Source: Flavobacterium collinsii
GTDB lineage: Bacteria > Bacteroidota > Bacteroidia > Flavobacteriales > Flavobacteriaceae
Assembly (NCBI RefSeq): GCF_902804485.1
Contig: NZ_CADCST010000100.1
Coordinates: forward strand, 1-64,000
Reading direction: 5' to 3'
Length of the DNA stretch: 64,000 nt
Under the pieces are notes generated by a model. That model saw only the letters and a program-made list of their open reading frames with translations, ran no database searches and was not told the DNA's origin. Made by a program: the position numbers and the translations under genes. This document shows, one piece after another, positions 1-64,000 of the stretch. Position 1 is the first letter of the stretch, and each line of letters begins with the position of its first letter.

Positions 1-1
1 G

Positions 2-112
2 TTTCAGGATAATAAAAGAAAAATAAATGATTTTTATCTTATGTATAGAAATTTAAAGAAGGAAGATGCTGTACTATTTATGAAAAACCTCCTGAAATAC
101 ATAAATAACTAA
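2..112 (+). CDS. 3' end of an unidentified gene (partial)
   Basis: An open frame enters from the left edge and runs 36 codons to a TAA at 110-112, ending in LLKYINN. Only a Lys/Asn/Leu-rich C-terminus is visible and I do not recognise a family. It lies 20 bases before the TonB receptor and on the same strand, so it may belong to that operon. An anti-sigma (FecR-like) gene would be the expected neighbour of an STN-type receptor, but this tail does not obviously look like one. Confidence 0.45.
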   Translation, partial: FQDNKRKINDFYLMYRNLKKEDAVLFMKNLLKYINN

Positions 113-132
113 AATCTGTAGCAATTATCCAA

Positions 133-2868
133 ATGAGAATACTTACCCTTCTTTTATTATTTTTCGGTTTTAACCAATTCATTTATTCGCAAGATCAAAA
201 AATCAATATCAATTACAGCAATATCAATCGGGTTGAAGTTTTAAAAAAAATTGAAGCTTCAACAAATTATAAATTCTACTTTCAAAATGAATGGATAGAC
301 AATAACGTCTTAATATCCGGAGATTACTCCAATAAAACATTACAAGAGGTATTAAACAAAGTTTTTGAAGATACTGAGCTTAATTTCTTTATCACCAAGA
401 ACAAAGTCATCTTAACGAAGAACAGTATCATCTATGACAAATTTCAAAATGATAAAGTTAAGACCGTTAATATCCCGATCTTTTTTCAACAATACGACTC
501 TGTTACAAAAAACAAAACAGATCAGAGCACGCCTATTGCATTAATCGGAAAGGAAACGATCGACAGTGATACGGATTTCTATACTATTTCGGGACATATT
601 ACCGACTTGAAAAATGAAAAGTCTTTAGCGGACATAACGGTAAAAGCAAAAAACACTACAGCAACAACCATTACAAATGCACAGGGATTTTATAGTCTAA
701 AACTACCTGTTGGATTGGCAACAATAGAAATCGAGTCGATATTATATAATAATACGACCCGAAAAATAATGATCTACAGCGATGGTACTCTGGATTTCTC
801 TCTAATCGAGAAAATAAACCAATTAAAAGAGGTAGTCGTAAAAGGAAAAAACAGTCAGAACATAAGAACTGCCATAACAGGAGTTACCACCATTGAAGCC
901 GAAGGTGTAAAAACGGTTCCTTTGGTTCTTGGAGAAAGAGATGTTTTAAAAATTGCACTAACCATTCCCGGAATTAAAACTGCCGGAGAAGGTTCCTCAG
1001 GCTTTAATGTCAGAGGAGGAAAAGAAGATCAAAACCTGATGCTACTGGATAACGGAACGATCTACAATCCTTCTCACCTTTTTGGTTTTTTCTCTTCTCT
1101 TAACCCTTATACGATCAATAAAGTTGATATTTACAAAGGAGGTATCCCATCCGAATTCGGCGGCAGATTATCGTCTGTTTTTGATATTACCTCTAAAAAC
1201 GGAAACACTGAAAAATTTTCAGGAGAAGGAGGTATTGGCCCGGTTACGAGTAATCTTACCGCCTCAATCCCGGTTGTAAAAGGAAAAGCAAGCTTATTAG
1301 TAGGCGGTAGAGCAACTTACTCTGACTGGATCCTCAAAACCTTAGACGACGAAAACCTAAAAGACAGCCAGGCTTCTTTTTATGATTTATTTGCGAAATA
1401 CAGTCACAAAATAAACAAAAACAATTCCGTTGAAGGTACTGCATATTATAGCAAAGACAAGTACAGCATTACCCCTGACTCCTTGTACCAATATAGTAAC
1501 CGTCTTATTTCTTTAAAATGGAAACACGCTTTCAACGAGAAAAACAGCAGCGAACTTAATGTTTCCAATAGTGAATACAAATTCAGTATCGACTATGAGT
1601 CTGTTAATCCTGAATCGTTCATTTTCAAATACAAAATAAACGAAACTCAGGCAAGCCTTAAATTCAATAGCGAAGTTAGTAGTAAACATAAATTCACTTA
1701 TGGAATATCAAGCAAATTATACAAAGTTAGTCCCGGCGAACTCAATCCAAATGGAGGATCTTCAATCGTAAATCCTATAAAAGTTGATGACGAAAAGGGG
1801 CTGGAGTCAGCTTTGTTTTTCTCAGATAAATATAAAATCACTGAGAAGTTATTATTAGACGTTGGAGCACGATATTCTTTATATGCCGCTTTAGGAGCAT
1901 CTACTCAGAAAATTTACCAGGAAGGTGTACCCATGACTCCTTCAACGGTTGTAGAAGAAAAAACGTATGGCAACAATAAAGTAATCACTACTTACGGAGG
2001 TTTTGAACCCAGAGTTGCTTTACGTTATATATTTGATGAAAGCTTATTTGTGAAGGCCGGTTTCGATAAAAACTATCAGTACATCCATTTATTAACCAAT
2101 AACACTACCCAGTCGCCTACCGATACCTGGAAATTATCTGATTTGAACGTTAAACCTCAAAGCGGATTACAGTACTCTCTGGGTATTTTTAAGAAACTGG
2201 ATTATAAAGATATTGAGTTAAGCCTTGAAGGATATTACAAAACTTCTAAAAACATACTGGATTACAAAGTTGGAGCGAACTTACTCTTAAATAAAGATCT
2301 TGAAACCGAGTTGCTTCAGGGCAATGGGAAAGCTTACGGTGTAGAGTTTTTACTAAAAAAATCAATCGGAAGACTTAATGGCTGGCTTGGTTACACCTAT
2401 TCCCGAACTTTTATAAAGTTGGACAGTCAATTTAACGATGAAAAGGTAAACAACGGAGCGTACTTTCCAACTAACTTTGATAAACCGCATGACGTAAGTA
2501 TTGTCATGAATTACAAATTTACACATCGTTATAGCTTTTCTTCGAATTTTGTGTATCAAACCGGAAGACCCATAACCTATCCTATTGGAAAATACAATTA
2601 CAATGGTGCCGAATATACACTATACAGCGATCGAAACAAATACAGAATACCGGACTATTACAGATTAGACATTGGGATAAATATTGAAGGCAACCATAAA
2701 ATAAAAAAATTAGCACACAGTTTCTGGAACATTTCAATTTACAATGTTTTAGGACGAAACAATCCTTATTCTATCTTTTTCGTAACAAAAGATGGGCAGC
2801 TGAAAGCCTACCAAACCACAATCTTTTCTGTTCCGATACCAACAATTACTTATAATTTTAAATTTTAA
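133..2868 (+). CDS. TonB-dependent outer-membrane receptor with N-terminal STN domain
   Basis: A 911-residue outer-membrane receptor expected to import a substrate using TonB energy. In order it shows a signal peptide (about residues 1-19, ending YSQ), a secretin/TonB short N-terminal (STN) domain at about 22-97, a carboxypeptidase-regulatory-like beta sandwich at about 150-228 (ISGHITD start), a plug domain at about 240-355 (NVRGGKEDQN, then GGIPSEFGGRLSS), and a long beta-barrel ending in Phe. It is six bases upstream of a DUF4249 lipoprotein, a frequent partner of such receptors in Bacteroidota. The STN domain suggests trans-envelope signalling through an anti-sigma factor, but none is visible here. 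The substrate cannot be inferred. The family call is firm. Confidence 0.93.
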   Translation: MRILTLLLLFFGFNQFIYSQDQKININYSNINRVEVLKKIEASTNYKFYFQNEWIDNNVLISGDYSNKTLQEVLNKVFEDTELNFFITKNKVILTKNSIIYDKFQNDKVKTVNIPIFFQQYDSVTKNKTDQSTPIALIGKETIDSDTDFYTISGHITDLKNEKSLADITVKAKNTTATTITNAQGFYSLKLPVGLATIEIESILYNNTTRKIMIYSDGTLDFSLIEKINQLKEVVVKGKNSQNIRTAITGVTTIEAEGVKTVPLVLGERDVLKIALTIPGIKTAGEGSSGFNVRGGKEDQNLMLLDNGTIYNPSHLFGFFSSLNPYTINKVDIYKGGIPSEFGGRLSSVFDITSKNGNTEKFSGEGGIGPVTSNLTASIPVVKGKASLLVGGRATYSDWILKTLDDENLKDSQASFYDLFAKYSHKINKNNSVEGTAYYSKDKYSITPDSLYQYSNRLISLKWKHAFNEKNSSELNVSNSEYKFSIDYESVNPESFIFKYKINETQASLKFNSEVSSKHKFTYGISSKLYKVSPGELNPNGGSSIVNPIKVDDEKGLESALFFSDKYKITEKLLLDVGARYSLYAALGASTQKIYQEGVPMTPSTVVEEKTYGNNKVITTYGGFEPRVALRYIFDESLFVKAGFDKNYQYIHLLTNNTTQSPTDTWKLSDLNVKPQSGLQYSLGIFKKLDYKDIELSLEGYYKTSKNILDYKVGANLLLNKDLETELLQGNGKAYGVEFLLKKSIGRLNGWLGYTYSRTFIKLDSQFNDEKVNNGAYFPTNFDKPHDVSIVMNYKFTHRYSFSSNFVYQTGRPITYPIGKYNYNGAEYTLYSDRNKYRIPDYYRLDIGINIEGNHKIKKLAHSFWNISIYNVLGRNNPYSIFFVTKDGQLKAYQTTIFSVPIPTITYNFKF

Positions 2869-2874
2869 AAAGTT

Positions 2875-4101
2875 ATGAAAAAGATCTTACTCTTTGGACT
2901 TCTTATAACGATACTCCTCTCGATGATAGTTGGATGTACAACACCATACTCCTATCAAACCAATGGATTTGAAGATGCTCTTGTAATAGAAGCAACTATT
3001 ACAAACGAATTAAAAAGTCAGCAGATTAAATTATCCAGAACCTATAAACTTGAAAGCAAGAAACCAATCTTTGAAAGTAAAGCAGTGGTATATGTAACAG
3101 ATGATCTGGGTAATAAGTACGATTTTCAGGAAAAAAATGAAGCGTATGTTTCCCTGAATCCGTTTCAGGCCAGTCCTGACAGAGCCTATCAATTGCACAT
3201 CCTTACAAAAAACGGAAGAAGCTACGTCTCGAATGAGGAGAAACTGCCACAACAAACTCAAATCGAAAAATTAGAAGCAACAGCAGTAACTAAAAAAGGT
3301 GTATTAGGAGTTGAAATTACTGTAAACAGCAACGATCCAACAAACAAATCCCGATACTACAGATACGAATACGACGAAACGTATAAAATTATTGCTCCTA
3401 AAGCTTATTCGAAAAAAGCCGTTGCTGTTTTTTTTCCTCCAGGCTCCAATCCAAAAGGACAAATTGTATTTGAAGACAGGACAACAGAAGTTAGAATTTG
3501 TTATTCAGATAAAAAATCTAATGAATTAATTCTAACCAACACTAACCAACTAAGCGAGGATAAAGTAACTGATTTTCCAATTAAATTTATTAGTAGTAAA
3601 GACCCAATGATCAGAAGCAGGTACAGCATATTAGTCAAACAATATGTTCAGAATCTTGCTGCTCATACTTTTTATGAAACATTAAAAGATATATCTGACA
3701 TTGGGAGCATTCTGTCACAAACCCAACCCGGCTTTTTTTATGGAAACATAAATCCTGTTGACAATCCAGGCGAAAAAGTGATTGGATTCTTTAATGTGTC
3801 CTCCTATTCCGAAAAAAGACTCTTTTTTAATTTTACCGATCTTTTCCCAAAAGAACCAATCCCTAAATATCAATATGATTGTCCCTCTCCAGTTCCTGAA
3901 AATGAAATAGACCAATTTTACTTTAATTATTGTTTCAGTTCTTCAGCTGAATGTCAGGGGAATGATATCCTTGACCTAATCAAATCAGGAATTAAAGTTT
4001 ATTTTCCTAACGAAACACCTCAGTATCTATTGTATCCCGTAGAATGCGGAGATTGCACTTCATTTTCATCAAACATAAAACCATCATTTTGGATAGACTA
4101 A
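2875..4101 (+). CDS. DUF4249-type outer-membrane lipoprotein
   Basis: A 408-residue protein with a lipoprotein signal (hydrophobic stretch then VGCTTP, Cys at about residue 21). The N-terminal part (FEDALVIEATITNE, then a TYKLESKKPIFESKAV-like strand region) matches the pattern of DUF4249 proteins, which sit beside TonB-dependent receptors in Bacteroidota and are presumed to be surface or periplasmic partners. The C-terminal third has several cysteines (CPSP, YCFSSSAECQG, VECGDC), suggesting disulfides. It starts six bases after the receptor stop and overlaps the next gene, so the three form one operon. Its biochemical function is unknown. Confidence 0.82.
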   Translation: MKKILLFGLLITILLSMIVGCTTPYSYQTNGFEDALVIEATITNELKSQQIKLSRTYKLESKKPIFESKAVVYVTDDLGNKYDFQEKNEAYVSLNPFQASPDRAYQLHILTKNGRSYVSNEEKLPQQTQIEKLEATAVTKKGVLGVEITVNSNDPTNKSRYYRYEYDETYKIIAPKAYSKKAVAVFFPPGSNPKGQIVFEDRTTEVRICYSDKKSNELILTNTNQLSEDKVTDFPIKFISSKDPMIRSRYSILVKQYVQNLAAHTFYETLKDISDIGSILSQTQPGFFYGNINPVDNPGEKVIGFFNVSSYSEKRLFFNFTDLFPKEPIPKYQYDCPSPVPENEIDQFYFNYCFSSSAECQGNDILDLIKSGIKVYFPNETPQYLLYPVECGDCTSFSSNIKPSFWID

Positions 4102-5825
4102 AATATATAACCATCATAGCTTTAGCAATGAGTTTTCAGCAAATTTCGTTTGCTCAAAAAAACAATGCTACAACTGAGCTGAACGAAATAGACAAAAAGC
4201 TAAACGAGTCCATTTACATCAGCACAAACTCCAATTCGTATGTAACCGGGGAATCTTTATTCTACCAGATTTTTTGTATCAATAAAATAACAAACGAAAC
4301 ATCGAAATATAGCAAAATTGCTTACTTACAGCTGATAGACAAAAACAAAACAACAATTCTTACCCATAAATTATTTCTTGAAAATGGAACCGCCAGTAGT
4401 GATTTTTTCATTCCAACAACTCTGGAAACAGGAAACTACAAGATAATAGGATATACCAACTGGATGTTGAACAAAGATGCTGCTGAGTACTTTAACATTG
4501 ACATTTACATCCTAAACCCTTATAAAGACAGGCCCTTAAACACCATTTCTCAAAAAGAAACGGTTTCAACAGAAAGTATAACAGATAAAAACATCTCGTT
4601 TAATTTAAAAAACAAAACCTATAAAAACAGGGATTTAGCAGAATTAGAAATCAACACCAATTCTGATGAGTTTGCAAAAGGCAATTATGTGCTTTCGGTA
4701 CGAAAAGCAGATGGATTTATTGCCCAAAAGAGAACAAATTTTGAGGAACTTACTGCAAATACTGCCGCTAAAAATGTTGAAACAGAAATAAAGAATTCCA
4801 ATTTTATATTACCGGAATTGCGAGGTGAAATCATTTCAGGGAAAATAAAATCCAGTAACGCAGAAACTAAAAATAAAAAAGTAGCCCTTTCAATAGTAGG
4901 CAAAAATTCTGTTTTAAAGCTTGCAAAAACTGACAATGAAGGAAATTTTGTTTTCAATCTCGAAAAACCGAATTCAAATTCAAATGTAATCGTTCAAATT
5001 CTTGAGGACAACAAGCAGGATTATACTATTGAAATGGATAAACCGAAAAATATCAATTTTTCGAATTTAAGCTTTCCGGAATTTCAGTTCAATTCAGAAT
5101 TCAAACAAAACATTTCTGAAAGATTGATTTCCACTCAAATAGAAAATGCTTATTATAATGTTAAAAAAGACAGTACATTAGCTTCTACTGACACTATTCC
5201 TTTTTACAACAAATTATCAAAAGAGTTTAAACTGGATGCTTTTACACGATTTCCAACAATGGAAGAAACGATTACCGAGGTTGTAAACGGTGTTTATTTT
5301 TCAAAAGACAAAAACAATTATGCCATTCACGTTTACGACTATGATCCTAACTACGAGTCTGCCTTACCCGCTTTAATAGTAGTAGACGGACTAATTATAG
5401 AAGACCTGAATGAGCTTTTTCATTACAGCCCTAAAAACATCTATAAAGTCAATGTCGTAAAAGGAATCTACTATTATGGAGCCAAATCTTTTAACGGCGT
5501 GGTCTCTTTTACCACTAAAAACGGTGATTATGAAACCAAACTGAAAGGAAACTTTATTTTACGACCTGAACTTTTAAGGCCTCAGCCTAAAAAAGAATAT
5601 TTTAAGCCCGATTATACCAGCAATAAAAATGAAAGGATTCCTGATTACAGACATCAGCTTTTATGGGTTTCCAACGTTGATTTAAGTGATACTAACTCAA
5701 AAACACAATTTTATACCTCAGACGTATCCGGTAAATTTGAAATAACACTAGAAGGATTTTCCACTACAGGAAAACCTGTTTTTATAAAAGAAACTATAGT
5801 CGTAAAAGAATCCGTTTCAAATTAG
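4089..5825 (+). CDS. Periplasmic protein with macroglobulin-like and plug-like domains
   Basis: A secreted protein with an alpha-2-macroglobulin MG-type beta domain at the N-terminus (SNSYVTGESLFYQIF, then a LETGNYKIIGYT strand pair). A second beta-sandwich region follows near the middle (SGKIKSSN, DNEGNFVFNLE). The C-terminal region resembles a TonB receptor plug (ALIVVDGLIIEDLNEL, VVKGIYYYGAKSFNGVVSF) but no barrel follows. I chose the TTG at 4089 because it gives a compact signal peptide ending ISFAQ and only a 13-base overlap with the upstream gene. An ATG at 4044 in the same frame would add 15 residues before that signal. Third gene of the receptor operon. Probably a periplasmic accessory of the receptor; this role is inference. 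Confidence 0.72.
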   Translation: MDRLKYITIIALAMSFQQISFAQKNNATTELNEIDKKLNESIYISTNSNSYVTGESLFYQIFCINKITNETSKYSKIAYLQLIDKNKTTILTHKLFLENGTASSDFFIPTTLETGNYKIIGYTNWMLNKDAAEYFNIDIYILNPYKDRPLNTISQKETVSTESITDKNISFNLKNKTYKNRDLAELEINTNSDEFAKGNYVLSVRKADGFIAQKRTNFEELTANTAAKNVETEIKNSNFILPELRGEIISGKIKSSNAETKNKKVALSIVGKNSVLKLAKTDNEGNFVFNLEKPNSNSNVIVQILEDNKQDYTIEMDKPKNINFSNLSFPEFQFNSEFKQNISERLISTQIENAYYNVKKDSTLASTDTIPFYNKLSKEFKLDAFTRFPTMEETITEVVNGVYFSKDKNNYAIHVYDYDPNYESALPALIVVDGLIIEDLNELFHYSPKNIYKVNVVKGIYYYGAKSFNGVVSFTTKNGDYETKLKGNFILRPELLRPQPKKEYFKPDYTSNKNERIPDYRHQLLWVSNVDLSDTNSKTQFYTSDVSGKFEITLEGFSTTGKPVFIKETIVVKESVSN

Positions 5826-5947
5826 AGGTAAGCAAGTTAAAGAAGAAAAATCAATTAATTTTAAAAATAATTTAAAGTAATTGTAACCTTTTTTCAACTT
5901 CTTACGTATAACTACTTGTACACTTAAAAATTGAGGAGACAAAAAAC

Positions 5948-6811
5948 ATGAGACAACTTAAAATCACCAAGCAGGTAACCAATCGTGAAACTGCATCATT
6001 AGACAAATACCTACAAGAAATTGGAAAAGTTGACCTAATTACCGCTGATGAAGAGGTAGAATTAGCACAAAGAATAAAAGCCGGTGATCAAAGAGCATTA
6101 GAAAAATTAACAAAAGCTAACCTACGTTTCGTTGTATCGGTGGCAAAACAATATCAAAATCAAGGATTAACTCTTCCTGACTTAATAAATGAAGGAAACT
6201 TAGGTTTAATTAAAGCGGCTCAACGTTTTGATGAAACTCGTGGTTTCAAATTCATCTCTTACGCTGTATGGTGGATTCGTCAATCGATCCTTCAGGCTTT
6301 GGCAGAACAATCCCGTATTGTTCGTTTACCATTAAACAAAATCGGTTCTATCAATAAAATCAACAAAATGTATGCTTTATTAGAGCAATCTAACGAGCGT
6401 CCACCTTCTGCTGAAGAAATTGCAAAAGAACTTGACATGACCGTAAATGACGTAAAAGAGTCTATGAAAAACTCAGGTCGTCACTTATCAATGGATGCAC
6501 CTCTTGTTGAAGGTGAAGATTCTAACCTATACGACGTTTTACGTTCAGGAGAATCTCCAAACCCAGACAGAGAACTAATTCACGAATCACTACGTACCGA
6601 AATTGAGCGTTCATTAGAAACATTAACTCCAAGAGAAGCTGATGTTGTTCGTTTGTATTTTGGTCTTGGCGATCAGCACCCAATGACTTTAGAAGAAATT
6701 GGAGAAACTTTCGACTTAACTCGTGAGCGTGTTCGTCAGATTAAAGAAAAAGCAATCCGTAGATTAAAACATACTTCCAGAAGTAAAATCTTAAAAACTT
6801 ATCTTGGATAA
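5948..6811 (+). CDS. rpoD: RNA polymerase primary sigma factor RpoD (SigA)
   Basis: A 287-residue sigma-70 factor. Visible regions are 1.2 ([16 protein letters not shown]), 2.1-2.4 ([47 protein letters not shown]), 3 ([12 protein letters not shown]) and 4.2 ([27 protein letters not shown]). Region 1.1 is absent, as usual for the Bacteroidota primary sigma factor, which reads a -33 TTG and -7 TAnnTTTG promoter. That motif appears upstream of many genes in this window. A GAGGAG purine run lies about 12 bases before ATG; it is notable because strong Shine-Dalgarno sites are rare in this group. A hairpin with repeated AATTCC arms follows the stop. Confidence 0.97.
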
Positions 6812-6833
6812 TATCCATAGTTCCAACTATAGT

Positions 6834-6871
6834 AATTCCAAATTCCGATAATTTTGTTGGAATTTGGAATT
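6834..6871. repeat. Inverted repeat (AATTCCAAATTCC arms) after rpoD
   Basis: Perfect 13-base arms at 6834-6846 and 6859-6871 around a 12-base loop. The hairpin lies 23 bases after the rpoD stop and lacks a good T-run. It shares the AAATTCCAA core with the element between the HMG-CoA reductase and GHMP kinase genes, suggesting a dispersed palindromic unit, although it may also act in 3'-end formation. Confidence 0.7.
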
Positions 6872-6947
6872 TATTGCAAAACTACCTATATTGGACCCGA
6901 AAGCAAACAACAGTTTGATTGACTGTTCGTTTTTTGATTGATGATTG

Positions 6948-6976
6948 AAACTCCGGCTGATTACCGGAGTTTTTTA
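6948..6976 (+). terminator. Intrinsic terminator downstream of rpoD
   Basis: A nine-base GC-rich stem AAACTCCGG / CCGGAGTTT with a seven-base loop, followed by a T-run. It lies about 137 bases after the rpoD stop and before the rpe promoter, so it separates the two transcription units. Confidence 0.75.
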
Positions 6977-7110
6977 TTATATCATATTTCGAAAAATATT
7001 GTTTAACCTCAAGGACGCAGCCTATTTTAGATTTTTCATCTAATTTAACCCACATATTCTTTGCTGCTTTTGCAGTTAATCATCTTCATAAAAGAACTTT
7101 GCGCTAATCC

Positions 7111-7143
7111 TTGTGAACTTTGCAATTAAAAAATTTATCTTTG
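7111..7143 (+). promoter_or_regulatory. Promoter of rpe
   Basis: TTG at 7111-7113, a 22-base spacer, then a perfect TATCTTTG at 7136-7143. Transcription would begin about 7148-7150, giving a leader of roughly 25 bases to the ATG at 7173. The -7 box lies after an in-frame GTG at 7113, which excludes that codon as the start for transcripts from this promoter. Confidence 0.7.
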
Positions 7144-7172
7144 CAAAAAATAACACAACATACAACTACACA

Positions 7173-7835
7173 ATGAAGAATACACTTATTGCTCCTTCTG
7201 TTCTTGCAGCTGATTTCGCTAATTTACAACGTGATATCGAAATGATCAATAACAGTCAAGCCGACTGGTTTCATATTGATATTATGGACGGAGTTTTTGT
7301 TCCGAATATTTCTTTCGGAATGCCGGTTTTAGAAGCGATTTCAAGACATGCAAAAAAAACTATAGATGTACATTTGATGATTGTTGACCCGGATCGATAC
7401 ATCAAAACTTTTGCAGACTTGGGCGCAAATATCTTAAGCGTACATTATGAAGCCTGTACCCATTTGCATAGAACACTTCAGGCCATTAAAGCCGAAGGAA
7501 TGAAAGCAGGAGTTGCAATTAACCCACACACTAATATTGATTTATTAGAAGATGTAATCAACGATATTGACTTAGTATGTATTATGAGTGTAAATCCAGG
7601 TTTTGGAGGTCAATCATTCATCGAAAACACTTATGCTAAAGTAGAGAAGTTAAAAGCCTTAATCACACGTAAAAATGCTTCTACAATTATTGAAATTGAT
7701 GGTGGCGTAACCAGTAAAAATGCAAAACAATTAGTAGAGGCTGGTGCCGATGTTCTGGTTGCCGGAAGCTTTGTCTTTAAAGCCGAAAATCCAACTCAGA
7801 CTATTGCAGAATTAAAAGCTTTGACTAGCTTCTAA
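7173..7835 (+). CDS. rpe: Ribulose-phosphate 3-epimerase
   Basis: A 220-residue TIM-barrel enzyme that interconverts ribulose-5-phosphate and xylulose-5-phosphate in the pentose phosphate pathway. Hallmarks are IAPSVLAADFANL at the N-terminus, WFHIDIMDGVFVPNISFG (metal-ligand His and Asp), the DVHLMI strand, MSVNPGFGGQSFI and EIDGGV (second metal Asp), and a phosphate-binding ADVLVAGSFVF. The start at 7173 gives the usual family length; a longer reading from GTG 7113 would run through the -7 box. It is a single-gene unit closed by a hairpin shared with the convergent AraC gene. Confidence 0.96.
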   Translation: MKNTLIAPSVLAADFANLQRDIEMINNSQADWFHIDIMDGVFVPNISFGMPVLEAISRHAKKTIDVHLMIVDPDRYIKTFADLGANILSVHYEACTHLHRTLQAIKAEGMKAGVAINPHTNIDLLEDVINDIDLVCIMSVNPGFGGQSFIENTYAKVEKLKALITRKNASTIIEIDGGVTSKNAKQLVEAGADVLVAGSFVFKAENPTQTIAELKALTSF

Positions 7836-7853
7836 AGACTTAAAAAAAATAAC

Positions 7854-7887
7854 AAACCGGCAGATTTTAAAACCTGTCGGTTTTTTT
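7854..7887. terminator. Terminator between rpe and the AraC gene
   Basis: Arms AAACCGGCAG (7854-7863) and CTGTCGGTTT (7874-7883) pair with one G-T wobble, followed by a T-run on the plus strand and preceded by A's. It lies between convergent genes and can serve both. Confidence 0.75.
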
Positions 7888-7923
7888 ATGTCAATTCTAA
7901 AAATAGATTTTTGAGCAAAAAGA

Positions 7924-8763
7924 TCAATTCAACAAAGCCTTAGCTTTTCTATATCCTGTTAAACTAATGTTTCTGTGCTTTTTAAAAAATTTATTAAGAT
8001 GACTTTCATCAGAAAAACCAAATTCATCTACAATCTCATTAATCCTCATATCACTAAAACTTAACCGATGTTCTATCAATCGGATTTTATAGTTTGAGAC
8101 AAAAGACTGAATCGTCTCTCCACAATGGTTCTTAAAATAGCTTCCCAAATAAGTATCTGATATATCAAATTTCCCCGCTATAACTGACACTTTTATTTTT
8201 TGAGGAAAGAAGATATTCTCCTGGATGTAATTAATAATTTCTAAAATTCTTTTATCTGCACTCTCTTTTATCCCTAATGGTTTTATTTTCGCAATGTTTC
8301 GGGCGGCAATGACAACAAGCGCATTTACATAGTGAATGATTAAATCTTCATCATAAATATCTGTATTGTCCATCGTATAAACTAGTGATTCTACTATCGA
8401 TTTAACAAGATATTCATCGGCTTTTCGGTTCAAAATACAGCCTGATAAATGTGATGCATAATGAAATAAGCATTCGATATGATCGATACTTTTTGATTTA
8501 TATTCCTTTGCATATTCGCTGCTAAGCTTCACCAGCAAAAAATCTGTTGTAGTAATAATGTCAAATCTATAGTAATCATTTGGTGTTAGCAACATTAAAT
8601 TTCCGGTCTGATACGAAATTGCATTTCCATTAATATGGAGAAAACCAGACCCAGAAATAACATATACCATCTGAAAAAAACTTAACTGCGAATTGACCAA
8701 CGGACATTGATCGACCCTTTTATAAATCACTTCAACTGATTGATGCATATTTTCTTTTCTCAT
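7924..8763 (-). CDS. AraC family transcriptional regulator
   Basis: A 279-residue regulator. The C-terminal ~100 residues form the double helix-turn-helix AraC DNA-binding domain (KVSVIAGKFDISDTYLGSYFKNH, then IVDEFGFSDESHLNKFFKKH). The N-terminal half is an AraC-type cupin sensor (MVYVISGSGFLHING, TGNLMLLTPNDYYRF). It is divergent from an MFS exporter, which it probably controls. A TACTTTTG box lies four bases before the first ATG; if used, the mRNA would be leaderless or translation would begin at the second in-frame ATG (8748), losing five residues. The ligand is unknown. Confidence 0.88.
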   Translation of the reverse strand: MRKENMHQSVEVIYKRVDQCPLVNSQLSFFQMVYVISGSGFLHINGNAISYQTGNLMLLTPNDYYRFDIITTTDFLLVKLSSEYAKEYKSKSIDHIECLFHYASHLSGCILNRKADEYLVKSIVESLVYTMDNTDIYDEDLIIHYVNALVVIAARNIAKIKPLGIKESADKRILEIINYIQENIFFPQKIKVSVIAGKFDISDTYLGSYFKNHCGETIQSFVSNYKIRLIEHRLSFSDMRINEIVDEFGFSDESHLNKFFKKHRNISLTGYRKAKALLN

Positions 8764-8767
8764 ACTG

Positions 8768-8775
8768 CAAAAGTA
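8768..8775 (-). promoter_or_regulatory. Candidate -7 box of the AraC gene
   Basis: Minus-strand TACTTTTG at 8775-8768 matches TAnnTTTG exactly and is followed by CAGT and the annotated ATG. No TTG is seen at the expected -33 distance. Confidence 0.4.
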
Positions 8776-8820
8776 CTCCTTTAACCTTTAATTGTACTGA
8801 AAAAATAACTACACTCAGTT

Positions 8821-8828
8821 TATTTTTG
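8821..8828 (+). promoter_or_regulatory. Candidate -7 box of the MFS exporter gene
   Basis: TATTTTTG matches the TAnnTTTG consensus. The nearest TTG upstream (8792-8794) is 26 bases away, slightly long. The box lies 18 bases before ATG 8847 and argues against a TTG start at 8826. Confidence 0.5.
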
Positions 8829-8846
8829 CTAAAAGTTAAATACAAA

Positions 8847-10370
8847 ATGAAACAAAAATTCTATTCCGGTAAAAACAACATCGTATTGATTGCCATCTGC
8901 CTCGCCAATTTAATGTTTTCTCTTGAAATTTCAAGTGTGCCTGTACTGTTACCAACGCTTGAAAAAGTACTGAGTGCCAACCTCAAAGACATGCAATGGA
9001 TTATGAATATCTATACCATAGGCTGCACCACTGTTTTAATGGCTGCCGGTACGTTGGCAGATCGATACGGGCGAAAACGGATTCTTATGATTACCATCAT
9101 TTTATTCGGAATCTCGTCCTTAATTTGTGGCTTGGCCCAAAATGTAGTTTTATTAATAATAAGCCGTTTTTTTCAAGGAATAAGCGGAGGCGCAATGCTG
9201 ATCTGTCAGGTTGCCACATTATCACATCAATTTCAGGCAGGCAAAGAACGCAGCAGGGCTTTTAGTCTCTGGGGAATTATTCTTGGTATCGGATTAGGTT
9301 TTGGCCCTATAATTGGCGGGACAATACTGGCCATATTATCCTGGAAATGGATATTTTTAATACATTTTCCAATAGCCATTCTTGCTGCGATTCTTGTTTA
9401 CGGTTATGTAGATGAATCTAAAGATCCTGATGCAAAAAAAATAGACCTCTGGGGTATGATTACCTTATCTGTTGCCGTTTTTGGGTTAACTTACTTTATT
9501 ACACAGGGACCAGATCTTGGTTTTACAAGTTCTACTGCTTTGGGTGTTATAGCAATTGCAATACTAAGCTTTATTACATTTATTGGGATCGAAAAAACAA
9601 ATCCTTATCCTATGTTTGATTTTTCGGTATTTAAAATACGTGAGTTTTCTGGCGCCATTCTTGGTTCTATAGGTATGAATTTTAGTTTTTGGCCCTTTAT
9701 AATTTATTTACCTATTTATTTCCAAAGCTATCTGAACTACGATGTTGTAGCTGTTGGTCTTTCTCTACTCGCCTATACGCTGCCAACATTGGTCATTCCT
9801 CCTTTTGCAGAATATCTCTCTTCCAGATTCCGTTCTGGAATTGTAATTCCCCTAGGTTTGTTTGTGATAGGGCTGGGTTTTATCCTTATGAAATATGGCT
9901 GTAGTGCAGAAGATGCAAGCTGGCTGACCATGCTTCCTGGATCTTTACTGGCCGGTATTGGATTAGGACTAACAAACACACCGGTTACTAATACCACTAC
10001 AGGCTCAGTTTCCGCAAACCGTTCCGGCATGGCATCAGGAATAGACATGAGTGCCAGATTAATCACTTTATCTATTAATATTGCCTTGATGGGCTTTATT
10101 CTGGTAAACGGAATTTTCTCTTCTTTAAAGACTGCCTTTTCGGGAGTTGCAGATCAAAAAACACTGCATGCTATTGCTGAAACAATAACCGTAGGTAACT
10201 TTTCTTCTCATAATCAATACCATACATTAGATTTTTCACCATCTATTTTACGCTCAGCTCTTTCCTATGGCTTTGAGATGGTTTTATTGTATGGAGGAAT
10301 TGGCGTTTGGATTTTAGCTTTTATGAGTTTCATGCTATTTAATCCGGTAAAACAAAAAAGGAATATCTAA
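8847..10370 (+). CDS. MFS transporter, DHA2 (EmrB/QacA-like) family
   Basis: A 507-residue membrane protein with about 14 predicted hydrophobic segments, as expected for DHA2 proton-driven drug exporters. The loop 2-3 motif is GTLADRYGRKRIL, and motif C-like glycines appear in WGIILGIGLGFGPIIGG. DHA2 members expel drugs or other amphiphiles, and the divergent AraC regulator suggests inducible expression. The start is ATG 8847; a TTG 21 bases upstream overlaps the -7 box. It ends 11 bases before the convergent nuclease gene. The substrate is not predictable. Confidence 0.88.
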   Translation: MKQKFYSGKNNIVLIAICLANLMFSLEISSVPVLLPTLEKVLSANLKDMQWIMNIYTIGCTTVLMAAGTLADRYGRKRILMITIILFGISSLICGLAQNVVLLIISRFFQGISGGAMLICQVATLSHQFQAGKERSRAFSLWGIILGIGLGFGPIIGGTILAILSWKWIFLIHFPIAILAAILVYGYVDESKDPDAKKIDLWGMITLSVAVFGLTYFITQGPDLGFTSSTALGVIAIAILSFITFIGIEKTNPYPMFDFSVFKIREFSGAILGSIGMNFSFWPFIIYLPIYFQSYLNYDVVAVGLSLLAYTLPTLVIPPFAEYLSSRFRSGIVIPLGLFVIGLGFILMKYGCSAEDASWLTMLPGSLLAGIGLGLTNTPVTNTTTGSVSANRSGMASGIDMSARLITLSINIALMGFILVNGIFSSLKTAFSGVADQKTLHAIAETITVGNFSSHNQYHTLDFSPSILRSALSYGFEMVLLYGGIGVWILAFMSFMLFNPVKQKRNI

Positions 10371-10381
10371 TATTCCGTGAT

Positions 10382-11164
10382 TTAGAAATCTTTGCTATTT
10401 GACAGATTCTTCACATTCGCAAAGAAATCAATTCCGGTCATTTTCTCAAGAGTTTCAATCGGAACTACAAAATCATAAAGTGACTTATCGCTATCCTTAT
10501 TCGGAACCAAAAAAGCGATTACCTTATGCTCTTTTCCGGTTTTAGTTAAAATGATTTTATAAAAATATTTAGGAACAGCGACCTTTTCTGTTCCTATTTT
10601 TTTGTCCGAATCTTTCAAAATTCCGCCTGTCACAACATAAATATCGTTGTACTTTTCAGCCCAGTAACGTGTTTTTTGTTCCAATCTGTTCCAGATTCCG
10701 CTATTGAAATCGTGATCCTGAGGCGAAATATTTGAGGTATAAAATGTATCGTTATAAGCACTCTCGTTAAACTCCATATCTCCGGCCGGGCAAAGATGCC
10801 CTTTATCATAACCTGACTTTTTATAATTCCTCCAATCGGCAGAACCCGTTGTCACTTTTGGGTCTTCAATAAAATAAGGACGTTTATAGTCGGCATTTTT
10901 TAAATATTCCTTTTTTAATTCATAAGCAACCCACTCTGCCTGTTCGAATTTTTCATTGTAGGACAGGGTGTAGTATTTGTGCTTTACAATTTGTTTGGTG
11001 GTAGAAGTTGGCAAATACGCAACTGTGAATATAGAATCTGTACTACTTTGGTTTGCAACAAACGGGGCCTGCTGCTGCTGAGGCAATTTTTCACTTTCGT
11101 TGCTTTCTTTTTTACACGAAAACAATACCAATCCCAATACACCCCAAACGATATAGTTTTTCAT
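10382..11164 (-). CDS. DNA/RNA non-specific endonuclease (NUC1 family) lipoprotein
   Basis: A 260-residue exported nuclease of the beta-beta-alpha metal family. A lipoprotein signal (LVLFSCKKES, Cys at about 17) places it at the envelope. The active-site motif is YDKGHLCPAGDM, where the family norm is DRGH; the His base is present. The metal-site Asn lies in NDTFYTSNISPQ, followed by FNSGIWNRLE. It probably degrades extracellular nucleic acid for nutrients or to reduce DNA viscosity. It is convergent with the exporter gene and separated from the upstream protease gene by a strong terminator, so it is probably transcribed alone. Confidence 0.9.
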   Translation of the reverse strand: MKNYIVWGVLGLVLFSCKKESNESEKLPQQQQAPFVANQSSTDSIFTVAYLPTSTTKQIVKHKYYTLSYNEKFEQAEWVAYELKKEYLKNADYKRPYFIEDPKVTTGSADWRNYKKSGYDKGHLCPAGDMEFNESAYNDTFYTSNISPQDHDFNSGIWNRLEQKTRYWAEKYNDIYVVTGGILKDSDKKIGTEKVAVPKYFYKIILTKTGKEHKVIAFLVPNKDSDKSLYDFVVPIETLEKMTGIDFFANVKNLSNSKDF

Positions 11165-11208
11165 TTTTCTTCAATATTTAGTTGCTAAGAAGCCTGTTAA
11201 ATTACAAA

Positions 11209-11244
11209 AAAACGCTCCAAAAAATATACTTTTTGGAGCGTTTT
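11209..11244 (-). terminator. Terminator after the tail-specific protease gene
   Basis: A perfect 15-base stem (AAAACGCTCCAAAAA at 11209-11223 with its complement at 11230-11244) around a six-base loop. On the minus strand it follows the protease gene and ends in a T-run. Confidence 0.85.
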
Positions 11245-11269
11245 CTTAACAAATTAATCCTTTAAGAAA

Positions 11270-13432
11270 TTAAGATTTCACTAATTTATCCCTTTTGATT
11301 TTAGTGGTGTTAGTATTTTTTACCACACTTTTAACTTGTAAATCATCTAAAACATTCAATGCTTCTTCAACATAAACATCTTTCGATAGTGCCTGATGCC
11401 AAGCATCTCTTTTTTCTTTTAGCGTTGCATCGCTTTTCATTTCAAGCTCTTCGTAAGGCAATGATTTAAAAACCAGACTATTTTTATAATCAGAAATTGG
11501 TTTGTATTTTTTACCTTCATTCTCTACCTGCTCCTGAGTAGCTTTGAAACTTTTGATATTTAAGCTATAAGTATTCTCTTTATTCTTAACATCAATCCAT
11601 TTCGCATTGTCTTCAATTAATTTAAATTGCGCATTTTGAGCAATTCTGTTTCTACTACTTTCAATTGCTTTGTTGAAATTTCCATTTGAATGCCATGTAC
11701 TGTAATCAGCCGGATCTATTTTATCCCACGGCATCGCATTGTCAATATCACGCTCTCCCATTTTTAAGTAAGCATAACGATCCGGCATTACCACATCACT
11801 ATGAACTCCTTCTAACTGAGTTGAACCTCCATTGATTCTGTAAAACTTTTGTCCTGTAATTTTCAAAGCACCCAGATCTCCATAATTTGCGTTACGCACA
11901 AACTGATTTAAATCCAGTACATTTTGAACAGTTCCTTTTCCATAGGTTTGTTTACTACCAATGATCACTCCACGTTTGTAATCCTGAATTGCAGCAGCTA
12001 AAATTTCTGAAGCCGAAGCCGAGAAGCTGTTTACCATGATTACTAATGGACCGTCCCACTCGACTTTTTTATCTTTGTCGTATAGCACTTCTTTCTTTTT
12101 TCCTGCCGATTTTACCTGAACGATTGGTCCTTCTTCAATAAACAATCCGGCAATATCAACTACAGTTGATAAAGATCCACCTCCATCGTCACGCACATCA
12201 AGTACGATACCATTTATATCTTCTTTTTTAAGCCTTTCGACTTCAAGAGCAATGTCTTTCCCGGCATCACGACCGTCTTTATTTTCAAAATCAATATAAA
12301 ATTTAGGTAAATAGATTACACCGTATTTCAATCCGTTTCTTTCTACAATACTCGATTTAGCGTACGTTTCTTCAATTTCAACTACATCTCTTATTATAGA
12401 AATTATCTTAATAGAACCGTCTACTTTCTTAACAGTAAGTTTAACCTCTGTTCCTTTGTGTCCTTTAATTTTTTTCACAACATCATCCAAACGCATTCCA
12501 ACAACATCTACAGGTTCTTCATTTCCTTGTGCAACTTTCAAAATTAAATCTCCAGCTTCAAGCTGTTTTCCTTTCCATGCCGGACCTCCGGAAATTAACT
12601 CATCAATTTGAGTAAAATCATTTTTCTTTGTCAGTCTTGCACCAATACCTTCTAATTTCCCACTGATGTTAACATCAAAACGATCTTTATCTTCCGGAGC
12701 AAAATAACTGGTATGCGGATCAAAACGCGTCATTATTGAGTTTACATATACCGAAAACCAATCTTCCTTATTCAGATCTTTAATCAAACTAAAGTTGTCA
12801 TCTAAAGATTTTAATGAACTTTCACGAGTTTCTTTTTCTAAAGTTTCAAAAGTTTTGTCCTTATAATTAGGATCTGTTTTCTTTTTATCTTCTTCTAATT
12901 TTTGTTTGGTTACCAACGAAGAAAGGGTAGACAATTTAATTTGTTTTCTCCATCTTTCGTTAATCTCTGTTGTGTTTTTTGCATACGGCAGTTTATCGTA
13001 ATCTGCATTAAAAGTTTCATCCACATCATAGTTGAAAGGCTGCGCTAAAATAGTCTTGTAACGTTTTTTACTTTCTTCCATTCGTTTCATCAATCTTGTA
13101 TAGGTAAGATTGAAAAACGTTAAATCCTTATTCAAAAACTGATCGTCTAATTGCAACTCATATTGTTTGAATTCATCAATATCAGACTGCAAAAAGAATC
13201 TCTTTGAAGGATCTAATGCTTCGATATAATCTTTAAAAATTCCTTTAGAAAACTCGTCATTTATTTCTGCCGGACTGTAATGTCCTTTTTCAATAACAAA
13301 TGCTAATAATTCCAAAAGTGTTTTATCTCTATTCGGGTCCGGATCTACTGATTTGTCTGCATTTATCTTAAAAGCAAACAAAGTCAATGACAAGCATAAT
13401 ACGGCTATAAGTATTTTATAATTTCTTTTCAT
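11270..13432 (-). CDS. Carboxy-terminal processing protease (Prc/Tsp, S41 family)
   Basis: A 720-residue exported serine protease that degrades or trims periplasmic proteins from their C-terminus. It has a signal segment (YKILIAVLCLSLTLFAF), an N-terminal helical domain, a PDZ domain at about 240-330 (GIGARLTKKNDFTQIDELI, AGDLILKVAQG), and the S41 protease core with LDVRDDGGGS, catalytic Ser in NSFSASASEILAAA and catalytic Lys in GSKQTYGKGTVQ. A DUF3340-like C-terminal extension follows, as in the long Tsp/Prc form. I chose ATG 13432, directly before the signal peptide; an in-frame ATG at 13456 adds eight residues. It has a terminator downstream and is divergent from surE. Confidence 0.94.
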   Translation of the reverse strand: MKRNYKILIAVLCLSLTLFAFKINADKSVDPDPNRDKTLLELLAFVIEKGHYSPAEINDEFSKGIFKDYIEALDPSKRFFLQSDIDEFKQYELQLDDQFLNKDLTFFNLTYTRLMKRMEESKKRYKTILAQPFNYDVDETFNADYDKLPYAKNTTEINERWRKQIKLSTLSSLVTKQKLEEDKKKTDPNYKDKTFETLEKETRESSLKSLDDNFSLIKDLNKEDWFSVYVNSIMTRFDPHTSYFAPEDKDRFDVNISGKLEGIGARLTKKNDFTQIDELISGGPAWKGKQLEAGDLILKVAQGNEEPVDVVGMRLDDVVKKIKGHKGTEVKLTVKKVDGSIKIISIIRDVVEIEETYAKSSIVERNGLKYGVIYLPKFYIDFENKDGRDAGKDIALEVERLKKEDINGIVLDVRDDGGGSLSTVVDIAGLFIEEGPIVQVKSAGKKKEVLYDKDKKVEWDGPLVIMVNSFSASASEILAAAIQDYKRGVIIGSKQTYGKGTVQNVLDLNQFVRNANYGDLGALKITGQKFYRINGGSTQLEGVHSDVVMPDRYAYLKMGERDIDNAMPWDKIDPADYSTWHSNGNFNKAIESSRNRIAQNAQFKLIEDNAKWIDVKNKENTYSLNIKSFKATQEQVENEGKKYKPISDYKNSLVFKSLPYEELEMKSDATLKEKRDAWHQALSKDVYVEEALNVLDDLQVKSVVKNTNTTKIKRDKLVKS

Positions 13433-13613
13433 AAACTTAATAATAGCATTCATCAAATTTTTTAATCTAAGTTACGGTAAAAACTGTGCCAACAAAGCCA
13501 AGCCCGCTATAATTTTTTGTTAAAGATATAAAAATGTTTGATGCACAAAAATCTTCTTTAAATTAGTTGACAAATTTTGTTTTATTTGTTCGCATTCTAC
13601 CAAAATCTGTCAC

Positions 13614-13621
13614 TACATTTG
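13614..13621 (+). promoter_or_regulatory. Candidate -7 box of surE
   Basis: TACATTTG matches TAnnTTTG and lies 33 bases before the surE ATG. The closest TTG (13586-13588) is 25 bases upstream, two longer than usual. Confidence 0.5.
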
Positions 13622-13654
13622 CTTAATACCCTTATATAACATTACAATTTTAGC

Positions 13655-14434
13655 ATGAAAAATGAGAAACCTCTAATATTAGTTACCAATGATGATGGCA
13701 TTTTAGCTCCCGGAATCAGGGCTTTAATAAGTGTGATGGAAACGATTGGCGAAGTAGTGGTGGTCGCACCGGACAAACCTCAGAGTGCCATGGGGCATGC
13801 CATTACAATAAACAATACGCTGTTTCTTGACAAAATTTCTAAAGGAGAAGATGCTGTAACAGAATACAGCTGTTCGGGAACTCCTGTAGACTGCGTTAAA
13901 CTGGCCGTAAATGAAATTTTAAAAAGAAAACCGGACTTGTGCGTTTCCGGAATTAATCACGGATCGAACTCTTCTATTAATGTGATTTATTCAGGTACTA
14001 TGAGCGCTGCTGTAGAGGCTGGAATAGAGGGGATTCAGGCAATAGGTTTTTCTTTACTGGATTTTGACTGGAACGCTGATTTTGAACAGATCAAGTCATT
14101 CGTTAAAAAGATTACTTTACAAACTCTCGAAAACAAACTACCTCCCGGAGTCGTTTTAAATGTGAACTTTCCAAAGTTAAAAGAAGAGGAAATTAAAGGA
14201 ATAAAAGTTTGTCGTCAGGCAAAAGCCTACTACGCGCAAAAGTTTGACAAAAGACAAACTCCATTCGGGAAAGATTATTACTGGCTTACCGGAAAATTCA
14301 CCAACGAAGATCAGGGTGAAGATACCGATGAATGGGCTTTAGAAAACGGATATATTTCGGTTGTTCCTGTACAGTTTGATTTAACTGCACACCATGCCAT
14401 GCAACAACTTAACACCTGGAAATTAAACGAATAA
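13655..14434 (+). CDS. surE: 5'/3'-nucleotidase SurE
   Basis: A 259-residue metal-dependent phosphatase acting on nucleoside 5'- and 3'-monophosphates, linked to stationary-phase survival. It shows the SurE metal site ILVTNDDGILAPG (adjacent Asp pair), a Ser/Asn ligand region (KPQSAMGHAITI), CSGTPVDCVKLA, and GINHGSNSSINVIYSGTMSAAVEA. The length is normal. It is followed by a broken small membrane gene and then lpxB, a neighbourhood placing it in a conserved envelope/housekeeping cluster. Confidence 0.96.
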   Translation: MKNEKPLILVTNDDGILAPGIRALISVMETIGEVVVVAPDKPQSAMGHAITINNTLFLDKISKGEDAVTEYSCSGTPVDCVKLAVNEILKRKPDLCVSGINHGSNSSINVIYSGTMSAAVEAGIEGIQAIGFSLLDFDWNADFEQIKSFVKKITLQTLENKLPPGVVLNVNFPKLKEEEIKGIKVCRQAKAYYAQKFDKRQTPFGKDYYWLTGKFTNEDQGEDTDEWALENGYISVVPVQFDLTAHHAMQQLNTWKLNE

Positions 14435-14440
14435 AGACAT

Positions 14441-14694
14441 GATTACGGTTTTATAACCGGAATTTTTACTGCTCTACTGGGAAGCTTTTTATTTGTTTCG
14501 TTCTTTACAAAATTTGATATTTTAACCAGAATTCAAACGATCAGACAACAAGGATATTCTGGAAAGTAATTACATTCGGAACGATTCTAAATCTGGCCGT
14601 GTTTGGTATTTTTCTAAAAACAAACCGGGAATTTATGACTAGAGGCTTTGTTTTAGCTGTCATTGTTCTGGCGATTTCAACTTTGTTTATTTAA
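14441..14694 (+). pseudogene. Frameshifted small membrane protein gene
   Basis: Two adjoining frames together encode about 85 residues of a protein with several hydrophobic segments. The first part (14441-14566) reads DYGFITGIFTALLGSFLFV and ends at TAA 14567-14569. The second part continues one base back (14566-14694) as VITFGTILNLAVFGIFLKT and ends in LAISTLFI and TAA. The two halves join smoothly if one base is restored near GGAAAG at 14561-14566. The first frame also has no ATG before it; an ATG at 14439 is out of frame. I do not recognise the family. Codon use is coding-like throughout, so this is a recent inactivation or a sequencing error. Confidence 0.65.
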
Positions 14695-14698
14695 ATCT

Positions 14699-14706
14699 TA
14701 TCTTTG
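14699..14706 (+). promoter_or_regulatory. Candidate -7 box of lpxB
   Basis: TATCTTTG matches TAnnTTTG 56 bases before the lpxB ATG. The nearest TTTG (14682-14685) is too close (13 bases) to be a standard -33 element, so the call rests on the -7 box. Confidence 0.45.
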
Positions 14707-14762
14707 TCCTGCAAAAATTCTTCTGTGTGTAAAGTTGAAAACACACTTTCAAAAAAATCGAT

Positions 14763-15881
14763 ATGAAATACTACATAATAGCTGGTGAAGCGTCCGGAGA
14801 TTTACACGGTTCTAATTTAATGAAAGCATTGTACGAGGAAGATCCTCAGGCAGAAATTAGATTTTGGGGCGGTGATTTAATGCAAAAAGCCGGTGGAACT
14901 CTGGTAAAACATTACCGTGAACTGGCTTTCATGGGATTTGTTGAAGTTCTTTTCAATTTGAAAACGATTTTAAACAATATTAAAATTTGCAAAAAAGACA
15001 TTACAGCTTTCAAACCTGATGTTCTGATTTTCATAGACTACCCGGGTTTTAATATGCGTATTGCCAAATGGGCCAAAGCTTTAAATTACAAAACTCATTA
15101 TTATATTTCACCGCAAATCTGGGCGTGGAAAGAAAATCGTATTAAGGCAATCAAACAAGATATCGACAAGATGTTTGTAATCTTACCTTTCGAGAAAAGC
15201 TTTTACGAAGACAAACATCATTTTCCAGTCGATTTTGTGGGACATCCTTTAATTGATGCTATTCAAAATCAGCCTTCCTTTGATGAAACGATTTTCAGAA
15301 AAGAAAACCAATTGGGAGAAAAACCCATTATAGCAGTGCTACCCGGAAGCCGTCAACAGGAAATTACAAAAATGTTGAGCGTTATGCTTAGTGTGGTTGA
15401 TGACTTTCAGGATTATGAATTTGTAATTGCAGGTGCTCCAAGCCAGGATTTTGAGTTTTATCAGCAATTCATCAGCAATAAAAACATCAAATTTATTTCG
15501 AACAAAACTTACGATTTGTTGCGCTCTTCAACGGCAGCTCTGGTAACCTCCGGAACAGCTACTCTGGAAACAGCCCTTTTTAAAGTTCCTGAAGTCGTTT
15601 GTTACAAAGGAAGTGCGATTTCCTATCAGATTGCAAAACGCATCATTACGCTAAAATACATTTCGCTTGTTAATTTAATTATGGATGAAGAAGTGGTTAC
15701 AGAATTAATTCAAAGTGAGTGCAACACCAAACGAATTAAAGAAGAATTACACAAATTGCTAACACCTGATTATCGCGAGAAATTACTAAAAAATTATGAC
15801 ATTCTGGAGCAAAAACTAGGTGGAATAGGTGCCAGTAAAAAAACGGCAAAACTTATTGTTGCTGACTTAAAACACATTTAA
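14763..15881 (+). CDS. lpxB: Lipid-A-disaccharide synthase LpxB
   Basis: A 372-residue GT19 glycosyltransferase joining UDP-2,3-diacylglucosamine and lipid X to make the lipid A disaccharide at the inner face of the inner membrane. Diagnostic motifs are AGEASGDLHGSNLM at the N-terminus, FIDYPGFNMRIAKW, YYISPQIWAWKENR, FVGHPLIDAI, LPGSRQQEI and SGTATLETALF. The length matches the family. It is followed 12 bases later by an NlpC/P60 lipoprotein gene, so the two are probably cotranscribed. Confidence 0.97.
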   Translation: MKYYIIAGEASGDLHGSNLMKALYEEDPQAEIRFWGGDLMQKAGGTLVKHYRELAFMGFVEVLFNLKTILNNIKICKKDITAFKPDVLIFIDYPGFNMRIAKWAKALNYKTHYYISPQIWAWKENRIKAIKQDIDKMFVILPFEKSFYEDKHHFPVDFVGHPLIDAIQNQPSFDETIFRKENQLGEKPIIAVLPGSRQQEITKMLSVMLSVVDDFQDYEFVIAGAPSQDFEFYQQFISNKNIKFISNKTYDLLRSSTAALVTSGTATLETALFKVPEVVCYKGSAISYQIAKRIITLKYISLVNLIMDEEVVTELIQSECNTKRIKEELHKLLTPDYREKLLKNYDILEQKLGGIGASKKTAKLIVADLKHI

Positions 15882-15893
15882 ATATTTTTTGAT

Positions 15894-16379
15894 TTGAAAA
15901 AAGCAACTCTTTTAATTCTCGTCATCGTCCTTTTCGCTTCTTGTAAATCGGCTTCAACAGCGGTAAGCAATAAGGAATCGAAGCGCGAAAACAGGTATAC
16001 TGTAACTCATTTGATTGAGCACGCAACAGACAATATTGGAGTACGATATAAAACAGGCGGTACGACAAAAAATGGCTATGACTGCTCTGGATTGGTGTTT
16101 ACTACTTTTGAATCAGAAAACATAAAACTACCCAGAAACTCTTTTGAACAAGCCAAGGTAGGCAGAATTATTAAATTTAATGATGCCCGAAAAGGCGATC
16201 TTATTTTTTTTAAAACAAATAGAAGCAAACAGATCAATCATGTCGGACTGATTGTAGAAGTAAAGTCAGACGAAATCAAATTTGTTCATTCTTCCACTTC
16301 AAAAGGAGTAATCATTTCATCAACCAAAGAAGCTTATTACCAAAATTCATTTACCCAAATCAACAGAGTAATCGAATAA
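15894..16379 (+). CDS. C40 (NlpC/P60) family murein endopeptidase lipoprotein
   Basis: A 161-residue cell-wall hydrolase. It starts with TTG (MKKATLLIL), the only start that keeps the lipoprotein signal (VLFASCKSAS, Cys at about 17). The NlpC/P60 domain carries the catalytic Cys in NGYDCSGLVFTTF, the His in KQINHVGLIVEV and a downstream polar residue in FVHSSTSKGV. It probably cleaves the D-Glu to diaminopimelate bond of peptidoglycan stems at the outer membrane or periplasm. It lies 12 bases after lpxB. Confidence 0.93.
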   Translation: MKKATLLILVIVLFASCKSASTAVSNKESKRENRYTVTHLIEHATDNIGVRYKTGGTTKNGYDCSGLVFTTFESENIKLPRNSFEQAKVGRIIKFNDARKGDLIFFKTNRSKQINHVGLIVEVKSDEIKFVHSSTSKGVIISSTKEAYYQNSFTQINRVIE

Positions 16380-16413
16380 ATAAATTATATTCTTTTTCTT
16401 ACAAATAATTTAA

Positions 16414-16421
16414 TACTTTTG
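16414..16421 (+). promoter_or_regulatory. Candidate -7 box of the comEC-like gene
   Basis: TACTTTTG matches TAnnTTTG and is followed by ATTC and then the ATG at 16426. This would make the transcript leaderless. No TTG lies at the standard -33 distance. Confidence 0.4.
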
Positions 16422-16425
16422 ATTC

Positions 16426-18465
16426 ATGAAAGTATTAGATTTCCCTTTAACTAAAATTACCACTTGGTTTATTTATGGTATTTTAGTTTCGTACTATTAT
16501 CCGCTAGCATTCTGGATGGCCGTCGCAGCCTTTATTATTGGTCTCATTACTTTTATACTTGTTTATTTTTCGATTCAAAAAAATAAAAAACCACCTGTAA
16601 TCTTCGGAATAAGCACATATTTTGTTTCGTTTCTTATTGGTGCCGTAACACTTTTGTTTCACTCTGAATCGCTACAAAAATCCAATTATACACATTGCAA
16701 AGACGCTTTTAAAGTTCCTCAGACTATAAATTTTGTCATACGTGAAAAATTAAAGGGTAATGCATACAATGATCGCTACAATGCCATAGTCAAAGAGATC
16801 AATGGCAAAAATTACTCCGGAAAAATTCTGGTAAACATTCAAAAGGACAGCACTAAAAACCCAATTATAATTGGAAGTATAATAAAAACCAAAACCATTT
16901 TACAACGCAATAGTCCAAATAAAAATCCAAATCAGTTTAACTATCAAAAATACCTTTCGGACAAACAGATTTACGCTCAGGTATACCTTAATACAGTAGA
17001 AATCGCGGTTAGCAAAAAAAATCAAAAAGACATTTGGTATTATTCAGGTCGGTTACATTCAAGGATATATAACAATCTGAAAAAGGCCAATTTTAACATG
17101 ACAGAAATGAATGTTGCTCTTGCCCTTATATTGGGGCAACGACAAGAAATTTCAAATGATCTTATTCAGGATTATCAATTCTCTGGAGCCACACACATCT
17201 TATCCGTTTCCGGACTGCATGTTGGATTTATTATGTTGTTTATCAGCTTTATTCTAAAACCCGTTCCCAATACACGAAAAGGCTCTTTATTAAAATTAAT
17301 TTCGATTCTCCTGTCTCTTTCATTTTTTGCGATACTCTCAGGCCTGTCTCCGTCAGTATTGCGCTCTGTCGTTATGTTCTCATTCCTGGCTGTTGGCAAC
17401 CACCTTAGAAGAGCAGGTAGCATTTACCACACTTTACTTGCTTCGCTGCTTTTAATTCTACTCTTTGAACCTTATTTTCTGTTCGATGCCGGTTTTCAGT
17501 TAAGTTACCTCGCCTTATTTTTTATTCTTTGGCTACAGCCTTTGTTAAAAAGTATGTGGTCTCCGAAACTCAAAATTTTACATTTCATCTGGAATGCATT
17601 AACCGTTTCCTTTGCTGCACAAATAGGTACCTTACCACTGTGCCTGTATTACTTTCATCAATTTCCGGGATTATTTTTTGTGACCAATATTATCGTAATT
17701 CCTATTTTATCGTTTATAATGATCGCAGGAATTATAGTAATGTTTCTTGCTGTTTTTTGCCCTCCTCCCATGCTCTTAATTGAGATATTTGAAAAAAGCG
17801 TTTCTCTTTTAAATCTTATGATTCACTATATTGCTTCGCTCGATTGGTTTGTTATACGGGATATTAGCTTTAACTTCTATCTTTTGATCACTTCTTATTT
17901 TGTGGTTATTGCAGGCATTATTTGGGGCAAAAAAACCAATTACAACACAACGTTTGCTTTACTGATTTCTATCATCACCTTTCAAATTTCTCTACTTTAC
18001 ACCAAAAGAGAAACAGAGACCAAACTGGAAATGATTGTCTATCACACAAAGAAAAACACTTTAGTATCTCAAAGAAAAGGAAGCACAATCAAGGTGTATT
18101 CAAATGATACAGTACCCCTTCAAACATCAAAGGCAACCATTCTAAATTCTTATTTGGTGGGGAATTTCAGCAAATTAGACACTATTACTAAAATTAAGAA
18201 TATACTGTTTTTTAATGGTAAAAAAATCTTAGTAATTGATAGTTCCGGAATTTATGAAAGTAAAATTCAACCTGACATTCTGATGTTGATTCAATCTCCA
18301 AAAATAAACTTAGAGCGTATTTTACAGGAGTTACATCCTAAAATTATAATTGCTGATGGATCCAATTCTTACGTTATTCAGAAAATCTGGAAAAGCAGCT
18401 GTAATAAAAAAAACATCCCTTTTCATGCCACAGCCGAAAAGGGATTTTACTCCTTAAATGAATAA
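16426..18465 (+). CDS. ComEC/Rec2 family competence-like membrane protein
   Basis: A 679-residue polytopic membrane protein related to ComEC, the inner-membrane channel that moves single-stranded DNA in natural transformation. It has N-terminal membrane segments, a DUF4131-like region with an OB-like part (SGKILVNIQKD, IIIGSIIKT), and the ComEC core (LILGQRQEIS, GATHILSVSGLHVGFIM, then SPSVLRSVVMFSFLA). It ends with a soluble remnant (about 540-679) where a metallo-beta-lactamase domain sits in longer ComEC proteins; the HxHxDH signature is absent. The start follows the conserved MKVLxFPL beginning. A -7 box abuts the ATG. Confidence 0.9.
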   Translation: MKVLDFPLTKITTWFIYGILVSYYYPLAFWMAVAAFIIGLITFILVYFSIQKNKKPPVIFGISTYFVSFLIGAVTLLFHSESLQKSNYTHCKDAFKVPQTINFVIREKLKGNAYNDRYNAIVKEINGKNYSGKILVNIQKDSTKNPIIIGSIIKTKTILQRNSPNKNPNQFNYQKYLSDKQIYAQVYLNTVEIAVSKKNQKDIWYYSGRLHSRIYNNLKKANFNMTEMNVALALILGQRQEISNDLIQDYQFSGATHILSVSGLHVGFIMLFISFILKPVPNTRKGSLLKLISILLSLSFFAILSGLSPSVLRSVVMFSFLAVGNHLRRAGSIYHTLLASLLLILLFEPYFLFDAGFQLSYLALFFILWLQPLLKSMWSPKLKILHFIWNALTVSFAAQIGTLPLCLYYFHQFPGLFFVTNIIVIPILSFIMIAGIIVMFLAVFCPPPMLLIEIFEKSVSLLNLMIHYIASLDWFVIRDISFNFYLLITSYFVVIAGIIWGKKTNYNTTFALLISIITFQISLLYTKRETETKLEMIVYHTKKNTLVSQRKGSTIKVYSNDTVPLQTSKATILNSYLVGNFSKLDTITKIKNILFFNGKKILVIDSSGIYESKIQPDILMLIQSPKINLERILQELHPKIIIADGSNSYVIQKIWKSSCNKKNIPFHATAEKGFYSLNE

Positions 18466-18602
18466 TTTTTTAATTACTCTAGAAAAGACAAATAAATCTC
18501 TTCTTAAGTCCGGGATACTTTGATTGATTCTAACAACAACATTTTCATTTAACAAGTGAAGAAGTGTTACAAAATCAAACAGCTAAACTGATTCTAAAAT
18601 GC

Positions 18603-19049
18603 TTATGGATTCAAAATTAAATTCGCATCTGCTATCCATGCTTTTGCGCCACCCTGCCTATAAGGAACCAAACCTAAATTGTTAAAGGTCGTTTTCCCTT
18701 TTCTAACGGAAGCCATTAAAAGACATACTTGAGGTAGTTCTGCAATGCCTAAAGCATTTTTTAATTTTAGATTTTGCTCTTTTACCATGTCCGACACAGA
18801 ATCATCAGACATATCAAGTTTTACTAAAATAACATTGTCACGTGACCATACCGCAAAATCAGGTGTGACAAAAATTTCACTCTGAATCCTCTCCGGTGCC
18901 CCAGCGGCAGTAAAAAAAATCAATAAAGGCCGTTTTTGTGAATCACTCGCCATGATGGCATCATTCATATCTGTCTTCCAAATTAAATTTTGGGAATGCA
19001 GACCAAACGCACCTAAAAAAAATAATAAGATAAGTAGTTTTCGGGTCAT
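18603..19049 (-). CDS. Exported thioredoxin-fold protein lacking CXXC (paralogue 3)
   Basis: A 148-residue protein with a signal peptide (FGLHSQ) and a thioredoxin-like fold, closely similar to the next gene upstream and less to 19998-20465. Aligned with the intact paralogue, the active-site loop FFTGSDWCGWCIRLQ is FFTAAGAPERIQ here: both cysteines are gone and three residues are missing. The cis-Pro is kept (LPQVC, Pro at about 106), with a cysteine three residues later (about 109) where the intact paralogue has Tyr. It cannot act as a CXXC oxidoreductase. It may bind proteins or use the lone Cys; this is inference. Confidence 0.8.
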   Translation of the reverse strand: MTRKLLILLFFLGAFGLHSQNLIWKTDMNDAIMASDSQKRPLLIFFTAAGAPERIQSEIFVTPDFAVWSRDNVILVKLDMSDDSVSDMVKEQNLKLKNALGIAELPQVCLLMASVRKGKTTFNNLGLVPYRQGGAKAWIADANLILNP

Positions 19050-19320
19050 ACTAAGTTGGTTTTTTTAAGTAGGTTAATGCGACTAAATTAACATAATATC
19101 TTTATCAAACAAGACATATCTAAACAAAAACGATAAAAAAAATAACAGAAACACAAATTCACTAATAAAGTCACAAATTATTAAGAAAATAAAAAAATAT
19201 CCGGCTTTAATTGACAAAACCACTGATCAACAGAACAAACCGTTCAAAAAAAAATCCCTTCTCACCCGAGAGCAAAAAGGGAATCTACAAATTAAACTAA
19301 GAAACTTAATTTAAATTTTA
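19050..19320. other. Spacer between the two CXXC-less thioredoxin-fold genes
   Basis: An AT-rich spacer with no gene. The part next to the downstream gene (19050-19110) resembles the region upstream of the 19321-19773 gene, both containing AAATTAACATAATAT. A terminator-like hairpin lies at 19255-19282. Confidence 0.55.
19255..19282 (-). terminator. Terminator after the 19321-19773 gene
   Basis: TCCCTT (19255-19260) pairs with AAGGGA (19277-19282). An inner CTC/GAG pairing supports the stem, and on the minus strand a run of T's follows. Confidence 0.6.
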
Positions 19321-19773
19321 TCATTCACTTGGATGTAAAATTGCATTTGATTCCGCAATCCAGGCTTTTGCACCACCAGGTTTATAGGCAATTTTTCCTA
19401 AAGCACTAAAAGTAGTTTTATTTTTTCTGATCGAAGCACTTGCAAAACATACTTCCGGTAAGTCCTCAACTCCAAAAGCATTCTTTAATTTTAGTTTTTG
19501 CTCTTTATCACTTTCATCGGCAGTACTGTCAGACAAATCAAGCTTTACAAGGATAACATTGTCGCGTGACCAAACCGCAAAATCCGGAGTTTTGAAAATT
19601 TCGTTTTGAAGATTTTCCGGTACACCTGAGGCAGTGAATAAAATCAACATGGGTTTTTTCTGTTCATTACTAAGTGCAATTGCATCCGTCATGTTCGTTT
19701 TCCAAACTAAGTTCTGTGCCTGCATAAAAATTGAACCGAAAAAAAATAGTAGGATAAGTATTTTTTTGGTCAT
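19321..19773 (-). CDS. Exported thioredoxin-fold protein lacking CXXC (paralogue 2)
   Basis: A 150-residue secreted thioredoxin-fold protein (signal ending MQAQ). The active-site loop reads LFTASGVPENLQ instead of FFTGSDWCGWCIRLQ, so the CXXC is deleted as in the 18603-19049 protein. The cis-Pro followed by a Cys (DLPEVC, about 106-109) is also shared. The two differ mainly at surface positions and keep KTPDFAVWSRDNVILVKLD-type segments in common, consistent with a tandem duplication after loss of the active site. It has its own terminator. The role is unknown; a non-redox binding or scaffold role near the peptide transporters is a guess. Confidence 0.82.
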   Translation of the reverse strand: MTKKILILLFFFGSIFMQAQNLVWKTNMTDAIALSNEQKKPMLILFTASGVPENLQNEIFKTPDFAVWSRDNVILVKLDLSDSTADESDKEQKLKLKNAFGVEDLPEVCFASASIRKNKTTFSALGKIAYKPGGAKAWIAESNAILHPSE

Positions 19774-19936
19774 ATTAAATTGGTTTTTGGTTAGAATATC
19801 AAGACGAAATTAACATAATATTTTAATTTTCCAATTTTTATTAATACAAAAAATACATTATACATTTTTTTAAACAAAATAAAATATCAAATACTTAATA
19901 AGTGTAAAATTGGTAATTCCTTTTTCTTACTAAACA

Positions 19937-19968
19937 AAAAACTCCTTACCAAAGGGTAAGGAGTTTTT
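19937..19968 (-). terminator. Terminator after the intact thioredoxin-fold gene
   Basis: A perfect 14-base stem (AAAAACTCCTTACC at 19937-19950 and its complement at 19955-19968) with an AAAG loop. It lies about 30 bases after the gene on the minus strand and ends in a T-run. Confidence 0.85.
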
Positions 19969-19997
19969 TGAACTATAATTGTAATTGAGTATTTACT

Positions 19998-20465
19998 TTA
20001 AGATTTTTTGGGATGTACAATTCCTTCCGCAACTGTTAACCATGCAGCCGGGCCACCCGCAACATATCCTGTCTGCCCCAATCCTTTAAAATTGACTTTC
20101 CCGTCTTTGGACTCAGCACTTGTAAAATAAATGGTCGGAAACCCCTGAATTCCAAATGCTTGCTGCAATTCATTATTCTGATTTTTAAGTTCTGGCGTTT
20201 GAGGTGTTCTTCTTGGATAATCGAGCTCAACCAAGACTACATTCTCCGTAGCCCATTTTTTGAATTCAGTTGTTTTTAAAACCTCATTCTGTAAACGAAT
20301 ACACCACCCGCACCAGTCACTTCCGGTAAAGAACATCAACAAAGGTTTTTTCTCCTTATTACTTATTGTTATGGCTTCTTTGACGTCTGTATACCATTTT
20401 AGCTCTTGTGCCTGTGTTACAAATGCTCCGGCTAAAAATAGTGTTATTAAAAATATTTTTTTCAT
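19998..20465 (-). CDS. Exported thioredoxin-fold (DUF255/thioredoxin_7-like) protein with CXXC
   Basis: A 155-residue periplasmic thioredoxin-like protein. It has a signal peptide (ending VTQAQ), an active site FTGSDWCGWC (Cys 52 and 55), and a cis-Pro loop GFPTIYF at about 109-113. Such proteins reduce or exchange disulfides in exported proteins. It is the intact member of three paralogues in a row and the probable ancestor of the two CXXC-less copies downstream. It has its own promoter (TTTTG, then TAAATTTG) and a strong terminator, so it is probably transcribed alone. Confidence 0.9.
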   Translation of the reverse strand: MKKIFLITLFLAGAFVTQAQELKWYTDVKEAITISNKEKKPLLMFFTGSDWCGWCIRLQNEVLKTTEFKKWATENVVLVELDYPRRTPQTPELKNQNNELQQAFGIQGFPTIYFTSAESKDGKVNFKGLGQTGYVAGGPAAWLTVAEGIVHPKKS

Positions 20466-20481
20466 ATCCTTTTATTTTTCA

Positions 20482-20510
20482 CAAATTTAAACAAAAAAAG
20501 AATCGCAAAA
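20482..20510 (-). promoter_or_regulatory. Promoter of the intact thioredoxin-fold gene
   Basis: On the minus strand, TTTTG (20510-20506) is followed after 16 bases by TAAATTTG (20489-20482), which matches the -7 consensus. The ATG at 20465 is about 16 bases further on. Confidence 0.55.
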
Positions 20511-20516
20511 TGTCGT

Positions 20517-22001
20517 CTATTTTACTTCTTGCATTAATTTTCTAATAATTGGCGAAATTGCAATTAATATAACCCCTGCAACAAACGAATAAATTGCCAA
20601 TTGATAATATCCTTCTGTATAAGACTGCAATTTAGAAAGCAATGTATCTCCTGTATTTGATCTTGATATTTCTGCACCTAATTTCCCTGCAAATAATTGC
20701 CCGAATGCACTTGCCAGGAACCACAATCCCATCATCATTCCGAATAATCTTTTTGGAGATAATTTGGTAATAATTGACATTCCGATTGGCCCTAAACAAA
20801 GCTCTCCAATAGTTGTTATCAAATAAGCAAACGTAAAGACATTTAAAGAAGCTATACCTTCTGAGCTTGCAAAAAACTTAGTTAGATAAAAGATGTAAAA
20901 GGAAGCTCCAAGGAATAAAAACCCAATTCCAAACTTAATCAAAGTGTTTGGTTCAATTTTTCGTTTTCCAAGCCAAATCCACAATAAACCAATAAGCGGA
21001 CTCAAAACAACTACAAAAAAGGTATTAGAACTATTATTGACTACGTTAGGATCTATCGTAAAAAACAACAATTGATCACTCAAATTGTCTTTGGCAAAAA
21101 GCGATAACGACCCACCGCTTTGTTCGTATATCGAGTTAAATAACAAATAGAAAAATACAAACAAAAAGGCTGCGAAGAGCTTTTTCTGCATTTTTACATC
21201 TCCTAGTTTTATCAATTCATAAACAAAATAGAGAACGGCAATTATACCAATCGTATACATGAAATAATCCGTATAATCGGTATTTTTCACCATTATAAAA
21301 ATAAATGGCAAACTCAGTATCGATACTGCATACACTATTATTTCACGAATTCTTCTTTTACCTGCATCCAGATGCAATAATGGAGAATCTCCAATTGGGC
21401 CCAAATGTTTTTTTGTAAACAAAAAGGTAATCAATCCCAAAAACATCACTATTGCGGCCGACAAAAAGCACAGTTGCCAAGAGTAGTATTTTCCTAAATA
21501 AATACACAAAGCACCTCCTAAAAGGCCTCCAACATTTATTCCGGCGTAAAACATTCCGTAACCTGCGTCTCTACGACCATCTCCTTCATGGTACAACTCT
21601 CCTACCATTGAAGAAACATTTGGCTTAAAAAACCCTGTTCCAATGATCGAAAACGCAATACCATAATAAAACATCACCTGAGGAGAAAAGGCAATCAAAA
21701 GATTTCCAAGAATCATAACGATCCCTCCAAAGAATAATGATTTTTTAAACCCTAATACCTTATCAGCAAAAATACCGCCGATAAAGGTAAAAGCATAGAC
21801 AAAAGCCTGAATGGCTCCATATTGTAAATTGGCGTGCTCATCTTTCAACAAAAGCTGATCTACCATAAAAAACGTAAGTACGCCACGCATTCCGTAAAAG
21901 CAAAAACGTTCCCACATTTCAACAAAAAACAAATACCACAGTTGTCTTGGATAAGTGCCTTCAAAATTTTGAATCTCCTCTAAAGTGATCTTCTCTTCCA
22001 T
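20517..22001 (-). CDS. POT/PTR2 family peptide:proton symporter (copy 3 of 3)
   Basis: A 494-residue membrane transporter of the proton-dependent oligopeptide family, importing di- and tripeptides across the inner membrane. It shows the proton-coupling ExxER motif in EMWERFCFYGMR, the PTR2 segments IGTGFFKPNVSS and YAGINVGGLLG, and the late signature GELCLGPIGMSIITKLSP. About 14 hydrophobic segments are visible. It is 14 bases downstream of another POT gene and in the same transcription unit as dipeptidyl peptidase IV, which makes dipeptides. Confidence 0.93.
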   Translation of the reverse strand: MEEKITLEEIQNFEGTYPRQLWYLFFVEMWERFCFYGMRGVLTFFMVDQLLLKDEHANLQYGAIQAFVYAFTFIGGIFADKVLGFKKSLFFGGIVMILGNLLIAFSPQVMFYYGIAFSIIGTGFFKPNVSSMVGELYHEGDGRRDAGYGMFYAGINVGGLLGGALCIYLGKYYSWQLCFLSAAIVMFLGLITFLFTKKHLGPIGDSPLLHLDAGKRRIREIIVYAVSILSLPFIFIMVKNTDYTDYFMYTIGIIAVLYFVYELIKLGDVKMQKKLFAAFLFVFFYLLFNSIYEQSGGSLSLFAKDNLSDQLLFFTIDPNVVNNSSNTFFVVVLSPLIGLLWIWLGKRKIEPNTLIKFGIGFLFLGASFYIFYLTKFFASSEGIASLNVFTFAYLITTIGELCLGPIGMSIITKLSPKRLFGMMMGLWFLASAFGQLFAGKLGAEISRSNTGDTLLSKLQSYTEGYYQLAIYSFVAGVILIAISPIIRKLMQEVK

Positions 22002-22015
22002 TTATTTATAAATAA

Positions 22016-23674
22016 TTAATTAATTCCTTTTTCTTTCATCACTTTATTAAGCTCCTTTACCAAGGCAAACATTAGCACTGTTGCAAACATTAACAATGCA
22101 AAATTAACCCAAAAAAAGTTAGCTTTATTATCGTAGGTGTCCCACATACTAGCCAAAACTCCACTTAATTTATTCCCTATTGAAGTAGATAAAAACCAAC
22201 CTCCCATCATTAAGGATGTAATATTTACCGGGCTTAGTTTAGACACCACCGATAATCCCATTGGACTTAAAAACAATTCTCCTATGGTTATGATTCCGTA
22301 ATTGGCTACCAACCACCAGACACTCACTTTCTCCGCCCCATCATGACCAATTTGAACGGCAGCTATCATAACTAAAACCGACAATGCAGAAATTAATAAC
22401 CCAAAGGCTATTTTAGTAGGTGTTGAGGGCTCTTTTTTTCTTGAACGTAAAAAAGAAAAAAAAGCAACAATCAAAGGGGTTAGTATGATCACCCAGGCAG
22501 GGTTTATAGATTGACTTAAATTGGTTGCCCACAAATGAACTTTACCTCCTTCTGCGGGAAGTTTCTCTGGCGCAACGTTTCTAAAATATAGCGGATAATT
22601 TACTTCTTTCTGAACTTCACCATTTACTTTTTGCAAACGAAACTGATGATCATAAAGTTCTACCGATTCTTTTTTATATTCGACTTCTTTGGCTAATTTT
22701 AATTTTCCAACAAGCTGACCCGTTGTTCCGGTAACTTCTCTGTCTGTATAGCGATCTGCCCAAGTGGTAAGCGCTGAGCCATTAAGTTTAAAAACCGCCC
22801 AAAATAAAATAACAACACCAAAAATAGCCAACAAAGCTCCTATTGGTCGTTTGTCTTCTGCTTTTGCTTTAAAATAAAGTGATCCGTAAAAGAAAATTAT
22901 CGGAATACAGGCAAATATAAAGGCATCTGTACTATCTGAACCAAAAATATAACTATCTAAATTTGTTTCTGACGTTACTCCTTTTATCAACCAGCCAATT
23001 GCTCCAAAAACAAAAGATGGCAATAAAATAAACAGGATGATTTTGTAAAACGGCATATCGCCTTCCTGTACTCCTTTTTTCTGATCATGGCCTACATAAT
23101 GTTTTGTACCCAATAAAAATACAATAACACCAATAAACATACCTACACCCGCTGCCATAAAGGCCCAATGCCAGCCTAATAGAATTTGCAGTGCAGCACC
23201 AAAGAAATTACAAATAAAACCTCCAACATTAATTCCCATATAGAAAATATTGTAGCCTTCGTCTTTTTTATCTTTATATTCTTCATTAGAATAAAAACTT
23301 CCCAATAGTGTAGAAATATTAGGCTTAAAGAAACCATTTCCTACAATCACCAAAGTCATGGCAATATAGAGCACCGTTATATCATGAACTCCCATTAAGA
23401 AATAACCAATACCCATTAAGATTCCTCCCAAAACGATCGATTTTTTATAGCCTAAATATCGATCTGCGATAAGTCCGCCAATAAAAGGAGTTAAAAAAAC
23501 CAATGCGATAAAGGTTCCGTATAAGTCAGAAGCTTCTTTCTCGGTCATAGCAAAACCATCCTTTACATCTTTTAGATATAAAGTAAATATTCCAATCATT
23601 AAGTAATATCCAAAACGTTCCCACATTTCAGATAAAAACAAAAAAGGCAATGCTTTAGGGTGTTTTTTCCACAT
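22016..23674 (-). CDS. POT/PTR2 family peptide:proton symporter (copy 2 of 3)
   Basis: A 552-residue POT transporter. Motifs are EMWERFGYYLMIGIF (ExxER), VGNGFFKPNISTLLG, YMGINVGGFICNFFG and GELFLSPMGLSVVSKLSP. A polar insertion of about 90 residues at roughly 295-385 (around YKKESVELYDHQFRLQ) lies between membrane segments and is absent from the other two copies, so it may form an extra periplasmic or cytoplasmic loop that alters specificity. It follows the third POT gene after a hairpin at 23697-23730 that may reduce read-through. Confidence 0.92.
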   Translation of the reverse strand: MWKKHPKALPFLFLSEMWERFGYYLMIGIFTLYLKDVKDGFAMTEKEASDLYGTFIALVFLTPFIGGLIADRYLGYKKSIVLGGILMGIGYFLMGVHDITVLYIAMTLVIVGNGFFKPNISTLLGSFYSNEEYKDKKDEGYNIFYMGINVGGFICNFFGAALQILLGWHWAFMAAGVGMFIGVIVFLLGTKHYVGHDQKKGVQEGDMPFYKIILFILLPSFVFGAIGWLIKGVTSETNLDSYIFGSDSTDAFIFACIPIIFFYGSLYFKAKAEDKRPIGALLAIFGVVILFWAVFKLNGSALTTWADRYTDREVTGTTGQLVGKLKLAKEVEYKKESVELYDHQFRLQKVNGEVQKEVNYPLYFRNVAPEKLPAEGGKVHLWATNLSQSINPAWVIILTPLIVAFFSFLRSRKKEPSTPTKIAFGLLISALSVLVMIAAVQIGHDGAEKVSVWWLVANYGIITIGELFLSPMGLSVVSKLSPVNITSLMMGGWFLSTSIGNKLSGVLASMWDTYDNKANFFWVNFALLMFATVLMFALVKELNKVMKEKGIN

Positions 23675-23696
23675 AACTATACAGTCTTTAAAATTA

Positions 23697-23730
23697 AAAT
23701 TACCTACAAGCCTAGACCTGTAGGTAATTT
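23697..23730 (-). terminator. Hairpin between the first and second POT genes
   Basis: AAATTACCTACA (23697-23708) pairs perfectly with 23719-23730 around a ten-base loop, with T's after it on the plus strand and A/T-rich flanks on the minus strand. It lies inside the same-strand POT series, so it may act as an attenuating terminator. Confidence 0.65.
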
Positions 23731-23751
23731 TTTATATCTAATAATTATTAA

Positions 23752-25428
23752 TTATCGAACGCCATGCATCATCTTTTTCAAAAATGGAGTTAACGCAAAT
23801 AATATGATTGCAGCAAGTCCTGTAAGCACTACGAATACCATGAAAAACTCGTATAAATTATGGATTTCAAATCCAGCAAAGAAGTGATTATGTGCACTGA
23901 TTTGATGTTTCTCTAATAAAGCCAATTGTTCCGCTGTTGGTGTAATTTTGTTATCTAAAACTGCCTGAAGATCGATTCCTAATTCTTTTGCTTTTGCAAA
24001 TTTATCTCCTGTTGCAGGCAAGATAGAACCTAAAGTTCCTCCTAAAGCATAACCGGATGCATTTGACAAGAAAAAGACTCCGTATAACAATGAAGCGAAA
24101 CGTTTTGGAGACAGTTTACCTACCAATGACAAACCAATTGGAGACAAACACAATTCAGCACATGTATTTAAGAAATACAATAAAATCAACCATTTTACCA
24201 ATAACAGGCCTGAAGTTCCAATATAAGAAACCTGAGTTGCAATCATGAAGAAACTAATAGAAATCACGACTAAACCAACGGCTAATTTTACCGGTGAGAT
24301 TGGCTCTGTTCCTTTGGCTCTTAAAGTATCCCAAAGTATACTAAAAGGTACCGCCAGGATTACCACAAACAGTCCGTTGAAAATCTGAACCATTGACGGT
24401 GGCATTTGCCAGCCAAAAAAGTTTCTGTCCGTTTGATTGTCTGCAATAAAAGTCAATGATGAACCAGCTTGCTCAAAAGCTGCCCAGAAGAAAATGATAA
24501 AAAAGGAAACGATATAAATAACGATAATCCTGTCTCTCTCAATTTTAGTTAAAGAAGTGTCCGAAATAATTAATCCGGCTAATGATAAACCACTAGAGTA
24601 GATCAAAGTATAAATCAGGTTCTGACCTACCACATAATGAAAAAAGAATCCTAAAGCTACAAATGCAATTCCGGCAACTGCTAACGCTTTATTTGAGAAA
24701 TTTGCTTTTTGCGCTTCTCCTTCTTCAAAATCAGAAGCGTCATTTTTAGAAGGCAAACCTCCTAATGGTTTTCCTTCAGGAGAAACTACGTATTTATTCT
24801 TTAAAAAGTAAAAAAGTAACGTCCCTAATAACATTGCAATAGAAGCGGCAAGGAATCCCCATCTAAAAGCATGAATATCTCTAATTCCGCCAGCATCTTT
24901 TACATCTCCTAATAAAGGACAAATAGACTGACCTAAAAAAGCTCCAATGTTGATACCCATATAGAAAATAGTAAAAGCACTATCTAATTTTGTTTTTTCC
25001 TGTTTTGGATACAAACTTCCAACCATACTTGAAATGTTTGGCTTGAAGAATCCGTTACCAAAAACAATAACTCCTAACGCCGTATACATAATGATTGTAG
25101 CAAAGGCTCTGTTACCTTCAAAAACACTACCACTGGTAAACAACAACAACTGTCCAATTGCCATTAACAATCCGCCTAATAGAATACAGTTTCTGTTTCC
25201 TAAAAAACGATCGGCAACAAAACCACCCAACATAGGTGTTAGATAACAAAGTCCAAGGAAACCTCCATAAATTAAAGAAGCCTCTTCTTCCTTCATCAAT
25301 AATGAATTCACAAGAAATAAAGTTAATAAAGCTCGCATTCCATAAAAATTGAATCGCTCCCACATCTCCGTTCCAAATAATACCCAAAGTCCTTTTGGAT
25401 GTGCAGTTTTTACTTTAGTTTCTCCCAT
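23752..25428 (-). CDS. POT/PTR2 family peptide:proton symporter (copy 1 of 3)
   Basis: A 558-residue POT transporter with EMWERFNFYGMRALL (ExxER), FGNGFFKPNISSMVG, YMGINIGAFLGQS and AELCLSPIGLSLVGKLSP. A polar segment near residues 215-240 (SKNDASDFEEGEAQK) is a probable cytoplasmic linker between the two six-helix bundles. It starts 36 bases after the dipeptidyl peptidase IV gene, so secretion of the peptidase and uptake of its products look coupled. The ligand range is not predictable from sequence. Confidence 0.93.
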   Translation of the reverse strand: MGETKVKTAHPKGLWVLFGTEMWERFNFYGMRALLTLFLVNSLLMKEEEASLIYGGFLGLCYLTPMLGGFVADRFLGNRNCILLGGLLMAIGQLLLFTSGSVFEGNRAFATIIMYTALGVIVFGNGFFKPNISSMVGSLYPKQEKTKLDSAFTIFYMGINIGAFLGQSICPLLGDVKDAGGIRDIHAFRWGFLAASIAMLLGTLLFYFLKNKYVVSPEGKPLGGLPSKNDASDFEEGEAQKANFSNKALAVAGIAFVALGFFFHYVVGQNLIYTLIYSSGLSLAGLIISDTSLTKIERDRIIVIYIVSFFIIFFWAAFEQAGSSLTFIADNQTDRNFFGWQMPPSMVQIFNGLFVVILAVPFSILWDTLRAKGTEPISPVKLAVGLVVISISFFMIATQVSYIGTSGLLLVKWLILLYFLNTCAELCLSPIGLSLVGKLSPKRFASLLYGVFFLSNASGYALGGTLGSILPATGDKFAKAKELGIDLQAVLDNKITPTAEQLALLEKHQISAHNHFFAGFEIHNLYEFFMVFVVLTGLAAIILFALTPFLKKMMHGVR

Positions 25429-25464
25429 ATTCTTTATTATTTATTTAAGGTTTTTAGTTTTATG

Positions 25465-27636
25465 TTATAAATTTTCTTTGATAAAGTTAGTCATTTTGTT
25501 ATAAAGCTGAATTCTGGTCTTTCCGCCATGAATCCCGTGGTTTTTATCCGGATAAATCTGAGAATCAAATTGTTTATTCGCTTGAATTAAAGCTTCCATC
25601 ATTTGCATTGAATTTTGCACATGCACGTTATCATCAGCCGATCCGTGAATCAATAAGAATTTCCCTTTTAATTTATCAACGTGATTTATCGGAGAGTTCT
25701 GATCGTAACCGCTTGCGTTTTCCTGAGGAGTCTGCATGTATCTTTCTGTGTAAACACTGTCATAAAAACGCCAGTTTGTTACCGGAGCAACTGCAATTGC
25801 CATTTTGAAAACATCGTTCCCCTGAAAAATACAATTTGAAGCCATAAATCCACCAAAACTCCATCCGAAGATTCCAATTCTTGCAGGATCAACATACGGA
25901 TAAGCGCCGATTACTTTTGCAGCATCAATCTGATCTTCTACTTCGTATTTTCCTAATTCTTTTTGAGTTACTTTTTTGAAATCAGCACCTTTATAACCTG
26001 TTCCTCTACCATCAACACAAGCTACGATATAACCTTGCTGTGTAAGAGATACAAACCAATAATCATCTGGATTGTTCCAGTCGTTATTTACCTGTTGAGA
26101 ACCCGGACCAGAATACTGGTACATGAAAACAGGATATTTTTTTGAAGGATCAAAATCTTTCGGTTTTAAAATCCATGCATTAAGCTCATTTCCTTTTGCT
26201 GTTTTTAAAACGAAAAATTCTTTTGCCGGTAGGTTGTAAGCTACTAATTTAGAAGAAAGATCTTTGTTGTTTTCGATAACCTGAATTTCTTTTCCCGTTT
26301 TAGCCTCGTTCAAAGTATAAGTAGTTGGCTGTAGATTACTTGAGAAAGTATTAATAAAGAACTGAAAGTTAGGGCTGAAAGTTGCCGAGCTCGTTCCTGT
26401 AATTTTAGACAAACGAACTTTGTTCTTTCCATCTAAAGCAATGCGATAAATATCTCTGTTGATTGAACCGTTTTCTGTAGATTGGTAGAAAACTGTTTTG
26501 TTTTTTTCGTCGAAACCGTAGTATGAAGTTACTTCCCAGTTTCCTTTTGTGACCTGATTCTTAAGCTTTCCGTTTTTATCATACACATAAATATGATTAA
26601 ACCCGTCTTTTTCACTTGTCCAGATAAAGCTATTGTCTTTTAAGAAGGTTAAATCGCTGGTAACATCGACATAAGCTTTGTCTTTTTCATTTAGAACCAC
26701 TTTTGCCGCTGCAGTCGTTCCATCTACAAACAACAAATCCAAATTATTCTGGTGACGGTTTAAAACCTGAGCCGACAATACATTGTTGTCATTTGTCCAT
26801 TGTAATCTTGCGATATAAAAGTCATTGTAGTTTCCTAAATCTACTTTTTTACCCGTATTACCCACCGCATCATATATATGTAGAGATACTACTGAGTTTT
26901 TTTCTCCTGCCTTAGGATATTTAAACGTTTCAATGGTTGGGTACAAATCTTTTTGAAATATAGACATCGAAAATTCCGGAACGGCACTTTCGTCAAAACG
27001 GATATAAGCTATTTTTTTACTGTCTTTACTCCAGTCGAAGGCACGTACAAACGCAAACTCTTCTTCATAAACCCAGTCCGTAATACCGTTGATAATGGCA
27101 TTCTTCTTTCCATCGGTTGTAACCGCTGTTGATTTTTTTGACGCCAGATCATATACATACAAGTTATTTTCTTTTGCATATGCGATTTTAGTCCCATCAG
27201 GAGAAAAAGTCGGTTCCTGAATCTGAAAATCAAACAGTTTAGTTAACGATTTTGTATTAATATCATATAAAAAATAATCTGCTGTAAACGAATGACGGAA
27301 GATTTTTTTGGTATTGCAGGCAATTAAAATCTTTTTTTCTGAGGCATCAAAAGTATAACTGTCAATCCCTTCAGAAAGCGCTGTGTGATTCTTGGTATCA
27401 ATTAAATTAGCTACTTTTTTTAATGTTGCAAAGTCATATAAATCGATTTGCATGCTTCTGCTGGCCTGATCTACATTTAGAACTGTATATTGCTCTGTAT
27501 TTTTTAACGATTTCAGTTCATCCATTCCTTTTGCCCGAAATGCTCCACTATAAATATTCTCGACCGTAATTTTTTGCTGGCCGAAAACAGTCGCAACTAA
27601 AAACAAAAATATAACAGTAATTTTACCTGTATTCAT
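25465..27636 (-). CDS. Dipeptidyl peptidase IV (S9B family)
   Basis: A 723-residue exported serine peptidase that removes N-terminal X-Pro or X-Ala dipeptides. It has a signal peptide (IFLFLVATVFG), an N-terminal beta-propeller (about 60-470) and a C-terminal alpha/beta hydrolase. The nucleophile is Ser in GWSFGGFMASN, the acid Asp in HGSADDNVH and the His in KNHGIHGG; a DWVYEEEF motif in the propeller supplies the Glu pair that binds the substrate N-terminus. I chose ATG 27636, just before the signal; an upstream ATG would add 21 residues of a second hydrophobic stretch. It heads the peptide-uptake series. Confidence 0.95.
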   Translation of the reverse strand: MNTGKITVIFLFLVATVFGQQKITVENIYSGAFRAKGMDELKSLKNTEQYTVLNVDQASRSMQIDLYDFATLKKVANLIDTKNHTALSEGIDSYTFDASEKKILIACNTKKIFRHSFTADYFLYDINTKSLTKLFDFQIQEPTFSPDGTKIAYAKENNLYVYDLASKKSTAVTTDGKKNAIINGITDWVYEEEFAFVRAFDWSKDSKKIAYIRFDESAVPEFSMSIFQKDLYPTIETFKYPKAGEKNSVVSLHIYDAVGNTGKKVDLGNYNDFYIARLQWTNDNNVLSAQVLNRHQNNLDLLFVDGTTAAAKVVLNEKDKAYVDVTSDLTFLKDNSFIWTSEKDGFNHIYVYDKNGKLKNQVTKGNWEVTSYYGFDEKNKTVFYQSTENGSINRDIYRIALDGKNKVRLSKITGTSSATFSPNFQFFINTFSSNLQPTTYTLNEAKTGKEIQVIENNKDLSSKLVAYNLPAKEFFVLKTAKGNELNAWILKPKDFDPSKKYPVFMYQYSGPGSQQVNNDWNNPDDYWFVSLTQQGYIVACVDGRGTGYKGADFKKVTQKELGKYEVEDQIDAAKVIGAYPYVDPARIGIFGWSFGGFMASNCIFQGNDVFKMAIAVAPVTNWRFYDSVYTERYMQTPQENASGYDQNSPINHVDKLKGKFLLIHGSADDNVHVQNSMQMMEALIQANKQFDSQIYPDKNHGIHGGKTRIQLYNKMTNFIKENL

Positions 27637-27757
27637 TAGAATTATTTTAAATATAAAAAAGAGCCCAATTTTAGTAAAAAAAATGAACATAATACCCATT
27701 ATAATTGTTAAATGTTAAAAAAAATAACGATTGCGTACTTTTCAATTTTCAAATACA

Positions 27758-27789
27758 TTGCAAACAAAAGTCTTAAAATAGTATCTTTG
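27758..27789 (+). promoter_or_regulatory. Promoter of the HMG-CoA reductase gene
   Basis: TTG at 27758-27760, a 21-base spacer and TATCTTTG at 27782-27789, one of the best -33/-7 pairs in the window. The ATG is 29 bases after the box. Confidence 0.75.
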
Positions 27790-27818
27790 CCGCAACTTTA
27801 TTATTTAAAATACTGAGA

Positions 27819-29135
27819 ATGAACAACGCTGTTGCCGGATTTTCGAAATTATCCAAAAAAGAAAAAATAAACTGGATTGCCAATACCTATTTTTCAAGCC
27901 CTGAAGAGGCCCTGACTATTATAAGAAATTACTGGAATACAGACGAAAAGCTACAACAATTGCACGATGAATTCATTGAAAATACCATCACCAATCTTTA
28001 CATCCCGCTTGGAGTAGCGCCTAACTTCCTGATCAACGGAAAACACAAAACAATTCCGATGGCAATTGAGGAAAGTTCAGTAGTTGCCGCAGCATCAAAA
28101 GCAGCTAAATACTGGTCGACGAGAGGCGGTTTCAAAGCCACTGTAATCGCTACAGAAAAAATCGGGCAGGTTCACTTTACCTTCAACGGAGATGCCCAAA
28201 AACTAGAATCTTTTTTTAATCAGATTAAACCTAAAATTTTATCTGACACCCAAAGCATTACCAAAAATATGCAACAACGAGGTGGCGGAATTCTAGATAT
28301 AAAACTAAAAGATAAAAGAAGTCTTCTCGAAAATTACTTTCAGCTTCATGCAACTTTTGAAACCAAAGACAGCATGGGAGCAAATTTCATCAATTCCTGC
28401 CTGGAGCAATTTGCTACTACTTTAAAAGACGAATTTCACCATTCTGATTTATTTTCAGAAGATGAAACTTTAAAAGTAATTATGAGCATTTTGTCTAATT
28501 ACGTTCCAAATTGCATTGTTAAAGCAGAAGTTTCTTGCCCTATTGAAGATCTAACAGAAAAACACATTTCAAATCCACAAGAGTTTGCCGAGCGTTTTGT
28601 ACAAGCTGTTCAGATTGCGGAAGTAGAACCATTCAGGGCTGTTACACACAATAAAGGAATTATGAACGGAATTGACGCTGTAATTCTTGCAACCGGAAAT
28701 GATTTCAGAGCAGTTGAAGCAGGGGTTCATGCTTATGCCTCCAAAAACGGCCAATATTCAAGTTTATCTCACGCTAAAATCGAAGACGGAATTTTTACTT
28801 TCTGGCTTGAAATTCCATTAGCACTGGGAACTGTAGGCGGATTAACTTCTTTACATCCATTGGTAAAATTGTGTTTTGATATTCTTGAAAAACCTTCAGC
28901 AAAAGAATTAATGGAAGTTGTAGCGGTCGCTGGTCTTGCGCAAAACTTTGCCGCCTTACGCTCCCTGACCACTACCGGAATTCAGGAAGGACATATGAAA
29001 ATGCACCTTAACAATATTATCAACCAATTTGAAGCGACTGAGGAAGAACGTCATTTAATTAAAACTCATTTTAAGAAAAATGCCGTATCGCACAGTGCTG
29101 TAGTTGAGTTTATTGAAAATCTAAGAAAAAAATAA
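27819..29135 (+). CDS. Hydroxymethylglutaryl-CoA reductase, class II type
   Basis: A 438-residue enzyme of the mevalonate pathway. It resembles class II (often named degradative) reductases. Visible elements are the catalytic Glu in MAIEESSVVAAAS, Lys in THNKGIMNGIDAV, an ATGNDFRAVEA segment with the catalytic Asp, KDSMGANFINSC, ALGTVGGLTSLHP and the catalytic His in GIQEGHMKMH. Flavobacteria make isoprenoids by the mevalonate route, and the gene is followed by a GHMP kinase, so the enzyme probably works in the biosynthetic direction despite its class. It has its own promoter with a good -33/-7 pair. Confidence 0.94.
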   Translation: MNNAVAGFSKLSKKEKINWIANTYFSSPEEALTIIRNYWNTDEKLQQLHDEFIENTITNLYIPLGVAPNFLINGKHKTIPMAIEESSVVAAASKAAKYWSTRGGFKATVIATEKIGQVHFTFNGDAQKLESFFNQIKPKILSDTQSITKNMQQRGGGILDIKLKDKRSLLENYFQLHATFETKDSMGANFINSCLEQFATTLKDEFHHSDLFSEDETLKVIMSILSNYVPNCIVKAEVSCPIEDLTEKHISNPQEFAERFVQAVQIAEVEPFRAVTHNKGIMNGIDAVILATGNDFRAVEAGVHAYASKNGQYSSLSHAKIEDGIFTFWLEIPLALGTVGGLTSLHPLVKLCFDILEKPSAKELMEVVAVAGLAQNFAALRSLTTTGIQEGHMKMHLNNIINQFEATEEERHLIKTHFKKNAVSHSAVVEFIENLRKK

Positions 29136-29164
29136 AAAATCCAAATAATATAGTTTCCGAATAA

Positions 29165-29221
29165 AATTCCAAATTCCAACGTTAATTGGAATTTTATCCC
29201 GACGTTTCGGGATTGGAATTC
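29165..29221. repeat. Palindromic element between the HMG-CoA reductase and GHMP kinase genes
   Basis: Two hairpins in series: AAATTCCAA (29171-29179) with TTGGAATTT (29186-29194), and ATCCCGA (29196-29202) with TCGGGAT (29207-29213), followed by a third TTGGAATT word. The first core is shared with the hairpin after rpoD. There is no T-run typical of a terminator, so read-through into the kinase gene is plausible. Confidence 0.6.
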
Positions 29222-29237
29222 ATTTTAAAATTGAAGA

Positions 29238-30155
29238 ATGAAAACAACCTTTTACAGTAACGGAAAACTTTTAATTACAGGCGAATATCTAGTCCTGGAT
29301 GGCGCCAAAGCTTTTGCTTTACCAACAAAATTTGGACAAAATCTAATCGTCGAGAATGGTTCAAATCAAGAAATCCAATGGAAAAGCTATGACTTTGACG
29401 AACACCTTTGGTTCGACGATACGATCACTTTCTCTGATATTATAAACAATCCAAAAACTCAAATTGAAACCGTAAAAACGACTTTAATTGAAATTTTGCA
29501 TGAAGCTTATTTGTTAAATCCAGATTTTATAAATACTTCTAAGGGATATAAGATTAGTACGCAACTAACGTTTCCAAAAAATTGGGGACTTGGAACATCT
29601 TCTACCCTTTTAAACAATATTGCTCAATGGGCAAAAATTGATGCTTTTACGTTGCTTAAAAACAGTTTCGGTGGAAGCGGTTACGATATTGCGTGCGCAC
29701 AAAATAACACTCCTATTATTTATCAATTAGAGCAGAATTCACCATTGGTGGAAGCCGTAGACTTTAATCCAGATTTCGCACAAAACATTCATTTTATTTA
29801 TCTTAATAAAAAACAAAATAGCAAAACTGCTATTAAAGCTTATTACAACAACAAAAATCAAAACCTAACACAGAATATTACTGACAACAATAAAATCACC
29901 AATGCTGTCCTAAATGCAAAAACAGTACAGGAATTTGCAATAGCTTTAGAGAAACACGAAATTCATTTAAGTAATATCCTGGAATTAGAAACCATACAAG
30001 AAATTGCTTTTTCAGATTTTAATGGCGTAATAAAAAGCCTAGGAGCTTGGGGTGGAGATTTTGTAATGGCGGTTTCAAAACAAGATCCAAAAGATTATTT
30101 TACATCAAAAGGATACGAAACAGTTCTTTCTTATCACGAAATGATTTTGATTTAA
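29238..30155 (+). CDS. GHMP kinase, mevalonate-pathway type
   Basis: A 305-residue GHMP-superfamily kinase. The N-terminus (YSNGKLLITGEYLVLDGAKA) is the family's first motif. The ATP loop is WGLGTSSTLLNN (a PxxxGLGSS variant), followed by SFGGSGYDIACA, and the C-terminal motif 3 is near KSLGAWGGDFVMA. Its position 102 bases after HMG-CoA reductase on the same strand makes mevalonate kinase or phosphomevalonate kinase the likely role; which phosphoryl acceptor it uses cannot be told from the sequence. It ends at a convergent terminator. Confidence 0.88.
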   Translation: MKTTFYSNGKLLITGEYLVLDGAKAFALPTKFGQNLIVENGSNQEIQWKSYDFDEHLWFDDTITFSDIINNPKTQIETVKTTLIEILHEAYLLNPDFINTSKGYKISTQLTFPKNWGLGTSSTLLNNIAQWAKIDAFTLLKNSFGGSGYDIACAQNNTPIIYQLEQNSPLVEAVDFNPDFAQNIHFIYLNKKQNSKTAIKAYYNNKNQNLTQNITDNNKITNAVLNAKTVQEFAIALEKHEIHLSNILELETIQEIAFSDFNGVIKSLGAWGGDFVMAVSKQDPKDYFTSKGYETVLSYHEMILI

Positions 30156-30230
30156 ATTTATTCACAACATTACTTTACCAAAGTTTTAAAAACTTCAAAA
30201 AGAATTTCTCTCAAAATTAAATCCATAAAA

Positions 30231-30267
30231 AAAACCCGAAACATTCAAATTGAACGTTTCGGGTTTT
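30231..30267. terminator. Bidirectional terminator between the GHMP kinase and PpiD-like genes
   Basis: AAAACCCGAAAC (30231-30242) pairs perfectly with 30256-30267. Both sides carry A/T runs suited to terminate the convergent genes. Confidence 0.8.
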
Positions 30268-30291
30268 ATATTTTTATTTAATTACTAAAGA

Positions 30292-32391
30292 CTAGTAGTT
30301 AAACTGTAATCTGTTATCTTCAATTTTAGCATTAGCTTTCAATGCTGGTAAAATTCTGCTTGCATCAGATGCACTTTGCGCTTTTACTTTAGCAACATAC
30401 TCTGCATGGTTAGCCGCTGCAGGAGCTTTAACTGTACTGATGTTTTTTACTACATATACACCTGTGTTACCTTCAATTGGAGCTGAAATTTTATTTGCAG
30501 CTAATGCGAATGCATTACCTACTACTTTTGGCTCTTGTCCTACTCCTCCAGGTAATACTGGATTGTCCATAGTAACATTAGCAGCTTGCTGAACAGCTAC
30601 ACCAGCACTTTTAGCAACAGCCTCTAGTGATGAACCTGTCATTTTAGCTTTTAAAAGTTCTGCTTTTTTCTTGTTTTTCAAGATTGACTCTACATAAGGT
30701 CTTGCCAATGTTACAGATACTAAACCTGATTTGTTTTCGCTTTTGTATTGTGCAATTACGTGACCGATATTAGCCAATTCAAAACGCTTCACATCTCCAG
30801 TGTTCGTTTCTTTGTCAAATGCCCATCTGATGATGTTACGTTGGTTTCCTAATGGACCAAATGCTTCATCCATAGCTTTTGCTGTTACAGGAGCAGCAAC
30901 TTTTAATCCTAATTCCTTTGCTGTAGCATTGAAATCTTTATCGGCAGCATCCATTTCAAATTTAGTTGCCAATGTGAATACTTTATCAGAAGTAGCTTCA
31001 GATGGCTCAATTTTTTGAGCGATAGTAGCTAAACGAATTCCGTCTTGTTTGTCAGTAATTTTGATAATGTGAAATCCGAAAGGAGTTTCCACTAAACCAA
31101 CTTTTCCAATTCCGTTACTGAATACAAAATCATTGAATGGTTTCACCATTTGGTTTGGACCAAAATATCCTAAGTCACCACCTTGTTGTGCAGAAGAATC
31201 ATCTGAACTTGTGAAAGCCAACATCATGAAACTGTCTGGGTTTGCCTGAACCTGAGCAAGAATTTCTTCTGCTTTAGCTTTAGCTTCTTCTTTTGTTCTT
31301 TTTTCTTTTGCGTTTGGAGTTTGAGATCCTTCGTATCCAATTAAGATATGACTTGCTTTTGCATTAACACCAGCTTTAAATCCTAAAGATTTAGAGATTG
31401 CATAATATCTTCCGAAAACATATGGTCCGTAAATTGCCCCAGCTGGTAAGCTGAATAATTTATCAGCATCAACTGCTGGTAAAGCATTTTTAGGCACATA
31501 AGTTGAATCGTAAGGAACATCAGAATTTGAATTTACAAATTCTGCGATGTTAGTAGCACTTTTAAAACCTGGCAAAGTATCGTTTTTACCTGTTTTTGCA
31601 TTGTACTCTACTCTTCCGTTTAGTAATGCAGTGATTTTAGCTTTAATTTCAGCTTCGTCCTCTTTCGAAGCTTTGTCTTCCACTAAAACATACTGAATTT
31701 CACGAGTAGCATCCGCTTTGAATTTCTTCTCGTTTTTCTTCATATAATCTACAATTTCTGTATCAGAAATTTTTACTTCACTATCTTTAATTGAAGAATA
31801 TAAAGCCGCAACGTAAGCAAAGTTAACTTTGTTAGCTTCCATTTCATATTTCAGCTTTCCTTCACTTACAGTCGTGTAAAGTCCCGCTTTTACTAATGTG
31901 TTATAGATCTGGAATTTAGCATTTAGCTCAGCATCTTTTTCTTTTTGAGAAATGAATTGTGCTGCCTCAGGATTTGTTTTAAAGTATTCTTTAAATTTAG
32001 CTACGTCAAAAATACCAGCTGCATTTAAAAACATTGGGTTTTTACCAATATTCGGATCTGCCTTTAAAACTTCAAGTAAGTGTTTTTCACCTACTCTTAA
32101 TCCTAATTTATCAAACTGTGCTGATAATAATGCGATTGAAACCTCTTGGTCCCAAACTCTGTTTGCAGCTTCAGTGGAAGTAATTCCTTGACCACTTTTT
32201 TCAACATTACTAACTTTAACTCTAAAGTCTTCAAATGAAATATCTTTTCCATCGATGCTTCCCACATCTTTTGAACTTTGACCAAATGTTCCTCTTGTGA
32301 ATAGATCTTGTATTATAAATGCAAATAATGCAAGTGCAATAACTCCTATCAATAAAGCGGAACGCTGTCTAATTTTTGCTAAAACTGCCAT
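30292..32391 (-). CDS. PpiD-like periplasmic peptidyl-prolyl isomerase
   Basis: A 699-residue membrane-anchored foldase. The start at 32391 is followed by one transmembrane helix (ALLIGVIALALFAFIIQD) like the N-terminal anchor of PpiD. A SurA_N-like chaperone domain follows (about 35-220, EDFRVKVS, EVSIALLSAQ). The parvulin domain lies at about 345-460 (ASHILIGYEG, GGDLGYFGPNQM, VETPFGFHIIKI). A C-terminal region (to LQFNY) completes the family's length. It probably helps fold exported outer-membrane proteins. It is the last gene of the minus-strand group with lptC and coaX. An upstream in-frame ATG at 32433 would add 14 residues before the anchor. Confidence 0.92.
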   Translation of the reverse strand: MAVLAKIRQRSALLIGVIALALFAFIIQDLFTRGTFGQSSKDVGSIDGKDISFEDFRVKVSNVEKSGQGITSTEAANRVWDQEVSIALLSAQFDKLGLRVGEKHLLEVLKADPNIGKNPMFLNAAGIFDVAKFKEYFKTNPEAAQFISQKEKDAELNAKFQIYNTLVKAGLYTTVSEGKLKYEMEANKVNFAYVAALYSSIKDSEVKISDTEIVDYMKKNEKKFKADATREIQYVLVEDKASKEDEAEIKAKITALLNGRVEYNAKTGKNDTLPGFKSATNIAEFVNSNSDVPYDSTYVPKNALPAVDADKLFSLPAGAIYGPYVFGRYYAISKSLGFKAGVNAKASHILIGYEGSQTPNAKEKRTKEEAKAKAEEILAQVQANPDSFMMLAFTSSDDSSAQQGGDLGYFGPNQMVKPFNDFVFSNGIGKVGLVETPFGFHIIKITDKQDGIRLATIAQKIEPSEATSDKVFTLATKFEMDAADKDFNATAKELGLKVAAPVTAKAMDEAFGPLGNQRNIIRWAFDKETNTGDVKRFELANIGHVIAQYKSENKSGLVSVTLARPYVESILKNKKKAELLKAKMTGSSLEAVAKSAGVAVQQAANVTMDNPVLPGGVGQEPKVVGNAFALAANKISAPIEGNTGVYVVKNISTVKAPAAANHAEYVAKVKAQSASDASRILPALKANAKIEDNRLQFNY

Positions 32392-32499
32392 TTTTATTAT
32401 CGTTAATTTTATATTCAGTTTGCGAAAATACAATTATCTAGTTAATAACAATACAACTAGCGTTTTATTTTACACAATTTTTTTTATTAATTTAAAAAA

Positions 32500-33759
32500 T
32501 CACTCTTTTATCGTCAATTTAACCAATTCAATTTTCTTATTTGTGGCTTCTTCGATCACAAAATGATAGCTCCCAATCACTATTTCTTCTCCCTTTTGAG
32601 GAATTTCTTTGGTCGAATTCACGATAAACCCACCTAAAGTCCCGTAAGAATCCTCCTCAGGAATTGTTAGTTTATAGGTTTCATTGAGATACTCTACATC
32701 TAATCTTGTCGAAAACAAATACTTCCCTTCTCCCAGCTCCTGTTCTATCAATTCCTCGTCTAAATCGTGTTCATCTTCGATCTCACCGAAAAGCTCTTCA
32801 ACAATATCCTCTATCGTAATAATCCCCGAAGTTCCTCCATATTCATCCAAAACAACAGCTACATTTCTTCGCTTTTTAATCAATAAGTTCAGTGCATCTT
32901 TTATCAAAATCGTTTCAGGAACAAATTCAACTGTCATTAAAACCGATTTTATTGTTTTCGGCTTTTTAAACAAATCAAATGAGTGTACATAACCCACAAT
33001 ATCATCAAGCGAATTTTGACTCACTACAATTTTGGAATACCCGGTTTCTATAAATAATTCTTTAAGATCTGCAACGCTGTCAAATAAATCTATATCAACA
33101 ATTTCCGTACGCGGCGTCATGATATCACGGGCTTTTACTCCTGAAAACTCCAATGCATTTTGAAAAATCTGAATTTCAGAGTCTACTTCAGCATCATCTT
33201 CAACAGCGTTCATTTGTTCTGCAATATAGTTCCCAAGTTCAATTTTACTAAAATACAACTGTATCTGATCTCCTTCTGTTTTGAAAAACTTTCGCAATAC
33301 AAAATCTGAAATCCAGATGAAAAAAGTCGAAAAATAATAAAATAGTCGGTAAAACAAATAGGCTGGAATGGCAAAGAATTTGATTAATGTATTGGCATAA
33401 ATCTGAAAAAAAACTTTCGGAAAAAATTCTGCCGTTATCAAAACGATAAAAGTAGAAACAACAGTCTGAACCAGCAGACTTGCCAAATTTGAAAAATGAA
33501 ATCCTAAATTGATGATAGACTCCAGGATCAAATCTCCCATGTAAAATCCATAAACAACCAGTGCCACATTGTTACCAATAAGCATTGCGGCAATAAACTT
33601 TGAAGGATTCCCGGTAAGTTTCGTTAGAATTTGTGAGGCAAAATTATCTTGTTTCTTTTCGATTTCAAGATAAATCTTATTCGAGGAAATAAAAGCTATT
33701 TCCATTCCTGAAAAAAAAGCTGACAGTATTAAACATAGTATTATAATACCAATTTCCAT
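32500..33759 (-). CDS. CNNM/CorC-type membrane protein with CBS domains
   Basis: A 419-residue protein of the hemolysin C/CorC family, related to GldE in flavobacteria. It has a DUF21/CNNM membrane domain (about 1-185, GMEIAFISSNK, FIAAMLIGNNVALVV), a tandem CBS pair (about 205-330, VKARDIMTPRTEIVD, VVLDEYGGTSGIITIEDI) and a C-terminal CorC_HlyC domain (about 340-415, YGTLGGFIVN). The family is linked to Mg2+ or Co2+ transport or its regulation; the hemolysin name is historical. It lies 3 bases after a small membrane protein gene on the same strand. GldE proper normally adjoins gldD, which is absent here. Confidence 0.9.
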   Translation of the reverse strand: MEIGIIILCLILSAFFSGMEIAFISSNKIYLEIEKKQDNFASQILTKLTGNPSKFIAAMLIGNNVALVVYGFYMGDLILESIINLGFHFSNLASLLVQTVVSTFIVLITAEFFPKVFFQIYANTLIKFFAIPAYLFYRLFYYFSTFFIWISDFVLRKFFKTEGDQIQLYFSKIELGNYIAEQMNAVEDDAEVDSEIQIFQNALEFSGVKARDIMTPRTEIVDIDLFDSVADLKELFIETGYSKIVVSQNSLDDIVGYVHSFDLFKKPKTIKSVLMTVEFVPETILIKDALNLLIKKRRNVAVVLDEYGGTSGIITIEDIVEELFGEIEDEHDLDEELIEQELGEGKYLFSTRLDVEYLNETYKLTIPEEDSYGTLGGFIVNSTKEIPQKGEEIVIGSYHFVIEEATNKKIELVKLTIKE

Positions 33760-33762
33760 TTT

Positions 33763-33957
33763 TTACTGTTTTTTATTGCGATCGTCAAATTTCTTGACAA
33801 ATTTCCTCCTGAAGAAAAACATAAATACTGCCATACCCGCAATTATAAAACTCAGAGCAGCAGTATCATTTCCATCGTTTATCTTTGTAAAACCATCATA
33901 AATAAAATAAATGGCAAATATGATGTAAACGTATTGTGTATATTTTAAATAACCCAT
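33763..33957 (-). CDS. Small membrane protein (64 residues)
   Basis: Two hydrophobic segments (YVYIIFAIYFIYDGF and AALSFIIAGMAVFMFFF) and a strongly basic tail (RRKFVKKFDDRNKKQ). I do not recognise the family. It sits 11 bases after lptC and 3 bases before the CNNM gene, so it is in the operon. The basic C-terminus should face the cytoplasm. The tight spacing supports a real gene rather than a chance frame. Confidence 0.75.
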   Translation of the reverse strand: MGYLKYTQYVYIIFAIYFIYDGFTKINDGNDTAALSFIIAGMAVFMFFFRRKFVKKFDDRNKKQ

Positions 33958-33968
33958 AATCTGTATTT

Positions 33969-34520
33969 TTATTCGTTTGATTCTATTTCACCGCTAACAC
34001 GCTGAGAATTAATCACTTTAAAATCCTTACTAAAATCTATCCCTTGCCCGTTTGAAGCTCCTTTTGCATCCGTAAGCTTAAATTTTCTTTCGGTATAAAA
34101 CCACTCGTTATTCTGATCGAAGTACAACTGTTCTGTTTCCAGCATTTGTCCTTCTTCTGAAGTGATTCTTACTTTTCCCTGCAAATCAATTATACCGGTT
34201 GGCTTGTACGAAACAGCATAATTTGATCTTATAAAGGTACGTTTTTGATTTTTATCATATAAAGTAACATCAATTCCTTTTGGGAATTCCGTAAAAGGAA
34301 AGTCAAGATTAGAATAGTCCAACATTTTAGGACTTTTCAAAACTCCTGTTATACGTCCGGAATCTGTATATTTTATATCAACGGTATCTGCATCACTTCC
34401 AGGAACGAACTCTGAGAAGTTAATTTTCTGAACTTCTTTAAAATTACTTTCGCACCCAAAAAACAGTGTCACAGTAAAAACTGTGACAACCGCTATTATA
34501 TATCTCTTTGATAAATTCAT
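33969..34520 (-). CDS. lptC: LPS export periplasmic protein LptC
   Basis: A 183-residue LptC-family protein. It has a lipoprotein-like signal (TLFFGCESNF, Cys at about 24), then a beta-jellyroll pattern: VDIKYTDSGRITGVLKSPKM, DVTLYDKNQKRTFIRSNYA, IDLQGKVRITSEEGQMLETEQLYFD, FKLTDAKGASNGQGIDFSKD. LptC ties the inner-membrane LptBFG transporter to LptA and carries LPS across the periplasm. A lipid anchor is typical of Bacteroidota members. It sits in a cluster with coaX and an outer-membrane protein. A TACATTTG box lies four bases before the ATG. Confidence 0.93.
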   Translation of the reverse strand: MNLSKRYIIAVVTVFTVTLFFGCESNFKEVQKINFSEFVPGSDADTVDIKYTDSGRITGVLKSPKMLDYSNLDFPFTEFPKGIDVTLYDKNQKRTFIRSNYAVSYKPTGIIDLQGKVRITSEEGQMLETEQLYFDQNNEWFYTERKFKLTDAKGASNGQGIDFSKDFKVINSQRVSGEIESNE

Positions 34521-34524
34521 TTGC

Positions 34525-34532
34525 CAAATGTA
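34525..34532 (-). promoter_or_regulatory. Candidate -7 box of lptC
   Basis: Minus-strand TACATTTG (34532-34525) matches TAnnTTTG and is followed by GCAA and the lptC ATG. A transcript from it would be leaderless. A clear -33 TTG is not seen. Confidence 0.4.
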
Positions 34533-34572
34533 GTAAATTGTAATGAGCTTAAAAAAACATAAGAGCTTATGC

Positions 34573-35805
34573 TTAATTGAATTTACTTTTCACGAACCAT
34601 TTATCATTAAAAGAGAAGCTCACACTAAAGTTGAAATAATTCTCCTGAACCAACCCAGCTGACACTGTTCCTCTTTTTCCAAACTCAACACCAATGTTAA
34701 CATTCGAAAAAGACCCGTTATTAAGTGGAATTCCAGCTCCTAAAGTCATACCCAGATCATTGATCTCCTGATTATTTACCACCAAACCAATTTTCTCGTA
34801 TTTTAATCCAGCTCTATAAGTCATTCTGCTTAAATAACTTGTAAATGATGCATAGTTAGGAATGTAATACCCACCGATAGCATATTTTTGATATTTTTCG
34901 TAACGAACATTATCTCTTGTGTTGTAATAGTTTGCAAGCTGTCCATTTCCTTGAAAAGAAACTGTAGTACCCACCAACCATTTTCTGGCTTCTCCGATAC
35001 CGGCACCAAATGTTATTTTGTTCGGCAGTTTTAATTTATCTTCATGATCAGGAGCCGTAATCGGATCAGGATCACCATCTACCTGAATAACTCTTGTGCT
35101 GTTTGAATTTAAAGTACTGGCAAAAGTATAATTCAAGCTTGTAAATAAACTCAGTTTTTTATCAATTTTTGTTTGATACATCGTACCAATATTAAAACTA
35201 ATACCAGACAGTTCAGAAGCATTTGTTTCTCTCGTTGCATTTTGAACGCCAGTTACCAGCTCTAAACTTGTGGTCGTGATTTTCCCAAAATTATATTGTG
35301 CATCAGCTCCAATATTCCAGTTCTTTTTAATTTTGTATCCTAAACCAACAAATACTTTATTAACACCACCTTTTCCCTGAAGCTGGTTACTTGTTGCTCC
35401 TTCTGTACCTGTTAGGTCATTTTGAATTTTATATCCAACAGAAGTTACCGGAACTAAACCGAACGCTGCACCAAATTTTCCCATCGGAATTCCCAATGCC
35501 AGATAATCAAAAGTGGCTCTTTGTGCCTTTTCAGATTTCTCACTGGTTTTCAAATTAGACGTACCAAAAGATCCCCCAACTGTAAAAGTTGTAAACTTTA
35601 AACTCGCGTAACTTGCAGGATTCTCAATATTCAGGTGAATACTATCCTGTTCCACTGCAACTCCGGACATAGATCTGTTTTCAAGAGTTCCTTTAAATCT
35701 TACATCACCAATTCCGAAAAAAGAATAAGGCGACGCAGTACCTTGTTGAGCGAATGAAACGAACGAGATAAGCAAACAAGCGCTTACTATAATTTTTTTA
35801 ATCAT
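34573..35805 (-). CDS. Outer-membrane beta-barrel protein
   Basis: A 410-residue exported protein (signal ending VSFAQ) with many amphipathic strands and a C-terminal barrel strand (YFNFSVSFSFNDKWF). Blocks such as GVAVEQDSIHLNIENPAS and LALGIPMGKFGAAFGLVPVT resemble the FadL/OmpP1 and PorV-like long-barrel group of Bacteroidota, and the domain order suggests a complete 14-strand-like barrel. The substrate is unknown. The gene overlaps coaX by 8 bases and precedes lptC by 52, making it part of that operon. Confidence 0.82.
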   Translation of the reverse strand: MIKKIIVSACLLISFVSFAQQGTASPYSFFGIGDVRFKGTLENRSMSGVAVEQDSIHLNIENPASYASLKFTTFTVGGSFGTSNLKTSEKSEKAQRATFDYLALGIPMGKFGAAFGLVPVTSVGYKIQNDLTGTEGATSNQLQGKGGVNKVFVGLGYKIKKNWNIGADAQYNFGKITTTSLELVTGVQNATRETNASELSGISFNIGTMYQTKIDKKLSLFTSLNYTFASTLNSNSTRVIQVDGDPDPITAPDHEDKLKLPNKITFGAGIGEARKWLVGTTVSFQGNGQLANYYNTRDNVRYEKYQKYAIGGYYIPNYASFTSYLSRMTYRAGLKYEKIGLVVNNQEINDLGMTLGAGIPLNNGSFSNVNIGVEFGKRGTVSAGLVQENYFNFSVSFSFNDKWFVKSKFN

Positions 35806-36532
35806 TGTCGATTTTATATTGAAATGTTTGGTTCAAACTCTCCAAAAGGAAATTTGAATTGGCAAATATGGTATTTTTTAATCGTTTAGCCAAAAAATCT
35901 GCATCACCTCCCGTTAAAATTATTATAAAATTTGAAAAGTTTGCGCGATATTCATCGATAAAACCATCAATCTCATAGACGAAACCATTGACTACTCCGG
36001 AATGAATCGCCTGCTTTGTGGAATCTCCTATATAAGAATCCGGCGACTCCAAAGCGAGCAAAGGCAGTCTGGCCGTATAGTTGTGTAAAGATTCGTACCG
36101 TAATCTCAGGCCTGGAGAAATAGCTCCTCCTAAATAATTATCCTTTTCGTCGATAAAATCGTAGGTAATACAGGTTCCGGCATCAATGACCAATCTGTTT
36201 TGTCCGGGAAACTTTAAAGTAGCCCCGGCAGCCAAAACCATGCGGTCTATTCCTAATGTTTTTGGAGTCGCATATTTATTGGTGAAGGGAAAAACATCCT
36301 CATGAGTTAAAAAATGAACGTTTAACTGTTTTTCGAAAGTCAAAAAAGATTGTTTTTCGATATTTCCGACCGATGCCACGACCAAATCAGAGCATTTTTG
36401 ATATTTTTCTAAAATTTTTTTAATTTTTTTTTCAAGCTCGTTTTTCTCAAAAATAAAATTTTCAAGAACACTACCTCCCTCAAATACAGCAGCTTTAATT
36501 CTGGTATTTCCAACATCAACCGTTAAAATCAT
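35798..36532 (-). CDS. coaX: Type III pantothenate kinase CoaX
   Basis: A 244-residue kinase that phosphorylates pantothenate in the first step of coenzyme A synthesis. It has the ASKHA phosphate motif DVGNTRIKAAV at the N-terminus, TLGIDRMVLAAG, the second phosphate motif DAGTCITYDFI, and GAISPGLRLRYESLHNYTARLP. I start it at ATG 36532, beside the conserved MILTVDVGN. The open frame extends upstream to 36727 but runs through the tRNA gene on the other strand, so the extra 65 residues are not translated. It is the first gene of the six-gene minus-strand group. Confidence 0.95.
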   Translation of the reverse strand: MILTVDVGNTRIKAAVFEGGSVLENFIFEKNELEKKIKKILEKYQKCSDLVVASVGNIEKQSFLTFEKQLNVHFLTHEDVFPFTNKYATPKTLGIDRMVLAAGATLKFPGQNRLVIDAGTCITYDFIDEKDNYLGGAISPGLRLRYESLHNYTARLPLLALESPDSYIGDSTKQAIHSGVVNGFVYEIDGFIDEYRANFSNFIIILTGGDADFLAKRLKNTIFANSNFLLESLNQTFQYKIDND

Positions 36533-36584
36533 TTTTGTTTTTTTAGCCCTGCGAAGATACGAATTGATTTTTTTAAAAAAATGT

Positions 36585-36615
36585 TTTGGATAAACGAAAA
36601 ATGATTCTATCTTTG
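36585..36615 (+). promoter_or_regulatory. Promoter of tRNA-Phe
   Basis: TTTTG at 36584-36588 (TTG 36586-36588), a 19-base spacer and TATCTTTG at 36608-36615. Transcription would start about 15 bases before the tRNA at 36637. Confidence 0.75.
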
Positions 36616-36636
36616 CACCCGCAATGTGCACAGCAC

Positions 36637-36709
36637 GGTACCTTAGCTCAGATGGTAGAGCAATGGACTGAAAATCCATGTGTCCCTGGTTCGATCCCTG
36701 GAGGTACCA
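36637..36709 (+). tRNA. tRNA-Phe (GAA)
   Basis: Full cloverleaf: acceptor GGTACCT/AGGTACC, D arm GCTC..GAGC, anticodon stem ATGGA/TCCAT with loop CTGAAAA (anticodon GAA at 36670-36672), T loop TTCGATC, discriminator A. The T stem reads CCTGG on both sides, so the middle pair is U-U. CCA is not encoded. A hairpin terminator follows. Confidence 0.96.
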
Positions 36710-36714
36710 CAACA

Positions 36715-36746
36715 ACCCGAATAGCAATATTCGGGTTTTCTGTTTT
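36715..36746 (+). terminator. Terminator of tRNA-Phe
   Basis: ACCCGAATA (36715-36723) pairs with TATTCGGGT (36728-36736) around GCAA, then a T-rich tail. It starts six bases after the tRNA. Confidence 0.85.
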
Positions 36747-36943
36747 TAATACTTTTCTTCCTGATTTATATCGGCACCAACTCCCCAATTTTCCAGAACC
36801 TTATCGCAAAGAATAAGCTGTTTTAACAATTTGCCGCTTTTAACAGCTGCAATCGTTGCTACTATTTTCTTTCCGGTTACACAATCTTTTGCTAAACCTC
36901 CTACTCTTACAACCGATTCAGGACTTTTACACTTCTTTCTTTT
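36746..36943 (-). pseudogene. Coding-like frame without a start codon after tRNA-Phe
   Basis: On the minus strand 65 codons read through without a stop, with a coding-like composition (SVVRVGGLAKDC, TGKKIVATIAAVKSGKLL, KVLENWGVGAD) and end at TAA 36748-36746. There is no ATG, GTG or usable TTG near its beginning; an in-frame TAA precedes it at 36946-36944. It may be a gene remnant that has lost its 5' part. I do not recognise the family. Its 3' end lies next to the tRNA terminator. Confidence 0.4.
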
Positions 36944-36946
36944 TTA

Positions 36947-37107
36947 ATTTTAACGCAATTAGTAGGATTAAAAAACTACAATTATCCTCATGCTTATTTT
37001 TCGTTAAAAAAGTATTAAATAAATAAAAAAATATCTTCTATATTCGCAAAACCATAATTTAAAGTTTTATTTTTTATCAAGTACACAAAGTCTATTAAAG
37101 TCTGTTT
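36947..37107. other. Spacer before the MHS symporter gene
   Basis: An AT-rich region with no gene. A near-consensus -7 box TATATTCG lies near 37039-37046, but no convincing promoter was found. Confidence 0.4.
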
Positions 37108-38604
37108 ATGAGCAACACTTCAACAAAGGGTATCTGGAAAGTGATTTCGGCGTCATCAATGGGGACCATGATCGAATGGTATGATTTCTATATTTTTGGA
37201 AGTTTAGCGGTCGTAATCTCAACCAAATTCTTTCCCAGTGACAATCCTACTGCTGCATTTCTGTCGACTTTAGCCACTTTTGCTGCCGGATTTGTTGTAC
37301 GGCCTTTTGGAGCATTGTTCTTTGGAAGACTTGGTGATATCATTGGGCGTAAATATACTTTTATGGCTACTCTGCTATTAATGGGCGGCTCTACTTTTTT
37401 AATAGGCTGTATTCCGGATTATAAAACCATTGGCTTTCTTGCTCCTCTATTGGTTTTAATTCTTCGCTTACTGCAAGGCCTTGCCCTTGGAGGAGAATAT
37501 GGCGGAGCAGCTACTTATGTAGCAGAACACGCTCCTGCTAATCAAAAAGGATATTGGACTTCCTGGATTCAAACTACAGCGACCGTTGGTTTGTTTATTT
37601 CTTTAATGGTAATATTAGCAACGAAAAACATTCTTTCGGCCGAGGATTTTGACTCCTGGGGATGGCGTGTTCCGTTTTGGGTTTCTATTGTAATGGTAGG
37701 AATTTCGTATTTGATTCGTAAAAACATGGACGAATCTCCTGTGTTTGCTAAAGCCAAAAAAGAAGGAACAACAAGCACCAATCCGCTGAAAGAAAGTTTT
37801 GGAAACCGATACAACCTGAAGTTTGTTTTACTTGCTTTGTTTGGCGCTACTATGGGACAGGGCGTAGTTTGGTATACCGGGCAGTTTTATGCGATGAGTT
37901 TTATGAAAACTGTAATGAATGTCGACTCTTCTCAGGTTGATGAATTATTGGGAATTGCCCTATTACTTGGCACTCCGTTTTTTATATTTTTCGGATGGCT
38001 GAGCGATAAAATAGGACGAAAACACATTATGATGGGCGGAATGCTGCTTGCCATTTTATTTTACAGGCCTATCTATAAAACGATGTACAACACTACTGAT
38101 CTGAGCCACAAAACCGAACTTATTTCCAAAACCACGCAATCGATTGAAATAACAAAAAGTAAAGACTCTATTTACACTACTTATAAAGAATATAGCGACG
38201 GCACAGCTTTACTGGAAAAGAAAACACATTTTACAAACAAGAATCAAACTCAAATCAACACCACTATTACGATTAATTCCGCTGACAAATGGACTTTAAT
38301 CTTTTTCGTTTTCATCCAGGTTTTATTTGTTACGATGGTGTATGGTCCTATTGCGGCCTTCCTGGTAGAAATGTTTCCAACTAAAATCAGATATACTTCA
38401 ATGTCCCTACCTTATCACGTAGGAAATGGAATTTTTGGAGGCTTACTGCCTGCAATTTCAACTTATTTTGTCACACATGCTAAAGAGGCCGGCAAACCGG
38501 ATTTTTATCTTGACGGACTCTGGTATCCTATCATCATTGCCTCTGTCTGCTTTGTCATTGGAATGATTTACATCGATAATAAAAACAAAACGAATCACCT
38601 TTAA
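37108..38604 (+). CDS. MFS transporter, metabolite:H+ symporter (MHS) type
   Basis: A 498-residue transporter beginning with the MHS signature (SSMGTMIEWYDFYIFG), followed by RPFGALFFGRLGDIIGRKYTF and LRLLQGLALGGEYGGAATYVAEHAP. MHS members import organic acids, betaine or proline with protons. Between the eighth and ninth hydrophobic segments, at roughly 322-391, lies a Lys/Thr-rich polar insertion (around KTTQSIEITKSKDS) that is longer than in typical MHS proteins. The following gene, 10 bases later, encodes a small membrane protein, probably cotranscribed. The substrate is unknown. Confidence 0.9.
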   Translation: MSNTSTKGIWKVISASSMGTMIEWYDFYIFGSLAVVISTKFFPSDNPTAAFLSTLATFAAGFVVRPFGALFFGRLGDIIGRKYTFMATLLLMGGSTFLIGCIPDYKTIGFLAPLLVLILRLLQGLALGGEYGGAATYVAEHAPANQKGYWTSWIQTTATVGLFISLMVILATKNILSAEDFDSWGWRVPFWVSIVMVGISYLIRKNMDESPVFAKAKKEGTTSTNPLKESFGNRYNLKFVLLALFGATMGQGVVWYTGQFYAMSFMKTVMNVDSSQVDELLGIALLLGTPFFIFFGWLSDKIGRKHIMMGGMLLAILFYRPIYKTMYNTTDLSHKTELISKTTQSIEITKSKDSIYTTYKEYSDGTALLEKKTHFTNKNQTQINTTITINSADKWTLIFFVFIQVLFVTMVYGPIAAFLVEMFPTKIRYTSMSLPYHVGNGIFGGLLPAISTYFVTHAKEAGKPDFYLDGLWYPIIIASVCFVIGMIYIDNKNKTNHL

Positions 38605-38614
38605 TATTATAACT

Positions 38615-38839
38615 ATGAATACGATCAAACAAATTTTAGGTGTTTTATGGATTATACTTGCCATTGCAGCGGCCTATTTTTGCATTTTTGAATTTGGCTT
38701 ACCTAAACTGCTTTCCGACAAACAGGATGACTTGGTTTTTGGAACCATCATTCTTTTTATCCTTACACCGTTAATTGTTTTAGGACTGGGAACTTTTGGC
38801 TATTTCTCTGTAATCGGAGAGTACAATAAAGGAAAATAA
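38615..38839 (+). CDS. Small membrane protein following the MHS symporter
   Basis: A 74-residue protein with two hydrophobic segments (LGVLWIILAIAAAYFCIF and FILTPLIVLGLGTFGYFSVI) separated by a polar LSDKQDDL turn, and a short polar tail (GEYNKGK). Ten bases from the symporter, it may be an accessory subunit or stabilising peptide; this is inference from position. I cannot name the family with certainty. A bidirectional terminator follows. Confidence 0.75.
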   Translation: MNTIKQILGVLWIILAIAAAYFCIFEFGLPKLLSDKQDDLVFGTIILFILTPLIVLGLGTFGYFSVIGEYNKGK

Positions 38840-38852
38840 GGGGTGAAAAATG

Positions 38853-38882
38853 AAAGGGCTGTCTAAAAACAGACAGCCCTTT
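38853..38882. terminator. Terminator shared by the symporter unit and the amylase gene
   Basis: AAAGGGCTGTCT (38853-38864) pairs perfectly with 38871-38882. It lies between convergent genes with A/T-rich flanks on both sides. Confidence 0.82.
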
Positions 38883-38948
38883 CGCACCACTAACAAAACC
38901 AAAAATCTTTTACTTGTCAGGCATGTTCTTCTATATAAATGGGTAAAA

Positions 38949-41822
38949 TTATTTCTTAATCAGTTTCATCACCTGAGTTTGGCCCTTTTCGTTAATAGCT
39001 TTTACAAAATATAACCCCGTTTTCAGATCACTTACGACAAACTGAAAATCCGGATTTCCATTGGTAGTAAAACTTTTTACCAATTGTCCAGAAATCGCAT
39101 ATATCTGAACTTTTGACATTGACACATTTAAGGTAAAATAATTCGAAACCGGATTTGGATACAATCGTACTGAATTTTCTTTTTCGAAATCGGCTATGGC
39201 TAAACTGGCCTGTTTGTTACCATAAATTCTGAATTCTCCTGCCGGAAGATTTAAGGGCGCATTGACATCGGTAACATTAATAGTAGTGTTGTCCATTAAA
39301 TTGTACCATGCACCGGCATATTGAAAACCTGTTGGAACATTTTGGGATGTAACATCAAAATTAGCGACAATCAAAACATCTTTTAACTCGGTTGATGATA
39401 AAGTACTATTAGTAATTTTTATGTTTACAGACAGTAAATTTGCATTTGCAATTACAGGATCTCCCAAAAACACAGGCTCTTTTGTTTTTAGCGCAATCAT
39501 CTTTGCCCAATCGTTGTAAATTTTATTTCGCACTGAATTGCCCAACCAGTTATTTACCCATTGAGGCTGCGGTTTTGTATCTAATTTACAATCGCCCGCA
39601 ACGCCATCGAAATCAGTGTTGACCGAATTATCGTTACAGGTAAAAATAGAGTTCTCCCATCCTAATTCTCCAAAATGCCAAATCATTTTTGGCCCCGGAA
39701 CCAATAGTGAAACTGCTCCAATTGCCGACATTCTGGACAATGCTGTGTCTAGTGTTTTTACATTGTATCCTCCGCCAGAATTTCCGTATTGTATGTTTTT
39801 ATACATCAAACGTTCTTCATCATGGCTTTCGGCATATCCCATTAATCGGTTGGCTGTAAAACCGTGGCTGCTGCTGGCCATTCTTGAAATATTACTCTCA
39901 CTCGCATACCCCATTGACAATTGATTGTACGGTCCTGTCATTTTTCCCCACATCATTACTCCTTTAGACGGTGTTTCAGCAATTCTGTAATTGGCCCATT
40001 CCTTCTCCTCGTTATCAGACCCCAGGTGCTCAAAAATAGTATAATGTGTAGGGTCGAGACTCCATGAATAATCAGCGTACTTTTTTAATACATCTACTCT
40101 GTCCTGTTGGTACGCATCAGTACATGCTCCATCAGAAGCGGTACAATTCTGGGTAAAACCTTTGGTCAAGTCCCAACGGAAACCGTCAATTTTATATTCT
40201 TCGATCCATTGTTTAACCACACGTTCGACATAATTTTGTGTTTTTAAGGCCTGATGGTTAAAATCTTCCCCAACATTATACGCATGTTTGGCAACTGTAT
40301 TAAAATAAGGATTTTCGGCGGTTGGCGAACCAAAACCGTCTCCATCAGGATCGTTCATCCACATTCTCACCATCGGATTTCTTCCGAAAGCATGGTTTAA
40401 AGCGACATCCAGGATCACAGCGATTCCGTTTTGGTGACACAAATCAATAAATTCCTTCAACTTGTCTGAAGTACCGTAAAATTTATCCAAAGCCATATGA
40501 AACGAGGTGTTATACCCCCAGCTTTCATTGCCTTCGAACTCCATTACCGGCATTAATTCGATTGCATTTATTTTAAGGTTTTTAAAATAATCCATCCGAT
40601 CTATTAAACTTTGGTAATTTCTAGCCGCATCAAAATCGCGAACCAAAACCTCATAGACTACTAGTTTTTCTTTTTGAGGTTTTACAAAATTGTTTACCTG
40701 CCAATTGTACGGAGTTTGACCGGTTTTCAAAACAGTCACTTCAAATTGCTGTCCCGCCGGATAAACAGGCATGTTAGGATAAGAAGTTGTAGGAATGGAA
40801 GGATCATCAAAAGGCGATAACACTAAAGTTGAATACGGATCGGCCGTTTTTACTAAAGATGGGGAATTAGCCAGCGGCGTAGTATCTACCACCCAATATT
40901 GATAGGTATAAGTAACTCCCGAAACTAATCCGGTTAATTCCATCCAAAATTTTCCCGAAGCAGGGTCTTTTTTCATGGTGTAGGCCGAAGTTGGCTGCCA
41001 GTTATTGAAGCTTCCGGCAACATATACAAAGTCTTTTAAAGGCGCATCCAAAACCAAAGTCGCTTTTGTAGCATCAGTCGAATTGTAGTTAATTCCGTCA
41101 ACCAAGCCTGTCGGCATTGCCTGCGAAACAGTATTTGAATTTATTACAACCGAAAACTTTTTTACAATCGTAATTCCTGCCTGAGTGATACTCAACTCGT
41201 AACTCTGATTGTTAGCAACTCCAACATGAGAATAAGAATAACTTGCGGTGCTTGAATTTGTATTGATAACCGTTCCGTTTGCCTTTAAGGAATAACTTGC
41301 TGCACCGTTTGTATTTGTAGCAGCAATATCAAAATTAGATCCCGATGTTATAATTGATGCACTGTTTTCTGTTGGCGAAGTTAGCAAAACCTGAAAACTG
41401 CCCACTTCCACTAAAATGTCCTGCGATTTTTTATCGCCATTTCCATTTTTGGCTTTTACCAAAAAACCAATTCTTCCAATCCCTGTAGTACTGTAATAGG
41501 TAGTTGGTGTAATTGTTTTGGTATACGTATCTGTACCCGAATTATAGGTAAACTTACTCGCCTCGCTTGAGGCATCCCAGGAACCATTATCCGGAGTTCC
41601 TTTTTGAGAAGTATCGTTGGTATCAAAAGCCCAGGCCCACATATACAAGGAATGGTCAGTAATTCCCCAGCTGCTTTCATCAACACTTGTGCCGTTAATG
41701 GTTATGGTAATCGGTGTAGTCTCTTCAAAAGTTGACGGACTTACGGAGTGGCTTATGGTTTGCGTTTGGGCAAAAGTAGCCACAGACCACAAAAATGTGA
41801 TCCATAGTAAAGTTTTTTTCAT
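38949..41822 (-). CDS. Secreted GH13 alpha-amylase with T9SS sorting domain
   Basis: A 957-residue starch-degrading enzyme. In order: signal peptide (ending ATFAQ); N-terminal beta-sandwich regions (about 25-230); an E-set/CBM48-like domain (about 250-345, FVYVAGSFNNWQPTSAY); the GH13 barrel (about 380-760), with nucleophile Asp in DGFRWDLTKG, acid Glu in TIFEHLGSD and stabilizer Asp in ESHDEERL; a C-terminal beta domain; and a type A T9SS tail (about 880-957, RLYPNPVSNYF, LKTGLYFVKA, VMKLIKK). The tail directs export through the type IX system, probably to the cell surface or medium. It is the fourth gene of the susCDE arm, separated from susE by a hairpin. SusG fills this role in Bacteroides but is a lipoprotein; here the anchor differs. 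Confidence 0.94.
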   Translation of the reverse strand: MKKTLLWITFLWSVATFAQTQTISHSVSPSTFEETTPITITINGTSVDESSWGITDHSLYMWAWAFDTNDTSQKGTPDNGSWDASSEASKFTYNSGTDTYTKTITPTTYYSTTGIGRIGFLVKAKNGNGDKKSQDILVEVGSFQVLLTSPTENSASIITSGSNFDIAATNTNGAASYSLKANGTVINTNSSTASYSYSHVGVANNQSYELSITQAGITIVKKFSVVINSNTVSQAMPTGLVDGINYNSTDATKATLVLDAPLKDFVYVAGSFNNWQPTSAYTMKKDPASGKFWMELTGLVSGVTYTYQYWVVDTTPLANSPSLVKTADPYSTLVLSPFDDPSIPTTSYPNMPVYPAGQQFEVTVLKTGQTPYNWQVNNFVKPQKEKLVVYEVLVRDFDAARNYQSLIDRMDYFKNLKINAIELMPVMEFEGNESWGYNTSFHMALDKFYGTSDKLKEFIDLCHQNGIAVILDVALNHAFGRNPMVRMWMNDPDGDGFGSPTAENPYFNTVAKHAYNVGEDFNHQALKTQNYVERVVKQWIEEYKIDGFRWDLTKGFTQNCTASDGACTDAYQQDRVDVLKKYADYSWSLDPTHYTIFEHLGSDNEEKEWANYRIAETPSKGVMMWGKMTGPYNQLSMGYASESNISRMASSSHGFTANRLMGYAESHDEERLMYKNIQYGNSGGGYNVKTLDTALSRMSAIGAVSLLVPGPKMIWHFGELGWENSIFTCNDNSVNTDFDGVAGDCKLDTKPQPQWVNNWLGNSVRNKIYNDWAKMIALKTKEPVFLGDPVIANANLLSVNIKITNSTLSSTELKDVLIVANFDVTSQNVPTGFQYAGAWYNLMDNTTINVTDVNAPLNLPAGEFRIYGNKQASLAIADFEKENSVRLYPNPVSNYFTLNVSMSKVQIYAISGQLVKSFTTNGNPDFQFVVSDLKTGLYFVKAINEKGQTQVMKLIKK

Positions 41823-41854
41823 AATGTGGTTGATTGGTTAGTTAGTCTGACTAA

Positions 41855-41886
41855 AAAAGGGCTATCTTCTAACAGATAGCCCTTTT
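41855..41886 (-). terminator. Hairpin between the SusE-like and amylase genes
   Basis: AAAAGGGCTATCT (41855-41867) pairs perfectly with 41874-41886 around six bases, with a T-run on the minus strand. As no promoter motif is seen before the amylase gene, it may attenuate rather than end the susCDE transcript. Confidence 0.75.
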
Positions 41887-41902
41887 AAATTTCAGTAAAA
41901 AA

Positions 41903-43000
41903 TTATTCCTGATTTGGAATCATTAAATAGCTTCCGTCTAAATCATTAAAATAAATAACATATTTAGATTTTGCTACTGGTATGTTTTCACCGGAACCTC
42001 CTCCTGAGAACGGAGTAGTTCCTCCCCATGAAACGTCCCATTTATCATCTGCTCTGAATTTAAGTCCGCCATCTTTCAACGCCGTTACTCCCAGAGTCCA
42101 GATATGATCGTTGAACGTAGATTTTTTCATCGCTGTCGACGTATTCCAGCCTCCGGGCGTACTATCGCCAATGATACCAACTGTTCCATACGTTTTAGCA
42201 GCAGTAGCATCATACGGAGTTAGTTTGTACGTTAGTTTTTGCACATCGATTTTAAAGGTGTAATACCCTTGATTTGCAATTACAAAACTAGCCGGATCAG
42301 CGTCAGATTCTTTTCCTCTGTATACTAAAACATCACTTGCACCACCATACATTGGAGCCCAGCTGCCTAAAGTACTAATGGTTTTAAAAGCACCTGCTTT
42401 AAAGAATCCTGTAAAAGTATATTCATTAGGATTTTTTGGATTTCTGAATAAAATTTGATTTCCTTTATTATTATCCCATCCTGAAACTGTTGCATCACCA
42501 ACTAAGTACCATTCAGTAAATTTGTAATCTACTTTTCCGGTATAAGGGGTTACACTAATTGTGATTACTGTTTTAGAAACCTGTGGAACTCCGCCTGAAA
42601 CGCTTGAAGCTATTTTTACATCAAATAAAGAGGCTACTTCTGTTGGAGCTCCAAGATCAATCGCTGCCTGGTTCAAATCTTTTGCAAGCACTGAAACCTC
42701 GGCTATATTTGTGGTTCTTTCCAGCGTAACTGCTTTCGAAAAATCACCTCCCTTTTTATCAATCAACAACGTATAACTTACTACTACAGGAGCAGAATAG
42801 GTTGCTTTAGACCATGTAAATTTGGCCACTTCCTGCGAAGGTTTATCCACATCTAAAACAAATGCTTTTCCTGTTGCAGGTGCCGTAATTTCAGGTGTCG
42901 CAACAGCTTCAACAATTTGTCTGTTCTCTACATCATCAGCATTACACGAAACAACTAAAACACCAATAAATGCGATTAAAATTTTATATATATTTTTCAT
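41903..43000 (-). CDS. SusE-like outer-membrane starch-binding lipoprotein
   Basis: A 365-residue surface lipoprotein (signal IGVLVVSCNADD, Cys at about 19). It has an N-terminal SusE domain (about 35-150, EITAPATGKAFVLD, VSYTLLIDKKGGDF) and then two beta repeats, each with an aromatic-rich glycan-binding pattern: EWYLVGDATVSGWDNN and GTVGIIGDSTPGGWNT. SusE/SusF proteins hold starch on the cell surface for the amylase and SusCD. It lies directly after susD in the same orientation. Confidence 0.88.
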   Translation of the reverse strand: MKNIYKILIAFIGVLVVSCNADDVENRQIVEAVATPEITAPATGKAFVLDVDKPSQEVAKFTWSKATYSAPVVVSYTLLIDKKGGDFSKAVTLERTTNIAEVSVLAKDLNQAAIDLGAPTEVASLFDVKIASSVSGGVPQVSKTVITISVTPYTGKVDYKFTEWYLVGDATVSGWDNNKGNQILFRNPKNPNEYTFTGFFKAGAFKTISTLGSWAPMYGGASDVLVYRGKESDADPASFVIANQGYYTFKIDVQKLTYKLTPYDATAAKTYGTVGIIGDSTPGGWNTSTAMKKSTFNDHIWTLGVTALKDGGLKFRADDKWDVSWGGTTPFSGGGSGENIPVAKSKYVIYFNDLDGSYLMIPNQE

Positions 43001-43017
43001 TTTAATGTTTTATAAAG

Positions 43018-44646
43018 TTAATACCCAGGATTTTGTTTCAATGTTGGATTTGCTTGGATATTTCTTGCAGGAATTGGCATTAAATCTCTGAAAGATGCAG
43101 TTGCTGCTCCCGCCATAATTCCACCTTTCCATTGCCAGATTTTAGATCCTCCGCTAAACTTACCAAAACGAATTAAATCAGTTCTTCTGTGACATTCCCA
43201 GAACAATTCTCTTCCTCTTTCATCTAAGATAAAATCAAGTGTTAACTGTGGAAGTGTAATTGCTGGTGCACCCGCTCTGCCTCTAATTTGGTTTACGTAT
43301 CCTAAAGCTGTATTAAGATTACCGCTGGTAGCTCCTCTAAGAGTAGCCTCAGCATACATTAAATAAGCATCTGTTAATCGGAACATTGGAAAATCAATAT
43401 CCGGAATATCATTTCTTTGTGCTGCAGAACCATCAGCATTTTTATTGATGTATTTTGTTACTGCATAACCATCCGTAAAGGTCGATACATTATTAATGTC
43501 TAATGATTGTCCATTCGTATAGAATGTTCCTCTTTTATCCCCTGTTGCGGTTGCATCAGGAAAAAGAGCTACAAACTCTCTACGAGTTCTAATCCCTTGC
43601 CATCCACCATCCATTCCTCTGGATGCTGCATCCATGCTACCTCCAATAGAAGCGTGCATGATAAAACTCATTCCTCCACCAGTTGCTCTAATGGCATTAC
43701 CATCACTAACAATTGGGAAAATAACTTCAGACTGAGCGCCATTTCTATTATTATCTGCAGAGAATAAGTATCTGTACGGAACATTTGCGAAAGTATAACC
43801 TGAACTCGTAATAATTTCATTACACAATGTTGCAGCTTCATTATTCTTGTCTACACCAATGTATACTTTAGCGTTCAAATAAACCTGCGCTAATAAAAAT
43901 TTGGCAGCCGTTTTATCAACTCTTCCATACTCGTTTTGTTTTGCAGCAACTAAGCTATTGTCTAAGTCCTTCAATTCAGATTCAACAAAAGCAAAAACTT
44001 CCGCTCTTGTTTTTTGTTCCGGATAAAAGAATCCAACTGGGTCTTTTTCTGTTGTAATTGGCACATTTCCGAACAAATCCATTAAGTTGTAATAAGAGAA
44101 AGCTCTTAAAAAACGAGCCTCAGCTCTAAAATTAGCAATATCAGCTTTCAGCTTGGCATCAACATTTCTTGACGCTAATTTCTCTTCTGTTGTTTGTCTT
44201 AAAAACTCATTCGCAACACTAATGTGGTAAAACGCTCTGGAGAAAGTCCCTTCCAAGAACTCATTTGCAGGAGACCATGTTTGTGCATTCAAAGTTGGTA
44301 GAGTACCATCAGCCCAGGCAATAATAGCTTCATCTGTGGTAAATTCCTGAGTTACAAAAAGTAATCTTAAGTAACTGCTAAAGTCACCACCAAGTCCAGC
44401 GATATCAGGGTTTTTTCCAGGTATAGCCGCATCACCATCACCATCATTACCTCCAACATACAAACCTGCATATAATTTAGCTAAAACTTGCTTGTACGAT
44501 GCCGGATCTTTAAAAAAGGTTTCTGATAAAAATTCATCATCATCCTTTGGCGTCACGTTTAAGTCGTCCGTACACGAAGTAAGCGTCATACTTAATCCTA
44601 AAACGAATAGGAAAAAATAAGATATATATTTAAATGATATTTTCAT
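43018..44646 (-). CDS. susD: SusD/RagB family nutrient-binding lipoprotein
   Basis: A 542-residue lipoprotein (TLTSCTDDLNVTPKD, Cys at about 25), the lid over the SusC barrel. The helical TPR core is seen in AEARFLRAFSYYNLMDLFGNVPI and KTAAKFLLAQVYLNAKVYI. The C-terminal family pattern is YLMYAEATLRG, YVNQIRGRAGAPAI and DERGRELFWECHRRTDLIRFGKF. It sits between susC and the SusE-like gene. I chose ATG 44646, directly before the signal peptide; the frame extends 17 codons upstream. Confidence 0.95.
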   Translation of the reverse strand: MKISFKYISYFFLFVLGLSMTLTSCTDDLNVTPKDDDEFLSETFFKDPASYKQVLAKLYAGLYVGGNDGDGDAAIPGKNPDIAGLGGDFSSYLRLLFVTQEFTTDEAIIAWADGTLPTLNAQTWSPANEFLEGTFSRAFYHISVANEFLRQTTEEKLASRNVDAKLKADIANFRAEARFLRAFSYYNLMDLFGNVPITTEKDPVGFFYPEQKTRAEVFAFVESELKDLDNSLVAAKQNEYGRVDKTAAKFLLAQVYLNAKVYIGVDKNNEAATLCNEIITSSGYTFANVPYRYLFSADNNRNGAQSEVIFPIVSDGNAIRATGGGMSFIMHASIGGSMDAASRGMDGGWQGIRTRREFVALFPDATATGDKRGTFYTNGQSLDINNVSTFTDGYAVTKYINKNADGSAAQRNDIPDIDFPMFRLTDAYLMYAEATLRGATSGNLNTALGYVNQIRGRAGAPAITLPQLTLDFILDERGRELFWECHRRTDLIRFGKFSGGSKIWQWKGGIMAGAATASFRDLMPIPARNIQANPTLKQNPGY

Positions 44647-44683
44647 TTTGTTTGTTTTTAAATTTTTGATTTTCAGTCTACTA

Positions 44684-47659
44684 TTAGAAATTCGCATTTA
44701 CACCAAACAAGAATGTTCTTGCTCTTGGATAAACGTTATTATCAATTCCGTTGAATTTCTCAGGATCTAAACCATTGTATTTTGTTAGAATGAAAACATT
44801 CTGAACTCCAGCTGTAAATCTTAAAGAAGCACCTTTAATGATAGTTTTATCAAAAGTATATCCAAGTGTTACGTTGTCTAATTTGATAAAAGAAGCATCT
44901 TTCACAAAATAGTCAGACAAGTAACGTGATGTCCCATTGTCTTCAAAAGTGAAACCTGTATTGTAGTAATCTGAACTTACGTTAGACAAATCTGTTTGTC
45001 TTCTTAATCCCGCGTCAGAATAACCTAAATTAGAACTTACGTTATCAAAAATTTTATTGCCTACACTTGCTCTCCAGTTCATTGTAAAGTCAAACTTTTT
45101 GTAGTTTATGGTAGAAAACAATCCAAAAGTATAATCAGGTGCTGCTTTTCCAGCTCTGTAACGGTCAGCCGTATCAATTTTTCCGTCTCCGTTTCTGTCT
45201 ACATAAGCCCCTGCAATTGGTCTTTTGTTTGCATCGTATAATTGCTCGTATACAAAAAATGAATTTGGTGCATAACCTACTGAGTTAATCAGGATTTTAT
45301 TTCCGTTTCCTCCGGCAATGTTATCTCCCGTTAAATACCCCTGAAAACCAGGAACTGTAATTCCTAATTCCGAAATATTCTGATCAATATAAGTCGTATT
45401 AAAAGCTACATTCCAAGTCAGATTATCGTTTTTAATAATATCAGAGGCAATACTAAATTCAACCCCTTTTGTTCTTACACTTCCAATATTAAAGAAACCT
45501 TGATTTCTAATATTAGCTCCATCAGGAACTGCAATATCTGCTAATAAATCAGATGATTTTTTATCAAAATAGTTGATAGATCCTGTAATTCTGTCATTGA
45601 AGAATCCGTAATCGATACCGATGTTAGATTCTGCCAATTCTTCCCATTTGATATTTTCGTTATATCCTTCTGGTCTTGCAGTTGGATAGATGGTATTACC
45701 AAAAATGTATTGTGAATTAATCGTTCCTAAAGTTACTCTTTGTAAATAATCATACTGAGCAGAGATATCCTGTTGACCTGTAGTTCCGTAACCTACTCTT
45801 AATTTCAAACTGGAAACCGTTGAATTCCCTTTTAAGAAAGCTTCTTCGGCAACATTCCATGCAAAAGCACCTCCTGCGAAGTTCCCCCATCTGTTGTCTT
45901 TAGAAAAACGGGAAGTTCCGTCTCTTCTATAATTTAAAGTCAGTAAATATCTGCTGTCATACCCTAAATTCAAACGTCCGAAGAACGATTGTAAATTCAC
46001 ATCCGGATCTGTAGCTACGTCCTCATTAGGATTTGGCTGTCTTGTTTCTCCAGATGAATATTTTTCTTTTTGAAATAATTGGTAGTTATAACCTGCCGTT
46101 GCATCAATTTTAATTTTTCCTAAATCTTTAGTATAATTAAAATAAGCATTTAAATTTTTATTTTGAAGTGCATCCGTATATCTGGAATAGTTTCCAAGAT
46201 TTACATAACCCGGATCGCTAAATGCTTTTGGCTGAAATCCTAAAATACTTTGTGTACTTACTTCGGTAAATCCGCTGCTGTCAAATCTATCGATACCTGC
46301 TTCAGCAACAACTCTTAAATCTTCAAAGAAGTGAAGTTTATAGTCTACTCTAACATTCCCCCATTTTCTGGTTGAAGTTGCTCTTCTGTTGTCCTGATTT
46401 AATCTTGCTACAGGATTTCTTGCTGGTAATAACGGTAAATTTCCGTTTGGCTCCAACCATTCAAAGTATCCTCCGTAACGAGAACCTGTCTTATAAACCG
46501 GTTGCGTAGGATCAAATCCGATAGCACTTCCAATAACTCCACCCTCATCCTGAAATTGATTTTTACCGAAAGCTAAATTTCCGCTAATATCGATTTTTAA
46601 ATGATTGTCAAACAATATCGGATTTAACGATATCGATGTCGTAGTTCTTTCAAAAGAAGTGTTTCTTAAGATTCCAGGATTATCAATATTACCAACAGAT
46701 AAACGTACTGGCAATTTATCAAATAAAGAACCGCTTACAGAAATATTATTGTTGGTTGTCAAGGCTGTATGAAAAATTTCATCCTGCCAGTTTGTATTTG
46801 CATTCCCTAGTAAAGCCTGTTGTGCAGGAGTACCTTTGGTTTTTACTAATTCTCTGTATTGATCAGCACTCATTACATCCACTGTATTGGCTACTGTATT
46901 AATACCAACCTGAGAACTGAAGTTCACTTTAACCCCACCTTTCGATCCTTTTTTAGTTGTAATTACGATTACACCATTTGCAGCTCTTGATCCGTAGATT
47001 GCAGCAGCAGATGCATCTTTAAGTACTGTAAAAGATTCAATATCATTAGGATCAATGGTAGATAAAATACTGGTAGAACCGCTTGGTACCGCATTGCTTA
47101 ACGGAAGTCCGTCTAAAACAATTAATGGCTCGTTTGAAGCATTTAAAGAAGATCCTCCACGAATTCTGATATCTGCTTTAGCTCCCGGAGCACCACCTCC
47201 TGTTACATTCACACCTGAGATACGACCGCTAATTAAACTCTCCGGAGTCACGTTAATTCCTTTGTTGAAGTCTTTTGCAGCGATTTGAGATACAGAACCT
47301 GTTGCATCCTTTTTCTTAACCGTACCGTAACCTACTTGCACGACAACTTCTTTAAGCTGATTGGTATCTTCTTCCAGAGAAACGTTTAGTATTTTTTGAC
47401 CATTATAAGTTACAGTTGACGTCTTATATCCAATAAATGAAACCAAAATTTTGTCCCCATTTTTTACGTTAGATAACTGAAATTTACCGTCAAAATCTGT
47501 TGATGTTCCGCCCGGAGCACCCTGTACATTTACATTTACTCCCGGGATTGGTTGTCCCGTTGCCAGGTCGGCAACTGTTCCGGTTAAAGTGCTTTGAGCT
47601 AGCACCGTAAACGGCAACAAGAGGAATAAAAATAACAACTTTTTGTAAATTGTTTTCAT
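44684..47659 (-). CDS. susC: SusC/RagA family TonB-linked outer-membrane protein
   Basis: A 991-residue outer-membrane channel for starch oligosaccharides, forming a complex with SusD. It has a signal peptide (FLLLPFTVLAQ), a carboxypeptidase-like beta sandwich (about 23-100, LTGTVADLATGQPIPGVNV), the plug (about 110-225) with the SusC plug signatures VRIRGGSSLNASNEPLIVLDG-like IRIRGGSSLNASNEP and LKDASAAAIYGSRAANGVI, and a long barrel ending FLFGVNANF. It has its own promoter with a good -33/-7 pair. With susD, susE and the amylase it makes the minus arm of the locus. Confidence 0.96.
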   Translation of the reverse strand: MKTIYKKLLFLFLLLPFTVLAQSTLTGTVADLATGQPIPGVNVNVQGAPGGTSTDFDGKFQLSNVKNGDKILVSFIGYKTSTVTYNGQKILNVSLEEDTNQLKEVVVQVGYGTVKKKDATGSVSQIAAKDFNKGINVTPESLISGRISGVNVTGGGAPGAKADIRIRGGSSLNASNEPLIVLDGLPLSNAVPSGSTSILSTIDPNDIESFTVLKDASAAAIYGSRAANGVIVITTKKGSKGGVKVNFSSQVGINTVANTVDVMSADQYRELVKTKGTPAQQALLGNANTNWQDEIFHTALTTNNNISVSGSLFDKLPVRLSVGNIDNPGILRNTSFERTTTSISLNPILFDNHLKIDISGNLAFGKNQFQDEGGVIGSAIGFDPTQPVYKTGSRYGGYFEWLEPNGNLPLLPARNPVARLNQDNRRATSTRKWGNVRVDYKLHFFEDLRVVAEAGIDRFDSSGFTEVSTQSILGFQPKAFSDPGYVNLGNYSRYTDALQNKNLNAYFNYTKDLGKIKIDATAGYNYQLFQKEKYSSGETRQPNPNEDVATDPDVNLQSFFGRLNLGYDSRYLLTLNYRRDGTSRFSKDNRWGNFAGGAFAWNVAEEAFLKGNSTVSSLKLRVGYGTTGQQDISAQYDYLQRVTLGTINSQYIFGNTIYPTARPEGYNENIKWEELAESNIGIDYGFFNDRITGSINYFDKKSSDLLADIAVPDGANIRNQGFFNIGSVRTKGVEFSIASDIIKNDNLTWNVAFNTTYIDQNISELGITVPGFQGYLTGDNIAGGNGNKILINSVGYAPNSFFVYEQLYDANKRPIAGAYVDRNGDGKIDTADRYRAGKAAPDYTFGLFSTINYKKFDFTMNWRASVGNKIFDNVSSNLGYSDAGLRRQTDLSNVSSDYYNTGFTFEDNGTSRYLSDYFVKDASFIKLDNVTLGYTFDKTIIKGASLRFTAGVQNVFILTKYNGLDPEKFNGIDNNVYPRARTFLFGVNANF

Positions 47660-47895
47660 ACTTTTTGTTTAAATTAGTTTGAGTTTTTGATTGTTAGTTA
47701 AGTTTTTAATTTTACTTCGAATTTCAAAATTAGGAATTAATTAACATGCTCAACCAGTTGCCTTTTTTATAGGTTTACGAAAACGTGGTAGTGTTGAAAA
47801 CTTTCTATTTTTTGTAATCTTTTAAGTCAAAAATTGTCGATTATAAAAATATAAGATACCTTTATTAACAATTAGATTTTTTTCAAATAACAATT
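47660..47895. promoter_or_regulatory. Divergent control region between susC and lacI
   Basis: 236 bases holding the susC promoter (minus) and a candidate lacI promoter (TTG 47834-47836, 20-base spacer, TACCTTTA at 47857-47864). A short imperfect palindrome ACGAAAACGT (near 47778-47787) lies between them and could be a LacI-type operator. Confidence 0.5.
47725..47753 (-). promoter_or_regulatory. Promoter of susC
   Basis: On the minus strand TTG (47753-47751), an 18-base spacer, and TAATTTTG (47732-47725). This gives a leader of about 60 bases before the ATG at 47659. Confidence 0.65.
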
Positions 47896-48927
47896 ATGAA
47901 ACGTAAAATAACCCTAAAGCAGATCGCAAAGGAACTTGATGTTTCTATCTCAACTGTTTCTAAATCACTCAGAGACAGTCTTGAAATAGGAGAAGAAACG
48001 CGCGCAAAAGTGCAGGCATTTGCAAAGTTTTACAACTACAAGCCCAACAATATCGCCCTTAGTTTAAAAAATCGAAAAACCAAAAGTATTGGTATTATCA
48101 TTCCGGAAATTGTACATCATTTTTTCTCTACTGTGATCAACGGAATCGAACAGGTAGCCAACGAAAATGGTTATAGTGTCGTGATCTGTTTGTCTGATGA
48201 TTCTTTCGATAAAGAAGTTTTGAATATGGAAATGTTAGCCAACGGAAGTATCGATGGTTTTATCATGTCACTCTCTAAAGAAACACAATACAAAGGTGAT
48301 TTCCACCACATTACCGAAGTCATCAATCAGGGGATGCCAGTAGTCATGTTCGATCGCGTCACTAACGACATCTTGTGCGACAAAGTAATTATTGATGATA
48401 AAGCTGCTGCCTATGAAGCTGTTCAAAGTTTGATAGACAATGGCCGAAAAAAAATCGCTTTGGTCACTACGGTAGATTATGTAAGTGTGGGAAAACTCAG
48501 AACCGACGGTTACGAAAAAGCGCTCCTCGACAATGGATTACCTTTTAATGAGGATTTAATCATCAAAATCGAAGATGTAGACACTTGCGAAATCACCATC
48601 AGCCAGCTTTTACACGACCGTGCGTTTGATGCCGTTTTTGCTGTGAATGAGCTTTTTGCCGTAACCATTATCAAAACAGCGAACAAAATGGGATTAAAAG
48701 TTCCAGAAGATCTGGCCGTAATTGCCTTTACTGACGGAATTATTTCCAAATACTCCACTCCAAGCATTACAACCGTAAGCCAGAGCGGTGAAAAAATGGG
48801 TAACAAAGCCGCTAAAATGCTGATCGAAAGACTCGAAGCCGAACACGATGATGACGAAGAAGAAAACGAAAATTACACCACAGAAGTCATCGAAACACAT
48901 CTTATAAAACGAGAATCTACTGACTAA
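47896..48927 (+). CDS. LacI family transcriptional regulator of the starch locus
   Basis: A 343-residue regulator with an N-terminal LacI helix-turn-helix (TLKQIAKELDVSISTVSKSLRD) and a hinge (YKPNNIALSLKNRKT), then a periplasmic-binding-like sensor domain (IGIIIPEIVHHFFS, GIEQVANENGY, VIAFTDGIISKYS, ITTVSQSGEKMG). It lies between the divergent susC and maltose arms, so it probably responds to maltose or a derived sugar and controls both. In Bacteroides the analogous regulator is the membrane protein SusR; a LacI protein here is the flavobacterial alternative. The operator and ligand are inference. Confidence 0.9.
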   Translation: MKRKITLKQIAKELDVSISTVSKSLRDSLEIGEETRAKVQAFAKFYNYKPNNIALSLKNRKTKSIGIIIPEIVHHFFSTVINGIEQVANENGYSVVICLSDDSFDKEVLNMEMLANGSIDGFIMSLSKETQYKGDFHHITEVINQGMPVVMFDRVTNDILCDKVIIDDKAAAYEAVQSLIDNGRKKIALVTTVDYVSVGKLRTDGYEKALLDNGLPFNEDLIIKIEDVDTCEITISQLLHDRAFDAVFAVNELFAVTIIKTANKMGLKVPEDLAVIAFTDGIISKYSTPSITTVSQSGEKMGNKAAKMLIERLEAEHDDDEEENENYTTEVIETHLIKRESTD

Positions 48928-49062
48928 AAACCTAAAAATCAACATTTTCTAAAGTCTTAAATAACATTTATGACTTTTTTGTTAGCGTATTTAAAAAAAT
49001 AATTAATACTTTTACGCCTGCTCAAAGCTTTTACTTTTACTTCGAAATAATAAGTAAGTTTT

Positions 49063-49081
49063 GATAAGCAAAGCGCTTATC
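49063..49081. promoter_or_regulatory. Candidate operator before the maltose operon
   Basis: Inverted repeat GATAAGC-AAAGC-GCTTATC, with an inner AAGCGCTT palindrome, 27 bases before the transporter ATG and about 50 after a near-consensus -7 box (TACTTTTA, 49007-49014). Its length and symmetry fit a LacI-family site. Confidence 0.5.
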
Positions 49082-49107
49082 GTCTAATTAATTCTTTAAT
49101 TACGATA

Positions 49108-50628
49108 ATGGAAAAGCGTAAATTAAGTTTCTGGGAAATTTGGAACATGAGTTTCGGTTTCTTGGGAATACAGTTTGGTTTTGCACTGCAAAACGCAAAT
49201 ACTTCAAGAATTTTTGAAACTCTGGGTGCCAAAATTGACGAAATTCCAATTTTATGGATTGCGGCTCCGGTTTCAGGATTAATTATCCAACCCGTAATTG
49301 GTTATTTTAGCGATAGAACTTGGACTCGTTTAGGCCGACGCCGCCCCTATTTTTTAATTGGAGCCATCTTGTCTTCTATTGCCTTATTCATCATGCCCAA
49401 CTCTCCAACTTTATGGATAGCTGCAGGTACTTTATGGATCATGGATGCCTCGATTAATGTTTCGATGGAACCTTTTCGCGCTTTTGTTGGCGACAATTTA
49501 CCCGAAAAACAACGCACTTTAGGTTTTGCCATGCAAAGTTTCTTTATCGGAACCGGTGCGGTTGTAGGCTCTGTTTTGCCGTATCTTTTTACCAATGTTT
49601 TTGGCGTAAGCAATACTGCCGCGGAAGGAATTATTCCGGACTCTGTTAAATGGTCTTTTTATATTGGCGGAATTGTTTTCCTGCTTTCTGTTTTATGGAC
49701 TGTTTTTAAAACTACAGAATATACACCCGAAGAGCTTCATGCTTTTGAAGTTCAAAGCAAAAAAGACAAGGAAGATCTCATTCTCAATCCCGAAACAGAA
49801 TCTGAAAGCAACATCAAAAGACAATTATTTTTAGGAGTATTATTGACCGTAATTGGAGCATTGGTTTCCTTTTTAATTTTCGAAAACAGTCTGGCGAAGG
49901 AACTTTACATTCTTTTTATCGGTTTAGTTTTCATGGGGGTATTATTCATGATCGCTTCCCAACTACGAACTTCTAAAGTTCACAATGGTTTTACGATAAT
50001 CATGACCGATCTATTGAACATGCCAGCCACTATGAAAAAACTGGCCTGGGTTCAGTTCTTCTCCTGGTTTGCCTTATTCTCTATGTGGATTTATACTACA
50101 CAAGCAGTTACACAGCATATTTTTGGCACAACAGACACTACTTCTAAAGTATACAATGATGCCGCCGACTGGGTTTCGGTTTTGTTTACCGTTTATAACG
50201 GAATTGCCGCAGCAGTTGCTTTTTTATTGCCGGTCATCGCAAAAAAAGTAGGCGTTAGAGCAACACATTTATTGGCTTTATGTGCCGGAGGTGTTGGTTT
50301 AATCTCTATCTATTTTATTGCTGATAAACAAATGCTGATCCTTCCAATGTTAGGCGTTGGTATTGCGTGGGCAAGTATACTTTCAATGCCTTATGCCATG
50401 TTATCCGGAGCATTGCCTGCAGCAAAAATGGGGTATTACATGGGAGTTTTCAACTTCTTTGTTGTGATACCGCAAATTGTGGCCGCTACTATCCTAGGAT
50501 TTGTCATCAAACAATTCTTTCACAACGAACCCATATACGCCTTAATCATCGGAGGAGTATCTATGATATTTGCCGGATTACTTACCCTTAGAGTAAATAG
50601 CAGAACTAAAATTGAAATTCATGAATAA
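49108..50628 (+). CDS. MFS sugar transporter, maltose type (SLC45-like)
   Basis: A 506-residue transporter with about 12 hydrophobic segments. Characteristic elements are ALQNANTSRIFETLG, SDRTWTRLGRRRPYF and DASINVSMEPFRAFVGDNLP, as in maltose/sucrose transporters of the SLC45/GPH-like MFS group used by Bacteroidota to import maltose across the inner membrane. It overlaps the beta-phosphoglucomutase gene by a few bases and heads an operon with GH65 and GH97 enzymes, which supports maltose as the substrate. Confidence 0.9.
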   Translation: MEKRKLSFWEIWNMSFGFLGIQFGFALQNANTSRIFETLGAKIDEIPILWIAAPVSGLIIQPVIGYFSDRTWTRLGRRRPYFLIGAILSSIALFIMPNSPTLWIAAGTLWIMDASINVSMEPFRAFVGDNLPEKQRTLGFAMQSFFIGTGAVVGSVLPYLFTNVFGVSNTAAEGIIPDSVKWSFYIGGIVFLLSVLWTVFKTTEYTPEELHAFEVQSKKDKEDLILNPETESESNIKRQLFLGVLLTVIGALVSFLIFENSLAKELYILFIGLVFMGVLFMIASQLRTSKVHNGFTIIMTDLLNMPATMKKLAWVQFFSWFALFSMWIYTTQAVTQHIFGTTDTTSKVYNDAADWVSVLFTVYNGIAAAVAFLLPVIAKKVGVRATHLLALCAGGVGLISIYFIADKQMLILPMLGVGIAWASILSMPYAMLSGALPAAKMGYYMGVFNFFVVIPQIVAATILGFVIKQFFHNEPIYALIIGGVSMIFAGLLTLRVNSRTKIEIHE

Positions 50629-51280
50629 TAAAAAAGCATTCATCTTCGATCTTGATGGAGTGATCGTTGATACCGCTAAATACCACTTTTTAGCCTGGCA
50701 GAAAATTGCAAAGGCCTTAAACATAAATTTTACACACGAACACAACGAATTACTAAAAGGTGTAAGCCGCGTTCGTTCATTAGACATAATTCTCGAATTA
50801 GGAAATGTTCAGGCTTCACAGGAAGACAAAGACAAATGGCTCATTCAGAAAAACGAAGATTACTTGTCTTATTTGGTTGACATGAATGAAAGTGAAATTC
50901 TTCCCGGAGTTTTTAAAATTCTGCAACTCTTAAAAGAAAAAAATCAGGGAATTGCATTGGGTTCTGCCAGTAAAAATGCGCGTCCAATTCTGGAGAAAAC
51001 CGGAATTCTTTCGTACTTCGATGTTATTGTGGACGGAAATGACGTTACCAATGCCAAACCAGATCCGGAAGTTTTCTTAAAAGCCGCTCAATTGCTAAAT
51101 ATTAGCCCGGAGGATGCCATTGTTTTTGAAGATTCAGTTGCCGGAGTTCAGGCCGCTAATATTGGAAAAATGACCAGTATCGGAATCGGTTCAAAAACAA
51201 TTCTGCACGAGGCACAGTATATCTTTAAGGATTTTACCTCAATGGATATTCAATTCATCAAATCATTAATCGCAAAATAA
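50621..51280 (+). CDS. pgmB: Beta-phosphoglucomutase
   Basis: A 219-residue HAD-family mutase converting beta-glucose-1-phosphate to glucose-6-phosphate. It has the HAD motif FDLDGVIVDTAKYH (nucleophile Asp and acid Asp), a cap-domain GVSRVRSLDII, GSASKNARPIL, KPDPEVFLKAAQ and VFEDSVAGVQAA. I start at ATG 50621 (an in-frame ATG three codons earlier is possible); it overlaps the transporter gene by 8 bases. It is followed 17 bases later by the GH65 phosphorylase that makes its substrate. Confidence 0.95.
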   Translation: MNNKKAFIFDLDGVIVDTAKYHFLAWQKIAKALNINFTHEHNELLKGVSRVRSLDIILELGNVQASQEDKDKWLIQKNEDYLSYLVDMNESEILPGVFKILQLLKEKNQGIALGSASKNARPILEKTGILSYFDVIVDGNDVTNAKPDPEVFLKAAQLLNISPEDAIVFEDSVAGVQAANIGKMTSIGIGSKTILHEAQYIFKDFTSMDIQFIKSLIAK

Positions 51281-51297
51281 ATCAATCAATCACAAAA

Positions 51298-55741
<4,444 letters not shown>

Positions 55742-55746
55742 TTTTT

Positions 55747-55787
55747 AAAGACAAGTGATTTCCCCCAGAATTACTTGTCTTTTTTTT
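55747..55787 (+). terminator. Terminator of the maltose operon
   Basis: A 14-pair stem (55747-55760 with 55769-55782, based on AAAGACAAGT/ACTTGTCTTT and extended by wobble pairs), then T's. It separates the transporter-pgmB-GH65-susB unit from the downstream genes. Confidence 0.8.
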
Positions 55788-55865
55788 AAATTGACTAATA
55801 AAATATTAACAAGAATTGAGAACTTTACCGGAAAATGTAAATTGCATTAATCAAATTAATCCAAA

Positions 55866-56693
55866 ATGAAAAACATAACCGGTTTCTTTTTAAGTCTTTT
55901 ATTAATCTCTTGTCAACAGAAAAACGAAACAACTCTTAAAACAAATATTGCACCAGCAAAATTAGACACTTTAGATAAAATCGATATTGATACAACACTG
56001 TTTTGTGTTTATAATTTATCAAAAACAACAACAGCAATTGTAATAAATCTTAACGACCAGAATACTGGTGAAGGAACTGCGTTTGATAAAATTTTTAATG
56101 AGATAAGTACCAAAGATACTCTATACAATGTTGTGGAAGCCCCAAAAAGTAACAGAACTCGAAACTTTGAATATTATGATACTTTAGGAAGCTATAAACT
56201 TATTAGAAGTAAAACATTAGAAGACCAGATTAAAAAAATTGCAGAAAAGAGTTACTACGTTTATGGCACAAAAGGGTTTTCAAAAATAACGATCAATAAA
56301 GTTGTTTGCGGACTCGATGAGTGTCGTACCAATATTCTCGCTTTTCCAATTGAAAATTTTGACACAACCAAAAATGGAAAACCTATTTTTTGTTCCAAAC
56401 AGTTACTCAAAATTAACTATCAGAAAAGCTATTTTGATGTTCAGAAAAAAGTACGTGATTATCATGAAGAGAAAAGCAAAGATTACGACTATAAAGACGA
56501 TATCAAAACTAAAGTATTTGCCAATATTGGAAATGCTTATTTTGGTTATAATGATGATTTTATTTGGGGAAGAGATCCTGAAAACAGTAAATGTTCATTT
56601 CCTGCCAGAGCAATATATATTGTAAAAAAGAACAAGCCTGTTAAAAGATTCTGGAGTGAAGGTTTAGATTTATTTGGAATTCCTTGTGACTAA
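55866..56693 (+). CDS. Lipoprotein of unknown function inside the starch locus
   Basis: A 275-residue protein with a lipoprotein signal (SLLLISCQQKNE, Cys at about 16). No recognised domain is apparent. It is rich in Lys, Asp and Tyr and has five later cysteines (for example VVCGLDECRT and GIPCD), which may form disulfides. It lies after the maltose-operon terminator and 99 bases before the GH13 neopullulanase gene, without a clear promoter of its own. Its placement could be incidental, or it could be an accessory of starch handling; the sequence gives no indication of glycan binding. Confidence 0.75.
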   Translation: MKNITGFFLSLLLISCQQKNETTLKTNIAPAKLDTLDKIDIDTTLFCVYNLSKTTTAIVINLNDQNTGEGTAFDKIFNEISTKDTLYNVVEAPKSNRTRNFEYYDTLGSYKLIRSKTLEDQIKKIAEKSYYVYGTKGFSKITINKVVCGLDECRTNILAFPIENFDTTKNGKPIFCSKQLLKINYQKSYFDVQKKVRDYHEEKSKDYDYKDDIKTKVFANIGNAYFGYNDDFIWGRDPENSKCSFPARAIYIVKKNKPVKRFWSEGLDLFGIPCD

Positions 56694-56792
56694 AAGTTAT
56701 ATGCAATTAAGTTTTTCAGATTTTGTTTTTTCCTCCGTCTCAAATCAAAAAAATTAACAATTAAAAATCTTCATCGATTTAAACCACAAATT

Positions 56793-58664
56793 ATGAAAAA
56801 TTGCAAAACACACCTAGAAAAACATAATCTCTATAAATTAATACTATTCATTCTATTATTTTCCACTTCCGCGAAAGCGCAAATCCAAAAAACAGAGCCG
56901 CCATTTTGGTATGCCGGTATGAAAAATCCCGAATTGCAGATTATGTTCTACGGAAAAGACATTTCACAATACGAGACTTCTGTTTCAAATAATGTGGTGA
57001 TTAAAAGCGTTGAAAAAACAGAAAATCCAAACTATCTTTTTGTTACCATTGATACACAAAACCTAAAAGCTTCTGACTTGGTTTTCTACTTCAAAATCAA
57101 AAACAAAGTCGCTTTTACTCAAAAATACACACTTAAAGAAAGAAGAGCCAACTCGGCAGACCGAAAAAGCTACGACGCATCAGATGTAATGTACCTCATC
57201 ATGCCGGATCGTTTTGCAAACGGAAATCCGAAAAACGACAGTAATGCCGCTTTAACCGAAAAAGGGAACCGTCAGGATCCAAGTGGCCGTCACGGTGGAG
57301 ACATCGAGGGAATCATTAAAAACCTGGATTATATCTCGTCTCTTGGTGCAACCACTATTTGGAATACGCCCCTTTGTGAGGACAACGACAAACAGCACTC
57401 GTACCATACTTATGCACAATCAGACGTGTACAAAATAGATCCGCGTTACGGAACAAATGAAGATTATGTTCGTCTGTCTACAGAAATGCATAAAAAAAAC
57501 ATGAAACTTGTTATGGATTATGTAACCAATCACTGGGGAATTACCCATTGGATGATGAAAGATATTCCAACCAAAACCTGGTTCAATCAATTTGAAACTT
57601 TTACACAAACGCACCACCGTCGCGAAGTAATTACTGATATTCACGCTTCAAAAATAGATCAGGAAGTTTGTATTGACGGCTGGTTTGTACCTTCAATGCC
57701 GGACTTGAATTTAAGAAATCCTCTTGTTGCCAAATACCTGACTCAAAATGCGATTTGGTGGATTGAATATGCCAATCTTGACGGATTCAGAGTTGACACT
57801 TACAATTACTCTGATCAAACTGCAATGGCCAATTGGGCAAAAGCAGTTACGAACGAATATCCTAATTTCAATATCGTTGGAGAAATATGGATGCACAATC
57901 AGGCGAACTTAGCTTATTGGCAAAAAGACAGTAAAATTGGTGCGATCGAAAATTACAATTCCAATCTGCCTAGTGTGATGGATTTTACACTTCAAAGTCA
58001 GATTAGTTCTGCTTTCAACGAAAATGAACCAAGCTGGGATAATGGATTGATTAAATTCTACAACAATTTTGCAATGGATTATTTATATCCAAACACCAAT
58101 AATATTTTAGTTTTTGCCGAAAATCATGACACCGACCGTATCAATCATAATTTTAAGTATGATTTGGCAAAATACAAACTAACTATGACTTTATTGGCTA
58201 CAATTCGTGGAATTCCACAAGTGTATTACGGTTCAGAAATTGGAATGGGCGGCGACAAAAGCAAAGGCGATGCCGACATTCGTCAGGATTTCCCGGGCGG
58301 ATGGACCGGTGATAAAAACAATGCTTTCACCAAAGAAGGCAGAACGGCTGAACAAGCAAAATATTTTGACTTCACCTCTAAATTATTCAACTGGAGAAAA
58401 TCAAACGAAGCTGTTCATTTCGGAAAGATGACACATTACATTCCGGAAAACAACACTTATGTTTATTTCAGATATACGGATGCTAAAACTGTAATGGTTG
58501 TTTTCAATAACAATGCAAAAGAGCAAGTTGTAAAAACAAACCGTTTTAAGGAAAACATCAAAAATTTTAAAACAGGTAAAGATGTCATCACCGGAAAAAC
58601 ATTCGATTTAACTTCTGAAATTACTTTGGAACCTAAGTCAGCACTTATTTTAGAATTGGAATAA
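56793..58664 (+). CDS. susA: GH13 neopullulanase/cyclomaltodextrinase-type enzyme (SusA-like)
   Basis: A 623-residue exported amylase-family enzyme (signal ending TSAKAQ). An N-terminal beta domain of the cyclomaltodextrinase type (about 30-120, FWYAGMKNPELQIMFYGKDI) precedes the GH13 barrel. Catalytic residues are the nucleophile Asp in DGFRVDTYNY, the acid Glu in VGEIWMHN and the stabilizing Asp in ENHDTDR; region I is MDYVTNHWG. The C-terminal beta domain ends LEPKSALILELE. As in SusA, it probably cuts imported maltooligosaccharides in the periplasm. It is followed by a long inverted repeat. Confidence 0.93.
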   Translation: MKNCKTHLEKHNLYKLILFILLFSTSAKAQIQKTEPPFWYAGMKNPELQIMFYGKDISQYETSVSNNVVIKSVEKTENPNYLFVTIDTQNLKASDLVFYFKIKNKVAFTQKYTLKERRANSADRKSYDASDVMYLIMPDRFANGNPKNDSNAALTEKGNRQDPSGRHGGDIEGIIKNLDYISSLGATTIWNTPLCEDNDKQHSYHTYAQSDVYKIDPRYGTNEDYVRLSTEMHKKNMKLVMDYVTNHWGITHWMMKDIPTKTWFNQFETFTQTHHRREVITDIHASKIDQEVCIDGWFVPSMPDLNLRNPLVAKYLTQNAIWWIEYANLDGFRVDTYNYSDQTAMANWAKAVTNEYPNFNIVGEIWMHNQANLAYWQKDSKIGAIENYNSNLPSVMDFTLQSQISSAFNENEPSWDNGLIKFYNNFAMDYLYPNTNNILVFAENHDTDRINHNFKYDLAKYKLTMTLLATIRGIPQVYYGSEIGMGGDKSKGDADIRQDFPGGWTGDKNNAFTKEGRTAEQAKYFDFTSKLFNWRKSNEAVHFGKMTHYIPENNTYVYFRYTDAKTVMVVFNNNAKEQVVKTNRFKENIKNFKTGKDVITGKTFDLTSEITLEPKSALILELE

Positions 58665-58673
58665 TTTTTATCT

Positions 58674-58826
58674 AAACACATAGAAACATAGATTGCCTGG
58701 TTCTATAAAAGGCGTTTCACTTGTTCAAACAAACATAGCCATTGTATACTCACAGTTATGTGTAAATGACGAGTCATTTATTTTAATCTTTCTATTAGAA
58801 AATAAGATCTATGTTTCTATGTGTTT
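58674..58826. repeat. Long inverted repeat after the SusA-like gene
   Basis: Perfect 20-base arms at 58674-58693 (AAACACATAGAAACATAGAT) and 58807-58826, separated by 113 bases. It has no ORF. Such units occur in flavobacterial intergenic regions; function is unknown. Confidence 0.75.
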
Positions 58827-58850
58827 AAAGTTCAACACAAAGTAATTCCA

Positions 58851-58910
58851 CCACGAATTCACGAATTTTTACTCTCAAACTTCATAGAAACTAATTTGTG
58901 AATTGATTCG
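58851..58910. repeat. Degenerate ACGAATTCACGAATT palindrome
   Basis: Left arm CCACGAATTCACGAATT (58851-58867) and a decayed right arm AATTTGTGAATTGATTCG (58893-58910). Related to the elements at 60655-60810 and 61517-61577. Confidence 0.55.
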
Positions 58911-58979
58911 CTAATTTGCTATCGCTCGGGTTGTGGCTGTTTTTTCCAACATCATGTATGTCTAAAAAATTCCTGAATA

Positions 58980-60647
58980 ATGAAAAAATACATTTTCCTT
59001 TTTTTACCTTTAGTATCCTTAATCATGAGTTGTTCTGGCTCAAAATCAGTTACAATGAATAAAGAAAACACTTCAAAAACACCCTTCGTTTGGGAAGGAG
59101 CCAATGTTTATTTCTTACTTACCGATCGCTTTTATAACGGAGATACTTCTAATGACGTTAACTTCAACCGAACTAAGACTCCGGGAAAATTACGTGGTTT
59201 TGAAGGTGGCGATATTATTGGAATCACCAAAAAAATCGAATCTGGTTATTTTACTCAATTAGGAATCAATGCGATCTGGCTAACTCCCCTTGTCGAACAA
59301 ATACATGGTGGAGTTGACGAAGGAACAGGACTTAGCTATGGTTTTCATGGCTATTGGGCAAAGGACTGGACAGCGCTGGATCCAAATTTCGGAACTAAAG
59401 AGGACTTAGCCAATTTAGTCAAAAAAGCACATGCGAAAGGCATCCGAATTATTCTCGACGGCGTTATCAACCATACTGGCCCGGTAACTCCCGAAGATCC
59501 CGTTTGGCCTTCAGACTGGGTGCGAACGGGAGTGGTTTGTGATTACAAATCATTTGAAAATACAACCATGTGTACCTTAGTAGACAACCTTCCGGATGTA
59601 AAAACAGAAAGTACACAGAATGTCGAATTACCCCCTCTTTTAATCGAAAAGTGGAAGAAAGAAGGCCGCTATGAAAAAGAAATCGCTTCACTGGATGAAT
59701 TCTTCAAAAGAACAGGATATCCAAGAAGTCCAAAATATTATATCATAAAATGGCTCACTGATTATATTACAGCATTCGGAATTGACGGTTACAGAGGCGA
59801 TACCGTAAAACATACCGAAGAAAATGTCTGGGCCGATTTTAAAAAAGAATGTGACTATGCTTTCGAAATCTGGAAAAAACAGCATCCTCTGGAAGTTTTA
59901 GATCAAAACCCCTTTTATACGATTGCCGAAGTTTACGGATACGGAATAAGTGGTGGGCAGGACTATGATTTTGGAGATCGAAAAGTAAATTATTTCCAAA
60001 ACGGTTTCAACAGCATGATTAATTTTGAATTCAAGTGGAACGCCGCTCAAAACAATTATGAAGGTTTGTTTTCGAAATATTCCAATCATTTTACTAATGA
60101 ACTGAAAGGATATTCGGTTTTAAACTATATGTCTTCACACGATGACGGTCAGCCTTTTGATGCCTATCGTGTAAAAGGTATTGAAGCGGGAACCAAACTA
60201 CTCCTTTGCCCGGGAATGTCACAGGTATATTATGGTGATGAATCTGCCCGACCTTTAGTAATCGAAGGCACCCAGGGAGATGCTACTTTGCGCTCAAACA
60301 TGAATTGGGACGAAATTCAAAACAACCCAGAAACTCAAAAAACACTATTGCATTGGCAAAAATTAGGTCAGTTTAGAAGAAATCATCCCGCTGTTGGTGC
60401 AGGAATCCACCATCAAATTAGCACACAACCTTATGTTTTTTCAAGAACCTTCACAAAAAATATCTATACGGATAAAGTTGTAATTAGCTTGGATTTACCC
60501 AAAGGCAAAAAAGAACTTCCTGTTGGTGATGTCTTCCCAAACGGAACAAAATTAAAAGACACCTACTCCAACCAGAAAGTTGAAGTAATTGATGGAAGAG
60601 TAAGTATTGACAGCGATTTCGACATTGTTTTATTGGAAAAAGAATAA
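58980..60647 (+). CDS. GH13 alpha-amylase lipoprotein
   Basis: A 555-residue amylase-family enzyme with a lipoprotein signal (SLIMSCSGSKS, Cys at about 18), so it is membrane-anchored, either surface or periplasmic. The GH13 barrel has EGGDIIGITKKIE, region I DGVINHTGP, nucleophile Asp in DGYRGDTVKHTEE, acid Glu in TIAEVYGYG and stabilizing Asp in SSHDDGQP. The fold resembles the MalS-type amylases. It differs from the T9SS amylase at the other end of the locus in lacking a sorting tail. It may trim maltodextrins before or after SusCD import. Confidence 0.92.
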   Translation: MKKYIFLFLPLVSLIMSCSGSKSVTMNKENTSKTPFVWEGANVYFLLTDRFYNGDTSNDVNFNRTKTPGKLRGFEGGDIIGITKKIESGYFTQLGINAIWLTPLVEQIHGGVDEGTGLSYGFHGYWAKDWTALDPNFGTKEDLANLVKKAHAKGIRIILDGVINHTGPVTPEDPVWPSDWVRTGVVCDYKSFENTTMCTLVDNLPDVKTESTQNVELPPLLIEKWKKEGRYEKEIASLDEFFKRTGYPRSPKYYIIKWLTDYITAFGIDGYRGDTVKHTEENVWADFKKECDYAFEIWKKQHPLEVLDQNPFYTIAEVYGYGISGGQDYDFGDRKVNYFQNGFNSMINFEFKWNAAQNNYEGLFSKYSNHFTNELKGYSVLNYMSSHDDGQPFDAYRVKGIEAGTKLLLCPGMSQVYYGDESARPLVIEGTQGDATLRSNMNWDEIQNNPETQKTLLHWQKLGQFRRNHPAVGAGIHHQISTQPYVFSRTFTKNIYTDKVVISLDLPKGKKELPVGDVFPNGTKLKDTYSNQKVEVIDGRVSIDSDFDIVLLEKE

Positions 60648-60654
60648 CGATCTT

Positions 60655-60810
60655 ACCGCAGAGAAACGTAAAGATTCACAAAGTTTTTTAGCTACGAATT
60701 CACGAATTTTTATTTTCAGAGATAAGAAAAAATAATTCGTGAATTCGTGGCTATTTAATTTTTAATAAATTCCTTGCTAACCTTGCGTAAAACTTTGCGA
60801 CCTTTGCGGT
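60655..60810. repeat. Nested palindromic intergenic element
   Basis: An inner inverted repeat GCTACGAATTCACGAATT (60691-60708) with 60734-60751 (one mismatch) is enclosed by partly complementary outer arms ACCGCA..AAAG..AAAGTTTT and AAAACTTTGCGACCTTTGCGGT. It could form a cruciform or long hairpin just before the GDPD gene. Confidence 0.7.
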
Positions 60811-60828
60811 TAGAAAAAATACTGCAAA

Positions 60829-61506
60829 ATGCTAAAAATAGCACACAGAGGCGCAAAAGCTTACGAACCTGAGAACACTTTAAAAGCATTTCAGAAAGCG
60901 TTAGATCTCAATGCTGACGGAATTGAACTTGATGTTCACTTAAGCGCTGATGAACATATAATTGTAATGCATGATGAAACCATTGACAAAATGACCAACG
61001 GAAGGGGCGAGATCACTCAATATACCTTAGCCGAACTAAAATCATTTCTGATTGCCGGGCAATATGAAATTCCAACTTTAAACGAAGTTTTTGATCTGGT
61101 TGACAAAAAATGTTTCATTAATGTCGAATTAAAAGGTTTAGGAACCCCAAAAAAAGTTGTCGCATTAATTGAACAATATATCTCAGAAAAAAACTGGAAC
61201 TACAATCATTTTATAGTTTCAAGTTTCGATTGGAATATGCTACAGGAAACATCCTATTTAAATCCAAAAATTCCTATTGGTGTTTTAACAGAGGAAGATC
61301 TTGATACTGCTCTAGCTTTCGCCAAAACCATAAAAGCGAAAGCCATTCATCCTGATTATCACCTGCTGGATTTAGAAAATGTAAGCCAAATGCAGGAAAA
61401 AGGATTTCTCGTTTTGCCATGGACCGTTAATATGGAAGAAGACATTCAAAAAGTAAAGAATTATAATATAGACGGAATCATTTCTGACTGTCCGGACAAA
61501 ATATAA
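60829..61506 (+). CDS. Glycerophosphodiester phosphodiesterase
   Basis: A 225-residue TIM-barrel enzyme hydrolysing glycerophosphodiesters (from phospholipid breakdown) to glycerol-3-phosphate and an alcohol. Motifs are IAHRGAKAYEPENTLKAF (catalytic His and metal Glu), DGIELDVHLSADEHIIVMHD (Glu, Asp and the second His) and a C-terminal LVLPWTVNMEED, GIISDCPD. No signal peptide is visible, so it is cytoplasmic like UgpQ. It lies between two copies of the intergenic palindrome and is probably transcribed alone. Confidence 0.94.
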   Translation: MLKIAHRGAKAYEPENTLKAFQKALDLNADGIELDVHLSADEHIIVMHDETIDKMTNGRGEITQYTLAELKSFLIAGQYEIPTLNEVFDLVDKKCFINVELKGLGTPKKVVALIEQYISEKNWNYNHFIVSSFDWNMLQETSYLNPKIPIGVLTEEDLDTALAFAKTIKAKAIHPDYHLLDLENVSQMQEKGFLVLPWTVNMEEDIQKVKNYNIDGIISDCPDKI

Positions 61507-61516
61507 GTTTAAAATA

Positions 61517-61577
61517 GCCCCAAATTCACGAAGTATTTTTTCTTATCTCTGAGAATAAAAATTTGTGAATCTGTGGC
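61517..61577. repeat. Imperfect palindromic element after the GDPD gene
   Basis: Arms GCCCCAAATTCACGAAG (61517-61533) and ATTTGTGAATCTGTGGC (61561-61577) pair imperfectly. The loop contains TTCTTATCTCTGAGAATAAAA, nearly the reverse complement of the loop at 60709-60733, so this is the same family in opposite orientation. Confidence 0.6.
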
Positions 61578-61589
61578 AAATAAAAAAAT

Positions 61590-62798
61590 ATGACCAAAAA
61601 TTTCGATATCATTATTGTTGGCGGAGGTGCTGCAGGTTTTTTCACTGCGATTAATATTGCAGAGAAAAATCCTAAACTGAAAATTGCCATTTTAGAAAGA
61701 GGAAAGGAAGTACTCTCTAAGGTTCGTGTTTCGGGCGGCGGAAGATGCAACGTAACCCACGCCTGTTTTGAACCAAATGAACTGGTTAAGTTTTATCCGC
61801 GTGGCGAAAAAGAACTTCGTGGCCCTTTTCATCAATTTTGTTCCGGAGATACAATCGAATGGTTCGAAAAACATGGCGTTGAACTTAAAATAGAAGAAGA
61901 TGGCAGAATGTTTCCCGTTTCCAATTCCTCACAAACTATTATAGATTGTTTTTTAAATGCCACCGAAAAACTAGGTATAAAAGTACTGACGGGACAAAGC
62001 GTACAATCGATTTTTAAAAAAGAAGATTGCTGGAAAATTGATACTCAAAATGAAAATTTCGCTGCCGAAAAATTAGTAATGGCTACCGGAAGCAATCCTA
62101 AAATCTGGGAAATGCTACAAAACCACGGGCATGCAGTTGTAAGCCCTGTTCCTTCCCTTTTTACTTTTAATATTAAAGATCCCCGAATAAAAGAATTACC
62201 TGGTGTTGCAGCACAAGTCACTGTTACCGTAAAAGATACCAAACTTGAATCGACCGGACCTTTGTTAATCACACATTGGGGAATGAGTGGCCCGGCCATT
62301 CTGAAACTTTCGGCCTGGGGAGCCCGTATTCTATTCGATAAAAATTATCAGTTTACTATTTTCGTCAATTGGTTAAATGATGTTGACACAGAAGATGCCG
62401 AAAAAAAACTGAAAGAACTAAAACAGGAGCATGCTAAGAAAGCCGTTTCAAAAAAATCGCCTTTCGACTTTCCAAATCGTTTATGGGAAAGCCTGGTTCT
62501 GGCTTCGGGCATTGACACCGAAACCAAATGGGCGGATTTGTCTAAAAATCAATTGCAGCAGCTCGCTTCTCAACTTACAAAAGCAACATTTCAGGTCAAC
62601 GGAAAAAGTACTTTTAAAGAAGAATTTGTTACAGCAGGCGGAATCGATTTAAAAGAAATCAACTTCAAAACAATGGAAAGCAAATTGCATAAAAATCTTT
62701 TTTTTGCAGGCGAAATTGTTAATATTGATGCCATTACAGGAGGTTTCAATTTTCAAAATGCCTGGACAAGCGGGTTTATTTTGGCGAATGAAATTTAA
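61590..62798 (+). CDS. HI0933/BaiN-type NAD(P)/FAD-dependent oxidoreductase
   Basis: A 402-residue flavoprotein with an N-terminal FAD-binding Rossmann motif (IIIVGGGAAGFFTAI), the family signature KVRVSGGGRCNVTHAC, a second nucleotide segment LVMATGSNPKIWEM, a middle insertion domain (about 190-330), and the C-terminal FFAGEIVNIDAITGGFNFQNA typical of the HI0933 family. Members are widespread, mostly of unknown substrate; BaiN acts on bile acids in gut bacteria, which does not apply here with any certainty. It is 83 bases after the GDPD gene with an intervening repeat, so it is probably a separate unit. Confidence 0.93.
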   Translation: MTKNFDIIIVGGGAAGFFTAINIAEKNPKLKIAILERGKEVLSKVRVSGGGRCNVTHACFEPNELVKFYPRGEKELRGPFHQFCSGDTIEWFEKHGVELKIEEDGRMFPVSNSSQTIIDCFLNATEKLGIKVLTGQSVQSIFKKEDCWKIDTQNENFAAEKLVMATGSNPKIWEMLQNHGHAVVSPVPSLFTFNIKDPRIKELPGVAAQVTVTVKDTKLESTGPLLITHWGMSGPAILKLSAWGARILFDKNYQFTIFVNWLNDVDTEDAEKKLKELKQEHAKKAVSKKSPFDFPNRLWESLVLASGIDTETKWADLSKNQLQQLASQLTKATFQVNGKSTFKEEFVTAGGIDLKEINFKTMESKLHKNLFFAGEIVNIDAITGGFNFQNAWTSGFILANEI

Positions 62799-62837
62799 TA
62801 AAGTGCAATTCTATAGTTAATTTTTTAAAAGACTTTT

Positions 62838-62845
62838 TATATTTG
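62838..62845 (+). promoter_or_regulatory. Candidate -7 box of the terminal lipoprotein gene
   Basis: TATATTTG matches TAnnTTTG 33 bases before ATG 62879. It overlaps a longer in-frame start at 62843, which it rules out. No clear TTG is seen upstream. Confidence 0.5.
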
Positions 62846-62878
62846 CACCCGAAAAACAAGACAAAACTTACAAAAAAA

Positions 62879-63955
62879 ATGCATAAAATATTATTAGGAG
62901 CTGTACTTTTATTTACAATCTATAGTTGTGAAAATGGCTCTAACGATTCTAAAAAAATCAAAGAAGAGAAAATAACATTACAAACAAATGTTATAGATGC
63001 TGAATATTCAAAAAAAACGGATCAATTAGTATATGTATCATCAAATCCTTCCCAAGTAAATATTTTTAATTCCAGTACCGAATCATTACAAAAAATTTCG
63101 CTGGCTTATACCCCTACATGTATTTCCATTTCACAAAATGGTAATACAGCTGTAGTGGGTCATGATGGTCACATCACACATCTTAATTTAAAAAATCCAT
63201 CCATAATCCAAACCTATGATATTTCTTGTTCTGCACTCGATATTGTTCTTGGAAATAATAGATGGGCATATGTTTTTCCAGAAAAAGATCAGTGGACGTA
63301 TATAAAAAGCGTAAATATGAATTTGGAATATAATTACGAAATGCCCAGAAGTATATACAATCAAATAAGCGCTGGAACTAAAGGAAGACTACATCCATCA
63401 GGTAAATATATTTATTCACAAAGTCCGCTATCAAGAGCTAAAGTTCAACGACTTACAATTAAAAAAGGAGATATTGACGATCAATACGAATCCAACTTTG
63501 AAGAAGAAAACTACACTATCCCCAGCATATGGTTTTCAGAAGACGGCAATAGGCTCTTTACTAGAGAGAGAAGTGTTTTAAAGACTTCCGAACTTAATAA
63601 TTTAGATGCTGTATATAATGGTAAAATTCCTTCTGAAAGCAATTATAAAATTGATTGGCTGGATCATTCTTCTTCAAAAGGAAAATTATATGTAATCTTT
63701 TCAAATGACGATAAATGGAATCCGATAAAATCAAATAACATTTACGTTTTTAACGATTCAGATCTTAGCTATGTAAATAAATTTGATTTGGAAAAATATT
63801 TCAATCAAACGAAAAAAAACAGTGTAGAAACTTATGATGCGGTGCCATATTTTGTCTTTAGCAATTCAACTGGGAATCGTTTATTTGTAGTAACAAAAGC
63901 ACTTGATTCTGATTTAGTTAATAAATGGGCAATTCAAAAAATCAATATTAACTAA
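62879..63955 (+). CDS. Lipoprotein, probably beta-propeller-like
   Basis: A 358-residue protein with a lipoprotein signal (LLFTIYSCENGS, Cys at about 17). The body is a series of beta strands with recurring patterns (DQLVYVSSNPSQVNIFN, NGNTAVVGHDGHITHLNL, GNRLFVVTKALDS) like the blades of a WD40/YVTN-type propeller. I start at ATG 62879, since the in-frame start at 62843 overlaps the -7 box. Nothing in the neighbourhood indicates a function; the propeller is an inference from repeat spacing. Confidence 0.78.
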   Translation: MHKILLGAVLLFTIYSCENGSNDSKKIKEEKITLQTNVIDAEYSKKTDQLVYVSSNPSQVNIFNSSTESLQKISLAYTPTCISISQNGNTAVVGHDGHITHLNLKNPSIIQTYDISCSALDIVLGNNRWAYVFPEKDQWTYIKSVNMNLEYNYEMPRSIYNQISAGTKGRLHPSGKYIYSQSPLSRAKVQRLTIKKGDIDDQYESNFEEENYTIPSIWFSEDGNRLFTRERSVLKTSELNNLDAVYNGKIPSESNYKIDWLDHSSSKGKLYVIFSNDDKWNPIKSNNIYVFNDSDLSYVNKFDLEKYFNQTKKNSVETYDAVPYFVFSNSTGNRLFVVTKALDSDLVNKWAIQKININ

Positions 63956-64000
63956 TAATTATTTCTTTTAATAAAAACCACTTACTATTTACATTTTCTT

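Follow-up and report, generated by a model that had tools for sequence, protein, structure and literature searches.

The window analysed here, the first 64,000 nucleotides of a Flavobacterium collinsii contig (NZ_CADCST010000100.1, forward strand), carries three related thioredoxin-fold genes in a row on its minus strand, called I, A and B in the order in which they are read. Gene I (19998..20465) codes for a predicted exported DsbH-like thioredoxin-fold protein of 155 aa with a WCGWC active site and a cis-proline in the motif F-P-T-I-Y, as seen from the ORF list, the alignment and its Pfam and NCBIfam scores. Genes A (19321..19773, 150 aa) and B (18603..19049, 148 aa), characterized from the ORF list, alignment, tree and dN/dS values, code for predicted exported paralogues devoid of CXXC. 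The earlier note on this DNA had described an intact exported WCGWC gene beside two CXXC-less paralogues, which is indeed what the open reading frames hold, and it had read the active-site loop of both paralogues as three residues shorter and free of cysteine. Our alignment against I agrees: the three columns holding D-W-C in I, including the first active-site cysteine, are deleted in A and B, and the second active-site cysteine is replaced by another residue, leaving the loop without any cysteine. The proline of F-P-T-I-Y aligns with those of L-P-E-V-C in A and L-P-Q-V-C in B, and the tyrosine of I becomes a cysteine; the note was thus right that the cis-proline is kept and that a cysteine follows three residues on, its phrase “next to the cis-proline” being correct if taken as cis-Pro+3 and not as direct adjacency. 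This cysteine, the only one in each protein, is residue 109 of both precursors, read from the sequence as a TGT codon at 19447..19449 in A and at 18723..18725 in B (minus strand), with column statistics given below. A and B share 63% identity, against 41% between A and I and 39% between B and I.

The N-termini, judged by eye, resemble signal peptides, with a short K/R-rich start, a hydrophobic stretch and, ahead of the mature residues, [A/S]-Q; across the CXXC-less clade defined below, 21 of 190 members have a cysteine within the first 24 residues. Family models recognize the three proteins very unequally. I scores above the cut-offs of four Pfam thioredoxin-type models (Thioredoxin_2 at 49.1 bits and Thioredoxin_7 at 45.9 bits, for a cut-off of 27); A and B fall below all four, their best matches (Thioredoxin_7, PF13899, at 21.3 and Thioredoxin_2, PF13098, at 19.9 bits for A, PF13899 at 17.8 bits for B) not reaching the gathering cut-off of 27. 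The nearest NCBIfam model is DsbH, NF043050, for each of them, with 115.5 bits for I, 50.2 for A and 39.8 for B, all short of its cut-off of 190. There is no further copy in the genome itself, where every match outside I, A and B has an E-value of 0.03 or worse.

Upstream of I lie three POT-family peptide transporter genes (20517..25428, minus strand), seen both as ORFs and in the layouts of 80 homologous loci; together with a DPP-IV-type peptidase gene they precede I on the same strand (20517-27699), and two of the three POT genes are present in about 60 of these 80 loci. The whole looks like a run of peptide-use genes ending in an exported thioredoxin. In the 80 loci, with few exceptions, one or more POT transporter genes come first, followed by I, A and, if there is one, B, and then by comEC on the opposite strand. 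In five of the 80 layouts, L083 included, the adjoining comEC consists of two open frames, a split that may be due to a frameshift, a stop or a sequencing error. Two loci carry inserts between I and A: three proteins with a common N-terminal part, on the other strand, in L102 (2158-5565), and a transposase-like pair in L115 (4426-5786), all named by eye; inspection of these two inserts gave no functional hint.

Both CXXC-less genes are preceded by a promoter-like site on their own strand. That of A (19805..19834) comprises TTG (19834-19832), a 19-nt spacer and TAATTTCG (19812-19805), its −7 element ending 31 nt before the ATG; that of B (19083..19112) comprises TTG (19112-19110), 19 nt and TAATTTAG (19090-19083), ending 33 nt before the ATG. 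The promoter consensus given for F. johnsoniae in PMC6847099 is TTTG / TANNTTTG, with a weak −33 element. We modelled our search pattern on it, with one −7 base left free and TTG for the −33 element. This pattern, which was written after seeing the two sites of the window, occurs upstream of 96/105 A genes, 44/85 B-like genes and 3/104 I genes; it is missing before nine A and 41 B-like genes, and its background is 1.6% of mononucleotide shuffles and 3/188 on the opposite strand. A scan with an E. coli sigma-70 model, which is unsuited to this phylum, gave no excess (10 sites found vs 8.6 expected). Directly after A and before B stands a terminator-like hairpin with a T run (19255..19282, minus strand), the one such element found in 18400-20600, where shuffles average 1.4, making it weak when taken alone. 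With so many A genes having a promoter-like site of their own, co-transcription with I is not needed for A; judging from these sites, A looks independently expressed, as do roughly half of the B-like genes, beside the gene run that ends with I.

Among 398 sampled Flavobacterium genomes, 349 have a match to A at an E-value of 1e-6 or better, and about 93 carry the CXXC-less type by hand count: 84 of them have a best match below 1e-58, and in the other nine, with best matches between 5e-46 and 1e-34, the loci were read. Presence was confirmed at the sequence level in 55 of the roughly 93 (46 + 9) and judged by score in the rest. A locus matching at 2e-36 (L138) turned out on reading to be of the CXXC type. 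By score, the clade is absent from about three quarters of the 398 genomes; as those with weaker best matches were mostly judged in this way, a few more carriers are possible. We also scanned the contigs of named genomes with N-terminal patterns of A and B, leaving the cysteine region unused, and kept the best 80 of the 97 loci that matched. One CXXC-less copy was found in nine of these 80 loci, two in 65 and three in six; the cysteine is present in 156 of the 157 copies and a tyrosine in the remaining one. An A copy is found in 80/80, in loci for which A and B themselves had served as queries, and the absence of a second copy from nine of them makes B dispensable in some species. The third copies lie in L054, L056, L061, L063, L087 (about 7390-7890) and L098 (1710-2156).

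Outside the genus, the picture is different. A profile of the clade matches 35 of 397 genomes of the family at 1e-15 or better, three of them from Flavobacterium itself. We read 27 loci from other genera, five further matching genomes not being among them, and found no CXXC-less member: all 27 have WCxxC and no cysteine at +3. In the genomes sampled, the clade is known only from Flavobacterium.

For the phylogeny, we aligned 307 unique proteins from loci L001-L153 and the window, 116 with CXXC and 191 without. One CXXC-less protein, from L144, branches elsewhere and was set aside; the remaining 190 form one clade with zero CXXC tips inside it, a FastTree support of 1.0 and a stem branch of 1.06. 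Losing CXXC and gaining the cysteine therefore count as one event in a common ancestor, shared by descent. The sister group consists of 105 CXXC-type proteins (support 0.80), and the proteins from other genera branch outside. This branching, together with the side-by-side position of the genes, fits a duplication of gene I, and the A/B branch was most likely born in this way within the Flavobacterium line; after the loss and gain, the clade lineage duplicated again, giving A, B and sometimes a third copy. As for the protein set aside (L144:1498-3159), it is a Flavobacterium protein of 553 aa in which a DsbH-like domain with WNGWS is fused to a DUF1573 domain. Both active cysteines are replaced there without any deletion; as its branch lies outside the A/B clade, this protein seems to have lost CXXC independently.

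The case rests chiefly on how well the new cysteine is conserved across the clade. A cysteine stands at cis-Pro+3 in 189 of the 190 unique clade members and in none of the 116 CXXC relatives, a pattern that exceeds chance and upholds the conservation of the LPxVC cysteine that the earlier note had wished to see examined in homologues. The sole member without it is the B copy of Flavobacterium salmonis (L113:6682-7128), which has a tyrosine instead (LPEVY). Counted over the 191 CXXC-less proteins, the mature part holds exactly one cysteine in 180, two in nine and none in two. CXXC at the N-terminal end of helix α2, present in I, is absent from A, B and all 190 clade members, with a loop shortened by three residues in 184 and by two in six. 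The cis-Pro position, assigned by sequence, is proline in 186 members, A and B included; in four proteins it has given way to Thr (three) or Ser (one), through two changes on the tree, yet the cysteine persists, as in the third copies of L056, L061 and L063, which read LTQVC.

The cysteine did not come alone, as the cis-Pro loop around it is rewritten from G-[FY]-P-T to [DE]-[LI]-P-[EQ]-V-C. Position −2 is Gly in 116/116 CXXC proteins and Asp/Glu in 173/190 clade members; −1 is Phe/Tyr in 116/116 and Leu/Ile in 182/190; +1 is Thr in 113/116 and Glu/Gln in 181/190 (Gln in 84); and at +3, 113/116 of the relatives have Tyr, Phe, His or Trp. Within the clade, +2 (V/A/I/T) and +4 (F/L/Y/I) vary, whereas +3 is invariant bar the one tyrosine. 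Elsewhere, the Y-P-R that follows a conserved Asp becomes L-S-D, each residue at 94-96%. In the numbering of I, six columns (W24, P41, F46, F68, W71 and D82) are invariant in the clade, just as they are in I itself. Conservation also reaches at least 99% at G130 and A103, the usual residues at these places in I too, and at the new Cys 113, the only column at this level whose residue differs from the common residue of I. The cis-Pro loop of thioredoxin-fold enzymes helps bind substrates, and its rewriting as a block would fit a changed binding partner better than a mere loss of catalysis.

Both catalytic cysteines lost, a shortened loop and one internal stop flagged in each of three B-type matches (G000, G245 and G289) could suggest that A and B are decaying duplicates, that is, pseudogenes on their way to being lost. 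We consider this extremely improbable. The stop flagged in G000 is simply the normal end of B, as the match extends over the whole end of the 148-aa frame, stop codon included, and no internal stop occurs in any A match listed; moreover, the proteins form a single clade across many species. Median dN/dS (Nei-Gojobori, pairs limited to dS 0.15-1.0) is 0.041 for A (105 sequences, 480 pairs), 0.10 for B-like (85 sequences, 195 pairs) and 0.049 for I (104 sequences, 448 pairs; twelve distant ones of the 116 CXXC proteins were left out of this group, as in the promoter counts), with maxima in the pairs used of 0.64 for A and 0.52 for B-like. The cysteine column has undergone about 28 silent changes on the tree vs one amino-acid change, the medians over 128 columns being 52 codon changes and 13.5 amino-acid changes. 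Decay is rejected on these dN/dS values and silent/replacement counts: the reading frames are under strong purifying selection, the other point that the note had singled out for checking, and the new cysteine is essentially fixed. The note had further taken a shared loss plus a shared gain as a sign of selection for a non-redox or single-cysteine function instead of decay. Its conclusion is supported by the later conservation, the kind of function that it names being inferred; its premise carries no weight by itself, since loss and gain happened in one common ancestor and the fact that both paralogues show them is no argument alone.

The long identical stretches between A and B might also have come from gene conversion, a cause that we rejected: at shared residues, third-position identity between A and B is 0.537 when both come from one genome and 0.535 when they come from different ones (75 loci). 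Synonymous sharing being equal in the two cases, the identical protein stretches come from selection and not from recent copying. With one loss-and-gain event, a duplication and strong constraint thereafter, A and B have the look of functional proteins that took on a different role, not of broken copies.

An AlphaFold2 model of mature A, built on a 106-sequence alignment, is confident (pLDDT 89.3, pTM 0.83) and predicts a DsbH-like thioredoxin fold. Its best PDB match is 2ju5, DsbH of Chlamydia, with Z 18.8 over 122 residues and an rmsd of 2.0, the next match being at Z 14.7; Foldseek also puts 2ju5 first, and the clade profile run against PDB sequences matched 2ju5 only (E 1e-17). In the model, the cysteine (residue 90) lies just past Pro87 in the strand formed by residues 88-97. 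In E. coli thioredoxin, Leu78 stands at cis-Pro+2 and faces Asp26 and the active-site cysteine; by this geometry, residue +3 should point to the opposite side of the sheet. The analogy suggests that the cysteine would sit on the other sheet face, near helices 1 and 3, and not in the active-site groove where the earlier note expected it. From the residues alone (+1 polar, +2 hydrophobic, a large aromatic or His at +3 in most relatives), we infer that a half-exposed place would suit it.

What, then, could A and B do? The reading that we prefer, and to which we give about an even chance, is that they are exported and non-catalytic, serving as monothiol adaptor or binding proteins whose cysteine is functional. 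A and many B genes would be transcribed from their own promoters; the proteins would be exported through Sec, work in the periplasm or farther out, and presumably no longer perform dithiol-disulfide exchange. Further steps are weaker: the lone thiol may serve in binding by forming reversible mixed disulfides, either with a client or with the WCGWC protein I encoded next door, I might then recycle the A/B thiol, and the altered acidic cis-Pro loop might set client specificity. Three DsbD-type and two VKOR-type membrane domains score over their cut-offs in the genome, so that reduction and oxidation of exported thiols would both be possible. A bolder form of the same reading, tentative and in our opinion rather unlikely, would have the working thiol moved from the helix-end CXXC to the strand after the cis-proline, the groove being reused around a relocated monothiol (as a mixed-disulfide carrier, thiol sensor or cofactor site) that the DsbH-like neighbour recycles; this would be a previously undescribed class.

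As far as sequence can tell, the conservation fits a reactive thiol, a packing cysteine and a ligand cysteine alike and cannot separate them. The main rival, unlikely on balance but well worth keeping in mind, makes the cysteine a structural core residue: the aromatic residue at +3 had to shrink when the loop shortened, a cysteine being of suitable size, and A and B would be non-redox binding domains whose thiol takes no part in any chemistry. Tyr, Phe, His or Trp at +3 in 113/116 relatives indicates that a large-to-small change went with the loss of the loop; the E. coli thioredoxin geometry described above would turn +3 away from the active site, to the opposite face of the sheet. A docking thioredoxin-like domain is also known, the UAS domain of UBXN7 (PMC10080908), and its structure 2dlx ranks fifth among the matches of our model. 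Packing, however, should sometimes admit Ala, Ser, Val or Thr; none of these occurs at +3 among the 190 proteins, although neighbouring positions do swap such residues, and the sole exception is a tyrosine.

That the cysteine and nearby polar residues serve as ligands of a metal or cofactor, with A and B as periplasmic carriers, is improbable to our mind. The acidic or amide flanks (Asp/Glu at −2, Glu/Gln at +1) would suit it, and the thiol could have been freed for this by its move; yet +1 is Gln in 84 of 190 members, so a carboxylate is not required there, no His or second Cys is found among the columns conserved at 93% or more, and none of the six neighbour genes compared is a metal gene. 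More doubtful still is a redox-switched oligomer in which A and B form disulfide homodimers or A-B heterodimers through their single cysteine, an idea encouraged by the one cysteine in each protein, by the adjoining genes and by the VKOR-type proteins of the genome; against it speak the loci with a lone copy (9/80) and the inner strand, which would be a poor place for an intermolecular disulfide.

The wider interest of these genes is that the thioredoxin fold is a standard case for asking how a fold keeps or changes its function once the catalytic residues are gone. Here, the CXXC relative still adjoins, loss and gain fall on one branch, and the cysteine outlives the cis-proline in four proteins, which makes the locus a clean natural experiment on the re-use of a fold. 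In practice, the signature offers annotators a way to recognize proteins that score under the Pfam and NCBIfam cut-offs used here. The CXXC-less clade overturns nothing that is known.

Thioredoxin folds lacking one or both cysteines have already been described (PMC2757866, and PMC4839744 for the anterior gradient proteins). In our limited search of the open literature, mostly of titles and the starts of abstracts, we met no account of a branch whose cysteine is fixed at cis-Pro+3, and among the papers that this search gave on Flavobacterium/Bacteroidetes, DsbH and CXXC-less thioredoxins, no title or abstract start names the A/B proteins. Among known systems, DsbH (2JU5, NF043050) is the closest, sharing its fold with the whole of mature A and its CXXC site with gene I; unlike DsbH, A and B have no CXXC, a shorter loop, a rewritten cis-Pro loop and the cysteine at +3, where 2JU5 has a valine (F-P-E-L-V). 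The C-terminal domain of DsbD (2FWH) and its Bacteroides relative 3F9U have a related fold, at Z 12.2 and 14.7, respectively; the DsbD domain, which is fused to a membrane domain, carries electrons through the dithiol of its CXXC. UAS domains (UBXN7/UBXD7, 2DLX), at Z 12.7 against the A model, are thioredoxin-like, and that of UBXN7 is not known to have CXXC; nor is a conserved cysteine known at +3 in UAS domains. In UBXN7, this domain acts by docking to its partners (PMC10080908). It belongs to a eukaryotic multidomain protein that is not exported, in contrast to the predicted export of A and B. The anterior gradient proteins (AGR2, AGR3 and newt AG) are animal proteins that we liken to A and B by structure and description only, being secretory single-domain thioredoxin folds with 3ph9 and 9i3f at Z about 11. 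Most of them, AGR3 mostly excepted, have a single active-site cysteine, which is essential for the activity of newt AG (PMC4839744). Their single cysteine stands in the canonical active-site motif, whereas that of A and B lies in the strand after the cis-proline, the loop itself being free of cysteine.
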